Shown one piece after another: positions 1 through 44,262 of a stretch of 44,262 nucleotides of DNA (within the stretch, counting starts at the first letter, position 1; each line of letters begins with the position of its first letter). Position numbers and translations under genes: made by a program. The notes under the pieces are model-generated. The model saw nothing but the letters and a program-made list of their open reading frames with translations. It did no database searches and was not told where the DNA came from. The DNA comes from Syntrophomonadaceae bacterium (GTDB lineage Bacteria > Bacillota > Syntrophomonadia > Syntrophomonadales > Syntrophomonadaceae), in contig JAQWBP010000002.1 in the NCBI GenBank assembly GCA_028706315.1, positions 1 through 44,262 on the forward strand, read 5' to 3'.

Positions 1-85
1 AAATCCCGATTTCGTCCATCATGGCTTTTTTTACGGCTGGTACTGAATTCGGGATATACGGGTAAACAATATCACCTTTTCGCAT
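1..85 (-). CDS. gcvPA: Probable glycine dehydrogenase (decarboxylating) subunit 1, N-terminal fragment
   Basis: Only the first 28 codons are in the window; the gene runs off the left edge. The start is the ATG at 85, with the Shine-Dalgarno GGAGG seven bases upstream. The visible protein begins MRKGDIVYPYIPNSVPAVKK and continues with a stretch like AMMDEIGI. The pattern YxPN...K..M...IG is the usual opening of GcvPA, the alpha part of the PLP-dependent P-protein of the glycine cleavage system. A tandem glycine riboswitch lies in the leader, which supports a glycine-related role. So short a fragment cannot rule out another glycine-controlled gene, but the hydrophilic N-terminus argues against a sodium:alanine/glycine symporter. 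Confidence 0.55.
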   Translation of the reverse strand, partial: MRKGDIVYPYIPNSVPAVKKAMMDEIGI

Positions 86-304
86 CCTAATTCCTCCATT
101 CTTTGTGTTTCTTCTGCTTAGTTTGTTAGTAATTGAAAACAATACATGCTAAACGCTTTATACGTTAGAAACTAGTAAACTAGTTGCCCTCCCTTCCCCT
201 AAAAGGTTATACATCAATCTTACTTAGATGAAAAGATTGCCGTTTAATTATGTAGTTATATGGGTAAATAAGGTAAATATAGAAAAATAACAGAGTAAGC
301 TACG

Positions 305-362
305 TGCCTTAATACTCTGTCATTAACCTGCAAATTAAATTTCTTCGGTTCTAAGCCTTTTC
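305..362 (-). repeat. Partial third copy of the glycine aptamer 3' half
   Basis: Downstream of aptamer 2 in the transcript, a shortened copy recurs: GAACCGAAG, then an AT-rich linker, GCAGGTTAATGACAGAGT and ATTAAGGC. The shared block ACAGAGTATTAAGGC is present in both copies (plus-strand positions about 306-320 and 368-382). The copy lacks the 5' half of an aptamer, so it is unlikely to bind glycine alone. It looks like a local duplication, possibly able to compete for pairing with the 5' side of P1 of aptamer 2. Confidence 0.6.
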
Positions 363-372
363 ATGCAGCCTT

Positions 373-549
373 AATACTCTGTCATGATTAACCTGAGAGA
401 TTCACTAGCTAGCAACTAACTAGTTTGCTCCTTCGGTGCTTTTGGCTTTCCAGAGTTCGCATCGAAACGCGGTCCTTTTGACCTGAAAGCTTCACTAGTA
501 TTCGGCAATATACTAGTTTTCTTCTTCGGTATGGATTATTCCATTCTCC
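373..549 (-). ncRNA. Tandem glycine riboswitch (two aptamers)
   Basis: Read on the minus strand, two glycine-aptamer cores follow one another. Aptamer 1 (about 549 to 458) has GGGAGAATGG, ACCGAAGAAG, a variable ACTAGT-capped arm and CAGGTCAAAAGGACCG. Aptamer 2 (about 457 to 373) opens with AACTCTGG, has GCACCGAAGGAGCAAAC, a variable arm, CTCTCAGGTTAATCATG and closes with ACAGAGT. ACTCTG and CAGAGT pair as its P1. This is the classic gcvT-type tandem layout. It should sense glycine and control the leftward gene starting at 85. No clear intrinsic terminator is visible between aptamer 2 and that gene, so the expression platform is uncertain. Confidence 0.9.
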
Positions 550-575
550 CACGTTCTTCATCTGCTTTTATTTTG

Positions 576-604
576 TTTATACTCTATATTTTTTATTACT
601 CCAA
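576..604 (-). promoter_or_regulatory. Sigma-A promoter for the glycine riboswitch transcript
   Basis: On the minus strand TTGGAG (599-604) and TATAAA (576-581) are separated by 17 bases. Transcription would start near 568, just before the first aptamer. The -35 box is imperfect, but position and spacing fit well. Confidence 0.5.
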
Positions 605-958
605 ATTTTGACTTTTTTGGTTGAGCATTGTGAAATTATGCGCATTAATAGTTATGCACAGCCTACACGAAAAATTTTACCTTTATTCGCCAACGTACAT
701 AACTTTAAAAATCCCATAATTGGGTTTAACTTATAGTTATGTCCTTCTATAATTAATTTGAAATTTAGTGCGTATAAAAGTATAATGTTTCTTGTGTGTC
801 GATCTTTGCGATAATTTGTCTTTTCTCTTTAGTTTTTTTGCTCACATTTGATAGTGTAATAGTTTTTGTCGAAGTTGTAAAGTTAATAATAGAAATTGTC
901 GATAAAACTTTTTGACTTAAATATCATTAGGTGCAATTTAATATTAGAGCTTAATTTC
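605..958. other. AT-rich intergenic region
   Basis: This stretch lies between the divergent riboswitch promoter and the tRNA-Pro promoter. It is very AT-rich, has no open frame of useful length and no convincing hairpin or repeat. I see nothing functional in it beyond the flanking promoters. Confidence 0.5.
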
Positions 959-959
959 A

Positions 960-989
960 TTGACATTTTACCGTGCAGGGTGTTATTAT
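960..989 (+). promoter_or_regulatory. Promoter of tRNA-Pro
   Basis: TTGACA (960-965) and TATTAT (984-989) are 18 bases apart, with an extended -10 TG at 981-982. The tRNA begins ten bases after the -10 box. Confidence 0.75.
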
Positions 990-998
990 AAAAGAGTT

Positions 999-1075
999 CG
1001 GGGCGTGGCGCAGTTTGGTAGCGCGTCTGATTTGGGATCAGAAGGTCGCAGGTTCAAATCCTGTCGCCCCGACCA
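999..1075 (+). tRNA. tRNA-Pro (anticodon TGG)
   Basis: The acceptor arms CGGGGCG and CGCCCCG pair perfectly. The anticodon loop is TTTGGGA with anticodon TGG, the T arm has GGTTCAAATCC, and the 3' CCA is encoded. The gene stands alone between its own promoter and terminator. Confidence 0.97.
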
Positions 1076-1090
1076 TTAATAAAAACAAGT

Positions 1091-1122
1091 AACCGCGCAG
1101 GTTTGCGCGGTTCTTTTATTTT
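1091..1122 (+). terminator. Intrinsic terminator after tRNA-Pro
   Basis: The 9-bp stem AACCGCGCA/TGCGCGGTT has a GGTT loop and is followed by CTTTTATTTT. Nearly the same hairpin recurs at 4309 and 4591. Confidence 0.9.
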
Positions 1123-1222
1123 CTGATATTTTTAAAAACTGCGTTTAGTGAACGGTTAGTGGACACCCGGTCAAAACGCACCTCTGGTTTTTGTACCCCC
1201 CTCCAGAATACTATCCAGCCTT

Positions 1223-1555
1223 CTACTTGCAACATGAGCTGGTAATATCACACATCCGCCGATATTCTTCTTTAAACTCAGGAATTTCGTTAAGAGGTAT
1301 CTGCATGAACTGTCCAAACTTCGCCATAACATCATAATAATACCCTTGGTTAAACTTACACATACGCTTTTGCCCTTCTCGCCGCTCACTGACTAAGCCC
1401 GCCTGTTTTAATATCTTTAAATGCTGCGAAATACGGGGTTGGCTGACCTGCAGAATCTCTTCGAGTTCGCAAACACAAAGCTCCTGTTCAGCAAGCATTC
1501 TTACAATTCTTAGACGTGTAGGTTCACCCAAGGCTTTAAAAAAAGTTTCAAACAT
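1223..1555 (-). CDS. ArsR/SmtB-family metal- or redox-responsive repressor
   Basis: A 110-residue winged-helix protein. After the start it reads FFKALGEPTRLRIVRML, the typical ArsR opening. The recognition helix region is VSQPRISQHLKILKQAGLV, followed by a wing with RREGQKRM. The CVC motif in ELCVCELE sits where ArsR-type sensors carry their cysteine pair, and the C-terminus ends in TSSCCK, adding more thiols. Thiol-based sensing of a soft metal, arsenite or reactive sulfur is likely; the ligand cannot be named. I chose the ATG at 1555 because GGGGGTG lies just upstream; a GTG at 1564 overlaps that site and is less likely. A palindrome covers its own promoter, suggesting autorepression. No metal-efflux gene follows, so its targets may lie elsewhere. 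Confidence 0.9.
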   Translation of the reverse strand: MFETFFKALGEPTRLRIVRMLAEQELCVCELEEILQVSQPRISQHLKILKQAGLVSERREGQKRMCKFNQGYYYDVMAKFGQFMQIPLNEIPEFKEEYRRMCDITSSCCK

Positions 1556-1576
1556 TATAATCACCCCCGTAATATA

Positions 1577-1622
1577 AACTTATCCTTATATAAGTATAAG
1601 TTATTATCAGTAAATTCCGCAA
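1577..1622 (-). promoter_or_regulatory. arsR promoter with overlapping palindromic operator
   Basis: On the minus strand TTGCGG (1617-1622) and TTATAC (1594-1599) are 17 bases apart. The -10 box lies inside an inverted repeat with 13-base arms (1577-1589 and 1590-1602, 12 of 13 matching; half-site AACTTATNCTTAT). This is the size and placement of an ArsR-family operator. Confidence 0.6.
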
Positions 1623-1687
1623 CCCGGTTACCTGTATAGCAAAAAATAAAACAAAGGCGCACCTTTGGTACGCCTTATACTCAAGTT

Positions 1688-1975
1688 CTAATTTTTTAAA
1701 TATAACTGTGGCCCCCACAGCCTCTTTTTATATCCTATTTTTACCGGAAGGCCTTCGGCATTTTCAAATAGTTGGGTCATATATACGATAAAACCTTCTA
1801 TTTCCTTCCTTATATACTCTTTTAGTTTATCCTCAGAAGGACTTCCCAGTCGCACGGACTGTTGCAATCTCGGTCCAGATCACCCACAGGATTCATAATT
1901 ATAGTCTATAGTAAATATTCCACCATTGGCATTAATATATTCCCTGGCTTCTTCTTCTATCGCTGCTACTTTCAT
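1688..1975 (-). CDS. HesB/IscA-like CC/Se-motif selenoprotein (UGA-encoded Sec32)
   Basis: Read through one in-frame TGA (1880-1882), this frame gives 95 residues ending at TAG 1688. It begins MKVAAIEEEAREYINANGG, followed by IFTIDYNYESCG, then Sec32, then SGPRLQQSVRLGSPSEDKLK. The C-terminal half is a continuous frame ending KKRLWGPQLYLKN. The layout (helix, short beta strand, Cys-Gly-Sec-Ser-Gly-Pro turn) matches small HesB/IscA-like proteins in which a key cysteine is replaced by selenocysteine. Supporting signs are the Shine-Dalgarno AAGGAAGGTGA before the ATG, a consensus promoter, and a hairpin of SECIS type right after the UGA. Each half on its own is too short to be a normal gene. The role is unknown; thiol/selenol redox chemistry or metal/sulfur handling is plausible. 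The host must have SelA-D, not visible here. Confidence 0.85.
1839..1882 (-). promoter_or_regulatory. Bacterial SECIS element and UGA(Sec) codon
   Basis: The UGA is followed, 18 bases later, by the stem CAGTC/GACTG with loop CGTGC, which carries a GU in the apical loop as SelB-recognised hairpins do. An outer stem GGAC (1873-1876) / GTCC (1839-1842) encloses it. Distance and loop fit the bacterial SECIS pattern. Confidence 0.75.
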
Positions 1976-1997
1976 TTGCTCACCTTCCTTATTTGCT

Positions 1998-2049
1998 ATA
2001 TACCCCATGGGGGTATATTTAATATACAATCAACCTGCCACAATGTCAA
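1998..2049 (-). promoter_or_regulatory. Selenoprotein promoter with CsoR/CstR-type operator
   Basis: On the minus strand TTGACA (2044-2049) and TATATT (2021-2026) are exactly 17 bases apart. Immediately downstream, over the expected +1, is a perfect palindrome (1998-2018) with arms ATATACCCC and GGGGTATAT around ATG. C-tract/G-tract palindromes of this kind are recognised by CsoR-family repressors (copper-sensing CsoR, persulfide-sensing CstR). The repressor itself is not in the window. Confidence 0.7.
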
Positions 2050-2143
2050 TGTTATTATTCTTGCAGCTATTTATTTATAAGGAAGGAAATATCATTACAT
2101 ATTTATTTTAACTTTCCTTAGGTAGTAGAGATTCCTCTCAGTC

Positions 2144-3439
2144 CTACCAAATCATTTTGCGGTTAGATTCACTCTTTAGATAATCCCTGAAATTGGGATG
2201 AGCGATATTTACTAATTCCCGCACTCTTTCCTTTATAGAACGTCCTCTTAATGAGGCTACACCGTATTCTGTTATAATATAGTCAACATCGACGCGCGAA
2301 GTCGTAACTACTGTGCCACTCTCCAACCAGGGAACAATTTTAGATACGGTATCATCCCTGGCCGTAGAATAAAATGCAATTATTGACTTCCCCCCGGGTG
2401 ATTTCTGGGCTCCAATAATAAACTCTTTATGTCCTCCCGTTCCACTAAATAATCTGGGCCCAATAGATTCAGCACAACATTGACCAGTTAAATCAACTTC
2501 CAGGGCAGAGTTAATCGAAACCATTTTATAGTTTCGCGCTATAATTGCTGGATCATTAACCTTACTGCCACGGTGGAATTCCACCGCCATGTTCTCATCT
2601 AAAAAATCATATAACCGCTTGGTTCCGAGTGCCACGTCAGCAATAAATTTATTCTTGAAAATAGTTTTCCTGCTGTTATTTATAGCCCCTGTTTCATAAA
2701 GATCTAGTACGGAATCGGTAAACATCTCTGAATGTAGTCCCAGGTCTTTTTTATCCCTGAGACTATAGGCTATGGCCCCGGGTATGTTTCCAAAGCCCAA
2801 CTGTACAGTCGAACCATCTTCAATTAAGTCAGCAGCATACTCCCCTATTCTCATATCTTTTTCATTTATTGCCGGTGGATTCGAAGTAAGAATTTCTCGA
2901 TTAGTTTCTACTATGTAATCTACCTGCGATATATGAACATGAGTGTCACCATAAGTACGGGGAAGATTAGGGTTAACTTCTAAAATAACGATATCGGCAG
3001 CTTCGATGAAATCCTTTTCCATAACTGTACAGAGAGATAAAGACATATAACCGTGTTTATCCATCGGAGAGGCGCAACCGAGAAAAACATTGGGCTGGCG
3101 GTAATCCATGCGCCTGCTGCTAAACTGGTGCAGTTGCATAGGTACATAAGATACAGTCCCTAGAGGATGAGCTTTCCTAGGGCCTTTACTATAGAACCAG
3201 CTATTAAGCATAAAATGCCCTTTCATTTCCGGATTTAAGAAGAACTCATATTCACCATTCATCATGGCACTAACTACCGACACATTCTCCACTCGGTCTT
3301 TAATCTTATGCAATTTACTCAGTAGAGTCACTGGTTCACAGCCAACCAGGGCGCAAACCACTTCATCATTGCTCTTAATATGCTCAAGAGCCCCTGCGAT
3401 AGATACTACTTTGTTAGAATACATTTGCTCATATTTCAT
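2144..3439 (-). CDS. Acetyl-CoA hydrolase/transferase family CoA-transferase (4-hydroxybutyrate or butyryl-CoA:acetate type)
   Basis: A family I CoA-transferase of about 431 residues. The N-terminal half carries GCASPMDKHGYMSLS, and the C-terminal half has GFGNIPGAIA and HSEMFTD, whose glutamate is the expected covalent CoA-ester residue. Further on are GTGGHKEFIIGAQKSPGG and ITEYGVASLRGRS, all typical of the 4-hydroxybutyrate/butyryl-CoA:acetate group. It would exchange CoA between acetate and a short acyl-CoA in the cytoplasm, a reaction useful in butyrate or crotonate metabolism. I prefer the ATG at 3439, five bases after GGGGTG, over the GTG at 3445 that overlaps it. It is a single-gene unit with its own leader. 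The exact substrate cannot be read from sequence. Confidence 0.9.
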   Translation of the reverse strand: MKYEQMYSNKVVSIAGALEHIKSNDEVVCALVGCEPVTLLSKLHKIKDRVENVSVVSAMMNGEYEFFLNPEMKGHFMLNSWFYSKGPRKAHPLGTVSYVPMQLHQFSSRRMDYRQPNVFLGCASPMDKHGYMSLSLCTVMEKDFIEAADIVILEVNPNLPRTYGDTHVHISQVDYIVETNREILTSNPPAINEKDMRIGEYAADLIEDGSTVQLGFGNIPGAIAYSLRDKKDLGLHSEMFTDSVLDLYETGAINNSRKTIFKNKFIADVALGTKRLYDFLDENMAVEFHRGSKVNDPAIIARNYKMVSINSALEVDLTGQCCAESIGPRLFSGTGGHKEFIIGAQKSPGGKSIIAFYSTARDDTVSKIVPWLESGTVVTTSRVDVDYIITEYGVASLRGRSIKERVRELVNIAHPNFRDYLKSESNRKMIW

Positions 3440-3763
3440 TTTCACACCCCAGAACTTTATAAATTTCGTTAATACTCTTTATTATGTAATAATTATGACA
3501 TAATACCATTATTTTTAGCAATCCCCCAAAATTATACTTAACCTCTGTGTTATTTTATTACGAAGAGTTCTTTTATAATGCCTATAGATGACGCATTGGA
3601 ACTATAACTGCGCATAAAACAAATTAATAAAATCATTATGAATAATATAAGGAATCTATCATATACTATATAGATGCACTTTATTAAAAACCGCGGTATA
3701 ATTAAACTGGTGCTTGCACTACAAATTAACTGGGTGTTTTAATCAAGAAAATTAATTTGTTTC
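3440..3763. other. Intergenic region with a palindrome upstream of the CoA-transferase
   Basis: About 320 bases without a gene. On the minus strand a possible promoter is TTGCTA followed 18 bases later by CATAAT. The inverted repeat ATTATGT (3481-3487) / ACATAAT (3498-3504) overlaps this region and could be an operator for the CoA-transferase. The rest is AT-rich with no further signal seen. Confidence 0.35.
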
Positions 3764-3792
3764 TTGAAATGGTTTTATAAAAGATGTATAAT
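3764..3792 (+). promoter_or_regulatory. Promoter of the five-tRNA operon
   Basis: TTGAAA (3764-3769) and a perfect TATAAT (3787-3792) are 17 bases apart. The first tRNA begins 12 bases downstream. Confidence 0.85.
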
Positions 3793-3803
3793 ACTCTTTG
3801 CGG

Positions 3804-3878
<75 letters not shown>

Positions 3879-3891
3879 TTTATTGTCTTGA

Positions 3892-3968
<77 letters not shown>

Positions 3969-3991
3969 CTTTAATTTGTTATGATTTTTGT

Positions 3992-4069
3992 GGTGGGTGT
4001 AGCTCAGTTGGCTAGAGCACCAGATTGTGGCTCTGGGGGCCGTGGGTTCAAGTCCCATCATCCACCCCA
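3992..4069 (+). tRNA. tRNA-His (anticodon GTG)
   Basis: Acceptor arms GTGGGTG/CATCCAC with the extra G(-1) at 3992 opposite C73, the hallmark of tRNA-His. Anticodon loop TTGTGGC; CCA encoded. Confidence 0.97.
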
Positions 4070-4126
4070 AATTTTATCTTGACATCATGGTCATTAAGCT
4101 GGTATACTCCATAATGTTGGCGTCGT

Positions 4127-4201
4127 TGGGGTGTAGCCAAGGGGTAAGGCAACGGACTTTGACTCCGTCATTCGTTGGTTCGAATCCAGCCACCCCAGCC
4201 A
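4127..4201 (+). tRNA. tRNA-Gln (anticodon TTG)
   Basis: Acceptor arms TGGGGTG/CACCCCA, anticodon loop CTTTGAC, T arm GGTTCGAATCC and encoded CCA. Confidence 0.97.
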
Positions 4202-4218
4202 TGATACTAAATCGACAT

Positions 4219-4294
4219 GGGCCATTAGCTCAGGAGGTAGAGCACCTGACTTTTAATCAGGGTGTCGGAGGTTCGAATCCTCCATGGCTCACCA
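4219..4294 (+). tRNA. tRNA-Lys (anticodon TTT)
   Basis: Acceptor arms GGGCCAT/ATGGCTC (one G-T wobble), anticodon loop CTTTTAA, T arm GGTTCGAATCC and encoded CCA. Last gene of the operon. Confidence 0.97.
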
Positions 4295-4308
4295 TTTAGA
4301 AATTAAGC

Positions 4309-4340
4309 AACCGCGCAGAATTGCGCGGTTTTTGCTTTTC
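4309..4340 (+). terminator. Intrinsic terminator of the tRNA operon
   Basis: The 9-bp stem AACCGCGCA/TGCGCGGTT has a GAAT loop and is followed by TTTGCTTTTC. It is almost the same stem as after tRNA-Pro. Confidence 0.9.
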
Positions 4341-4590
4341 TGCCGAATAGCTGTTCAAGCACTTTTAATCACCATGAGTTTCATCTTCACTTTTCTCCCA
4401 TCGCCCCTCTTCTGAGATCAGTCGAAAACGAACCTACCGAAACACTTATGAATTTATCTTTTACTCTGTTTTTAAATTAGGATTCTGTAATACACGCCGA
4501 TTGGGGAAAAGGCATGTTAAAAGGAGCGGAGAGTGTGAGAACACTATTAGGAATAGTGCATAAAATGGAGCGAAAATATTAGTATAAAAT
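4341..4590. other. Intergenic stretch between the tRNA terminator and the HD-GYP gene
   Basis: No convincing gene. A short plus-strand frame (about 4480-4582) would read ...VIHADWGKGMLKGAESVRTL... up to a TAG, but it has no good upstream start and may be a gene remnant or chance. Inside it is the perfect hairpin CACTATT-AGG-AATAGTG. Confidence 0.3.
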
Positions 4591-4621
4591 AACCGCGCCG
4601 GATAGCGCGGTTTTAGTTTTG
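4591..4621. terminator. Third copy of the GCGC terminator-like hairpin
   Basis: The 8-bp stem AACCGCGC (4591-4598) / GCGCGGTT (4605-4612) is followed on the plus strand by TTAGTTTTG and on the minus strand by an A/T-rich run. It sits just past the stop of the leftward HD-GYP gene and probably ends that long operon; it could also stop plus-strand transcripts. Confidence 0.6.
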
Positions 4622-4622
4622 C

Positions 4623-6551
4623 TTATTCTGCTATTTTGTAATCTTTGGCCTTAAACAGTTTTAAACAGGCATCAACTACTTCAGGGTCATAAAGCGTACC
4701 TTTACCTTTAGAGATTGCCTCCAGGGCACTATTTAAGCCTAAAGCCGGCCGGTAGGGACGGTGGGAGGCAATAGCTTCCACTACATCAGCTACAGCCAGG
4801 ATTTTAGCTTCTAATAATATTTCTTTAGCAGTCAAACCGTTAGGGTAGCCAGAACCATCTATCCTTTCGTGATGCTGATGTACAAATTCTGCCACTGGCC
4901 AATCAAACTCAATTTCCTGCAATATTTCATACCCTACCTGGGGGTGAGTTTTTATTAAGTCAAACTCTAATTTTGTAAGTTTACCTGGGCGGTTAAGAAT
5001 TTCGCTGGGAACGCTTATTTTCCCAATATCATGCAGGTTTCCTGCTACAGTTATTCCTTCTATCTGCTCCTCTGAAAGGCCCATTTCCCGTGCTATCGCA
5101 CAAGCTACTCCGGCCACCTTACGCTGGTGCCCGGCTGTGTACGGATCTCTTATTTCCATGGCAGTTGACAAGGCACCTACTGTTTGTTTTAAAATACGCT
5201 GCATTTTATTTAAACTCTGCTGCAGTTGTGCAGTTGCTTTATTTCTTTCCGCACGGGCACGGTGAGACATAATTCCATAAGTAAGATCACTGGCTAATTC
5301 TTTTAAAAGCTTTACTTCCTCTTTATCAAATACGTCTTTCTCTGCTGAATATATGTTTAGTGACCCAAAAGGTTTATCCCCTTTATTTTTTAAAGGAATC
5401 GCTATAACCGATTGGTAACCCCTCTTTACCGCCTCTTCCCGACAGTGACCGCCATTAGGATCAGTCATTACATTCTTGCAAATGGTAACTTTATTAGTCC
5501 GTATAGCTGTACAAACAGGCCCTACCCCGAATTCAGAATCAGTACAGGTAAGTTTTAAGGTATCCAAATATCCGTCTTCATCTCCTGCATGTGCTACGGT
5601 GACAATAATGTTTTCCCTATCAGTAAAACCTACCCAGGCCATCTGGTAGCCGCCAAGTTTTACTATTTTCCGGCAAACCGAATTTAGTAAACTGTTCACA
5701 TCAATTGCATGTATAATCGCATTATTACAGGTACTTAGAGTTTTTAGTGCCCGAATAATCCTGGTTTGCTCAGAAATGTCTATAAAGGTGGCAATAGACT
5801 TTTGGGTGCCGGGAATTATATCAACTATAACTAGTGCATCTCTTAACTTTCCTTCTTTATCTTTTAATCTGGTTTTATATTTTCTTGGTGCAGCAGTCGG
5901 TTCTTCTCTTCTTAAACGGTGATATTTTTTCATTTTTTTTAATACCGGCCGGGAAAAAAATTCTGTCCATTTTTCCCCTTCTAATTCTTCTTTTTTATAG
6001 CCAAATCTTTTAGATTCCCTATTCACCATGGATATAGTCATATCTGCTTCAATTATGACTGTAGTATCGCCGGTATTTTCAAATAAGGTTTTATAAAGAA
6101 CCTCGGCCTTTTTACGCTCTGTAATATCTATCCCGGAAGATACAATATACTCAATAATTCCCTCCTGGTTAAGGATGGCTGTATTAGTCCATCTTATGGT
6201 GCGCTTTTCTCCTGACTTACTTAACCAATAGGTCTCCCCCGTATTAGATAGTTCTTCTGATTTTAGTCTTTCATATCTTTCTCTTACTATTTTAGATTCG
6301 TTTTCATTAACTAACAGATTCCATATATACTTACCTTTGACTTCTGCAAAGGAATAGCCACTTACCTCTTCACAAGTTTTGTTAAAAGAAACTACCTTCC
6401 CTTGAGGCGTAGAAACAAGAATTAAGGCTTCACTTGTATCAAAAATAGCAGAACTTAACTGAAGTTCTGCTATTTTATAATTTTCAGCTGATTTTTCTAA
6501 GGATTGCACTTCGTTTATTTGCACGTCTCTAGTCATATTGCTTTCTTCCAT
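4623..6551 (-). CDS. PAS-PAS-GAF-HD-GYP protein, probable c-di-GMP phosphodiesterase
   Basis: A 642-residue soluble signalling protein. There are two PAS domains (about 30-145 with ITERKKAE at the end, and 150-275 ending with a second PAC-like motif), a GAF domain (about 285-435, with CTAIRTNK and GYQSVIAIPLKNKG), then an HD-GYP domain (about 455-640). The HD pair is in NLHDIGKISVPSE, and the HD-GYP signature is HHERIDGSGYPNGL, with the GYP intact. It likely cleaves cyclic-di-GMP in response to a small ligand or redox cue. There is no membrane segment or histidine kinase. Start ATG 6551 has GGGGAG about nine bases upstream. It begins only 26 bases after the radical SAM gene and so is probably the last gene of the lipoate operon, an odd place for a second-messenger enzyme. 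Confidence 0.9.
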   Translation of the reverse strand: MEESNMTRDVQINEVQSLEKSAENYKIAELQLSSAIFDTSEALILVSTPQGKVVSFNKTCEEVSGYSFAEVKGKYIWNLLVNENESKIVRERYERLKSEELSNTGETYWLSKSGEKRTIRWTNTAILNQEGIIEYIVSSGIDITERKKAEVLYKTLFENTGDTTVIIEADMTISMVNRESKRFGYKKEELEGEKWTEFFSRPVLKKMKKYHRLRREEPTAAPRKYKTRLKDKEGKLRDALVIVDIIPGTQKSIATFIDISEQTRIIRALKTLSTCNNAIIHAIDVNSLLNSVCRKIVKLGGYQMAWVGFTDRENIIVTVAHAGDEDGYLDTLKLTCTDSEFGVGPVCTAIRTNKVTICKNVMTDPNGGHCREEAVKRGYQSVIAIPLKNKGDKPFGSLNIYSAEKDVFDKEEVKLLKELASDLTYGIMSHRARAERNKATAQLQQSLNKMQRILKQTVGALSTAMEIRDPYTAGHQRKVAGVACAIAREMGLSEEQIEGITVAGNLHDIGKISVPSEILNRPGKLTKLEFDLIKTHPQVGYEILQEIEFDWPVAEFVHQHHERIDGSGYPNGLTAKEILLEAKILAVADVVEAIASHRPYRPALGLNSALEAISKGKGTLYDPEVVDACLKLFKAKDYKIAE

Positions 6552-6577
6552 GGCTTTTGCTCCCCATCAGTACGTTT

Positions 6578-7510
6578 TTAGTATACACCTCTGCCCGGGT
6601 ATTTTTCTGTAACCAGGCTGCAGCATGCCTCAACAAATTCAATATCTAACCCCTGTTCCCTGGCATAAGTTATGGTTTCTACATCTGGATAAGCTATAGC
6701 ATTTAGCCTGTTAGCCACCGCTATTCTTTCCAGACGCTTTTTGTACTCTCCCGGAGGCCGGGCACAGCCTAAGTTTACCGGAATCTGTGGGTTTTCTTCC
6801 CGGGCCCTGGCTATTATTACCTCTGTTTTGTTTATCGATGGAGGACTAATGCTGGCCATCATAGTTCCCGGCATAGGTGTAAGGACTACCAATACCAGTA
6901 TATCAGGTTCGGCCTTTTTTATCATATCAAGCGCCTTCATCTCCCCCTTGATCTGCCCGTAATGTAGTCCGATTACAATATGGGGTGCAAATGGGATTCC
7001 AGCTTCCCGGCAGTTAAGCATGGCCTCCAGGTAATCCTCTGGTTTTTTTTGCAGGTGATATACTCTATTAATAGTATCTTGGTCTCCAATTATATCGAGA
7101 AGTACCTGGCTTACCCCGACCTGTTTTAAAGCCCGGGCAGTCTCCCGGGTAATTAGTCCGGTATGGGCAATAACCTTTAATCCTTTTTCCCGGGCATAAG
7201 CTATCGCATCAATAAAAGGTAGTATAGGAACTTCTCCATTCTGATTAGCTCCCCCACTTATCAGAATCCCTTGGCAGTTGCACCTGACCAGATGATCAAT
7301 TACCTTTTTAAACTTCTGTGGAGTATGCACATCTACCATGTCATGAAGTAGTTTGGCATTACAGTGCGCACAATTTAAGGCACAAGAAGTCCCGGTCAAA
7401 CTTAAGTTTACAAAAGAACCAGGATGGTTGCTAAAGTAATAGTTGAAATATTTTTTAGCTCCCGGAACGGCAAAAAATATTTTGTTATGCATGAACTGAG
7501 GTTCCATCAT
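6578..7510 (-). CDS. Radical SAM protein of the LipS1/LipS2 lipoyl synthase type (second of pair)
   Basis: A 310-residue radical SAM enzyme with the cluster motif CALNCAHC (Cys43, 47, 50), a GG motif in ILISGGANQNG, and a TIM-barrel body. The C-terminus has a Cys pair in EACCSLVTEKYPG. It overlaps the preceding radical SAM gene by 26 bases. The first two codons are both ATG (7510 or 7507). In archaea and some sulfur oxidisers, pairs of such biotin-synthase-like proteins (LipS1 and LipS2) together insert the two sulfurs of lipoate on an octanoylated carrier. Placement directly after a ligase and a lipoyl carrier gene supports that role here. I cannot say which member is LipS1. A different radical SAM chemistry remains possible. 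Confidence 0.75.
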   Translation of the reverse strand: MMEPQFMHNKIFFAVPGAKKYFNYYFSNHPGSFVNLSLTGTSCALNCAHCNAKLLHDMVDVHTPQKFKKVIDHLVRCNCQGILISGGANQNGEVPILPFIDAIAYAREKGLKVIAHTGLITRETARALKQVGVSQVLLDIIGDQDTINRVYHLQKKPEDYLEAMLNCREAGIPFAPHIVIGLHYGQIKGEMKALDMIKKAEPDILVLVVLTPMPGTMMASISPPSINKTEVIIARAREENPQIPVNLGCARPPGEYKKRLERIAVANRLNAIAYPDVETITYAREQGLDIEFVEACCSLVTEKYPGRGVY

Positions 7511-8534
7511 CTAATTGTTGGCTAACTATTTCTATATCAGGTGGTTCAGGTAGGAAAGGATAGTTGCGCAGCGGCTGAGAAACTCTTTCATTGGCGAAAG
7601 GTCGGTTACAGGCCACCAGGCCATCTTCCCCGGGACAACCGGAAGTCATAAAGGCTAATCCATGAGCTATATAAGGCTCGATATTTATACCAAAATCAGC
7701 GATTTGCCCCTCAGGAGTAAAACTAAGAGCTTCTTCTGTGATAATATCTTCATTAATCAGATAGCGGGCCAGTTGTACCCGGCGATATTGCGGTATAGGG
7801 GGTTGTGGATGGTTGGCTAACAAACTCCCCGGCTCGGGGTAAAATGAAAAAAGGTGGGTGGGAGCACCCATACGATTAGCCCGGGCTATGGTTGCCACCA
7901 TTTCTTTTTCCGTTTCTCCTAAACCAACTATCAGGTGTACACCCGCCTTCTTTGCTCCGAAAACATCTAAAGCCTCAGCCAGAGTTTGCCAATATTTATC
8001 CCAGCGGTGGGGTCCGCCGGTACCACTACCACGGTAGCGGTCAAAAATTTCTGGAGTAGCTGCATCTATGGCAATACCAACATGATCAGTTCCAGCAGCT
8101 TTTAATTTATAAAGATCATCTCTGCCGTTCATAACCGTAGGCGATATGAGAGCACTTACCGGCATATTAACCTTATTTTTAAAATTACTAATAATTGTGC
8201 AGGTATCCTCTAACGCCTGCCGGTGGGTAATCATAGACATGCACATGCGCTTAAAGGGATGTTTATTATTTTCCAAACGGTTCAAAACTTCCTCCAGGGA
8301 ATAAGTCGGCCACTTAACCCTTATAAAAGTCTTATCTATATCTAAAGCCCTTTTGCCATTCAACCCGCAGTAAGCACAAGATGCAGCACAGCCATTATTA
8401 TAAGTAAGCAAAAGATTTAAACAGGTAGTTTTAGCTCCCCGTAAAAATTTTCCTCGTTCCAGACCTAGGCAGATAGCTGCTGCCAGACTAGTTTGAATAA
8501 ATGCAGGACTTTCTTTTTTAGCTTTCACCAGCAT
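7485..8534 (-). CDS. Radical SAM protein of the LipS1/LipS2 lipoyl synthase type (first of pair)
   Basis: About 349 residues, with the radical SAM motif CAASCAYC (Cys49, 53, 56 from the chosen start), a nearby Cys38, and biotin-synthase-like features such as LIVGLGETEKEM and HLFSFYPEPGS. Late in the protein is FMTSGCPGEDGLVACNRPF, whose cysteines may hold an auxiliary cluster or sulfur donor. It lies 39 bases after a lipoate ligase gene and overlaps the next radical SAM gene, so the two are made together. The start is not certain. ATG 8534 is only three bases past AGGAGG and the GTG at 8528 is spaced better; a longer frame to 8570 would swallow the ribosome site. Function is inferred from family resemblance and context. 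Confidence 0.75.
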   Translation of the reverse strand: MLVKAKKESPAFIQTSLAAAICLGLERGKFLRGAKTTCLNLLLTYNNGCAASCAYCGLNGKRALDIDKTFIRVKWPTYSLEEVLNRLENNKHPFKRMCMSMITHRQALEDTCTIISNFKNKVNMPVSALISPTVMNGRDDLYKLKAAGTDHVGIAIDAATPEIFDRYRGSGTGGPHRWDKYWQTLAEALDVFGAKKAGVHLIVGLGETEKEMVATIARANRMGAPTHLFSFYPEPGSLLANHPQPPIPQYRRVQLARYLINEDIITEEALSFTPEGQIADFGINIEPYIAHGLAFMTSGCPGEDGLVACNRPFANERVSQPLRNYPFLPEPPDIEIVSQQLDDGTSVHA

Positions 8535-8609
8535 ACACCTCCTAAAAGTTTTCCCTGATGTAAACTGCAAAGATTGTTATGTAATCCTGAGGATAGAATC
8601 TCGGCTACA

Positions 8610-9692
8610 CTATAGAACCTGTACAGCTTTTTCGATCGCGATTACCAGAGCATAGCAGAAGTCTTCAGATCTACACCCGGGAACTTCGATGTTATGATCA
8701 TTAAAGAATTTTGTTACTGTGGCATAAATATCTGTTTCCCGACTGGAATGGTTTTTAAGCACTGCCTCTAAATCGAGTATGCTCCTTTCCGGGTAGGCGA
8801 AGAAATCACCAGTAATAAAGACTGCTTTTATCCTTTGGCGCGTTTTATCCAAACGCAACGCTACTCGGATTAACCCCCCGGAACTTTTGTAATCAGCCTC
8901 AACTAAATCACTAGCCTGATACTGACTACGCCTACCGTAAATCCATTCATCAGATTGAAAATACGGCAGCTCTTGATTTAAAAGGTTCTTTTCCCACTCC
9001 GAGAGGCCAGCAGGTTCCAGATTAATACCAAAAACTTCAGCAAAACCTTCTGCCATAGCATCTTTTATTTTATTGATAGGCGGGACATAACCTAAAACTT
9101 CTTTCAAACAAGTAACCCGCTCTTTAAAGGACTTAATCTGATGATTTTCCAGCTTTTTCAAGGGGAGTTTAAGACAGGCTATCATAGTATCGACGTCAAA
9201 ATCAGTAAGAATTGTCCCATGGTACAGAAGAGCATTTCCTTTGCCTGTTCCTCCTGTACCTGATATTTTGCGACCCTCAACTTCTATATCATTAGCAGGA
9301 CGGTAACTGGCTTTTACACCTAGCCTTTTTAGCCCGGCCATAGCGCTTTCACACATCAAACGATAGAAATCCTCAAGTCTAGCCGGAATACCTGGAGCAT
9401 CTTTGATCGTAAATATTTCCCATCCCAGCTGGCCTTCATCCATATAAAGGTTCCCCCCGCCGCTAATGCGCCGGTTTATTTCAATACCATGTGCCCGGCA
9501 GTATTCTGTTTCAACTTCTAATTCGACTGCCTGATGATAACCTACCAGGGCAGAATGAGGGGAAAATTGCAGAAAATGAAGTGTATCCGGGATTATATCC
9601 CGGCTGCGGGCTTCGAGAATTACTTTTTCCAGCGTCATGTTCTCAGCTGCAGACAGAGCTCCCGTATCGAGTAGTCGCCATGTTTTTTTCAT
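8610..9692 (-). CDS. lplA: Lipoate-protein ligase A-like enzyme, full length with C-terminal domain
   Basis: A 360-residue member of the BPL/LplA/LipB fold. The binding motif RRISGGGNLYMDEGQLGWEI (about 77-96) and the lysine-bearing motif NDIEVEGRKISGTGG are intact, so it should activate octanoate or lipoate with ATP and load it onto a carrier lysine. Residues after about 260 form the extra C-terminal domain seen in LplA and in the sLpl(AB) ligases that work with LipS1/LipS2. Its ATG overlaps the stop of the GcvH-like gene by four bases (ATGA), which ties the ligase to that carrier. Substrate preference (octanoate versus free lipoate) cannot be read from sequence. Confidence 0.88.
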   Translation of the reverse strand: MKKTWRLLDTGALSAAENMTLEKVILEARSRDIIPDTLHFLQFSPHSALVGYHQAVELEVETEYCRAHGIEINRRISGGGNLYMDEGQLGWEIFTIKDAPGIPARLEDFYRLMCESAMAGLKRLGVKASYRPANDIEVEGRKISGTGGTGKGNALLYHGTILTDFDVDTMIACLKLPLKKLENHQIKSFKERVTCLKEVLGYVPPINKIKDAMAEGFAEVFGINLEPAGLSEWEKNLLNQELPYFQSDEWIYGRRSQYQASDLVEADYKSSGGLIRVALRLDKTRQRIKAVFITGDFFAYPERSILDLEAVLKNHSSRETDIYATVTKFFNDHNIEVPGCRSEDFCYALVIAIEKAVQVL

Positions 9693-10120
9693 ATCAGCAT
9701 CTCATCTTCTTGTTCTTTTGCGACCTGTTCTTGCACCCATTTAGCATAGGCTTTAGCATCCATTAATTCATTTAATTCGTTTTTTTCGTTTATTTGCAGC
9801 CGTAAAATCCACCCTTTACCGTAAGGGTCACTATTCAGTAGTCCCGGTTCTTTAATTACTGCTCCATTCTTTTCTAGAATGGTGCCACTGATGGGGACTA
9901 TAATCCTGCCCACCCATTTTCCTGCTTCTACCGAGCCGGCATCTTCTAATTTTTTTATATAATTTCCCTTATCAATAGTATCCACATATAGTACATCACC
10001 TATGGTGCTTTGACCATAGGCGCTTATGCCAATAATAGCCTCATCATTATTAACTTTAATCCAGTAGTTATTCGTATCGTAGAAGAAGTCTTCCGGTATG
10101 TTGTATCCTTCAACTTGCAT
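9689..10120 (-). CDS. GcvH-like lipoyl carrier protein with GKWVG context
   Basis: 143 residues with the H-protein fold: an N-terminal Y/W strand (NYWIKVNNDEAIIGIS), a central hairpin and a C-terminal helix. Aligned on the downstream proline-glycine (VPISG), the expected lipoyl lysine is Lys68 in SVEAGKWVGRI, where ordinary H proteins read ESVKAAS. The C-terminus has SDPYGKGWILRL, close to the usual NxxPxGxGW. The Shine-Dalgarno AGGAGGG is ideal. It lies between two LplA-like genes. Together with the second copy at 13818 it looks like a specialised carrier rather than the glycine cleavage H protein; LbpA of sulfur oxidisers is the best-known case of such a repurposed H protein. Confidence 0.85.
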   Translation of the reverse strand: MQVEGYNIPEDFFYDTNNYWIKVNNDEAIIGISAYGQSTIGDVLYVDTIDKGNYIKKLEDAGSVEAGKWVGRIIVPISGTILEKNGAVIKEPGLLNSDPYGKGWILRLQINEKNELNELMDAKAYAKWVQEQVAKEQEDEMLI

Positions 10121-10162
10121 CGCTTACCCTCCTGTCATGACACCAGGGGCTATTCCCCCATA

Positions 10163-11071
10163 TTACGTTTGGGACATTATTTGTTGCAACTGATAAAGAC
10201 TTTTGTCTGTAAAACTAAATGTTGCCATTACTTCCCCATTGTCGTTTAATGCAAAAGTAGATCTTTCCTCCATCTGAGCATCTTCCTCCAGGTACACCCC
10301 TTCGGCTATCTTTATCCTGCGTTGCTGCTGTTTACGCCCGGGGAGGCTCAACCATTTAGAGCCTGTCAGCTTCGTGTAGAGCTTTGCTGCCACCTCAATT
10401 ACTTCTAAATCTAGTTCTGCCGGATAAAGTTCACCTAGAGTTTGAGAGAAACCTTCTACTAGCATACCTGCTATCTCCTGGTAGCCAGGTATATAATCTA
10501 ACCAGTCTTTGATGGTAGTCATATATAATTGCATCGACCAGTTTAAAAAGGGTTGTACTTCAGGACATGGTATTCGTAAAACCCGGCTCATTCTTTCATA
10601 ATCGAAATCAAGCAAGATATTTCCCACATAAGCTACTGATTCCCCTATATCTCCTGCGGCATTTCCCGAACACTTGCGCCCCTTTACGGTAATATCAGCT
10701 GGTGCATGTAATTGTGCCGGTATACCAAGCTTACGGTAGGTTAAAATGGCCGGCTTTAAAAAGTAGGGATAGAATCGTCCTCTTTGTAAAGGTAGTAAAG
10801 GATTATCCCTTCTTAGTACCATTTGATAAAAAACCTGGTTACTATCAAGATATACTACTCCACCACCAGTTTCCCGGCGCAGCAAAGGAATATTTTTTTT
10901 CTGGCAGTAATCTACGGCAATCTCACTTTTCAGGTCATCATGCAGGCCCAGGCAAACATAGGCCGAGGTAGGAGAACATATTATTAAGCCTTCACGGCCC
11001 AGATAAGACAGGGCATGATAATAGCATTGTGACTCCCACCAGCTAACCCGACCCAGATTGTATAATTTCAC
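10163..11071 (-). CDS. LplA/LipM-like lipoate or octanoate transferase
   Basis: 302 residues of the BPL/LplA fold. The motifs RRETGGGVVYLDSNQVFY and PADITVKGRKCSGNAAGD carry the expected Gly-rich loop and active lysine. The sequence is quite different from the 360-residue ligase nearby, so this is not a recent duplicate. The start is GTG 11071 with AGGAGGG seven bases upstream. It could be a ligase, or an octanoyl/lipoyl transferase moving the group between the two H-like carriers and E2. It follows the GlcF-like gene after about 100 bases that contain a dispersed repeat. Confidence 0.82.
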   Translation of the reverse strand: MKLYNLGRVSWWESQCYYHALSYLGREGLIICSPTSAYVCLGLHDDLKSEIAVDYCQKKNIPLLRRETGGGVVYLDSNQVFYQMVLRRDNPLLPLQRGRFYPYFLKPAILTYRKLGIPAQLHAPADITVKGRKCSGNAAGDIGESVAYVGNILLDFDYERMSRVLRIPCPEVQPFLNWSMQLYMTTIKDWLDYIPGYQEIAGMLVEGFSQTLGELYPAELDLEVIEVAAKLYTKLTGSKWLSLPGRKQQQRRIKIAEGVYLEEDAQMEERSTFALNDNGEVMATFSFTDKSLYQLQQIMSQT

Positions 11072-11114
11072 TCCTTTGCCCTCCTGTACTTAAAATTATC
11101 TTTAAAAGAGAAAA

Positions 11115-11154
11115 AATCAGCGAAAATCATATTAAATCCGCGTTAATCTGCGTC
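11115..11154 (-). repeat. Dispersed intergenic repeat, single copy inside the lipoate operon
   Basis: On the minus strand GACGCAGATTAACGCGGATT is followed by a spacer and TCGCTGATTTTTT. The core GACGCAGATTAACGC is also found in both copies of the tandem repeat at the right edge. It lies between two operon genes and has no coding content. Confidence 0.65.
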
Positions 11155-11175
11155 TAAAATGGGGGGCTAGAAATT

Positions 11176-12342
11176 CTACAACAATACTTCCTGAAGCAAT
11201 TGGCTGATATCCATCACCCGGACTTTTAATCCTGCCTCTCTAATGCCTGCTGATAACATCTGTTCACATTGCTGGCAGGCTGATACTACTATAGTTGCAC
11301 CTGTTTCCTTAATTTCGTCTACTCTTAAAGCCGATATATGTCCCGCCAGGGCAGGATCTACACTCTGAAGGTTACCCCCTCCGCCACAACAAAGAGAATT
11401 ACTCCGATTATGCTGCATCTCCACCAGCTCTACTCCTGGAATGCTCGTTATTACTTCCCGGGGGGCGGCAAATATTCCGCCATTACGTCCCAGGTCACAG
11501 GGATCATGATAAGTTACTACTTCATCAAGTTCGTCAAATTGGATTTTACCGGTTTTTATTAAACGGGCCAGGTATTCTGTAGTATGTAGAATTTCCAGGT
11601 TATAACCCTTTAACTCTTCGGCACAGGCATGTTTCCAGAAATGATAGCAGGTGGCACAGCTGGCAATCAGAGTATGAATATTTAGCTCCTTAATTTTGGC
11701 TACATTATGTTTTATAAATGGCTCCGCATCTTTAACAAAACCTGCACTTACCAGAGGGTAGCCACAGCACCATTCTTCCCCACCCATAGTAGTAAAGTTA
11801 ATCCCGGCCTGCATTAAAATCTCGCAGATCGCCAGTGGTACCTGGGCTGCTTGCGGGTAAAAAGATGATACACAACCGACAAAATAGCAAACATCTGCCT
11901 CTTCCTCAAGCTCCAGACCTTCTGGTTCTTCATCAAGGTCCTCAGCCCATTCCAGGCGGTCACTATTGCTAAAAGTGGAAATGTTTTTATTAGTAATAAG
12001 GTTATTTTTTAGGTTAACGTAGGCTTCCGGGGCTAACCCCTCGTCCGCCACACGCTTGCGCAGTTCCAACCAAAGACTGCGAGTATCTATACAAGTTGAA
12101 CATACATTGGCACAAGCTCCACAAAGAGTACACTGATCAAGACGCTTAACAAAATCTTCCCCGAGTTTGTTCCTTTTACCATGAGCGAAGATTTCCCGGG
12201 CCAGGCTAATTTTACCCCTGGGGGTACTTGATTCCCAGCCGATTACCTCATATACCGGGCAAACACTGCGACAGTAACCACATCGCCCACAGATTAGGGT
12301 TTCTTGCTCTAGGGTAGTAAATAAATCTTTAGTAGCAGTCAT
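11176..12342 (-). CDS. Two-[4Fe-4S], two-CCG-domain oxidoreductase subunit (GlcF/HdrD/LutA-like)
   Basis: 388 residues. N-terminal ferredoxin-like motifs CGRCGYCRSVCP (Cys18, 21, 24, 28) and CTLCGACANVCSTC would bind two [4Fe-4S] clusters. Two cysteine-rich CCG domains follow: CYFVGC...EWCCGYPL...SCATC, and HDPCDLGR...SLCCGGGG...ACQQC. The same build is found in glycolate oxidase GlcF and in HdrD, where CCG domains hold special clusters that act on disulfides. It overlaps the FAD subunit gene by four bases, so they surely form one complex. The setting among lipoyl carrier genes suggests a dihydrolipoyl/disulfide substrate or partner rather than glycolate. That is inference; lactate or glycolate oxidation remains an alternative. 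Confidence 0.88.
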   Translation of the reverse strand: MTATKDLFTTLEQETLICGRCGYCRSVCPVYEVIGWESSTPRGKISLAREIFAHGKRNKLGEDFVKRLDQCTLCGACANVCSTCIDTRSLWLELRKRVADEGLAPEAYVNLKNNLITNKNISTFSNSDRLEWAEDLDEEPEGLELEEEADVCYFVGCVSSFYPQAAQVPLAICEILMQAGINFTTMGGEEWCCGYPLVSAGFVKDAEPFIKHNVAKIKELNIHTLIASCATCYHFWKHACAEELKGYNLEILHTTEYLARLIKTGKIQFDELDEVVTYHDPCDLGRNGGIFAAPREVITSIPGVELVEMQHNRSNSLCCGGGGNLQSVDPALAGHISALRVDEIKETGATIVVSACQQCEQMLSAGIREAGLKVRVMDISQLLQEVLL

Positions 12343-13793
12343 CTTTTCTCCCCCTTTCCGCAGATTCGTCTGGTAGCTGCCATTACATTACATCCCAGCG
12401 AAAAAGTGAGAGGGTGAAATAGGAACGGCCATTTATATACCTTGCCCGGATTAATTATGTTCTTCTGGTCAACCGTCTTTTTCCTTGTACGTATTTGCGC
12501 CAGATTAGCAGGAGTAAAAATTCTTTTCAGGTAAGGTGTATTCCATAATCCTATACCATATGGATACCCACCGTACTTGTAACCTGCATCTTGTATTTTC
12601 TTGACCAAGCTCAGTCCAATAACATAACTTACTTTTTTGGTTTCATCAGCATAAAACATAGTCATTACCGTTAGATGTCCCCGATCAACTACATGTCCAT
12701 AAGAGGTCAACCCCAGCCGGTAGATGCTGCTTACTTTGTCTATCTCCTTAAGGTATAACCCCAGTTTCTCGATAGGAAGACAGATTTCAGCACCTAGTTG
12801 TGATGGGCCGCCACGTTTTAATTTCAAAGCCTTAAAACGTTCTTCCCATTCCTTTAAGGCTATATTTTTGTTCAGCATTTTAACACTTTTATTGCCGGCA
12901 ACAACTGCTGCTACAATTTCAGCCGCCTCTTTAAGTTCGCTTTCCTCACCTTCGTAATCAACCGCTATAATATTGGCATCCTCAATCTGTCCGGCAGTAA
13001 ATCCCAATTTTCTCATAGCCTGGTTATAATACTTATCACTAAAATGTAAATTATACGGTTTTACTGCTGCATCTTTTAAGGTAGTAATGATACTGGCTAT
13101 ACTTTTAGTTTCATGAACCTGGAGCAAATAATGACACATAGGCGTGAAAGACCGAACTTCCAATTCAAGTTCTGTAATAATTCCCAGGGTACCTTCAGCA
13201 CAGGCAAACCAGTCCAGGGATGGGCTGGTTTCACTGGTAATAATTTTTATTTCTCCAGCGGGGAAAACTACTTTAATCGACCGTAACTGGGAAAGGAGAT
13301 TTCCGTATTTCAAGCTGCCTACCCCATATCCCATCATAGAAAACCATCCGCCGATAGTAGCCACTGGTGCACTGGAGGGATAAGATTTAGCCGCCAGCCC
13401 CTGCCGGTTTAAATATTCTTCCAGTTCACTCCAGGTAGTGGCTGCTCGAACTGTAACAGTCATTTCATCCTTATTCAATGCTTTAATTCCCTTGATTAGA
13501 TTCAGGTCCATAAGGATTCCACCCCTGGTAGGAATAGAATTGAAATATACGGTGGAACCGCCGGCCCGGGGTGTCACTGGTATCCGGTTTTCATCGGCAA
13601 TTTTTAGTATTTGAGCTACTTCGGCCGTATTTTGCGGACGCACTACCATATCAGGCCTGGTTTTAAATAGAGGGTCAACCAGAAAGTCGGGTACGGGAGC
13701 CAGGTCACGTGTATAGAAACTGCACTCAAACGCAGAATCTGTTGCCCGCTCATCGAATTCCTTTTTTATCTGCTCTTGTACTTCAGTCTTCAT
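12339..13793 (-). CDS. FAD-linked oxidase (GlcD-like, PCMH/VAO fold)
   Basis: 484 residues. The FAD-binding PCMH domain (about 45-220) includes VRPQNTAEVAQILKIADENR, VTPRAGGSTVYFN and the loop YPSSAPVATIGGWFSMMGYG. A substrate cap follows, and near the C-terminus is DQKNIINPGKVYKWP, the usual end of GlcD/DLD-type enzymes. A final tail carries two cysteines, SLGCNVMAATRRICGKG, not usual for GlcD. The start has GGGAGGG six bases upstream. It lies 24 bases after a GcvH-like gene and overlaps the Fe-S/CCG subunit gene. The pair would oxidise a two-electron donor and pass electrons to the Fe-S subunit. The physiological donor may be glycolate, lactate or a lipoyl-linked compound. Confidence 0.88.
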   Translation of the reverse strand: MKTEVQEQIKKEFDERATDSAFECSFYTRDLAPVPDFLVDPLFKTRPDMVVRPQNTAEVAQILKIADENRIPVTPRAGGSTVYFNSIPTRGGILMDLNLIKGIKALNKDEMTVTVRAATTWSELEEYLNRQGLAAKSYPSSAPVATIGGWFSMMGYGVGSLKYGNLLSQLRSIKVVFPAGEIKIITSETSPSLDWFACAEGTLGIITELELEVRSFTPMCHYLLQVHETKSIASIITTLKDAAVKPYNLHFSDKYYNQAMRKLGFTAGQIEDANIIAVDYEGEESELKEAAEIVAAVVAGNKSVKMLNKNIALKEWEERFKALKLKRGGPSQLGAEICLPIEKLGLYLKEIDKVSSIYRLGLTSYGHVVDRGHLTVMTMFYADETKKVSYVIGLSLVKKIQDAGYKYGGYPYGIGLWNTPYLKRIFTPANLAQIRTRKKTVDQKNIINPGKVYKWPFLFHPLTFSLGCNVMAATRRICGKGEKR

Positions 13794-13817
13794 TCTTCAC
13801 CCTCCCGGTAGTAATAT

Positions 13818-14240
13818 TTAACCAGCATGTTCAGCTATTTCTTTTTTAAGCCACTCACTAACTTCTTCGCCATGCATTAAACTGCTTAGCCCTTCATTAA
13901 GGTTGACCGGTTCCATTACCGCAATCCAGCCATTTCCATAAGGATCATTATTAAGTGGACTAGGATCATTAACTAAATCGCGGTTAGCTTCTATCACTTT
14001 GCCGGCCAGAGGGACTTGTATTTTACCCGCCCATTTGCCTGATTGTAATGAGGTAAGTGTCTTGCCCGCAGAGAGGTCTTTATTGACGCGAGGAATCCTG
14101 ATAAAAGTTATTTCTCCCGCCAGTTGCTGCATAAAATCAGTAATACCTATCCTGATTTTGTCTCCTTCCACCTTTAACCAGGCATGGTCAGTTGTATAAT
14201 ATAACTCATCTGGCACTTCATATTTATCAACTTTGCCCAT
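13818..14240 (-). CDS. GcvH-like lipoyl carrier protein with GKWAG context (second copy)
   Basis: 140 residues with the H-protein pattern: VPDELYYTTDHAWLKVEGDK, IRIGITDFMQQLAGEITFI and NDPYGNGWIAVM. The lysine aligned to the lipoyl site is Lys69 in LQSGKWAGKI, preceding VPLAG. It shares the GKWxGxI context with the copy at 9689 but differs widely elsewhere, so the two are old paralogues. The next gene, lipA, starts inside its last codons. It lies directly before the FAD oxidase gene, which points to that enzyme as partner. True glycine cleavage H protein cannot be excluded, but no T or P gene is in this operon. Confidence 0.87.
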   Translation of the reverse strand: MGKVDKYEVPDELYYTTDHAWLKVEGDKIRIGITDFMQQLAGEITFIRIPRVNKDLSAGKTLTSLQSGKWAGKIQVPLAGKVIEANRDLVNDPSPLNNDPYGNGWIAVMEPVNLNEGLSSLMHGEEVSEWLKKEIAEHAG

Positions 14241-15123
14241 AAACTACACTCCCTTTCTGTTTCTGCTTGCGCAATCTAACTTCGGCAAACATCTGCACAG
14301 CATTGTATGAACTGCGTACTAGGGGACCAGAGCTAACTGCCAAAAACCCCATTTTTAGCGCAAATTCCTTTAGTTCTTTAAATTCATCAGGGTGTATATA
14401 ACTTACTACTGGCAAGTGTTCAGAGGAAGGTCTTAGATATTGCCCCAGGGTAAGGATTTCACACCCTGCATCAAGCAGATCATTCATTACCCGAATAATT
14501 TCTGCTCGGGTTTCGCCTAATCCCAGCATCATACCAGATTTTGTGCATATACCATTACCAGCCTGACTAACCCGTTTTAGCAGCTTAAGCGAACGGGAGT
14601 ATACTGCCTGGGGTCTGGCCTGGTGATAGAGACGAGGGACCGTCTCCACATTATGATTTATAACATCAGGCCGGGCATTAATAATTTCCATCAGGGATTC
14701 AGTGCTGCCCCTAAGGTCAGATATCAAAACTTCCACGGTAGTTTGCGGTAATTGATTTCTGAGGTTTTTTATTACAGCTACAAACTGTCCTGCCCCACCA
14801 TCAGGTAAGTCATCCCTGGTAACCGTAGTAATAACTACATGTTTCAAACCCAGCTTTTTAGCAGTAAGAGCAATCTGCAAGGGTTCGTTAGTATCAACTA
14901 CTGCCGGACGGCCATGGCGAACCGCACAAAATCTGCAATTGCGGGTACAAATATCACCCAGGATCATGAAGGTACAAGTTTTGCTGGCAAAACACTCGCC
15001 AATATTCGGACATTCAGCACCTTCACATACTGTATGAAGATGACCCTGATCCAGCATTTTTTTCATTCTGTCTAATTCTGCAGTAGACGGTGCTGGTATT
15101 GTCAACCATTCAGGTTTCTGCAT
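14227..15123 (-). CDS. lipA: Lipoyl synthase
   Basis: 298 residues with all LipA marks: the auxiliary cluster motif C-x4-C-x5-C (Cys33, 38, 44 in CEGAECPNIGEC), the radical SAM motif CTRNCRFC (Cys59, 63, 66), TTVTRDDLPDGGA, and the RSSY ligand near the C-terminus (VRSSYNA). It inserts both sulfur atoms into octanoyl groups on carrier lysines. It overlaps lipB upstream and the gcvH-like gene downstream. The start ATG at 15123 has GAGGAG eight bases upstream. Confidence 0.97.
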   Translation of the reverse strand: MQKPEWLTIPAPSTAELDRMKKMLDQGHLHTVCEGAECPNIGECFASKTCTFMILGDICTRNCRFCAVRHGRPAVVDTNEPLQIALTAKKLGLKHVVITTVTRDDLPDGGAGQFVAVIKNLRNQLPQTTVEVLISDLRGSTESLMEIINARPDVINHNVETVPRLYHQARPQAVYSRSLKLLKRVSQAGNGICTKSGMMLGLGETRAEIIRVMNDLLDAGCEILTLGQYLRPSSEHLPVVSYIHPDEFKELKEFALKMGFLAVSSGPLVRSSYNAVQMFAEVRLRKQKQKGSVVYGQS

Positions 15124-15839
15124 TTAACCATCTCCTCTATGGCTCCCAGGTTGATGTCTTCCAGTTTGATCGCGAATACTTGCTCAAACTCTGCCTGCAT
15201 CTCCCGGCGAACCTGGTTAATGTCCACCTGGCAGCCTAGTAGTTTTTCCATACTAGTCACACCGAAATCCGAAATTCCACAGGGGACGATTAATGAAAAG
15301 TGTTTTAGCAAAGGACATACATTTAGAGCTATGCCGTGCATAGTAACCCACCGGCTAACAGTTATACCTTCCGCAGCAATTTTTTCCTTTCCTACCCAGA
15401 CACCGGGGTATCCTTCCCGGCGTCCGGCATCTATGCTAAACTTTTTCAGGGTACGGATAACAACTTCTTCAATGTTCCTGGCATAACGATGTACATCGCG
15501 ACCGTAGCCTTTTAAGTCGATTATGGGGTAACAGACTAACTGGCCAGGACCATGATAAGTAATATCCCCCCCACGATCAGTTTCATAGATGCTAATTCCT
15601 TCATCCCTGAGCACTTCGTTACCAGCCAGGATATGATTAAAACCGCCATGCCTGCCGATGGTAAAACAGGGGTAATGTTCCAAAAAAATTACCGTATCAG
15701 TTATCAGCATTTGCTGGCGCAACAGGCTTATGTGCTGTTGCAGCTCATAAGCCTGGTTGTATTCCCTAATACCCGATTGCAAGCAGTAACCACTTTTTAT
15801 AACCTCGTCCCCGATTACAGTCCGGAAGTTATTCTTCAT
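15102..15839 (-). CDS. lipB: Octanoyl-[ACP]:protein octanoyltransferase
   Basis: 245 residues. RGGDITYHGPGQLVCYPI forms the LipB signature, the catalytic lysine is in GKEKIAAEGI, and the catalytic cysteine is in VPCGISDFGVTSM. It moves octanoate from ACP to the lipoyl domain, and LipA then adds sulfur. Its start overlaps the end of the AhpD-like gene by 11 bases and its end overlaps lipA by 22, so translation is probably coupled. Confidence 0.96.
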   Translation of the reverse strand: MKNNFRTVIGDEVIKSGYCLQSGIREYNQAYELQQHISLLRQQMLITDTVIFLEHYPCFTIGRHGGFNHILAGNEVLRDEGISIYETDRGGDITYHGPGQLVCYPIIDLKGYGRDVHRYARNIEEVVIRTLKKFSIDAGRREGYPGVWVGKEKIAAEGITVSRWVTMHGIALNVCPLLKHFSLIVPCGISDFGVTSMEKLLGCQVDINQVRREMQAEFEQVFAIKLEDINLGAIEEMVKCRNLNG

Positions 15840-16170
15840 ATGCTTCCAGGGCTTTTAGTACAGTACTGCATAAATTGGCATACGCTGGAGAACCACCAAA
15901 TGCTACTCCCACAGCAGCCGCCTCCAGTATTTCTTCCCGGTTAGCACCATACATTAGACCCTGTTTAACATGGATAGTCATACAATAATGACACCCCACT
16001 GCTACCGCAATTCCTAAACCGATGAGTTCTTTATATTTCCTATCTAATTCTCCGTCTATGTAGGCGGCATTATCCATCTGTACAAATGCCTGGGTTATTT
16101 CTGGTAGCTCTTCTTCGATTTCCGGCATCCCTAAACCAAGCTCTTCCATGAGTTCAACTGGATTGGCCAT
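15829..16170 (-). CDS. Carboxymuconolactone decarboxylase/AhpD-like CxxC protein
   Basis: 113 residues, all-helical, with the AhpD motif ELIGLGIAVAVGCHYCMTIH holding the CxxC pair and following histidine. AhpD proteins are thiol peroxidase-type enzymes; in Mycobacterium AhpD is recycled by the lipoyl domain of an E2. Lying between E2 and lipB, this one is well placed to exchange electrons with dihydrolipoyl groups, for peroxide defence or as a thiol relay. The decarboxylase activity in the family name is unlikely. AAGGAGG precedes the ATG. Confidence 0.88.
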   Translation of the reverse strand: MANPVELMEELGLGMPEIEEELPEITQAFVQMDNAAYIDGELDRKYKELIGLGIAVAVGCHYCMTIHVKQGLMYGANREEILEAAAVGVAFGGSPAYANLCSTVLKALEAYEE

Positions 16171-16224
16171 TATAATTCCTCCTTTTTGTCTCGTCTTACC
16201 TGCTTATCCCGGTAAAAGATCTGT

Positions 16225-17382
16225 TTAGATAAAGATCTTGTGGGGTTCTTCAATCAGATCCATCAATAATCTCAACCATTGTGCCGCAGGGGCTCCATCG
16301 ACAATGCGGTGGTCGAAAGATAGAGATAAGCCCATCATGGGACGAATCGTTATCTCTCCATTTACTACTACTGGCTTTTCTACTGTACGGCATATCCCCA
16401 AAATTGCCGCTTCCGGCAAGTTTATTATAGGGGTAAAGGCATCTACAGATTTATAACCACCAAGGTTGGTTATAGTAAAGCTGGCTCCTACCATTTCATC
16501 AGGATCAAGTTTGTTTCTGCGGGCCCGTTTGGCCAAATCCTTTACTTCCACGTTTATGTCTGCCACTCGTTTTTGTTCAGCATTTCTTATTACTGGTACA
16601 ATCAACCCGTCATCCAGGGCTACTGCCATGCCGATGTTGATTTCTTCAAGTACCTTTATTTCCTCACCATTTAAGGTTGCATTTACGCAGGGGTTAAGCT
16701 CTATGGCTCTGGCGACAGCTTTAGTCAATAAGGTTGTTACCGAAATTTTATATTTGTCTTTGACACCTTCATTTATCTTTTTGCGCAGGGTAAGTATTCC
16801 CGACATATCCACTTCTGCATGGTGTGTCACCTTAGCACAGGTATTCCAACTGTTGGCCATATTTTCACCGATAGCCTGCCTCATACCTTCGTAAGGGATG
16901 ATCTCCAGGGCTGGCCGGTCATCTGCTACTGCAATTCCCTGCTCTATGGCTTTTTGTACATCTTCTCTGGTGATGCGCCCTTCCGGGCCAGTGCCAGTAA
17001 CAAGTGTATAATCTATACCATTTTCTTCCGCCAGTTTCCGCGCTGCCGGTGAAATCTTGACTTTTTGTCCTGGTGCCATCTGAGGTCTGGCTCCCGCGGA
17101 ACTTGCTGCCGGAACTGCTGTAAGAAGAGCAGATATGTCTTCTCCCGCTTCCCCTATAATCCCCATTAAACCTCCAATAGGCAGCTTATCTCCTTTGCGG
17201 GCGATAATTTTTAATAAAATACCCTCGGCTGGGGATTCAACTTTATTAGTAATTTTTTCCGTCATAACTTCAACTAGGGCGTCACCTTTTTTTATCGCAT
17301 CACCTTCGTTTTTCAACCATTTACCTACTGTACCGGTTTTCATTGATAATCCCAGCTTGGGCATGGTTAGCTGAGTTGCCAT
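16225..17382 (-). CDS. Dihydrolipoamide acyltransferase E2 of a 2-oxoacid/acetoin dehydrogenase complex
   Basis: 385 residues. One N-terminal lipoyl domain has the lipoyl lysine Lys43 in VEVMTEKITNKV. A hinge rich in Ala and Ser follows, then a peripheral subunit-binding domain (about 110-150, ISPAARKLAEENGIDYTLVTGTGPEGRITREDV), then a catalytic acyltransferase domain ending with SFDHRIVDGAPAAQW, whose His and Asp are the active site. The short single-lipoyl form is common in acetoin dehydrogenase and in branched-chain type complexes. It lies 13 bases after the AcoX-like gene. No E3 gene is found beside it. Confidence 0.94.
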   Translation of the reverse strand: MATQLTMPKLGLSMKTGTVGKWLKNEGDAIKKGDALVEVMTEKITNKVESPAEGILLKIIARKGDKLPIGGLMGIIGEAGEDISALLTAVPAASSAGARPQMAPGQKVKISPAARKLAEENGIDYTLVTGTGPEGRITREDVQKAIEQGIAVADDRPALEIIPYEGMRQAIGENMANSWNTCAKVTHHAEVDMSGILTLRKKINEGVKDKYKISVTTLLTKAVARAIELNPCVNATLNGEEIKVLEEINIGMAVALDDGLIVPVIRNAEQKRVADINVEVKDLAKRARRNKLDPDEMVGASFTITNLGGYKSVDAFTPIINLPEAAILGICRTVEKPVVVNGEITIRPMMGLSLSFDHRIVDGAPAAQWLRLLMDLIEEPHKIFI

Positions 17383-17395
17383 GTCACTTCCTCCT

Positions 17396-18409
17396 TTATG
17401 AAGTTTTTATCAGCTGCTCTGATATAAATAGTCCCTTTGCGACGGCTTCTCGTAGTGCAAGCCTGGTATCTATGACCCGGGGGCCATTGAGTGAGATTTT
17501 AAGTGAGTAATTATCGTTTTCGCCTACTTCTATTTCTCTTTCTCCATCAAGTGCTATTACACACGGACCCTGGGCTACCTTAATTTCTTCTCCTGGATTA
17601 ATTAACTGATAATCTTTAATTGGTATCTGCTTTATAAGACCTGGTGCGATAGGTACCATAACCGTGGTTTTACCAGGTCCAATATTAATAGCCATACCAT
17701 ATTTATCATTTATTTCGACTAGTTGCAGGTTGCCGGCTATGGCAGATATCCCAATACTGATTGGGTCTCCCCGAGTTACAACTACTTGTTGTATACGTTC
17801 TTCATCCCAGATAGCTCTGGAACCGATAAAAACATCTTTGAGAACTACTGCATCAACTAGAGCCATATCTACTAATTGGCCATCTTTTAGTACTTCAATT
17901 TTCTTCATCTTTTTAACTGCTGCATCTTTTTTGATAAGCCCCCTGGCTACAATTCCTGCTGCTATTCCGGCAGTAGTCCCCTCCAGCATCTGCGGAAAAA
18001 CATTATTAGTACCGGTCGAAATTGGTAGTAAAGGTACCTCCCCACAGCCTTTGGCCACCATACGGTTAGTACCATCCCCACCCAAAGTAAAAATACAACC
18101 TGCACCGCTCTGGTTCATAATCTCGGCTGCCTGGGTAGAATCTTCCTGGGTGCCGGTCATCTCCATATTAGCTTCCACTAACTGGACATGCAGATGATAA
18201 CTATTCGGCAGACCATCAAGAGCACGGGGAACTATCCCATAATAATCAGGCATATACATGATTTTCTTGATCCCTACTTTTTCCATTCCCAGGATAGCAC
18301 GTTGTACAATATTCACCTTTTCCTGGTTATTAAAAGTAATACTGTGGGCTACCAGACGGCGGATATCTTTTCCTGAAGCCGGATTAGCTATTATCCCCAG
18401 TGAAACCAT
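17396..18409 (-). CDS. AcoX-like ATP-NAD kinase fold protein
   Basis: 337 residues with the NAD kinase/diacylglycerol kinase fold: GIIANPASGKDIRRLV at the N-terminus and GGDGTNRMVAKG plus PISTGTNNVFPQM in the nucleotide site. Proteins of this kind (AcoX) are found in acetoin catabolism operons beside E1 and E2; their activity has not been settled as far as I know. It sits between E1-beta and E2. GGGGAGG precedes the ATG. The AcoX assignment favours acetoin dehydrogenase over pyruvate dehydrogenase for this complex. Confidence 0.87.
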   Translation of the reverse strand: MVSLGIIANPASGKDIRRLVAHSITFNNQEKVNIVQRAILGMEKVGIKKIMYMPDYYGIVPRALDGLPNSYHLHVQLVEANMEMTGTQEDSTQAAEIMNQSGAGCIFTLGGDGTNRMVAKGCGEVPLLPISTGTNNVFPQMLEGTTAGIAAGIVARGLIKKDAAVKKMKKIEVLKDGQLVDMALVDAVVLKDVFIGSRAIWDEERIQQVVVTRGDPISIGISAIAGNLQLVEINDKYGMAINIGPGKTTVMVPIAPGLIKQIPIKDYQLINPGEEIKVAQGPCVIALDGEREIEVGENDNYSLKISLNGPRVIDTRLALREAVAKGLFISEQLIKTS

Positions 18410-18470
18410 TATGGTCCTCCCCTCTAAGAGGAATTTCCTGGTGGGTAAAAGCCCACCAGGAATAATTTAT

Positions 18471-19442
18471 TTAAAATAGTTGTTTAACTGCCTTAATAAT
18501 TTTTTCCTCGTTGGGAATATAGGCCTGTTCGAGAACAGGAGAGAAAGGTATCGGGGTATCTGGAGCTGTTACCCTTTTGATCGGAGCATCGAGGTAATCG
18601 AATCCTTCTTCGGTCACGATGGCAGCAATTTCACCACCATAACCACTTGTTTTAACTTCTTCATGCACTATAACCAGCCTGCCAGTTTTAGCTACTGATT
18701 TAAGTATTGCTTCCTTATCCAAAGGAACGAGAGTACGCGGATCAAGTATTTCCGCATTGATACCCTCTTTGGCGAGCTGTTCTGCGGCAGCCAGTGATTT
18801 TTGCAACATCCACGACCAGGCCACTATAGTTACATCAGCACCTTCACGCTTTATATCAGCTTTTCCTAAAGGAACTACATACTCACCTTCTGGTACCTCT
18901 CCTGCCAGGCCTAGCAGTTGTTTGTGTTCTATATAAACCACGGGATTATCATCACGAATAGCAGCTATCATTAGTCCTTTAGCATCTGCCGGTGTAGACG
19001 GCATAATCGTTTTAATCCCTGGTATATGGGTAAACCAGGATTCCAGGCTCTGGGAATGTTGTGCGGCTGCCCCCATCCCTGCTCCACAAGGTGTACGAAC
19101 CACCATAGGAACCTTGGCTTTACCGCCGAACATGTATTTCATTTTGGCCGCCTGGTTGCCTAGTTCATCCATGCAGCATCCCATAAAATCGACAAACATA
19201 ATTTCCGCAATAGGTCTGAGACCAGCAGCTGCTGCTCCTACTGCATGTCCTACAATCACTGCTTCACTTATAGGGGTATTCATGACGCGTTCCGGCCCAA
19301 ATTCATCATACAAACCGGCTGTCACCCCAAAACATCCTCCGAACTGGGCTACGTCTTCACCTGCAATATATACACCGGGGTCTCGTTTCATTTCCACGCG
19401 CATGCCATCCCTGATTGCTTCCATATAAGTCATCTGTGCCAT
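18471..19442 (-). CDS. TPP-dependent dehydrogenase E1 component, beta subunit
   Basis: 323 residues of the transketolase-like beta family: MTYMEAIRDGMRVEMKRDPGVYIAGEDV at the start, then GGCFGVTAGLYDEFGPERVMNTPISE, and a C-terminal transketolase domain with DPRTLVPLDKEAI and HEEVKTSGYGGEI. With the alpha subunit it forms the E1 heterotetramer that decarboxylates or cleaves the substrate on thiamine diphosphate and passes the acyl group to E2. Close to AcoB and PdhB; the substrate cannot be settled by sequence alone. Confidence 0.94.
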   Translation of the reverse strand: MAQMTYMEAIRDGMRVEMKRDPGVYIAGEDVAQFGGCFGVTAGLYDEFGPERVMNTPISEAVIVGHAVGAAAAGLRPIAEIMFVDFMGCCMDELGNQAAKMKYMFGGKAKVPMVVRTPCGAGMGAAAQHSQSLESWFTHIPGIKTIMPSTPADAKGLMIAAIRDDNPVVYIEHKQLLGLAGEVPEGEYVVPLGKADIKREGADVTIVAWSWMLQKSLAAAEQLAKEGINAEILDPRTLVPLDKEAILKSVAKTGRLVIVHEEVKTSGYGGEIAAIVTEEGFDYLDAPIKRVTAPDTPIPFSPVLEQAYIPNEEKIIKAVKQLF

Positions 19443-19467
19443 ACCATGTCACCCCTTCTTTTTTTAA

Positions 19468-20436
19468 TTAAGCCGTATATACATCAGTCAGAACTTCTGC
19501 GGGTTCCGGATCAGGACTCTGTTCAGCAAATTGAACTGCTGCCTCAACTTCCTCCCGGACTTCAGCCTTTATTTTATCCAAGTAGTCCTGGCCAGCATAT
19601 TTCAATCCAACTAACTTCTTTTCCATCCTGGCAATAGCATCTTTATTATCCGCAAGCCATTCTTCTTGGTCTTTCGGATCTTTGTAGATAGCCGGGTCGC
19701 CTTCAAAATGCCCCCGGTGTCTCCAGGTTTTGCACTCGACCAAGGTCGGTCCATCACCTTTGCGGGCACGTTCAATTGCTGCATCGGCAGCTTCAGCTAT
19801 AGCTACTACATCATTACCATCGACGGAAACCCCGGGAATACCGTAAGCGGTAGCCCGGTCTGAAATATCGGTGATATTCTGATGGCTTGTCTGGGCATTA
19901 GATATTGCCCAACCGTTGTTTTCACATATAAATACTACTGGTAATTTCCAAATAGATGCCAAGTTAAGTGATTCATGGAAGGTCGCACGGTCAGAAGCGC
20001 CATCACCGAAAAAGGCTATGGCAACACTATCACTCTTTCTGTATTTGCAGGCAAAAGCAGCACCTGTAGCTATAGGCATTCCTGCACCAACGATGCCATT
20101 AGCACCTAGTATTCCTAGATCGACATCGGCTATATGCATAGAACCACCTTTACCTTTGCAATACCCGGTAGCCTTTCCAAATAGCTCTGCCATCATTAAT
20201 TGTAAATTTCCACCCTTGGCAATCAGGTGTCCATGACCCCTATGGGTACTGCAAATATAATCGTCTTTCCTCAGGTTACTGCATACCCCGGCAGCAATTG
20301 CTTCCTCACCCAGATAACTGTGAACGAATCCCGGGAATTTACCTGCAGCGAACAAATCAATAGCTTTTTGCTCAAACGTCCTTATCCTGACCATAGTCGT
20401 ATACATCTCAAGTAACTTCTCTTTGTTCTCAGCCAT
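19468..20436 (-). CDS. TPP-dependent dehydrogenase E1 component, alpha subunit
   Basis: 322 residues from the preferred ATG at 20436, which follows AAGGAGGG by eight bases; a longer frame to 20466 would include that site. Marks are THRGHGHLIAKGG, the region YCKGKGGSMH and the thiamine diphosphate motif GDGASDRATFHESLNLA...VVFICENN. The E1-alpha/E1-beta/AcoX/E2 order resembles acetoin dehydrogenase operons. About 170 bases of untranslated sequence separate it from the Lin0512 gene, in which a second ribosome-site-like AAGGAGG is seen without a normal start codon. Confidence 0.94.
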   Translation of the reverse strand: MAENKEKLLEMYTTMVRIRTFEQKAIDLFAAGKFPGFVHSYLGEEAIAAGVCSNLRKDDYICSTHRGHGHLIAKGGNLQLMMAELFGKATGYCKGKGGSMHIADVDLGILGANGIVGAGMPIATGAAFACKYRKSDSVAIAFFGDGASDRATFHESLNLASIWKLPVVFICENNGWAISNAQTSHQNITDISDRATAYGIPGVSVDGNDVVAIAEAADAAIERARKGDGPTLVECKTWRHRGHFEGDPAIYKDPKDQEEWLADNKDAIARMEKKLVGLKYAGQDYLDKIKAEVREEVEAAVQFAEQSPDPEPAEVLTDVYTA

Positions 20437-20610
20437 TAAATATTCCCTCCTTATTATGCAAAACATCTCGGTTAGCTGGCATCCTGGTGGCTACTGCGCT
20501 ATTAATTTTTTGCCTCCTTCCTATCAAATATTTATTAAACAATACTAAGTGGGTATTAAGAATTTGATTTACCTGCAAAAAAACTTAACAACCCTGATTA
20601 ATAACGGTGT

Positions 20611-20979
20611 TTACACCTGATTGACATCTATATAGACCGTTAGTGCGGCTATGGCAACAACAATTGTGTCACCTTCACCTAACTCCGGCAATTCTAACCC
20701 TTGTACTGATAACCCACCTGATACGACTTCTAACTCCGTACTACCAAACGGAACTGCTCCTAACACCTTATGCTTATCGAGCTTTTCAGGATATGGGCAA
20801 GAGATTTTAACCGCTATATGCATTTCATTCGGATCCTTGACACCCACAATGTCAAACAACCCACACAGGCAGCTGTGAGAAACTGCATCTTTAATTGCTT
20901 TTTGCGCTGCATTAGTTACATCTCCACCGTGCATATCTACACCGGTCCCGATTTCAATTATGTAACGCTGACGAGCCAT
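20611..20979 (-). CDS. Lin0512-family protein
   Basis: 122 residues. RYIIEIGTGVDMHGGDVTNAAQKAIKDA at the start, HIAVKISCPYPEKLD in the middle and a Gly-rich end are typical of the small Lin0512 family, whose function is not known. GGAGGG precedes the ATG. It is the first gene after the sigma-54 promoter, so it belongs to the AcoR-controlled unit. The two-repeat look and the conserved His and Cys suggest a small ring-forming binding protein, but nothing firmer can be said. Confidence 0.85.
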   Translation of the reverse strand: MARQRYIIEIGTGVDMHGGDVTNAAQKAIKDAVSHSCLCGLFDIVGVKDPNEMHIAVKISCPYPEKLDKHKVLGAVPFGSTELEVVSGGLSVQGLELPELGEGDTIVVAIAALTVYIDVNQV

Positions 20980-21041
20980 ACTTACCCTCCCCTAGTTGTC
21001 CATATAATGCGGACCTAGTTTTTACTCTATGTTATTTAAGT

Positions 21042-21057
21042 TGCAAGTTTTATGCCA
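21042..21057 (-). promoter_or_regulatory. Sigma-54 (-24/-12) promoter of the lipoate operon
   Basis: On the minus strand TGGCATAAAACTTGCA matches the sigma-54 consensus: GG and GC are ten bases apart. Transcription would begin near 21031, about 50 bases before the Lin0512 gene. An AcoR-type sigma-54 activator gene lies just upstream. Confidence 0.85.
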
Positions 21058-21074
21058 GTTACCCCAAAAGGCAC

Positions 21075-21116
21075 AAAAGCAGAGACCCATCACGTATCGT
21101 GTGAGTTCCTGCTTTT
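21075..21116 (-). promoter_or_regulatory. Inverted repeat, possible activator site
   Basis: AAAAGCAG (21075-21082) and CTGCTTTT (21109-21116) flank an inner CACG-TAT-CGTG. It lies only 20-60 bases upstream of the sigma-54 box, closer than most enhancer sites, so it could be an AcoR binding site or simply an RNA hairpin. Confidence 0.35.
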
Positions 21117-21179
21117 AGCTGTTTTTGTTGCAATGCTATTGCAGTAATGTGGTATTGTTGTTGGCCTATGCGGTAGAAT

Positions 21180-21211
21180 TAAAAAACCTCTGGTTCTTTC
21201 GGACCAGAGGT
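21180..21211 (-). terminator. Intrinsic terminator of the acoR-like gene
   Basis: On the minus strand the 9-bp stem ACCTCTGGT/ACCAGAGGT with loop CCGAAAGA is followed by TTTTTTAATT. It separates the regulator from the sigma-54 operon. Confidence 0.92.
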
Positions 21212-21226
21212 CAAAAGGGCTATTTA

Positions 21227-23224
21227 TTACCTTTGGATATTATAGCGCAGCATTTTCCTGTAGATGGTACTACGATCTACGCCTAACTTTCTTGCTACAC
21301 AACTGATGTTGCCACCACATCGCTCCAGCATCACCAGTAACTGTTGACGTTCTTTTTCTTTTACCATCTGTTTTCTATACCTGCGTACTTCGCTAACAGA
21401 TTTTACTTTTTTATCAGTGGATACTGTCCCGGCTGCTGAAGTATGATTATATATTTCCAGCGGCAGATGCTCAATGGTTAGTAAGGGCCCGTCAGTTATA
21501 TTCACCATTCTTTCCACGACATTCTGCAACTCACGTACATTTCCAGGCCAGTCATACAACTGAAGAATTTGCACTAGTTGTGGATCAAGTTCATATTGAG
21601 ATGTGTCTTTTTTAATTTTATTCATAAAGTAATAAAATAGATCAGATATATCTTCGCGGCGCTGGCGTAAAGGAGGAATTTTTATCGATATGACATTAAG
21701 GCGGTAATATAAATCTTGTCGGAAGTTACCTTTAGCTACTTGTTCCAGAAGGTTTTGATTCGTAGCACATATTATCCGGACATCAACCGGGATAATATTA
21801 TGATCTCCAATACGGGTAATAGTTTTTTCTTGCAACACTCTTAAAAGGGCCACCTGTTGTTCAAGAGGCATATCACCTATTTCATCCAGGAAAAGTGTTC
21901 CTCCACATGCCATCTCAAATTTACCCGGCCTTCCACCCCGTTTTGCTCCAGTAAAAGCTCCTTCACTATAGCCAAATAGTTCACTGCCGATCAATTCCCT
22001 GGGTATGGCTCCGCAATTAACTGCTACAAAGGGCCCCTTTGGCCGGGTACTATGATTATGTATGGACTGGGCAAATATCTCCTTTCCGGTACCACTCTCT
22101 CCTTCCAGAAGAACATTGCTCATGCCCATAGCCGCACGTGCGGCTGTTTTAATGGTTTTCTTAAGTGTTTCACTGCTGCCAATAATATCGCTAAAGTAAA
22201 ACCGGGCCTGAGCACCGCTAAAGCGGTTGACAAGGTGTTGTACTTTATTCATGGGGCTTAGTAATATAACTCCCCCTCTGATTATCCCCTGGTAATCTCT
22301 TATAGGCCTTCCTGATGCCAGGCAGTGAATTTTACCACTTTGTGTATCAACCCTTATCTCGGTATCGTTATATATTTTTCCGCTGATTAACATCTCCCGG
22401 GTAAAGGGTGTCTCTTTTCCTAAGATATCCTTAAGTGCGCTCATCTTATAATCTTCTACTCTTTGCCCCAAAATACTTTCCGCTACGGGATTTACAGCCT
22501 TTATCCGAGCTGTTTCGTCTACTAATATAACCCCTTCAGATATATTCATGAAAATGCTGGAGAGGCTATCATTTGCCATACTGAGTTCCTGATTATTTTT
22601 ATGTAGATGGAGCTGGTCTCTGATATCTTGAACTGCAGCCACCACCATACCTAGAGTATGCTTGTGCGTCTCAGAGGAAGGTCCTGACATATCAAGCACC
22701 CCTATTATCTGGTTATTATCATCATATATAGGAGCTCCTGAGCAAGTCCATGCATGGTGTTTCTGGCAGTAATGTTCTTCCCCGGATACCTGAAGGGGAA
22801 TTCCTACTTCTATCGCTGTAGCGATAGCATTTGTTCCTACCTGCTCTTCGCTCCAACAGCCCCCGGGAACAAAGTTTAACCTGCAGGCACTAGCTAGTAT
22901 TTCCGGATCACCCAGGGCTTCCATTATATAAGAGTTTTCATCAGTAAGCATAACTATAAATCCTGAGCCCCGGACAAAATCATAGAGTGTAGTCATTAAG
23001 GGTCTGGCAATACTAATTAGCTTGCTTTTTCTTTCGAGCAGATCTTTAAGCTTATCTTGTGGCAGTATTTTATGGGAATTGCCGTCATAGGGATTAACCC
23101 CTATTTTATAACACCGCTGCCATGATTGTAGTATTTCTGGTCGGACAAAATTAGTGCCCGGATCACCATAACTGATAAAGTGTTTCCATGCCGTTCCTGT
23201 CTGTTCCATAATCTCACATTGCAT
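21227..23224 (-). CDS. acoR: AcoR-type sigma-54-dependent transcriptional activator
   Basis: About 665 residues. An N-terminal GAF-like sensor (about 55-200, with NFVPGGCWSEEQVGTNAIATA, the AcoR signature, and HHAWTCSGAPIYD), a PAS domain (about 215-320), an AAA+ domain with Walker A GESGTGKE, GAFTGA for sigma-54 contact and LFLDEIGDMPLEQQ, and a C-terminal Fis-type helix-turn-helix (GNISCVARKLGVDRSTIYRKM). It should activate the adjacent sigma-54 promoter when it binds its effector, possibly acetoin or a related compound. The start is unclear; ATG 23224 follows GGAGGG by ten bases, while the longer frame to 23260 has only a weak site. Confidence 0.93.
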   Translation of the reverse strand: MQCEIMEQTGTAWKHFISYGDPGTNFVRPEILQSWQRCYKIGVNPYDGNSHKILPQDKLKDLLERKSKLISIARPLMTTLYDFVRGSGFIVMLTDENSYIMEALGDPEILASACRLNFVPGGCWSEEQVGTNAIATAIEVGIPLQVSGEEHYCQKHHAWTCSGAPIYDDNNQIIGVLDMSGPSSETHKHTLGMVVAAVQDIRDQLHLHKNNQELSMANDSLSSIFMNISEGVILVDETARIKAVNPVAESILGQRVEDYKMSALKDILGKETPFTREMLISGKIYNDTEIRVDTQSGKIHCLASGRPIRDYQGIIRGGVILLSPMNKVQHLVNRFSGAQARFYFSDIIGSSETLKKTIKTAARAAMGMSNVLLEGESGTGKEIFAQSIHNHSTRPKGPFVAVNCGAIPRELIGSELFGYSEGAFTGAKRGGRPGKFEMACGGTLFLDEIGDMPLEQQVALLRVLQEKTITRIGDHNIIPVDVRIICATNQNLLEQVAKGNFRQDLYYRLNVISIKIPPLRQRREDISDLFYYFMNKIKKDTSQYELDPQLVQILQLYDWPGNVRELQNVVERMVNITDGPLLTIEHLPLEIYNHTSAAGTVSTDKKVKSVSEVRRYRKQMVKEKERQQLLVMLERCGGNISCVARKLGVDRSTIYRKMLRYNIQR

Positions 23225-23344
23225 AATGATCTTACCCTCCATCGGCCCGTTTTTTACCATGCCCGACGTACAGATAATGTAATCAATATTCTGTTAGGGA
23301 TTGGCTGGAATTATTTTTGCGTTTATCTGCTTGTCTTTGCTTTA

Positions 23345-23373
23345 ATTGTACTATATTCTATATAATTGGACAA
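23345..23373 (-). promoter_or_regulatory. Sigma-A promoter of the acoR-like gene
   Basis: On the minus strand TTGTCC (23368-23373) and TACAAT (23345-23350) are 17 bases apart, about 120 bases before the coding start. Confidence 0.5.
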
Positions 23374-23406
23374 ATTAGCCAATTTCTCACGATACTTTTG
23401 GCAGAT

Positions 23407-24078
23407 TCACACTAGTTGAGCAAGTTCATCCAGAAAAGCTGCATTATACTGGTCTTCTACGTAATCTACATTCCAGAGGCCTGATGTTTTTACATAAGAA
23501 TTGTTGCAGTAATTACCCAGCCAGCCCGGGGAAGGTTTGTCGATGGGAGGTTTGCCAAAATTGCTTAATAAAGCTATACTGTTTTTCTCTATATATCTGG
23601 CCTGTTCGCTGTTATTTACTTCTAGCCATAAAAAGGGCATAGTGTTGATCAGATTACTAACCCTTACTTCTAGCTGGTGTTCTGCTTTTCTTATCCTGGC
23701 ATTAGCTATCTCTTCCTCTATCCAGCTATCACAGCGGATTCCTTCTTTATTTATAAGGGAAGTTCCTATATGCAACCGAAAAAAAGAGGCCCGGTGATTA
23801 CCTCCCCCGGCAAATTTGCCGGCTATGGTACCACGATGCTGGCGTAGGTCGCTCCACAGGTTACTATCAGTTTCTTGTAAATCGGCATTGCTGCCCACCC
23901 TTACCACCCGGAACTGCTGTAAGTCATCTCTCATTTCCCCTGTTTCAAAAAAGAAATAAACTCCATATGCAGGCCAGTACATTTTATTATCACATTCGTG
24001 AATAATTTTGGTACCCGCTTTTTGTTCCAGTGTCGTTAGTATTGCATAAAATCGATTTAATTCGTCTAAGCGTTGCAA
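23407..24078 (-). CDS. GIY-YIG-like hypothetical protein
   Basis: 223 residues. YGVYFFFETGEMRDD followed by FRVVRVGSN resembles the GIY...YIG strands, and SNLWSDLRQHRG with GGNHRASFFRLHIG resembles the following helix and loop with Arg and His. The C-terminal half has WIEEEIANARIRKAEHQLEVRV and a final GLWNVDYVEDQYN. This looks like an uncharacterised nuclease-like family of bacteria and phage-defence contexts, but I cannot name a function. No signal peptide or membrane segment. No partner gene is nearby. The start at 24078 has AGGGGG about 5-8 bases upstream. Confidence 0.65.
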   Translation of the reverse strand: MQRLDELNRFYAILTTLEQKAGTKIIHECDNKMYWPAYGVYFFFETGEMRDDLQQFRVVRVGSNADLQETDSNLWSDLRQHRGTIAGKFAGGGNHRASFFRLHIGTSLINKEGIRCDSWIEEEIANARIRKAEHQLEVRVSNLINTMPFLWLEVNNSEQARYIEKNSIALLSNFGKPPIDKPSPGWLGNYCNNSYVKTSGLWNVDYVEDQYNAAFLDELAQLV

Positions 24079-24280
24079 AAGATATTCCCCCTGAATTTAT
24101 CTGATACTTATTGAATATTATAGCAAAATAAGGCTCCGGCTGCATAAAACGCCTTCTTTTCTATTTATAAGCCCTAATTTTATGTTCATTATTTTATGTA
24201 ATTACTTTGCTTACAAGTAACAATTTTCCATGGAGATTAATAGTATATATTGAAATAATTTTGAAAGGAGTTGATAAGGA

Positions 24281-25141
24281 ATGGCATTAGTTACATTACA
24301 TCCTAACAAAGATGTATATATATCAGAATATTATCCTAATTGTAATTTCTCTCGTTGTGGTTCGCCGGAAGCGCTATTTATTAGTCAATTCATGGGAGCT
24401 GGAGACGATTACAGAAGTTTATTAAAATTCGATGTTTGCTGCCTGGTACCACCAACAGCAACAATAGAATATGCTAAACTGATACTTGATACTTTCCGCA
24501 ATGACCTGACCACAGGGTCAATAACAGCTCGAATATTCCGTTTACTAGAAGACTGGAATGAAAGAACGGTTACCTGGAACAACCAGCCTAATGCAGCCAC
24601 AGCTGCCGAAGATGATGTTAACATTTCTGCCGGTTCTCTGGCTCCAGTCAAATTTGATATAACTGAACTGGTACGGGGATGGCTTAATGGTTCTATTCCC
24701 AATAATGGTGTCCTGGTTAAGGGTGATGAATGTAGAAACAGCGTAATTGGTTTCAGAAGTACTAGATTTAATGATAGCGACAAATGGCCCCGGTTGAAGA
24801 TTAAATTAGTTGACGGTATAATTGAAATTTATCCTGCAGAGACATTAGCCGTACCGGCAAAAGGTATTGTAACTTCTTGTCCTATTAGTCTGGATGGTAA
24901 ACTACAAGCTACTTTCCTGGTAAAAAATAAAGGTTCCGCAGATGTAAATGCAATGATTGAGGTAAGCAATGATGGTTCTAATTGGTTCTTGGAAGGCGAA
25001 CCGGTATGCATTCCGGATGATGGATTTGATCAGGTTGCACTAACGACTGAAGCAGCAGTCCAATATGCCCGCCTGCTGGTATATACACCGAGTAAGTGTC
25101 CTAGTACCGTAGTAGTATATCCTTCTACCCGGGAAAATTGA
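24281..25141 (+). CDS. DNRLRE domain-containing protein
   Basis: 286 residues. The N-terminal half (about 1-170) has the DNRLRE layout: HPNKDVYISE, RSLLKFDV, IFRLLEDWNERTVTWNNQP and FDITELVRGWLNG. The C-terminal part (about 185-286) is a beta-sandwich like the DUF6385 type, with FLVKNKGSADVNAMIEVSNDG. There is no signal peptide, as is usual for these proteins in Firmicutes, where they are often linked to surface or spore layers. AAAGGAG precedes the ATG by about ten bases. A strong hairpin ends the gene. Confidence 0.82.
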   Translation: MALVTLHPNKDVYISEYYPNCNFSRCGSPEALFISQFMGAGDDYRSLLKFDVCCLVPPTATIEYAKLILDTFRNDLTTGSITARIFRLLEDWNERTVTWNNQPNAATAAEDDVNISAGSLAPVKFDITELVRGWLNGSIPNNGVLVKGDECRNSVIGFRSTRFNDSDKWPRLKIKLVDGIIEIYPAETLAVPAKGIVTSCPISLDGKLQATFLVKNKGSADVNAMIEVSNDGSNWFLEGEPVCIPDDGFDQVALTTEAAVQYARLLVYTPSKCPSTVVVYPSTREN

Positions 25142-25153
25142 GGTCATGATACG

Positions 25154-25185
25154 ATAAATGGAGGCTCAGTTAAGCCTCCATTTAT
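25154..25185. terminator. Bidirectional terminator hairpin between converging genes
   Basis: A perfect 13-bp stem with arms ATAAATGGAGGCT and AGCCTCCATTTAT around CAGTTA. It lies between the ends of the DNRLRE gene and the leftward metallopeptidase gene. Confidence 0.75.
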
Positions 25186-25189
25186 ATGT

Positions 25190-25885
25190 CTACATTAACA
25201 AAAACCGGTTCTCTCGCAGCCATTTTTGTCGCTGCCGGTAATCTGGAAGTATTTTTCCCATTTCCCGATAGAACTCTGCTGAGTGATTACGAACTTTTAT
25301 ATGAACAAGTTCATGCACCACTATCAGGTCGATTATTTCGTAGGGAGCCATAATAATTTTCCAGTTAATATTTATATTTCCCAGGTAGCTGCAACTCCCT
25401 AAAAGAGTCTTTTGTTCTTTTATTTTAACCTTTTTAACCTGAACTCCCATCAAGGATTGATAATAATTTATCCTGGAATTAATTATTTCCTGTGCCTGTT
25501 GGAAATACCATTTTTTAATAAGCTGTCTCGTACGATCAATATCACCCATCGGTACACACAGTAAACATTCCTGTGTAAAAACCTTATCCGTATCCTGGGG
25601 CATCTTTAACTGGTACTGCTCTCCCAGGAAGAAAAACTCTTCTCCCGCAACAAATTGCTTTTGGCTGGGAGAATACTGCTTTATATATTCCTTCTGCTGT
25701 AAAATCCAGGCTGCTTTATCCCGGACCAGCCGATCGATTTCCTTATAACTTACACCAAATGGGCTCCTGACCACAAGCTGACCATTATCAAATGTTAACT
25801 CAATGGTTTTCTTTCTTTTCCTGGTTCTTATTACGGTGTAGTTTATCAACTGTTCGTCAATGTATATACTACGTTTTTCTTGCAT
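25190..25885 (-). CDS. YgjP/DUF45-type M48-like metallopeptidase
   Basis: 231 residues. The zinc motif VVHELVHIKVRNHSAEFYREM has HELVH plus the third histidine five residues on, and the sequence ends YRQRQKWLREN, as is usual for YgjP-like proteins. The N-terminal part (IRTRKKTIELTFDNGQLVVRSPFGVS) is the typical domain before it. Cytoplasmic; target unknown. It begins five bases after the NERD gene ends, so the two form a small operon. Confidence 0.88.
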   Translation of the reverse strand: MQEKRSIYIDEQLINYTVIRTRKRKKTIELTFDNGQLVVRSPFGVSYKEIDRLVRDKAAWILQQKEYIKQYSPSQKQFVAGEEFFFLGEQYQLKMPQDTDKVFTQECLLCVPMGDIDRTRQLIKKWYFQQAQEIINSRINYYQSLMGVQVKKVKIKEQKTLLGSCSYLGNININWKIIMAPYEIIDLIVVHELVHIKVRNHSAEFYREMGKILPDYRQRQKWLRENRFLLM

Positions 25886-25890
25886 ACTAG

Positions 25891-26565
25891 TTAATTAGCC
25901 TTGACCTTTACCGTACTATTCATCGCCTCAATTTTTTTGCATATCTTTTTAATCGTGCGGGGGTATAGTACTATTTTCCCCCGATTATAAGTTTTGATAT
26001 AGTCTACCAGTTCATGGCGATTTAGTATCGTAATTTCGTGCTTGGCTTTTTTATTGTAACGTAGATTAATGTTATCACATGATAACACTAAAATGCCATG
26101 CGTAGGCATATTCCGTATCCCTACTACTCGGGATAAAAAACCCTGGAGCCGATATTCATGAGAATCAACTTGCCCGGCTGGATTAGTAATAATTTTTGAA
26201 TACCCACTTTTTTTATGTAGAATCCAGTTGTTATTGCTGTCTATATCTATGATTCCCCCGCGTTCTCCACCATAATTCTTTGTTTCAATATGAAAGATGC
26301 CATTAGGCCCGACTATTAACGTATCATATTCATTCGTATGTACTGAATCAGGTCCTAGCTTAACATTGTGATATACTTGGTAACGGGAATCGGACTTCTC
26401 CAGTTTTCGTAAAACTGATTGAACCTTACGTTCTCCTCTGTCTCCACTTTTTATTATTTCTTTTTGTATCCCCTGCTTTTTCCTGCGGACATTAAATGCC
26501 CAAATAAAATATATCGCTGCAGCCAAAACTAATATAATGGGAGACAGCAGCAAAATTGTATTCAC
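25891..26565 (-). CDS. NERD-domain (nuclease-related) protein with membrane anchor
   Basis: 224 residues. An N-terminal hydrophobic helix (about 3-24, LLLSPIILVLAAAIYFIWAF) is followed by basic residues, then a NERD domain: GERKVQSVLRKL, EYDTLIVGPNGIFHIETKNYGG with the Glu-x-Lys nuclease-like triad, and HEYRLQGFLSRVVG. NERD proteins are thought to act on DNA, often at the membrane. First gene of the pair with the metallopeptidase. Confidence 0.88.
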   Translation of the reverse strand: MNTILLLSPIILVLAAAIYFIWAFNVRRKKQGIQKEIIKSGDRGERKVQSVLRKLEKSDSRYQVYHNVKLGPDSVHTNEYDTLIVGPNGIFHIETKNYGGERGGIIDIDSNNNWILHKKSGYSKIITNPAGQVDSHEYRLQGFLSRVVGIRNMPTHGILVLSCDNINLRYNKKAKHEITILNRHELVDYIKTYNRGKIVLYPRTIKKICKKIEAMNSTVKVKAN

Positions 26566-26759
26566 TTTTCTCTCCTTTCTTTTTTATTCCTGGTAGATAT
26601 ATCAATTTTATTATACCAAATATAGCATGAATACATAAATTTACGTGGGATATTATTTTTTTGATTCCAGATTTTTGCTGCAGAATAAATATGCTTATCG
26701 CGGGTAAATTAAATCAAGACAAAAATATATTAATTAATATAACAGAGGAGGTGTGAGCT

Positions 26760-26888
26760 ATTCCTGATAACGACATTAAAAAAACTACTGCAATTTTACA
26801 AGATCTTATCTGTAATAACCCCTTGATGCTGTACGATTTAGATGAATCAATCCACGAAGTTATAGACCATAATGATACTAAACGGTAG
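26760..26888 (+). CDS. Small ORF with ATT start and strong ribosome binding site
   Basis: A 42-codon open frame begins with ATT at 26760, eight bases after AGGAGG (26746-26751) and right after an in-frame TGA. It reads (M/I)PDNDIKKTTAILQDLICN, then NPLMLYDLDESIHEVIDHND, then TKR and stop. The acidic helical composition and codon choice look like a real gene. ATT starts are rare (infC is the known case), so a wrong base could also be hidden here. No family recognised. Confidence 0.45.
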   Translation: MPDNDIKKTTAILQDLICNNPLMLYDLDESIHEVIDHNDTKR

Positions 26889-26943
26889 GGTCGAAGGCAG
26901 GCGCGGTAAAGTGTTGGAGTTTTCGCAATGCCATCAAAGTTTT

Positions 26944-26977
26944 GCTATAATATCATTAGGAATCAAACTTTTGTTCG
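26944..26977 (+). promoter_or_regulatory. dinB promoter with LexA (SOS) box
   Basis: An extended -10 TGCTATAAT ends at 26951. CAAACTTTTGTTCG (26964-26977) matches the Gram-positive LexA box CGAACNNNNGTTCG with one mismatch and overlaps the ribosome site region. The expected +1 lies just before the box. Confidence 0.7.
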
Positions 26978-26987
26978 GAGTGTTAAT

Positions 26988-28133
26988 ATGAATATCCTGC
27001 ATTGCGATTTGGACGCTTTTTATGCCGCGGTGGAGCAACGTGATAATCCTCATCTACAAGGTCAACCGGTGATAATTGGCGGCCGGCCGGAAAGCCGGGG
27101 AGTAGTAGCCACCTGCTCTTATGAAGCCCGAAAATACGGAGTACATTCGGCTATGCCGGCCAGTCAAGCTTACCGCCTGTGCCCCCACGGGACTTTCCTA
27201 CCACCAGATATAAAAAAATACCACTCAGTCTCCCGACAGGTTTTCGAAATATTTACAGATTATACACCAACTATCGAGCCTCTCTCTATAGATGAGGCTT
27301 TTCTTGATATAAGTGGATGCCATAAATTGTTTGGATCTTCGCAGGAAGTTGGAATTTTGATAAGAAAACGGATTAAGAACGAAATCGGGCTTAACATTTC
27401 TATAGGCATTGCCGATAATAAGTTCCTGGCCAAACTGGCTACCAACTTGTGCAAACCTGACGGTATACTGCTATTCGATGCTAATATGATTCAGAATACG
27501 CTACCCAAACTGCCGGTTTCCAGTTTGTGGAGCGTGGGCAGCAAAACTGCCTGGCGCCTTAACAGAGCCGGTATTTATACTGCCGGTGACCTAGCTAATA
27601 TTTCCCCAGAAAAGCTGCAAAGAATAGTAGGATCTAATGCTAGTTTTTTAATAGCCCTTGCTCAGGGACATGATCAACGTCCCGTATGTCCTCGGTCAGA
27701 TGCAAAGTCTATGGGTAACGAAATAACTTTTCCTATTGATTTAAGCGATCCTGCTGAAATTGATCAGGTTATCCTGGAGCTTAGCTCCCAAGTAGGATTC
27801 AGATTAAGACAATCTGAACTTAAAGCTTGTACTGTACATTTAAAACTAAGAACACCTGATTTCACTACCGTTACCCGCAGCCGTACCCTGGGAAATGCGA
27901 TAGATGCAGACTTAGTAATTTATAATATAGCCAGCGATCTTTATCGCCAATCTGGCCTGACCGGTAAGCCATTACGTTTAACTGGTATAAACTGTAGTAA
28001 CCTCATTCCTTGTGATCTTGAACAGCCGGCACTTTTCGAGAAAAGTTCGGACCGTTTAGATAACATAATTGATGAGCTGAAAAATTCATTTGCCGGAGCC
28101 AAAATCAGCCGTGCCAGCCTGATGGAAAAATAG
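26988..28133 (+). CDS. dinB: DNA polymerase IV
   Basis: 381 residues from the ATG at 26988 (GGAG seven bases upstream); a longer frame would start inside the promoter. Y-family motifs are intact: MNILHCDLDAFYAAVEQRD with the first metal Asp, CSYEARKYGVHSAMPASQA, and PLSIDEAFLDISG with the Asp-Glu pair. The little-finger domain follows with RSDAKSMGNEITFP. It performs error-prone lesion bypass. The C-terminus ends early with SLMEK and lacks an evident beta-clamp peptide. Probably SOS-controlled. Confidence 0.96.
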   Translation: MNILHCDLDAFYAAVEQRDNPHLQGQPVIIGGRPESRGVVATCSYEARKYGVHSAMPASQAYRLCPHGTFLPPDIKKYHSVSRQVFEIFTDYTPTIEPLSIDEAFLDISGCHKLFGSSQEVGILIRKRIKNEIGLNISIGIADNKFLAKLATNLCKPDGILLFDANMIQNTLPKLPVSSLWSVGSKTAWRLNRAGIYTAGDLANISPEKLQRIVGSNASFLIALAQGHDQRPVCPRSDAKSMGNEITFPIDLSDPAEIDQVILELSSQVGFRLRQSELKACTVHLKLRTPDFTTVTRSRTLGNAIDADLVIYNIASDLYRQSGLTGKPLRLTGINCSNLIPCDLEQPALFEKSSDRLDNIIDELKNSFAGAKISRASLMEK

Positions 28134-28302
28134 CATACTATATAAATCTCACAAGTAATTGTGAGCGCCACAAATGGTACCATACCAGCATCAACTGAAA
28201 AAAGGCCTAAATGTTTATAGGACTTATATACAAATACCGGTTGATAAGTCTATCCCAGTTGTATACAATTATAATTACTAATACTGGAAGCAGGTATAAT
28301 TT

Positions 28303-29307
28303 GTGGTGAACTGGAGTTACTTTCAAAAAATCTCACTCAGTCCGGTTATAAAGCATAAGCGCAACCATAACCACCAGCGAACTCTGGCTCTTATGCGTCT
28401 TATTCTTTCTTATCTAGCACTCGCTTTTTGCCTGCTATTAAACTCCTTTTCAAGTAATAAAAACCTCCTTATTACCCTTTTAGTCATAGCAATTTATGCA
28501 ACCGTAATGTATTTGAATACCCAGAAACTATTTCTTTTCTCTAAAAAAAATTTGCTTGTCCTGGTTTTTGATGAGATAGCTATATTCATGACCTGCTATT
28601 TTTCCGGGGGCCAAACTTCACCTTTCGTGCCAGTTTTCCTTTTTCCGGTTCTGACCCACGCCGTTAACCCTTCCTATATTAAATTGGCAATAGCAACAAT
28701 GATCTCGATAGTAAGCGTTTTCTTGCTAGGTATTACCACTCAGTTTAATCTGGTTATATCTTTGTATATCTCTTTTTATTTACTTTTATCCGGGATTATT
28801 GTCCATGTACTCGCTTTTAAAGATTTTCAAGTATTTTCTGCCTATGCCATAAAAGACGGATTAACCGGACTATATACCCACCAGTACTTTTTTGACCACC
28901 TAAATATTGTAATGACTTCTAACCCTGAACGAAAGCCTTTTAGCCTGATCATGATGGATCTCGATGAATTCAAAAAACTTAATGATGAACTTGGCCATTT
29001 GGAAGGTGATCGCATACTAAAAGAAGTAGCTACTGTTATAAAGCAAAATGTTCGTGATTCCGATATTGTCGCTCGGTACGGAGGAGATGAATTTGCACTT
29101 ATTCTCCCGGGAGTTGGACATGATTTAAATAATACTATAATTGAGCGCCTGCGTACTTCTATTATAGGCATGGGTTATTGTACCGATGTTTCAATAGGAA
29201 GTGCCCTCTATCCTGATGATGAAACTGATATGTATCAACTTGTTAATCTGGCCGATCAAAGAATGTATGACGAAAAAAGACTTTCGAAACTCAACCCTGA
29301 AGTCTAG
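28303..29307 (+). CDS. Membrane-bound GGDEF diguanylate cyclase
   Basis: About 334 residues. Five to six hydrophobic segments (about 30-185) form a membrane sensor, followed by a cytoplasmic GGDEF domain with RYGGDEFALILPG. The product-inhibition motif RDSD lies five residues before GGDEF, so feedback by c-di-GMP is likely. It would make c-di-GMP from GTP and could oppose the HD-GYP enzyme at 4623. The start is doubtful: GTG 28303 lies just after a TATAAT (28295-28300); GTG 28306 or ATG 28393 are alternatives. Confidence 0.9.
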   Translation: MVNWSYFQKISLSPVIKHKRNHNHQRTLALMRLILSYLALAFCLLLNSFSSNKNLLITLLVIAIYATVMYLNTQKLFLFSKKNLLVLVFDEIAIFMTCYFSGGQTSPFVPVFLFPVLTHAVNPSYIKLAIATMISIVSVFLLGITTQFNLVISLYISFYLLLSGIIVHVLAFKDFQVFSAYAIKDGLTGLYTHQYFFDHLNIVMTSNPERKPFSLIMMDLDEFKKLNDELGHLEGDRILKEVATVIKQNVRDSDIVARYGGDEFALILPGVGHDLNNTIIERLRTSIIGMGYCTDVSIGSALYPDDETDMYQLVNLADQRMYDEKRLSKLNPEV

Positions 29308-29384
29308 CTCAACCGAATCTACTGCGATAAAGCCCGTTTTAGGAATAGCTTATTTTACGTGGTACTTATTCATCAAAGAACTAA

Positions 29385-29413
29385 TTGACATGAACAGTAA
29401 ATCTTAATATAAT
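29385..29413 (+). promoter_or_regulatory. Promoter of tRNA-Leu
   Basis: Perfect consensus: TTGACA (29385-29390), 17 bases, TATAAT (29408-29413). Confidence 0.92.
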
Positions 29414-29456
29414 AGGTGAGTACGCTGGTAAAAAGACTGGCAATAAGGATTAATAT

Positions 29457-29541
29457 GCGGATGTGGCGGAATTGGCAGACGCACCAGACTTAGGATCTGG
29501 CGCCGCGAGGTGTGGAGGTTCGAGTCCTCTCATCCGCACCA
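29457..29541 (+). tRNA. tRNA-Leu (anticodon TAG)
   Basis: Acceptor arms GCGGATG/CATCCGC, anticodon loop CTTAGGA, a long variable arm of class II type, T arm GGTTCGAGTCC and encoded CCA. Confidence 0.97.
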
Positions 29542-29551
29542 TAAGAAAAAT

Positions 29552-29605
29552 AACGGTTTATGGAAATCTTAAAAGATCTCTATAAACCGTTTTATTTTTA
29601 TTTTG
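29552..29605 (+). terminator. Intrinsic terminator after tRNA-Leu
   Basis: Stem AACGGTTTAT/ATAAACCGTT with an inner ATCTT/AAGAT pair, followed by TTATTTTTATTTT. Confidence 0.9.
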
Positions 29606-29642
29606 TATGCTACCTGAATATTCAGGTAGCTAAAAATACTAT

Positions 29643-29855
29643 TTAGTCTTCCCACAATTTTTCTGCCAGCTTAGTTATTTTCTCTTTGCGTTCCAGGGTA
29701 GCCCTGGTATCAATGACCCACTCGTTATTATGGTATACCAGTACATCTCCTTCTCGGGCTTGTTCCGGGACTAGCTGGCGATCAATCTTTTGTATTTTGT
29801 CTTCAATTTCTAAAATAGCATATTGACCTTCAAATCGGTCCAGGATAGCTATCAT
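29643..29855 (-). CDS. DUF3006 domain protein
   Basis: 70 residues from ATG 29855 (GGGAGGAA five bases upstream): MIAILDRFEGQYAILEIEDK, then a small beta-barrel and a charged C-terminal helix ERKEKITKLAEKLWED. The DUF3006 family is often found right after ComEC-like metallo-beta-lactamase genes, exactly as here. Function unknown. Confidence 0.85.
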   Translation of the reverse strand: MIAILDRFEGQYAILEIEDKIQKIDRQLVPEQAREGDVLVYHNNEWVIDTRATLERKEKITKLAEKLWED

Positions 29856-29868
29856 ATTGATTCCTCCC

Positions 29869-30960
29869 TTATGGGTTACAACTGCCACAGGGTGTATATC
29901 CCTGATTTACAGCCTCTTCGCAGGTAGCAAAATAGACCCGGTTGTTCTCTGCTGGCAAATTCGCGCAATCAGTCCGATGAAATTTTTTGGAGTTTTTATT
30001 ACCGATATAATAAACACTGTTATCCTTATTAGATACAACCTTATCCTGAGCCGCAATTTTATTACCTGTAGTTATATTATAATTATTACCATCAGTACTA
30101 ATTATAATAGTTCCATCACTATCTGTCCGGTAAACCTCTAGACCTGACAGCGCTGCCAGAGTTTCTTTATGTGGATGGCCATAATCGTTACCGGATCCAC
30201 ACATTATTACTGCATATTCCGGGGAAACTGCCTGTAAGAAATTTGAGCTGGTACTACTGACGCTACCATGATGCCCTACCTTGAGTACATCCGCCTTTAA
30301 GTCTGTACCATTGGCTAGCATTTCTTTCTCAGATAGCTTTTCTGCATCTCCAGTAAACAGAAAAGAAGCAGAACCATAAGTTAGTTTAATTACCGCACTA
30401 TAATTATTTAGTCCCTCGTAATCTTCTCCCACCGGAGCAATAAAACTAGCCTCACCATCTGCTAAAGAAATTTTGACTCCTGCTACTGCAGTACTAATTT
30501 TTAAGCCTTTATTGCTGATAGCCTCCAGCAAATTTTCAAATGACCTGCTGGTGTGAGTTACCCGGGGCAGATATATTTTTTCTACCGGAATACTTTCAAT
30601 TACCTTGACCAGACCCCCTATATGATCAGAATGCGGATGAGTCCCCACGACAAAATGCAGTTTATCTATACCTTGTGACTTGATATAGTTAACCACCTTT
30701 TCTCCCTGATCTCTTTCCCCCGCATCAATCAGCATATTTTGCCCACCAGGGGTTTCAATTAATATAGAATCTCCCTGCCCTACATCAATAAAATGAACCT
30801 TAAGCTCTCCGGTGTCATTATTAACATCTTTATGCCCGATAGTAGGCGCTAGATCCATCTGTTCCACCTGCTGCCCTGATTGGTCTCCGGAACTACAACC
30901 AGCCAGCAAGAATAACATCGCCAGGAAGACAACGAATATTTTATGTATTCTTTGACGCAA
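29869..30960 (-). CDS. ComEC/Rec2-like metallo-beta-lactamase fold lipoprotein
   Basis: About 363 residues from a TTG at 30960 (GGAGG eight bases upstream); the longer frame to 31026 runs through that site. The N-terminus has a lipoprotein signal ending in LLAGCSSG. The MBL domain (about 45-280) has VGQGDSILIE and GTHPHSDHIGG (HxHxDH), and later GHHGS, as in extracellular ComEC-type nucleases. The last 50 residues (KFHRTDCANLPAENNRVYF...GYTPCGSC) form a small Cys/His zinc-like module often attached to nucleases. Probably a membrane-anchored DNA-degrading or uptake-related hydrolase. Confidence 0.88.
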   Translation of the reverse strand: MRQRIHKIFVVFLAMLFLLAGCSSGDQSGQQVEQMDLAPTIGHKDVNNDTGELKVHFIDVGQGDSILIETPGGQNMLIDAGERDQGEKVVNYIKSQGIDKLHFVVGTHPHSDHIGGLVKVIESIPVEKIYLPRVTHTSRSFENLLEAISNKGLKISTAVAGVKISLADGEASFIAPVGEDYEGLNNYSAVIKLTYGSASFLFTGDAEKLSEKEMLANGTDLKADVLKVGHHGSVSSTSSNFLQAVSPEYAVIMCGSGNDYGHPHKETLAALSGLEVYRTDSDGTIIISTDGNNYNITTGNKIAAQDKVVSNKDNSVYYIGNKNSKKFHRTDCANLPAENNRVYFATCEEAVNQGYTPCGSCNP

Positions 30961-31039
30961 AACTATAACCTCCTGTAGTAAAAATTTTAAATAAAGCCGA
31001 CCCCAGAATAGTAACATAGTCACCACCTTTAGCCAACCT

Positions 31040-31250
31040 GTTTGAATGCATAAATATGGAGAGCGACGTTAGCGGAGCATGGTAGAAACACCCTGTGAAG
31101 GCGCAGCGGCGGAAGGGGGCGAGCGACACGGACGTCGTGAGCGGGCAGTTGAACATGGACGTGAATCTGCCCGGTACCCCTGGAGCCGCAAGACAAGCAG
31201 ATGGTGTTTCCCATGCGGAGATTGGAGCCGGAATATTTGTGCATTCAAAC
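31040..31250 (+). ncRNA. Candidate 211-nt structured RNA, class not identified
   Basis: A GC-rich block in AT-rich surroundings, closed by an 18-bp stem (31040-31057 / 31233-31250) with one G-U wobble that works only on the plus strand. Inside are nested pairs: GCATGG (31077-31082)/CCATGC (31211-31216), AAACACC (31086-31092)/GGTGTTT (31203-31209), GCGGC (31106-31110)/GCCGC (31185-31189), GGGG (31115-31118)/CCCC (31177-31180). There are two hairpins, CACG/CGTG (31127-31139) and CGGGCAG/CTGCCCG (31142-31173). Both loops carry GGACGT, whose ACGT is self-complementary and could kiss. Frames on either strand read as low-quality protein. The overall shape recalls raiA-like or other large structured RNAs, but I cannot assign it. 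No clear promoter or terminator. Confidence 0.65.
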
Positions 31251-31349
31251 TAACGCCAGATAACTATGCATGGTAATCAATATTATATAACTTATATGAA
31301 AGCATTTTCTTTTTCCGGCGTAAGAATAATAAAAGGAGGGAAACTAATC

Positions 31350-33308
31350 GTGAGTTATTTTCAAAGGCATAAGAGACGGTCGATGTTACTGGCTATCCCG
31401 GCAGGATTAATATTAACTGCCTTTGTAGCCGTATTTGCTTTTGCTCCTACTAATTCTTATAACGCCGCTCCCCAGAAACCATTTACTAACCTCCCGGTGG
31501 TCGGTTCTATGGAAAACCTAAAGCAACTTTTACAAGAAGTAAAAAACTACGAAAATGATGTAGTTGTAGAAGACTCAGTACAACTAGAAAAGACCAAGGA
31601 GGCAAATGTTCGGCAAAGTTCTGATTTTTCGGAAACTAATGTCCAGGTAAGCGGCGTTGATGAAGCTGATCTGGTAAAAACGGATGGCAATTATATTTAC
31701 AAGGTAAACCAGGCTAAGGTCATAATCATAAAAGCCAAACCAGCTGAACAGATGCAGGTGGTTTCCCGGATAAATTTTGCTAACGATTTCAGGGCTCAGG
31801 AACTCCATCTGTACGGTAATTACCTGGTAGCGATCGGAACTTCTTCATTTTCGCCCCCTGCTAGGCTTCGTTCGATGAATAAAATGAAAGCTAATATTTA
31901 TCCTCCCCCCCACTATAACCTGAAGAAAACCAAAGCCATAGTCTATAATATTGAAAATAGGAACCAGCCAGAAAAAATAAGAGAAGTAGAATTAGACGGC
32001 AAGTACTTGTCATCACGCCGCATTAATTCATCACTATATTTAGTATCTAATAAGCCAATTAACTATTACCAGCTCGAAGATGATAGTATGCTGCTTCCTT
32101 CTTATCGCGATACCGCTTCTGGTAGTGAAATAAAACGGGTGGGTTGTGAAAACATACGTTATTTCCCAGATAAGATTTATCCAGCCTATATTATGATAGC
32201 GGGATTTGATATAGAAAAACCGGAAAAAGCTGCGGATATTCAAACTTATCTCGGCAATGGAGAAAATATTTATACCTCAACTAAAAATCTATACGTGGCC
32301 GTAAGCGGCTATCAGCAAATGCCCGTAGTCATCCAGGAACAATTTAATGGAGTGGCACCGGAAATAGGCCAGACTTTCATTTATAAATTTGCTCTCAGCA
32401 AGGGGCAAGTATACTATACGGGCAAAGGTGCCGTGCCCGGTACTATTTTAAATCAGTTTTCTATGGACGAACACCAGAACTATTTTCGTATCGCCACTAC
32501 TAGTGGAGATATCTGGCGTAATGACAGGAATACTTCCCAAAACAATGTTTATATTATGGATAAGGATTTAACTATTACCGGAAAACTAGAAAATATTGCT
32601 CCTGGTGAAAAGATTTATGCAACCCGGTTCATGGGGGATCGAGCTTATATGGTAACTTTCCGGCAGGTGGATCCGTTCTTCGTTATCGATCTGGCTAATC
32701 CGGTGAAACCTCAAATCCTCGGAAAACTGAAAATACCCGGCTATAGTGACTATCTGCATCCTTACGATGCTAATCACATAATTGGATTTGGTAAGGACAC
32801 AATAGAAGATAAGGGATGGAATGGAGAGCCGCAGGCTTATGATCAGGGCATGAAGGTAGCCCTTTTTGACGTAACTGATGTTAATAATCCGGTAGAAATG
32901 TATAAAACAGTTATTGGCACCCGGGGTACTAACTCAGAACTTCTGCAAAACCATAAAGCACTCTTATTTTCCCGGGAGAAAAATCTACTCGCTTTTCCCG
33001 TGACAGTAATGGAGCAACAAAGCAGTGGAAATTCGAATTCGAACATTCCTAAGCGCGGCTCCTTCGCTTTCCAGGGAGCTTACGTCTATAATCTAGACTT
33101 GGTTAATGGCTTTCAGCTTAAAGGCCGCATAACCCATCTGACCCCGGATGATTACCAGCGGGCCGGAGATTACTGGCATTACAGTGATAAAAATGTAGAG
33201 CGAATATTATATAGCGGTGCTACCTTGTATACTCTTTCTCGCAATACTATAAAAGCTCATACATTACCTGATTTAAAATATATTAATTCCGTAAATCTTA
33301 GTCTTTAA
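31350..33308 (+). CDS. Secreted or membrane-anchored beta-propeller domain protein
   Basis: 652 residues from GTG 31350, nine bases after GGAGGG; a longer frame to 31266 is less likely. An N-terminal basic stretch and one hydrophobic helix (about 10-35) give a signal anchor. The body has NVQVSGVDEADLVKTDGNYIYKV, the mark of the secreted beta-propeller family (PF09826), and repeated blades such as GDRAYMVTFRQVDPFFVIDL. Role unknown; family members are extracellular and sometimes called Rax2-like or copper-amine-oxidase-associated. It lies about 100 bases after the structured RNA. Confidence 0.87.
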   Translation: MSYFQRHKRRSMLLAIPAGLILTAFVAVFAFAPTNSYNAAPQKPFTNLPVVGSMENLKQLLQEVKNYENDVVVEDSVQLEKTKEANVRQSSDFSETNVQVSGVDEADLVKTDGNYIYKVNQAKVIIIKAKPAEQMQVVSRINFANDFRAQELHLYGNYLVAIGTSSFSPPARLRSMNKMKANIYPPPHYNLKKTKAIVYNIENRNQPEKIREVELDGKYLSSRRINSSLYLVSNKPINYYQLEDDSMLLPSYRDTASGSEIKRVGCENIRYFPDKIYPAYIMIAGFDIEKPEKAADIQTYLGNGENIYTSTKNLYVAVSGYQQMPVVIQEQFNGVAPEIGQTFIYKFALSKGQVYYTGKGAVPGTILNQFSMDEHQNYFRIATTSGDIWRNDRNTSQNNVYIMDKDLTITGKLENIAPGEKIYATRFMGDRAYMVTFRQVDPFFVIDLANPVKPQILGKLKIPGYSDYLHPYDANHIIGFGKDTIEDKGWNGEPQAYDQGMKVALFDVTDVNNPVEMYKTVIGTRGTNSELLQNHKALLFSREKNLLAFPVTVMEQQSSGNSNSNIPKRGSFAFQGAYVYNLDLVNGFQLKGRITHLTPDDYQRAGDYWHYSDKNVERILYSGATLYTLSRNTIKAHTLPDLKYINSVNLSL

Positions 33309-33333
33309 TATCCAACCTCCTGTAAATAAGAAT

Positions 33334-33367
33334 AGCGATTTGTCAGCTGCCTGTGCTGCAAATCGCT
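33334..33367 (+). terminator. Hairpin after the beta-propeller gene
   Basis: AGCGATTTG (33334-33342) pairs with CAAATCGCT (33359-33367), with inner CAGC/GCTG. There is no clear T run, so termination is possible but not sure. Confidence 0.4.
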
Positions 33368-33563
33368 GTTCGCTTCTAGAGAAGTCTTGACCAAGTAAAA
33401 TTTCCCCATCAAAATAGGTTCTTGGTTCCACTGCGATGGCTTTCTATAGCAAAATCATTCTTTAATTTTCTTTGCATCGCAAGATAAGACTGAAAATAGA
33501 CTACTTGATGCATATTAAGTTTAAAGCAATAATTTAGATAACCTCTGGTTAGTAAGGAGAGAT

Positions 33564-34931
33564 ATGATTTTGGAGCAAGCATTTTCACTGCAGATAATAA
33601 TGAGCATTATTAAAATAATGGCTGCCTTGTTGCTCGTCTTGCTTAATGGTTTCTTTGTAGCCGCTGAATTTGCCCTGGTACGCGTACGCCCCACACGTAT
33701 CACCCAACTTGCAGAAGGAGGAAATAAAAGAGCCCTGATAGCCCGGGAATGTATTGAAAATTTAGATGCTTACCTGTCGGTTAGTCAGTTAGGAATAACC
33801 CTTTCTAGCCTGGGATTAGGGTGGTTAGGGGAACCAGCCGTAGCTGCTCTTTTAGAACCGCTGCTCTCCAGTTGGGGAATATCATCTCCGGCTCTGGTAA
33901 AATCAATATCTTTTATAATAGCCTTTAGCCTGATTACATTTTTACATGTGGTATTTGGAGAACTGGCCCCCAAATCGCTAGCTATTCAGAAAGCCGAATC
34001 CATTTCCCTGGCTCTGGCCCGGCCTATGCGCACCTTTTTTTTCTTATTCTATCCGGCCGTAGCTATATTAAATGGTACTGCGCTCACAATAGTCCATTTA
34101 CTAGGATTTAAAACTACCCGAGAAACCGATATTACGCATACTGGAGAAGAACTGCGCATGTTAATTTCGGAGAGCTATAGAGGAGGTCAGATTGACGAAA
34201 CGGAACAAGAATTGCTACAAAATGTATTTCGTTTCGAGGAACGGGTAGCCGAAGAAATAATGGTACCACGACCAGAAGTTGTTTTCCTGGATATTAACGA
34301 CAGCCTGGAAGAAAATATAGCCCGAGCCCGAAGGTTTGAACATACCCGATTTCCCCTCTGTGATGGTAGTCCTGATCAGGTCATCGGGCTTATCCATATT
34401 AAAGACCTTCTTTATAAAATTGATAACTGCCATAACATTAGCGAAATCAAACGCGATATCTTATTTGTCCCTGAGGGAATGCCTCTGGATAACCTGCTTT
34501 CTGCCTTTCAAAAGAGCCGTAAGCATATGGCCGTTGTCCTTGATGAATACGGCGGAACTGCAGGTATAGTTACTATGGAAAATGTACTGGAAGAACTAGT
34601 TGGGGAAATCCAGGATGAATTCGACCAGGAAGAACCGGAGATTAAAGAAGAGCCAGACGGCACCTTCCTGGTAAGCGGCATGCTCTTTATAGATGATGCC
34701 ACCGAAATATTTAGTCTTCCCCTTGATGATGAAGAGCAGTATAACACCCTGGCCGGTTATATGCTCGGCAAACTTGGCAAACGTCCCCGAGAAGGTGATA
34801 CAGTTACTATAAACGATATTAAATTAAAAGTAGAAAAAATGGATGGTATGCGTATAGCGCGAATTCGCCTGTATCCCCCGGAGAAAAAATCAGGAAACCG
34901 AACCAAGAAATCATCTGATAATCAGAAATAA
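33564..34931 (+). CDS. CNNM/CorC (hemolysin family) transporter
   Basis: 455 residues. The DUF21 membrane domain (about 5-190) has NGFFVAAEFALVRVRPTRI, LGITLSSLGLGWLGEPAV and VVFGELAPKSLAIQ. Two CBS domains follow (about 215-340, with EIMVPRPEVVFLD and HMAVVLDEYGGTAGIVTMEN), then the small CorC/HlyC domain (about 355-440, YNTLAGYMLGKLGKRPREGD). Proteins of this type export Mg2+ or other divalent ions. AAGGAGAG precedes the ATG. Complete, single-gene unit. Confidence 0.94.
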   Translation: MILEQAFSLQIIMSIIKIMAALLLVLLNGFFVAAEFALVRVRPTRITQLAEGGNKRALIARECIENLDAYLSVSQLGITLSSLGLGWLGEPAVAALLEPLLSSWGISSPALVKSISFIIAFSLITFLHVVFGELAPKSLAIQKAESISLALARPMRTFFFLFYPAVAILNGTALTIVHLLGFKTTRETDITHTGEELRMLISESYRGGQIDETEQELLQNVFRFEERVAEEIMVPRPEVVFLDINDSLEENIARARRFEHTRFPLCDGSPDQVIGLIHIKDLLYKIDNCHNISEIKRDILFVPEGMPLDNLLSAFQKSRKHMAVVLDEYGGTAGIVTMENVLEELVGEIQDEFDQEEPEIKEEPDGTFLVSGMLFIDDATEIFSLPLDDEEQYNTLAGYMLGKLGKRPREGDTVTINDIKLKVEKMDGMRIARIRLYPPEKKSGNRTKKSSDNQK

Positions 34932-34934
34932 ATA

Positions 34935-34971
34935 AGGCGTAAGAGGGGAATATATCCTATCTCTTACGCCT
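34935..34971. terminator. Bidirectional terminator between CNNM gene and his genes
   Basis: 11-bp stem AGGCGTAAGAG (34935-34945) / CTCTTACGCCT (34961-34971). On the minus strand it is followed by TATTTATTTC. Serves both converging units. Confidence 0.82.
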
Positions 34972-34993
34972 CATTGTCCTACTTAAAACTAGC

Positions 34994-35641
34994 TTACCGA
35001 CGCGACCTCAGTTCAGCAAATATATCAGACAGCTCAACTCCCTGTTCCACAAGCAATACTAATAAATGATAAATTAAGTCTGATGTTTCATAAACTACTT
35101 CCGATTTTACCCGGTTCTTAGAGGCAATTATAACTTCAGCGTTTTCTTCCCCCACTTTTTTAAGGATTTTATCTATCCCTTTATCGAAAAGATAGGTAGT
35201 ATATGCCCCCTCCGGCATTTTTTCCCGCCGATCCATAATTACATCATATAGTTCATATAGTATGCCGGGCCCTTCCTTAGCATCATATATCTTACTGGTG
35301 TCAAAAATCGGCTGGTCTTTTTCCTCTCCATCTAAATTCCGGTAAAAACAGGATAGGTGCCCGGTATGACAGGCAGGACCAGTTTGTTCCACCAAAATTA
35401 ATAATGTATCCTCATCACAGTCATAGCTAATCTCTTTAACTTCCTGTATATGCCCTGATTCCTCACCTTTCATCCAGAGTTTTTCCCGGCTGCGCGAGTA
35501 AAACCAAGTCTTACCAGTTGTAACTGTTTTAGACAGTGATTCGGCATTCATGTAAGCCAGCATTAATACTTGACCAGTCTTATAATCTTGTATGACAGCA
35601 GGAACCAGACCCCGTTCATCAAATTTAATCTTATCTATCAT
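34994..35641 (-). CDS. hisI: Bifunctional phosphoribosyl-AMP cyclohydrolase / phosphoribosyl-ATP pyrophosphatase
   Basis: 215 residues, a HisI-HisE fusion. HisI (about 1-110) has [50 protein letters not shown] with the metal-binding Asp and Cys residues. HisE (about 120-215) has [27 protein letters not shown]. It catalyses steps two and three of histidine synthesis. Its ATG overlaps the hisF stop (ATGA). Last gene of the operon. Confidence 0.96.
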
Positions 35642-36396
35642 AATCTAATCGCTACTCCTTTTTTAGCTAAATATTCTTTAGCTTCCCTTATGGTATATTC
35701 GCGGTAGTGAAAGATGGAAGCACATAGTACTGCATCTGCTTTGCCATACTCAATAGCTTCAAACAAATGCTCTAGATTTCCCGCACCCCCGGAAGCAGTC
35801 ACCGGAATTCCGACCATTTCACTAATAGCAGCAGTCAACTCGATATCATAGCCGTCTTTAGTTCCATCTTTATCCATACTAGTTAAGATAATCTCCCCGG
35901 CCCCCAGTTTTTCAACTTCCTGGGCCCACTCCACAGCATTCTTTCCGGTAGCAACCTTACCTCCATTTATATAAACTTCCCATAATCCTTTTTCCTTCAT
36001 CTGGGCGTCAATGGCAACTACCATGCACTGGCTACCGAATTTTTTTGCTCCTTCGGTAATTACCCCAGGATTTATTACCGCCGCCGAGTTAAGAGACACC
36101 TTATCTGCACCAGCCTTTAGTATATTGCGAATATCGTCAATATTACTTATGCCGCCACCAACTGCAAACGGAATAAATACCTCCCTGGCCGTATTACGCA
36201 CTACATCAACCATAGTTTTTCTACCTTCTAAAGAAGCACTTATATCAAGAAATACTAGTTCATCTGCACCCTCGCGCTGATAAACAGCAGCTAACTCCAC
36301 CGGATCACCCGCGTCGCGCAGATTTTCAAAATTAATTCCCTTGACAACCCTGCCATTATAGACATCTAGACAGGGAATAATACGTTTAGCCAGCAT
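35638..36396 (-). CDS. hisF: Imidazole glycerol phosphate synthase, cyclase subunit
   Basis: 252 residues, (beta/alpha)8 barrel: [20 protein letters not shown], with catalytic Asp11 in CLDV and Asp130 in VVAIDAQ, plus [14 protein letters not shown]. It closes the imidazole ring using ammonia normally fed by HisH. No hisH gene is present in this operon. GAGGTGG precedes the ATG. Confidence 0.97.
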
Positions 36397-36430
36397 ATTT
36401 CCACCTCATAACATTAAGATTATTAAAAAT

Positions 36431-36463
36431 AACTCAAAAAAGTATCTAGCACTTTTTTGAGTT
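36431..36463 (-). terminator. Hairpin between hisA and hisF
   Basis: 13-bp stem AACTCAAAAAAGT/ACTTTTTTGAGTT, followed on the minus strand by ATTTTTAAT. It overlaps the hisA stop codon. It could be a weak terminator or a processing site inside the operon. Confidence 0.5.
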
Positions 36464-37187
36464 ATTGAGCCGCATTTAGAACTTCGGGTAAGCTAAGTTT
36501 ACCATCATACAAAGCTTTGCCAATAATGGCTCCAGTTACCCCAAAAGATTCCATAGGTTTTAAATCCATTATATTCTGAATACTGGAAAATCCACCAGAA
36601 GCAATTATATCTAAGCCAGTTTGCACTGCCATTTCTTTGGTAGAATCAAGGTTAGGTCCCTGTAAAAGGCCATCACGAGATATATCTGTAAATACTGTAG
36701 TCTTTACCCCCAGAGATTTCATCTCTTTCCCGAAATCCAGGGCACTTAGACTAGAGCTAGTAACCCATCCTTCTACAGCCACCATACCATCTCTAGCATC
36801 AATTCCTATAATTATGCGTTCTGGTCCAAACTCTTCTAAAAGTTGTTTAATAAACTCAGGGCTGCTAACTGCACGAGTACCTATTATCACCCTTTGAGCT
36901 CCCACATCTAAAACTCGTTTAACATCATCCCTGGTACGTAGTCCGCCCCCTACCTGAAAAGGCATATTTATAGCTCTAGCTATGGCACTGATAACCTCCA
37001 GGTTACGTGGGCTTCCTGTAAAAGCCCCATCTAAGTCCACAATATGCAGCCAAGCAGCTCCCTGCTGCTGAAAGGAAAGAGCTACTTGGGCCGGTGTATC
37101 AGAATAGACAGTTTTATTTTCCGCCTTTCCCTGCACCAGCCTTACACATTGCCCCTCCTTTAGATCAATGGCCGGGTAAATTATCAT
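36462..37187 (-). CDS. hisA: ProFAR isomerase
   Basis: 241 residues, a barrel related to HisF: MIIYPAIDLKEGQCVRLVQG with catalytic Asp8, HIVDLDGAFTG, GGGLRTRDDVKRVLDVGAQRVIIGT and VFTDISRDGLLQGPN with the second Asp. It opens the ribose of ProFAR in histidine synthesis. GAGGTGG precedes the ATG. Confidence 0.97.
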   Translation of the reverse strand: MIIYPAIDLKEGQCVRLVQGKAENKTVYSDTPAQVALSFQQQGAAWLHIVDLDGAFTGSPRNLEVISAIARAINMPFQVGGGLRTRDDVKRVLDVGAQRVIIGTRAVSSPEFIKQLLEEFGPERIIIGIDARDGMVAVEGWVTSSSLSALDFGKEMKSLGVKTTVFTDISRDGLLQGPNLDSTKEMAVQTGLDIIASGGFSSIQNIMDLKPMESFGVTGAIIGKALYDGKLSLPEVLNAAQ

Positions 37188-37327
37188 AATTCCACCTCAA
37201 ATATATAAATTTTAATTCCCCTGCAAAAAGTTATACAACGTAGTTTAGGAGGTTCCGCAGTGGAGTCAATTTTTAATCATGAATTTTGGTGGAAATACTT
37301 TCGTATTTCTCTGCTGGTTGATTTAAT
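37188..37327 (-). other. 140-bp gap where hisH is expected
   Basis: In most related operons hisH lies between hisB and hisA. Here the gap has no coding content like HisH. On the minus strand it holds the hairpin GAAATAC-GAAA-GTATTTC (37292-37309). Confidence 0.7.
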
Positions 37328-37921
37328 TTATAGGTTCCCTTTAGTTGACCATACCCCTTCAATACGGGGTTCATAGTCAACGGCAATTTTTAATGCCCGG
37401 GCAAAAGCTTTAAAAACTGCTTCAATAATATGATGAGCATTTTCCCCTCGCAGGACATCGATATGCAGGTTCATGCCCGAATTATTAGTAACTGCCTGGA
37501 AAAATTCTTTAACATTTTCAGTAGCAAAATTCCCTATCTGCTCCCGATTAAGCAGCACATTATATACCATATAAGGCCGGCCGGATAAATCCAACACTAC
37601 CCGCACCAGAGCCTCATCCATCGGTACAGTAGCTTCACCATAGCGGTTGATACCTTTTTTATCTTTTAATGCCTGGTTTAAAGCCATCCCTAAACATATT
37701 CCTATATCTTCAACTGTATGATGGTCATCTATCTTTATATCTCCCCGAGCCGTTACTTTAAGGTTGCAAAGGCTGTGTGCTGCCAATAAAGTTAGCATAT
37801 GGCTCAGGAAACCAATTTCAATATCAATTTGATGGCTGCCGGTGCCATCCAGTTCTAGTTGTAATAAAATTTCGGTTTCGTTAGTTTTTCTCTGGATCTC
37901 GCCAAATCTTGAATCATCCAA
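37328..37921 (-). CDS. hisB: Imidazoleglycerol-phosphate dehydratase
   Basis: 197 residues, monofunctional. Repeated metal-binding motifs: FLSHMLTLLAAHSLCNL, DDHHTVEDIGICLG, MDEALVRVVLDLSGRP and GENAHHIIEAVFKAFARAL. The start is TTG 37921 with AAAGGAG ten bases upstream; no ATG fits the frame nearby. Confidence 0.96.
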   Translation of the reverse strand: MDDSRFGEIQRKTNETEILLQLELDGTGSHQIDIEIGFLSHMLTLLAAHSLCNLKVTARGDIKIDDHHTVEDIGICLGMALNQALKDKKGINRYGEATVPMDEALVRVVLDLSGRPYMVYNVLLNREQIGNFATENVKEFFQAVTNNSGMNLHIDVLRGENAHHIIEAVFKAFARALKIAVDYEPRIEGVWSTKGNL

Positions 37922-37963
37922 GTTTTCACTACTCCTTTCCCGGGTAAAAATTTTGTTTCCGGT

Positions 37964-39244
37964 CTACTTCCTTACGCGTACTGAATTAGCGTGAGCAGTT
38001 AAGCCTTCCACAGTCGCCAGCTTTATAATATCGTCAGCATCCTGTTTTATGCCTTCAGCAGTATAATAGATCAGGCTGGAAGTTTTCATAAAAGTGTCCA
38101 CACTTACTGAGGAGTAAAACCGGGCTGTCCCTCCAGTAGGTAAAATATGGTTAGGCCCAGCATAATAATCACCTACAGGCTCAGGAGTATACTTGCCCAT
38201 AAATATTGCTCCGGCATTATGAATTTTACTTAAATAATCAAAAGGATTCTCCACCATAAGCTCCAGGTGCTCAGGTGCAATTATATTAGCTACTTCACAG
38301 GCTTCATCCATATCATCCACCAGCACACAAAGGCCATGACTCTCCAGGGACTCTTTAATAATATCCCGGCGGGAAAGCTCCTTTACCTGACGGTTTAGTT
38401 CTTCTTCTACCCGGTCAATAAGAGCAGCATTGTCGCTAACCAGAATACTCCTGGCCAGCACGTCATGTTCAGCCTGGGACATCATATCTGCTGCCAGATA
38501 GACAGGGTTGGCCCTGGAATCAGCTACAATTAGTATTTCGCTGGGACCAGCCAGCATATCTATATTAACGTCACCGTAAACCATTTTTTTAGCAATGGTA
38601 ACATATATATTCCCCGGACCACTTATAAGGTCAACTTTTTCAATAGTTTCTGTCCCCCAGGCCAGGGCAAAAATTGCCTGGGCACCACCCATTTTATAAA
38701 TTTCGCGCAGTCCCAGTTCAGCTGCTGCTACCAGGGTATAAGGATTTAACTTCCCATTCTTATCCGGTGGACTTACCATCGCAATCTCTCTGACTCCTGC
38801 CACCTGTGCCGGAATCGCATTCATTAATACTGATGATGGGTAAGCTGCTGTACCTCCCGGTACATATATTCCTACTCTTTCTAAAGGTCTAAATACCTGC
38901 CCGACTATATTACCTAGGTCATCAGTTTCCATCCAGGAGTTCTTTAACTGCCGGGAATGAAAGATATCAATATTATCAATGGCGGCGCGGATCGCTAAGA
39001 TATAATCATCATCTACCTGGTCGTAGGCTTCACCTATTTCATCTTCCGTAACCAGGAAATTCTTCTTGTCAAGTCTGGCACCATCAAATTTTAAAGTTAA
39101 ATCAAATATTGCCTGATTGCCCCCTGCTTTCACCTGCCGGCCAATCTCAGCAACACTAGCTTCGTATTTTTTCATGTCAGCCTGACCCTGGGCCAGGAAG
39201 TCGGTTAATTCGCGACCAGATCTAGTTATCCGCCTTATTCGCAT
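37964..39244 (-). CDS. hisD: Histidinol dehydrogenase
   Basis: 426 residues. YVPGGTAAYPSSVLMNAIPAQVAG, ISGPGNIYVTIAKKMVYG, DMLAGPSEILIVAD, AEHDVLARSIL and PVGDYYAGPNHILPTGGTAR carry the NAD, zinc and catalytic residues. It performs the last two oxidation steps to histidine. It overlaps the end of hisG by ten bases. Confidence 0.97.
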   Translation of the reverse strand: MRIRRITRSGRELTDFLAQGQADMKKYEASVAEIGRQVKAGGNQAIFDLTLKFDGARLDKKNFLVTEDEIGEAYDQVDDDYILAIRAAIDNIDIFHSRQLKNSWMETDDLGNIVGQVFRPLERVGIYVPGGTAAYPSSVLMNAIPAQVAGVREIAMVSPPDKNGKLNPYTLVAAAELGLREIYKMGGAQAIFALAWGTETIEKVDLISGPGNIYVTIAKKMVYGDVNIDMLAGPSEILIVADSRANPVYLAADMMSQAEHDVLARSILVSDNAALIDRVEEELNRQVKELSRRDIIKESLESHGLCVLVDDMDEACEVANIIAPEHLELMVENPFDYLSKIHNAGAIFMGKYTPEPVGDYYAGPNHILPTGGTARFYSSVSVDTFMKTSSLIYYTAEGIKQDADDIIKLATVEGLTAHANSVRVRK

Positions 39245-39897
39245 TGAGTACTACCACCTTTCACTATTTCCTGCATAGTTTCTATAAGGGGTTGGATTTG
39301 ATTATATTTAGTTCGATAACTAACCCGGTTACATATCAACCTGGTAGTCGAATCCATTATTTTCACCAATTCAACTAGATTATTTTCCCGCAGGGTACGT
39401 CCAGTTGAAACAATATCAACAATCACATCGGAGATTCCCATAATCGGAGCCAGTTCAATATTTCCATGCAGCTTAATAATTTCTACTTGCAACCCCTGAC
39501 TTTTAAAAAATTGCTCGGCAACCACAGGAAATTTAGTTGCTACACGCTTATATTTCAAGTTCTTTAAAGCAATATCACGGTACTCAGCAGGTACAGCTAC
39601 TACAAAACGGCAATAGCCAAATTTCAAATCAGCCATTTCAAATACATCTTTACCCTGTTCAACAATAACGTCTTTACCTACTATGCCCAAATCAGCTGCT
39701 CCCTGTTCAACATAGGTAGGAACATCAGTAGGCCGGCACATAATATATTTTATCTGCTGTGCATCATAGCTAAATACCATATTCCTGCTATCCGGAGTAA
39801 CGCCATCTACAGGCAGATTTATTTGATTAAAAAGACCGATAGTCGGTTTCAAGAGAGTCCCTTTAGAAAGGGCGATAGTTAAGTATTCCTGTTGCAT
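39235..39897 (-). CDS. hisG: ATP phosphoribosyltransferase, short form catalytic subunit
   Basis: 220 residues, the HisG-S form without the C-terminal regulatory domain: TIALSKGTLLKPTIGLF, GAADLGIVGKDVI, VEIIKLHGNIELAPIMGISDVIVDIVSTG with the PRPP loop. It needs HisZ, encoded just upstream. GGAGG precedes the ATG. Confidence 0.97.
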   Translation of the reverse strand: MQQEYLTIALSKGTLLKPTIGLFNQINLPVDGVTPDSRNMVFSYDAQQIKYIMCRPTDVPTYVEQGAADLGIVGKDVIVEQGKDVFEMADLKFGYCRFVVAVPAEYRDIALKNLKYKRVATKFPVVAEQFFKSQGLQVEIIKLHGNIELAPIMGISDVIVDIVSTGRTLRENNLVELVKIMDSTTRLICNRVSYRTKYNQIQPLIETMQEIVKGGSTQCE

Positions 39898-39927
39898 TAT
39901 AAATCCTCCAAGTTTTCCTAGTCGTTT

Positions 39928-41076
39928 TTAATCGGCATAAATTAATGAACAGTTTTCCCGATTTTCCATTCGCTTTTCCAGTTCCTCACGGCTGCTGCCT
40001 TTTACATCAATTTCTACTATATATCCTTGACTTCTTAGCTCTTCTGCCTTTTGCACTACTGTTTTAAAATCAGTTCCTCCGACTAGAAAACGCCGGGGTT
40101 CTTCATCACGATGTTTTAATACCAAAGCCAGACGGTCAATGCCTAAGGCAAAACCGGTAGCCGGGCAAGGAAAGCCAAATTGCCCCAGGAGATTATCATA
40201 GCGTCCTCCACCCAAAAGCCCATAGCCCAGATCCGGCGAATAACCTTCAAAGACTATGCCTGTATAATAATCAAGTCCCCGTAGTACTCCCATATCTACG
40301 ACAATATTATCTATTACTCCCCAGTCCTGCAGCGCTTCATATACCTTGAGTAAATCGCTGACTGCCTGGGATGCATTGCGATTACTTTCTACATAAGGTA
40401 TACGGTTAAGTACCTCCAGACCGCCATGCAGTACTGGTAGTATCGCAATAGTTTCCTTCAAGCCATCATCAATAGCCATGTTCTCTAAGACCCTGGATAA
40501 TTCCACTAAATCCTTTTTCTCTATCAGATTGCGTATCATCTCTTTTTCCTGGTTATTCATCCCGCTGTCATCGAGCAGGCTATTAAATATCCCCATCTGG
40601 TTTAAGCTGACCTTAAAATTATCTAGTCCTATTTCCCGCATGGTTTTCACCGCTATGGTGATTACTTCGGCATCAGCATAAGTGCCTGATGCTCCTAATA
40701 ATTCTATACCAAGCTGCCAAAACTCCCGGTACTGTGCCACCTGTGGCTGAACATGCCTGAACACATTACTCATATAGTATAGTCTCTGCGGTAGTGTAGC
40801 ATCTTGTAAATGGGTAGCAGCCAGGCGAGCGATAGATAGGGTAACCTCAGGTCGCAGGGAAAGAATTCCTCCTTCTCGATCCATGAACAAGAATAGTTCT
40901 TCCCGCATATTAGTACCTGTTTCTACCACTTCCAGGAACTCAAAAGTAGGCGTTATTACTTCTTCATATCCGTAACTAGTGAATAAATCTAATGCCTTTT
41001 TTTCAATGTTTCTCCTTACTTTTACTTCATCAGGCAGTAAATCCCGTAACCCTCTGGGTATCTCCCTATTTCTCAT
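39928..41076 (-). CDS. hisZ: ATP phosphoribosyltransferase regulatory subunit
   Basis: 382 residues from ATG 41076 (AAGGAG seven bases upstream); the frame also extends to 41130 without a good site. It resembles the catalytic core of histidyl-tRNA synthetase: IPRGLRDLLPDEVKVRRNIE, TPTFEFLEVV, LRPEVTLSIARLAAT, RGLDYYTGIVFEGY and LLGGGRYDNLLGQFG, but lacks the tRNA-binding domain. It gives histidine feedback to HisG-S. It overlaps the YerC-like gene by 11 bases. Confidence 0.95.
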   Translation of the reverse strand: MRNREIPRGLRDLLPDEVKVRRNIEKKALDLFTSYGYEEVITPTFEFLEVVETGTNMREELFLFMDREGGILSLRPEVTLSIARLAATHLQDATLPQRLYYMSNVFRHVQPQVAQYREFWQLGIELLGASGTYADAEVITIAVKTMREIGLDNFKVSLNQMGIFNSLLDDSGMNNQEKEMIRNLIEKKDLVELSRVLENMAIDDGLKETIAILPVLHGGLEVLNRIPYVESNRNASQAVSDLLKVYEALQDWGVIDNIVVDMGVLRGLDYYTGIVFEGYSPDLGYGLLGGGRYDNLLGQFGFPCPATGFALGIDRLALVLKHRDEEPRRFLVGGTDFKTVVQKAEELRSQGYIVEIDVKGSSREELEKRMENRENCSLIYAD

Positions 41077-41377
41077 AATTGTTCTCCTTGTCCAAATTGC
41101 CAAGTACTCTTTTATACCCATCTGCTCCATAATTGAGACAGCGTTTTACCCTGCTGATAGTCGCCGTACTGGCACCCGTATTACCGGCAATTACATTATA
41201 AGTAGTATCAGCAGTTAACATGTGAGCTACCTGTATACGCTGAGCCATCGCTTTTATTTCACTTATAGTACAAAGGTCCTCGAGAAAGCGATAGGCATCA
41301 TCCTCATTATTCAAGCTGAGTAATGATTTTACCAGCAGGTCAGTATTCTCATCTTTCCAGTTTGGTGTATTGTTCAA
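41066..41377 (-). CDS. YerC/YecD-type TrpR-related DNA-binding protein
   Basis: 103 residues. LEDLCTISEIKAMAQRIQVAHML and NTGASTATISRVKRCLNYG form a TrpR-like helix-turn-helix. The start is TTG 41377, with GGGAGG seven bases upstream. Coupled to hisZ by overlap, it probably senses histidine or a related amino acid and controls the his genes; in Firmicutes family members are linked to histidine regulation (HisR). Confidence 0.9.
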   Translation of the reverse strand: MNNTPNWKDENTDLLVKSLLSLNNEDDAYRFLEDLCTISEIKAMAQRIQVAHMLTADTTYNVIAGNTGASTATISRVKRCLNYGADGYKRVLGNLDKENNYEK

Positions 41378-41398
41378 ATCGATTCCTCCCAGCCTTAT

Positions 41399-42061
41399 TT
41401 ATAAAAGCTTGTATTCATTAATTATTAACTCAAATTCACAGTTTAGGTATTCAGCTGCACGCCGACTCATAAGCATCTTAGTTAGAAATATTTCGAAATA
41501 TTCCATTACTGAACAGACTGCGGTATCAATTTCTATTTTCATAGTAATTCTTCTATTTTCCGGATTAACAATTAGATTAGAATATGTAACTGCGTAATTT
41601 ACCCGGTCGCGGGGAGTAAAAACAGCTATATCTGTTTTACGTACCCGAGAACGGTGAACATCAGACTTATCTGCTAAAATCAAGGCCGCGGCAATATTAT
41701 TAACGCTTTTACCCTTAGCGTGTTCTTCATGATTACCTATAGCCCCTAAAATGATAGCTATTTCCTCGGGATCCATGCCTAAATCATGTAAAATACTAAA
41801 AGACATTAAGGCACCGGACATACCATGCCCATACCGGTTGACCAAATTACCTATATCGTGAAGATATCCGGCTATAGCACCTAGTTCTGATTCGCGTTCC
41901 GTATAACCAAGTTTATTAAGGATCTGGTAACATAAGGACGAAATATGTTCAGCATGCTGAAGGCTATGCTGTATTGCACCTATATTGCCAATATATAAAT
42001 TTCCTACCTGTAAATACTTCTGAACTACAGGGTCATTCTTAACTATATCAAGCGTAACCAT
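41399..42061 (-). CDS. HD-domain phosphohydrolase
   Basis: 220 residues. HSLQHAEHISSLC, YLHDIGNLVNRYGHGMSGALM with the HD pair, and GAIGNHEEHAKG with another histidine show a complete metal site. A later part, AALILADKSDVHRSRVRK, is typical of a clade of small HD proteins in Firmicutes. The substrate is not known. The C-terminal third is beta-rich. Confidence 0.85.
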   Translation of the reverse strand: MVTLDIVKNDPVVQKYLQVGNLYIGNIGAIQHSLQHAEHISSLCYQILNKLGYTERESELGAIAGYLHDIGNLVNRYGHGMSGALMSFSILHDLGMDPEEIAIILGAIGNHEEHAKGKSVNNIAAALILADKSDVHRSRVRKTDIAVFTPRDRVNYAVTYSNLIVNPENRRITMKIEIDTAVCSVMEYFEIFLTKMLMSRRAAEYLNCEFELIINEYKLL

Positions 42062-42083
42062 ATTTATTCTCCCCCATGGCTTA

Positions 42084-42617
42084 TCAATCCTCAGTTGATT
42101 TTAATATTTTCTGGGCCTCGCGTGCGGCCCTGGTATCTGCCGGGATTTGGGCAAGTACATCACTAGCCTCATCCGGCTTTCCTTTTTCTATTAGCTCTTT
42201 TGCCTGACTAAGTAAATCTGATGCTTTCTTTTCATTCGCTGCTTGCTCGATGACTTCATGCATTTTATCCTCATGTCCTAAAGATTCCAGCTTTTTATAT
42301 TCAACAATCGCTGCATCATATTGACCCTCTGCAACTAGTGCTGCCCCTTCACTTATAACCCTGCGGACTTCAATTCTATCTGGCAATCCAACCAGTAACT
42401 GTCCATAACCACCAATTATCGCAAGCAGTGCCAGTAACGATATTATCCAAGGCAGAGAAAACCTGCGTTTCTTCACTATAAAACCGAGCAGGAAAACAAA
42501 TGGAATTCCCACTATAAAAGTAATCTTTAAAAACTCACGTGCCGGCATACTAAAAATTACGACTACCGCCAGTAATACTATTACCAGCCTAAAAAGCGGG
42601 CTGCGGGGAACTTGCAT
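42084..42617 (-). CDS. Membrane protein with C-terminal TPR-like helices
   Basis: About 177 residues. Three hydrophobic segments (about 8-30, 32-48 and 55-75) are followed by a charged helical region with EGQYDAAIVEYKKLESLG and LIEKGKPDEASDVLAQIPA, like two TPR units. Function unknown. ATG 42617 is preferred over GTG 42620 because GGGAGGG lies seven bases upstream. Confidence 0.75.
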   Translation of the reverse strand: MQVPRSPLFRLVIVLLAVVVIFSMPAREFLKITFIVGIPFVFLLGFIVKKRRFSLPWIISLLALLAIIGGYGQLLVGLPDRIEVRRVISEGAALVAEGQYDAAIVEYKKLESLGHEDKMHEVIEQAANEKKASDLLSQAKELIEKGKPDEASDVLAQIPADTRAAREAQKILKSTED

Positions 42618-42664
42618 CACTTATCCCTCCCGTTCCAATCAAGGGGGGACGGTTCTTCACTTGA

Positions 42665-43945
42665 CTACCGTTTAAGAGCCTTCCTCCCAATATCAGTTCT
42701 AAAATGCATACCATTGAAATGAATCTTTTTGACCTCGTTATATACTTTATTAATGGCCTCAGCCATATTAGCCCCCTGGACTACAACAGCCAGAACCCGG
42801 CCACCATTAGTTAACAACTGGTCATCTTTCTCTACAGTGCCAGCATGAAATATTACTGTGTCCCGGCTAACATCCTCCAGCCCTCTAATGACTTTACCTT
42901 TATCATATGCACCAGGATATCCTTTTGAGGCCAAAACTACACATATCGAGGCCCCTTCATTAATTGCAACCTCATAGTCTTTCAGTTCACCATTGACCGC
43001 AGTTTCGAAAAGCGTATATAAATCTCCCTTTAATGCTGGCATAATCGCCTGGGTTTCCGGATCGCCAAAGCGAGCATTAAATTCAAGAACTTTAGGGCCT
43101 GCATCAGTTAGCATCAGACCAGCAAATAAAACCCCCTGATAAAAGCGCCCTTCTTTACGCATAGCCTCGATAACCGGCCTGATAATCTGGTTGATTACCT
43201 GGTCTTTAACTTCTGCTGTGAAGACGGGAGGATTTATATAAGCTCCCATACCACCTGTGTTAGGTCCTCCATCATTATCAAAGACTTGTTTGTGGTCCTG
43301 GGCAGAAACTAGGGAAACAATGTTTTCACCATCACTGATGGCAAAAAAGCTGACTTCCTGCCCGATTAGGCACTCCTCAACAATTATTTTATTCCCGGCA
43401 CTGCCAAAACTTTTTTCTTTTAACATGCTATCAATAGCCTGGCTAGCCTCTTCCCAGTCATTGGCTACTATAACCCCTTTGCCAGCTGCCAGTCCATCTA
43501 CCTTGATTACCACCTTTTTACCCTGGTCAGTAAAAAAGCGGGCATAATTCCTGGCTAGTTCGATTTCGTCAAAAACTTCAAATTCAGCCGTCGGAATTCC
43601 ATATTTCTTTAACAAGTTTTTAGTAAATACTTTGCTGCCTTCCAGTTCTGCAGCCCGGGCAGTTGGGCCAAAGATTTTGAGCCCGGCCTGCTGAAAACGG
43701 TCCACGATTCCGTCCATAAGTGGAGCTTCCGGTCCCACAACTGTTAAATCAATATTATTATCCCGGGCAAATTGCAGAAGTTGCTCTACATCCCCGGCAC
43801 TAATTGCAATGCATTCTGCCAGTTTGGCGATACCCGGGTTACCGGGAGCAGCATAAATTTTTTCTACCCGGGGACTTTGGGCCAGTTTCCATACCAGGGC
43901 GTGCTCCCTTCCCCCCTGCCCGATGACCAGTACCTTTTTACCCAT
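42665..43945 (-). CDS. purD: Phosphoribosylamine-glycine ligase
   Basis: 426 residues, ATP-grasp fold: MGKKVLVIGQGGREHALVWK, VVGPEAPLMDGIVD, VVIKVDGLAAGKGVIVA, DHKQVFDNDGGPNTGGMGAY and VLEFNARFGDPETQAIMP. It joins glycine to phosphoribosylamine in purine synthesis. AAGGA precedes the ATG. Probably the end of a purine operon that begins to the right of the window. Confidence 0.97.
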   Translation of the reverse strand: MGKKVLVIGQGGREHALVWKLAQSPRVEKIYAAPGNPGIAKLAECIAISAGDVEQLLQFARDNNIDLTVVGPEAPLMDGIVDRFQQAGLKIFGPTARAAELEGSKVFTKNLLKKYGIPTAEFEVFDEIELARNYARFFTDQGKKVVIKVDGLAAGKGVIVANDWEEASQAIDSMLKEKSFGSAGNKIIVEECLIGQEVSFFAISDGENIVSLVSAQDHKQVFDNDGGPNTGGMGAYINPPVFTAEVKDQVINQIIRPVIEAMRKEGRFYQGVLFAGLMLTDAGPKVLEFNARFGDPETQAIMPALKGDLYTLFETAVNGELKDYEVAINEGASICVVLASKGYPGAYDKGKVIRGLEDVSRDTVIFHAGTVEKDDQLLTNGGRVLAVVVQGANMAEAINKVYNEVKKIHFNGMHFRTDIGRKALKR

Positions 43946-43970
43946 CTAATCAGTCCTTATAAGTAATTTT

Positions 43971-44210
43971 GAATTTAATGACGCAGATTAACGCTGATTT
44001 CATATGAATAACGCAGATTTTTATTAAATTATTAAAATAATCCGCGGTCATCCTAACTAATCCGCGTAATCCGCGTTGAATGAATTCGTAATGTCAAATT
44101 CAATGACGCAGATTAACGCTGATTTCGTATGAATAACAGATTTTTTATTAAATTATTAAAATAATCCGCGGTCATCCTAAATAATCCGCGTAATCCGCGT
44201 TGAATGGAAT
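43971..44210. repeat. Tandem 125-bp repeat, two copies, related to the repeat at 11115
   Basis: The block ATGACGCAGATTAACGCTGA ... GTAATCCGCGTTGAATG occurs twice with a period of 125 bases (copy 1 from 43971, copy 2 from 44096), almost identical. Each copy starts with GACGCAGATTAACGC and ends with AATCCGCGTAATCCGCGTT, which are imperfect inverted partners, so each can fold. No protein is coded. The last 50 bases of the window have no gene. Confidence 0.8.
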
Positions 44211-44262
44211 TAGTGTTTAAAGTGTCTTATCCCGGTGAATACCATGGCTATGCCATGTTTAT

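What the first reader, a model, noticed from the sequence alone, without database searches (positions are those of the whole stretch)
1688..1975. Unannotated selenoprotein with in-frame UGA
A 95-codon frame is broken by one TGA in the motif Cys-Gly-TGA-Ser-Gly-Pro. It has a good ribosome site, protein-like sequence on both sides, and a SECIS-like hairpin with GU in its loop at the right distance. Gene callers split or miss it. It appears to belong to HesB/IscA-like small proteins with a CC/Se motif.
Basis: partly seen in the sequence, partly recalled or inferred. Interest (0 to 1): 0.85.

Follow-up and report, generated by a model that had tools for sequence, protein, structure and literature searches.

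The report
Small selenoprotein with IscA-like fold
An anaerobic Syntrophomonadaceae-type bacterium has a small gene in which a UGA 'stop' almost certainly encodes selenocysteine; the protein belongs at the edge of a known selenoprotein family of unknown function, and its control site suggests a role in handling reactive sulfur or a soft metal.

Summary
It is a selenoprotein gene. Homologues keep UGA at exactly this codon, or have Cys there. Close pairs show coding constraint on both sides of it. The genome has selA, selB, a tRNA-Sec and a SelD that itself carries an in-frame UGA. The protein matches NCBIfam NF041239 ('CC/Se motif (seleno)protein'), 39.5 bits against a cut-off of 40. 'HesB/IscA-like' fails by sequence models but holds by predicted fold (IscA, Z 8.8). 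The hairpin fits the bacterial SECIS model, but alone it is no better than chance (p≈0.4); it gains weight from homologues.

New here: a 21-bp palindrome lies right behind the promoter. The same motif occurs at only one other palindromic place in the genome, the promoter of its only CsoR-family repressor gene, which is followed by a thioredoxin gene. The motif precedes this selenoprotein in 8 genomes and HesB-like selenoproteins in 7. So the protein is probably a redox or soft-ligand protein induced through a CsoR-type repressor, sulfane sulfur being a likelier signal than copper. A new member of a known kind, with a new regulatory lead.

The parts
1688..1975 (-). Selenoprotein gene, 95 residues (Sec at residue 32) plus TAA
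   Evidence: NF041239 E=4.4e-10; homologues
1880..1882 (-). In-frame UGA read as selenocysteine, in C30-G31-U32-S33-G34-P35
   Evidence: UGA or Cys in the same alignment column in homologues
1847..1861 (-). SECIS-like hairpin CAGUC-CGUGC-GACUG: 5-bp stem, 5-nt loop with G at position 2 followed by U, loop 23 nt after the UGA
   Evidence: model from PMC13188914; alone not beyond chance
1980..1989 (-). Ribosome-binding site (AAGGAAGGTGA-like) ahead of the ATG
   Evidence: sequence
1998..2018 (-). 21-bp palindrome ATATACCCC-CAT-GGGGTATAT, likely operator of a CsoR-family repressor
   Evidence: same core before csoR and before homologous selenoprotein genes
2021..2049 (-). Sigma-70-type promoter TTGACA-17-TATATT, directly ahead of the operator
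   Evidence: 11 of 12 matches
1652..1676 (-). Intrinsic-terminator-like hairpin with T-run between the selenoprotein gene and the arsR gene

Best explanation
A monocistronic selenoprotein gene. UGA 1882-1880 is decoded as selenocysteine by SelB and tRNA-Sec, helped by the hairpin just downstream (UGA decoding: very likely; this hairpin being the signal: inferred). The product is a divergent member of the CC/Se motif family. It has an IscA/HesB-type fold (predicted), lacks IscA's C-terminal Cys-Gly-Cys, and offers a Cys-x-Sec pair where IscA has its first conserved cysteine. Transcription starts at a strong promoter whose start region carries an operator for the genome's only CsoR-family repressor, encoded elsewhere with thioredoxin (inferred from shared operators). 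When that repressor's cysteines meet its signal, most likely per/polysulfide sulfur and less likely Cu(I), the gene is induced, and the Cys/Sec pair binds or reduces the reactive species, with thioredoxin possibly recycling it (inferred). Rough confidence: selenoprotein 0.96; IscA-type fold 0.85; CsoR-type control 0.8; sulfane sulfur as the signal 0.5.
For: Frame, start, RBS. NF041239 match; homologues with UGA or Cys at the same codon and coding constraint downstream. Sec machinery, including a Sec-type selD. Hairpin fits the bSECIS model; 13 UGA homologues keep NCC-GTG at U+8/U+9, and one stem pair shows G-C/A-U exchange across 8 homologues, one changes on both sides in the closer three. Fold: AlphaFold2 with 4 sequences, pLDDT 88.9; every listed match with Z of 5 or more is an IscA/SufA/HesB-type protein, best IscA Z 8.8, then Z 2.4. 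Operator: exactly two palindromic ATACCC-N5-GGGTA places in the genome, here and at csoR; the core is within 65 nt of the start in 8 of 16 NF041239 genes of the order, at csoR itself in 7 of 10 genomes, 8 with one mismatch allowed, and before HesB-like selenoproteins in 7, a PF04143 sulfur transporter, a TDT/SLAC1 exporter and Tat Fe-S proteins. Among Sec-encoding members, 7 of 8 genomes with the operator have CsoR against 1 of 6 without. All ten csoR genes are followed by thioredoxin. The genome's copper ATPase gene lacks the operator.
Against: NF041239 score is 0.5 bit below its cut-off. This hairpin alone is matched by 40% of synonymous shuffles. The sensor keeps the Cys, His-x3-Cys set of the copper sensor CsoR, so copper is not excluded. 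The repressor-operator link is by shared sequence only. The CsoR/operator correlation leans on related genomes (four of the five CsoR-less genomes without the operator share a genus). No expression or biochemical data.
Confidence: 0.8

Rival explanations
1. The same selenoprotein, but CsoR senses Cu(I) and the protein is a copper-binding or copper-protecting selenoprotein.
For: The repressor aligns with solved Cu-CsoR proteins and keeps the Cys and His-x3-Cys positions, in all ten genomes. A Cys-x-Sec pair is a plausible soft-metal site.
Against: The only copper ATPase over cut-off sits behind iscS-iscU-like genes without the operator. csoR is always paired with thioredoxin. Other operator targets in relatives are sulfur-type transporters. 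CsoR of Streptomyces coelicolor is reported to respond to sulfane sulfur (PMC9918477).
Confidence: 0.3
2. The UGA is a real stop, and what follows is a decaying or unused pseudogene tail.
For: UGA is a stop in ordinary code; the lone hairpin is not statistically special.
Against: UGA (or Cys) at the same codon in many genomes, third-position bias downstream, confident predicted fold needing both halves, full Sec machinery.
Confidence: 0.02
3. UGA is read as Trp or by general readthrough rather than as Sec.
For: None found.
Against: Homologues have Cys, not Trp, at the position (L024, L028, L034, L042). The genome has a complete Sec system with Sec-type selD, and ordinary genes end at TGA.
Confidence: 0.01
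4. The protein is a genuine A-type Fe-S carrier (IscA/HesB) in which Sec replaces a cluster ligand.
For: Predicted fold.
Against: The chain ends just before where IscA has Cys-Gly-Cys; no IscA/HesB sequence-model match.
Confidence: 0.1

Closest known systems
NF041239, CC/Se motif family (seleno)protein (first predicted in Moorella thermoacetica; listed in PMC13188914)
   Same: Length, N-terminal helix, Cys/Sec-rich turn, V-x-x-G-x-P and G-x-x-V-Y motifs, UGA position, hairpin at the same distance
   Different: Scores 39.5 bits against a cut-off of 40; belongs to a divergent clade with C-(S/G)-U instead of GGGU-C; carries a CsoR-type operator that the more distant UGA members lack
HesB-like selenoprotein (TIGR01911 / NF038090)
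   Same: Sec in a G-U-x-G turn, probably the same fold (predicted here for our protein), and in relatives the same operator
   Different: No sequence-model match; weak profile-profile match (E 0.011, probability 3.8%); no C-terminal Cys-rich tail
IscA/SufA A-type Fe-S carriers
   Same: Predicted fold (IscA Z 8.8)
   Different: 11% identity over the structural alignment; lacks the C-terminal Cys-Gly-Cys cluster ligands
CsoR/CstR regulons (copper or persulfide)
   Same: Pseudo-palindromic operator with C and G runs next to the promoter; operator at the repressor's own gene; sulfur-type transporters among the targets in relatives
   Different: Selenoproteins and a thioredoxin are the targets; effector untested

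Membership tests
NF041239 CC/Se motif (seleno)protein | Score at or above the curated cut-off (40 bits) | tested here: inconclusive
   39.5 bits, E 4.4e-10; its 38%-identical relative L029 scores 41.1, over the cut-off
NF041239 CC/Se motif (seleno)protein | Cys/Sec or Cys/Cys motif in the conserved turn | tested here: met
   C30-G-U32, aligned with U or C of homologues
Bacterial selenoprotein gene | In-frame UGA aligned with UGA or Cys in homologues, coding on both sides | tested here: met
Bacterial selenoprotein gene | Genome encodes SelA, SelB, SelD and tRNA-Sec | tested here: met
Bacterial selenoprotein gene | SECIS: loop of 3-9 nt with G in its first two positions, 16-37 nt from UGA, energy -7.5 or lower | tested here: inconclusive
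   Geometry met; -8.2 kcal/mol in one folding window, -5.8 in a shorter one; 20% of synonymous shuffles also pass
Bacterial selenoprotein gene | Selenium incorporation shown | not testable with these tools
   needs 75Se labelling or mass spectrometry
HesB-like selenoprotein (TIGR01911 / NF038090) | Match to the family model | tested here: not met
   no match up to E 10
IscA/SufA A-type carrier | A-type carrier fold | tested here: met
   predicted model only: IscA Z 8.8, rmsd 3.1, 84 aligned
IscA/SufA A-type carrier | C-terminal Cys-Gly-Cys ligands | tested here: not met
   chain ends ...WGPQLYLKN
CsoR-type regulon | Operator shared with the csoR promoter | tested here: met
   only two palindromic ATACCC-N5-GGGTA places in the genome: here and at csoR
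CsoR-type regulon | Repressor binds the operator and releases it on effector | not testable with these tools
   needs gel-shift or footprint

The most novel reading that the evidence does not exclude
In this bacterial family a CsoR-type repressor, made together with thioredoxin, controls a set of small IscA-fold selenoproteins (CC/Se and HesB-like) plus sulfur-type transporters: an inducible selenoprotein defence against reactive sulfur or a soft metal, which would give two orphan selenoprotein families a shared function.
Probability: 0.5. Interest if true: 0.65.

Novelty: new member of a known kind. Interest (0 to 1): 0.48.

Why it matters
The CC/Se motif family is a selenoprotein family without known function. 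A fold assignment plus an operator shared with csoR-thioredoxin and, in relatives, with HesB-like selenoproteins gives a concrete hypothesis that can be tested with ordinary gel-shift, induction and redox assays. It also shows a real selenoprotein that the curated family model misses by half a bit.

Tried and rejected
Plus-strand reading of the interval: full of stops. Single-sequence scan of genome contigs: nothing; a three-sequence alignment found 3 named relatives. PDB by sequence: nothing. Pfam: nothing. The single-sequence AlphaFold model was poor (pLDDT 65.9) and was not used. Free folding of the 54 nt after the UGA favours another structure, so the local hairpin is not the minimum-energy fold of the naked RNA. 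Synonymous-shuffle test: no signal for this gene alone (p 0.40); over 23 homologues chi-square 88.9 on 46 d.f., but the sequences are related and the p-values coarse. HesB membership by sequence: rejected. In one search the first lines start one base late (GAT instead of TGA); the L039 row is the correct one. An earlier count gave the UGA as 1881-1879; the right place is 1882-1880. In some searches a few loci (L035, and L036) were read on the wrong strand and are not used; L036 is read correctly.

Full report
OBSERVATION. The frame lies on the minus strand, window 1975→1688. With UGA read as Sec it encodes 95 residues and ends at TAA; the UGA is codon 32, at 1882-1880, in Cys-Gly-Sec-Ser-Gly-Pro. 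A ribosome-binding site precedes the ATG. An 11-of-12 sigma-70 promoter lies at 2049-2021 and a terminator-like hairpin at 1676-1652, so the gene looks monocistronic. An ArsR-type gene (1223-1564, minus) follows as a separate unit.

IT IS A SELENOPROTEIN GENE. NCBIfam NF041239, 'CC/Se motif family (seleno)protein', matches at E 4.4e-10, 39.5 bits with a cut-off of 40. A 2026 review lists this family as a selenoprotein family first predicted in Moorella thermoacetica (PMC13188914). In 101 related genomes 27 have a match, most with exactly one in-frame TGA; in the alignment the TGA falls in one column, and members without it (L024, L028, L034, L042) have Cys there. One member (L045) has neither. 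Between close pairs the differences concentrate in third codon positions on both sides of the UGA. The genome has selA, selB, tRNA-Sec (anticodon TCA) and a selD with UGA in the active-site motif GUAAKIGPG. Closest named relatives are a Thermosyntropha MAG and Syntrophomonadaceae MAGs.

THE SECIS. The hairpin CAGUC-CGUGC-GACUG starts its loop 23 nt after the UGA, with G at loop position 2 followed by U, as in the published bacterial model. Taken alone it is not convincing: 40% of synonymous shuffles reach its energy. In eight more distant homologues the corresponding hairpin CCURC-CGUGnnn-GYAGG sits at the same distance, one stem pair exchanging G-C, G-U and A-U; in the three closer sequences one pair changes on both sides. 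Thirteen UGA members keep NCC-GTG at U+8/U+9 although the first amino acid varies between Ala, Thr and Ser. I regard the hairpin as the likely SECIS, not as proven.

FOLD. Sequence models of HesB/IscA do not match; a profile-profile comparison with HesB-like selenoproteins aligns Sec with Sec but is weak (E 0.011, probability 3.8%). With four sequences (this one and three close relatives) AlphaFold2 gives pLDDT 88.9; the ten best structural matches are all IscA/SufA/HesB-type proteins (IscA Z 8.8, 84 residues, rmsd 3.1), followed by a drop to Z 2.4. The chain stops before the point where IscA has Cys-Gly-Cys, so it should not hold an Fe-S cluster in the IscA manner. This is a prediction, not a solved structure.

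CONTROL. Directly behind the -10 box lies the 21-bp palindrome ATATACCCC-CAT-GGGGTATAT (1998-2018). CsoR-family repressors bind pseudo-palindromes with runs of G and C (PMC10318464). ATACCC-N5-GGGTA occurs at two palindromic places in the whole genome: here and in the promoter of its only PF02583 (CsoR-family) gene, in the same position behind the -10 box. The csoR gene is followed by thioredoxin in this genome and in all nine relatives found to have it, and its own promoter carries the motif in seven of the ten, one more with a single mismatch. The motif (TACCC-N5-GGGTA) stands ahead of the NF041239 gene in 8 of 16 genomes of the order. Among Sec-encoding members 7 of 8 genomes with the operator have CsoR, against 1 of 6 without it (one-sided Fisher p about 0.016 worked out by hand, not corrected for relatedness). 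The same motif precedes HesB-like selenoproteins in seven of these genomes (not in this genome, which has no PF01521 match), a PF04143 sulfur transporter pair, a TDT/SLAC1 exporter next to the selenium-metabolism gene yedF, and Tat-signal Fe-S proteins. I found no paper in the held library that links CsoR with bacterial selenoproteins; absence from that library is weak evidence.

EFFECTOR. The repressor keeps Cys and His-x3-Cys as in Cu(I) CsoR. Against copper: the copper ATPase gene lacks the operator and sits behind iscS-iscU-like genes, csoR is always paired with thioredoxin, and other targets look sulfur-related. CsoR of Streptomyces is reported to respond to sulfane sulfur (PMC9918477). 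I put sulfane sulfur at 0.5, copper at 0.3, the rest elsewhere.

VERDICT. As a selenoprotein it is a new member of a known kind. The lead worth following is the CsoR-type operator, shared in relatives with HesB-like selenoproteins.

Noticed in passing
window 1223-1564 (-), upstream palindrome about 1573-1603: ArsR-type regulator with an ELCVCEL motif (the Cys pair typical of arsenite-sensing ArsR, from memory), with its own near-perfect palindrome AACTTATACTTATATAAGGATAAGTT upstream; no ars genes seen next to it.
   Followed up: no
window 376-561 (-): Tandem glycine riboswitch (two aptamers) ahead of a gene cut off by the contig start, possibly glycine-cleavage gcvPA.
   Followed up: no
window 8610-16170 (-): Cluster of lipoate-ligase-like proteins, two GcvH-like proteins, lipA, lipB, a GlcD/GlcF-like pair and a CMD protein (my reading of the translations): resembles a dedicated lipoate-binding-protein system rather than plain glycine cleavage.
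   Followed up: no
L094, L095, L104, L105, L107, L110, L111: HesB-like selenoproteins with in-frame UGA (G-U-G-G); those complete at the C-terminus end in a Cys-rich tail. All lie behind the same CsoR-type operator; the models NF038090/TIGR01911 match the three tested ones below their cut-offs.
   Followed up: partly
G000:C44:3147-3161 (L049 about 1500-1516): Another palindrome, GAATGTACCCCGGAGGGGTACATTC, at the convergent end of a metal ABC transporter permease gene and a thioredoxin-like gene; looks more like a terminator or a different regulator's site.
   Followed up: no
window 2144-3445 (-): CoA-transferase next to the selenoprotein gene; the same neighbour order (CoA-transferase end, then selenoprotein) is kept in L037 and L041.
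   Followed up: partly

Follow-up and report, generated by a model that had tools for sequence, protein, structure and literature searches.

The interval 31040-31250 of the window (the whole 44,262-nucleotide stretch of DNA analyzed here, from a 2.5-Mb Syntrophomonadaceae genome) forms the inner part of an eroded MITE of ~270 bp at about 31010-31278, and we consider it probable (roughly 0.8) that this MITE carries an RNA fold of the TwoAYGGAY type. TwoAYGGAY (RF01731) has been without an assigned function since 2010. This known orphan RNA class appears to behave as cargo of mobile DNA, which is not stated in the literature searched, as far as its passages on the class go, and the question shifts from which gene is controlled to what a transposon gains by carrying an RNA of this type.

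Genomic context of the window copy

The interval sits in the gap separating two divergent genes, which a preliminary description of the sequence had called ComEC-like and propeller genes. The second name agrees with Pfam (PF09826), whereas the first gene encodes a metallo-beta-lactamase with an Ada-like zinc domain, in which Pfam finds no ComEC competence domain. The genes and elements of this region, together with a related element found downstream, are as follows:

29869 to about 30975, minus strand: metallo-beta-lactamase gene with a C-terminal Ada-like zinc domain
31010-31278, plus strand: whole MITE copy, eroded, its left outer end extrapolated
31070-31223, plus strand: match to the full RF01731 TwoAYGGAY model (1-168), 32.1 bits
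about 31350-33308, plus strand: beta-propeller gene (PF09826, Pfam)
37214-37267, minus strand: empty 54-bp shell of the same MITE, outer repeats only and no RNA interior, with the 6-bp duplication AATTTT

A promoter-like site was looked for inside the window copy and none was found. Elsewhere in the window, a DUF3006 gene adjoins the metallo-beta-lactamase gene with its Ada-type zinc domain (29643-30975, minus strand), and a tandem glycine riboswitch lies at 376-561 on the minus strand.

The interval belongs to a mobile element

Similarity among the copies in the same genome reaches ~30 bp past 31040-31250 on both sides. The genome holds ~20 copies of the MITE; a 231-bp query returned 31 matching places, 13 of them with at least 92% coverage and at least 90% identity. 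Young copies are 271 bp long and have outer inverted repeats of the TGATTCCnCTGC type. When the window copy (31037-31278) is compared with one of these (L034, bases 28-271 of 271), the alignment is 88.5%. Its left outer repeat is no longer recognizable, its right outer end is weak and no target duplication is left; it is an old copy of the MITE.

Exact flanking duplications of 5-8 bp, mostly 6-7 bp, were found at 36 of 83 candidate TIR pairs, a list that includes some spurious pairings. When the flanks were shuffled in 1000 re-pairings, the mean was 1.8 duplications and the maximum 8. All but three of the 36 (33) begin with A and finish with T. Only 2 of about 85 examined copies fall inside a mechanical ORF, and the elements have the traits of MITEs in being ~270 bp long, multi-copy, intergenic and without coding capacity. 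The preliminary description held that a mobile-element copy number would suggest a MITE instead of a folded RNA. Such a copy number is indeed present in this genome; however, since the interior of the MITE is a conserved structured RNA, the MITE reading is no alternative to a folded RNA.

Shell and interior of the MITE can occur apart. Around an AT-rich interior of 232 bp the same outer ends recur in about eleven copies, and elsewhere they are joined directly to form empty shells of 55-57 bp. Among the matches listed in eight genomes searched by end pattern, no convincing TIR pair enclosing a transposase was found.

The 232-bp AT-rich elements form a second MITE family in the same genome (L115-L124), with TGATTCCnCTGC ends and an unrelated interior. 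Mini-elements of 47-52 nt (L041-L046, L083, L076), of the form YACCCnnnGGGCAC...ACTGATGTTCGC...CACCATTAAGG, lie embedded in MITE copies at a number of fixed positions, without target duplication.

The interior is a conserved fold

On the plus strand, the interior is a rod that leads into a three-way junction bearing two hairpins with AYGGAY loops. Its parts are:

31040-31057, plus strand: 5' arm of stem P1 and of the inner inverted repeat, GTTTGAATGCATAAATAT
31077-31082, plus strand: 5' strand of P2, GCATGG, pairing with 31211-31216; A-U to C-G changes in relatives
31085-31096, plus strand: 5' strand of P3/P4, GAAACACC followed by CTGT, pairing with 31203-31210 and 31197-31200
31106-31118, plus strand: 5' strand of P5, GCGGC...AGGGG, leading to the three-way junction and pairing with 31185-31189 and 31177-31181
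31123-31138, plus strand: hairpin 1, GCGAC-ACGGAC-GTCGT, with the first AYGGAY loop
31143-31172, plus strand: hairpin 2, GGGCAG...CTGCCC, with tandem G-A pairs and the loop ATGGAC, the second AYGGAY loop
31173-31176, plus strand: junction strand GGTA, present as GGTA or GGTG in most relatives of the phylum
31233-31250, plus strand: 3' arm of P1 and of the inner inverted repeat, ATATTTGTGCATTCAAAC

The 18-bp closing stem (31040-31057 with 31233-31250), with its single T-G wobble on the plus strand, and the nested stems of the preliminary description are present in the sequence. The twin hairpins that it reported also stand (loops ACGGAC at 31128-31133 and ATGGAC at 31155-31160), but the palindromic ACGT to which it drew attention is not conserved; AAGGAG, ACGGAT and AGGAT are seen among relatives. 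For the same reason we rejected kissing of the two loops through ACGT.

The predicted plus-strand RNA fold of 31040-31250 has an energy of -95.9 kcal/mol (z -6.6), and 0 of 200 shuffled sequences did as well; the minus strand reaches -76.9 kcal/mol (z -3.6). Covariation was examined in 34 aligned copies that share ~75-96% identity with the window copy and come from seven genomes within the order. The fold comprises 41 pairs, with 93.4% of cells paired and both-sided changes at 23 pairs, and 0 of 500 shuffles matched either the paired-cell fraction or the count of both-sided changes. The covariation score was 0.292, compared with 0.103 after shuffling and at most 0.055 with the partners slid. 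Several pairs run through three or four pair types; one pair of P4 is UA, GC, CG or AU among relatives. The interior is thus a base-paired fold with compensatory changes, and the preliminary description's claim of a folded RNA is backed both by this covariation across genera and by an excess of wobble pairs on the plus strand (see below). Outside the pairs, conservation falls on the junction strands and on the two A(N)GGAN hairpin loops; GGA is kept in 232 of 246 hairpin loops of relatives.

Relationship to TwoAYGGAY RNA

The likeness to TwoAYGGAY consists of two hairpins with AYGGAY loops, tandem G-A pairs, a three-way junction, a long external stem and a match over the full length of the model. 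The score of the window copy (32.1 bits, E 0.0026 for 401 bases) lies below the gathering cut-off of 43, so we rank it as a divergent relative of TwoAYGGAY that stays under the threshold, not as a formal member. All copies in the same genome likewise score below the Rfam cut-off, in which they differ from the class as defined; RF01731 gave 0 matches across the whole genome at E 0.001, and an Rfam scan at the gathering threshold missed TwoAYGGAY, the relationship being recognized only via distant relatives. These were caught with R1, a covariance model built from the fold in this analysis, and they reach 43-71 bits with RF01731 (L236 70.9, L230 61.2, L239 54.5). One of them, L239, belongs to the window's own taxonomic family; its R1 score is 100.8 bits. 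In divergent relatives the matches of the two models share coordinates.

The preliminary description had named raiA-like RNA as a candidate. A large nested structure, and nothing more, would speak for raiA, HEARO, ROOL or OLE RNA. In a search against Rfam at E up to 10, TwoAYGGAY was the sole relevant match; none of these four classes in Rfam 15 matched the element at that threshold, and the 40 loci with divergent relatives gave no gathering-level match to them either, and we therefore consider a membership in any of them exceedingly improbable.

In 2010 TwoAYGGAY was described, in the parts of the source that treat it, as a probable RNA, not of the cis-regulatory kind, listed for human gut, gamma-Proteobacteria and Clostridiales (Weinberg, 2010; PMC2864571). 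The passages that deal with TwoAYGGAY by name in the papers searched contain no description of mobility, whereas here the fold lies inside a MITE and occurs in tens of copies.

Distribution and differing ends

Searched with R1, 63 genomes of the order yielded 35 carriers of the fold, and an even sampling of the phylum yielded 46 carriers among 398 genomes (37 of 267 genera). The copies of the phylum carriers are dispersed, mostly several per genome. Rod, junction and twin GGA loops are all retained in divergent copies, whose outer stem has another sequence in each genus. In two families, f54 and f67, the same RNA core is flanked by ends of the CAGACTGTAGACAAAG type; 6 of 10 examined copies of these families are flanked on both sides by near-identical 20-31-bp hairpins, which resemble intrinsic terminators and constitute a long target duplication. 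One RNA core is thus found with two or more sets of ends that look unrelated, TGATTCCnCTGC and CAGACTGTAGACAAAG.

The loci of these two families that are situated between duplicated terminator hairpins (L203, L205, L206, L207, L214, L238) suggest a terminator-targeting transposase that makes duplications of 20-31 bp. The duplication length of the IS1202 group, 16-28 bp, fits the terminator-inserted copies (PMC10132070); we do not claim an IS1202-type origin for them, because their ends start with CAG, not TGT. In a further genome (G235), many places of 65 nt match only the twin-hairpin core (model 46-112), which indicates that this core also occurs in other frames.

Selection on RNA or on DNA

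Strand bias can distinguish between the two, as a DNA hairpin would have about as many G-T as A-C mismatches, whereas an RNA transcribed off one strand would have more G-U than A-C. On the plus strand, rows below 85% likeness had 72 G-U against 34 A-C (p 0.0003), a count in which two of the three alignments (A3 and A4) were fitted to a model that leans to G-U; the unfitted alignment (A2) alone gave 12 G-U and 5 A-C, which is not significant. Changes private to single copies within a genome broke 18 pairs, compared with 28.8 expected at random. This constraint comes mostly from genome G020 and is lacking in the freshly amplified set of genome G006, where 10 pairs were broken against 9.6 at random, implying that the moving lineage is constrained and that single young copies can decay. 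The covariation and the wobble bias together support selection acting on the plus-strand RNA fold in lineages that are still moving. Orientation relative to neighboring genes is random (~83 copies; upstream gene on the same strand in 40, on the opposite strand in 41), so in about half of the cases transcription by the host would run along the minus strand. A cis-regulatory leader was rejected on account of this randomness, which, together with the lack of a promoter-like site in the window copy, also speaks against a riboswitch role.

Two explanations confine the role of the fold to the element. The fold might act solely as DNA, with transposition requiring it in cruciform or single-strand hairpin form and the RNA irrelevant; mobility, inverted repeats, target duplications and random gene orientation agree with this, and the outer stem P1 has 13 G-U and 13 A-C, as DNA repeats would give. 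We nevertheless think this unlikely, because the G-U to A-C excess of the interior is 2:1 on one strand, the 57-bp shells and the 232-bp MITE, which have the same ends, move without the fold, and the interior persists while the ends differ between families. Alternatively, the RNA could serve the element: it might, for instance, recruit the transposase or regulate it, or protect inserted copies against transcription. A fold constrained in moving lineages, with single young G006 copies decaying at the random rate, and the absence of a gene orientation bias would be compatible with such a service, but it too appears improbable: RNA-less 57-bp shells and the 232-bp MITE share the ends, several with target duplications, and the RNA is therefore not required for movement.

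CsrA as a possible partner

Both loops have the form C-A(N)GGAN-G, that of CsrA/RsmE sites, as in CsrB and RsmZ. The usual neighbor of CsrA is FliW. RsmY and TwoAYGGAY share the Rfam clan CL00106. The Csr/Rsm RNAs (CsrB, RsmY, RsmZ) resemble the present fold in having GGA in hairpin loops closed by C-G; they differ in that here there are two sites per molecule, the copies are dispersed and mobile, and the host is without CsrA. In this genome (G000, 99.9% complete) CsrA (PF02599) and FliW (PF02623) are both absent, as they are from four others (G019, G029, G031, G033). CsrA was therefore rejected as the partner in this host, barring a gene in an assembly gap. With one exception, the loops of the copies in this genome remain GGA without CsrA. 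Across the phylum, 32 of 34 carriers (94%) have CsrA, compared with 36 of 46 sampled non-carriers (p 0.06), and within the order, among genomes at least 90% complete, the figures are 12 of 15 and 9 of 11. CsrA may be the partner in many other hosts.

It is feasible that the RNA is simply a CsrA-sequestering small RNA that happens to be multi-copy. The loop form with its conserved GGA and the presence of CsrA in nearly all phylum carriers favor this, as does a published analysis which, in the part that concerns TwoAYGGAY, reports strong matches to the CsrA motif and predicts CsrA binding (Gardner and Eldai, 2014; PMC4333381). On balance we find it doubtful, as near-identical young copies that keep GGA occur in this genome, and copies in the four others, with neither CsrA nor FliW, and as carriers within the order have CsrA no more often than non-carriers and the phylum difference stands at p 0.06.

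Returning to a MITE with a TwoAYGGAY-type interior, we propose that a transposase, not found here, would act in trans on the TGATTCCnCTGC outer repeats to move the element, producing the A...T duplications of 6-7 bp. The interior RNA would then be transcribed from the landing site and offer its twin loops to a partner that binds RNA. For most carrier species a CsrA dimer is a plausible candidate for this role, and the dispersed copies would then be small sponges or tethers, a step that we put forward tentatively. In the present genome, without CsrA and FliW, the copy would be a passenger, or another partner would be used. A wider and rather speculative reading is that TwoAYGGAY is a phylum-wide superfamily of selfish RNAs on interchangeable transposon ends (TGATTCC with 6-7-bp duplications in Syntrophomonadales; CAGACTGTAGACAAAG with 20-31-bp terminator-hairpin duplications in two other families) that titrates host CsrA where present. 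The CsrA prediction can be tested cleanly in nature, on carriers that have CsrA and carriers that lack it; should the copies bind this protein, transposition would adjust a global regulator through dosage.

Comparison with other mobile repeats

Like QMITE, RUP and BOX, the element is non-autonomous and intergenic, with inverted repeats and target duplications; unlike them, its interior is a conserved RNA family that is phylum-wide and has different end types. Foldback transcripts have been described for bacterial MITEs (PMC10969869). The bcr1-bcr3 repeats of the Bacillus cereus group are MITE-like and often lie within UTRs (PMC3446304), and the mobility of bcr1 has been linked to a TTTAT motif (PMC6542083); bcr1-type repeats resemble the present element in being short, non-coding, dispersed and mobile. 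Within the same genus, two copies (L157, L165) lie in opposite orientation within about 500 bp of each other, a paired arrangement.
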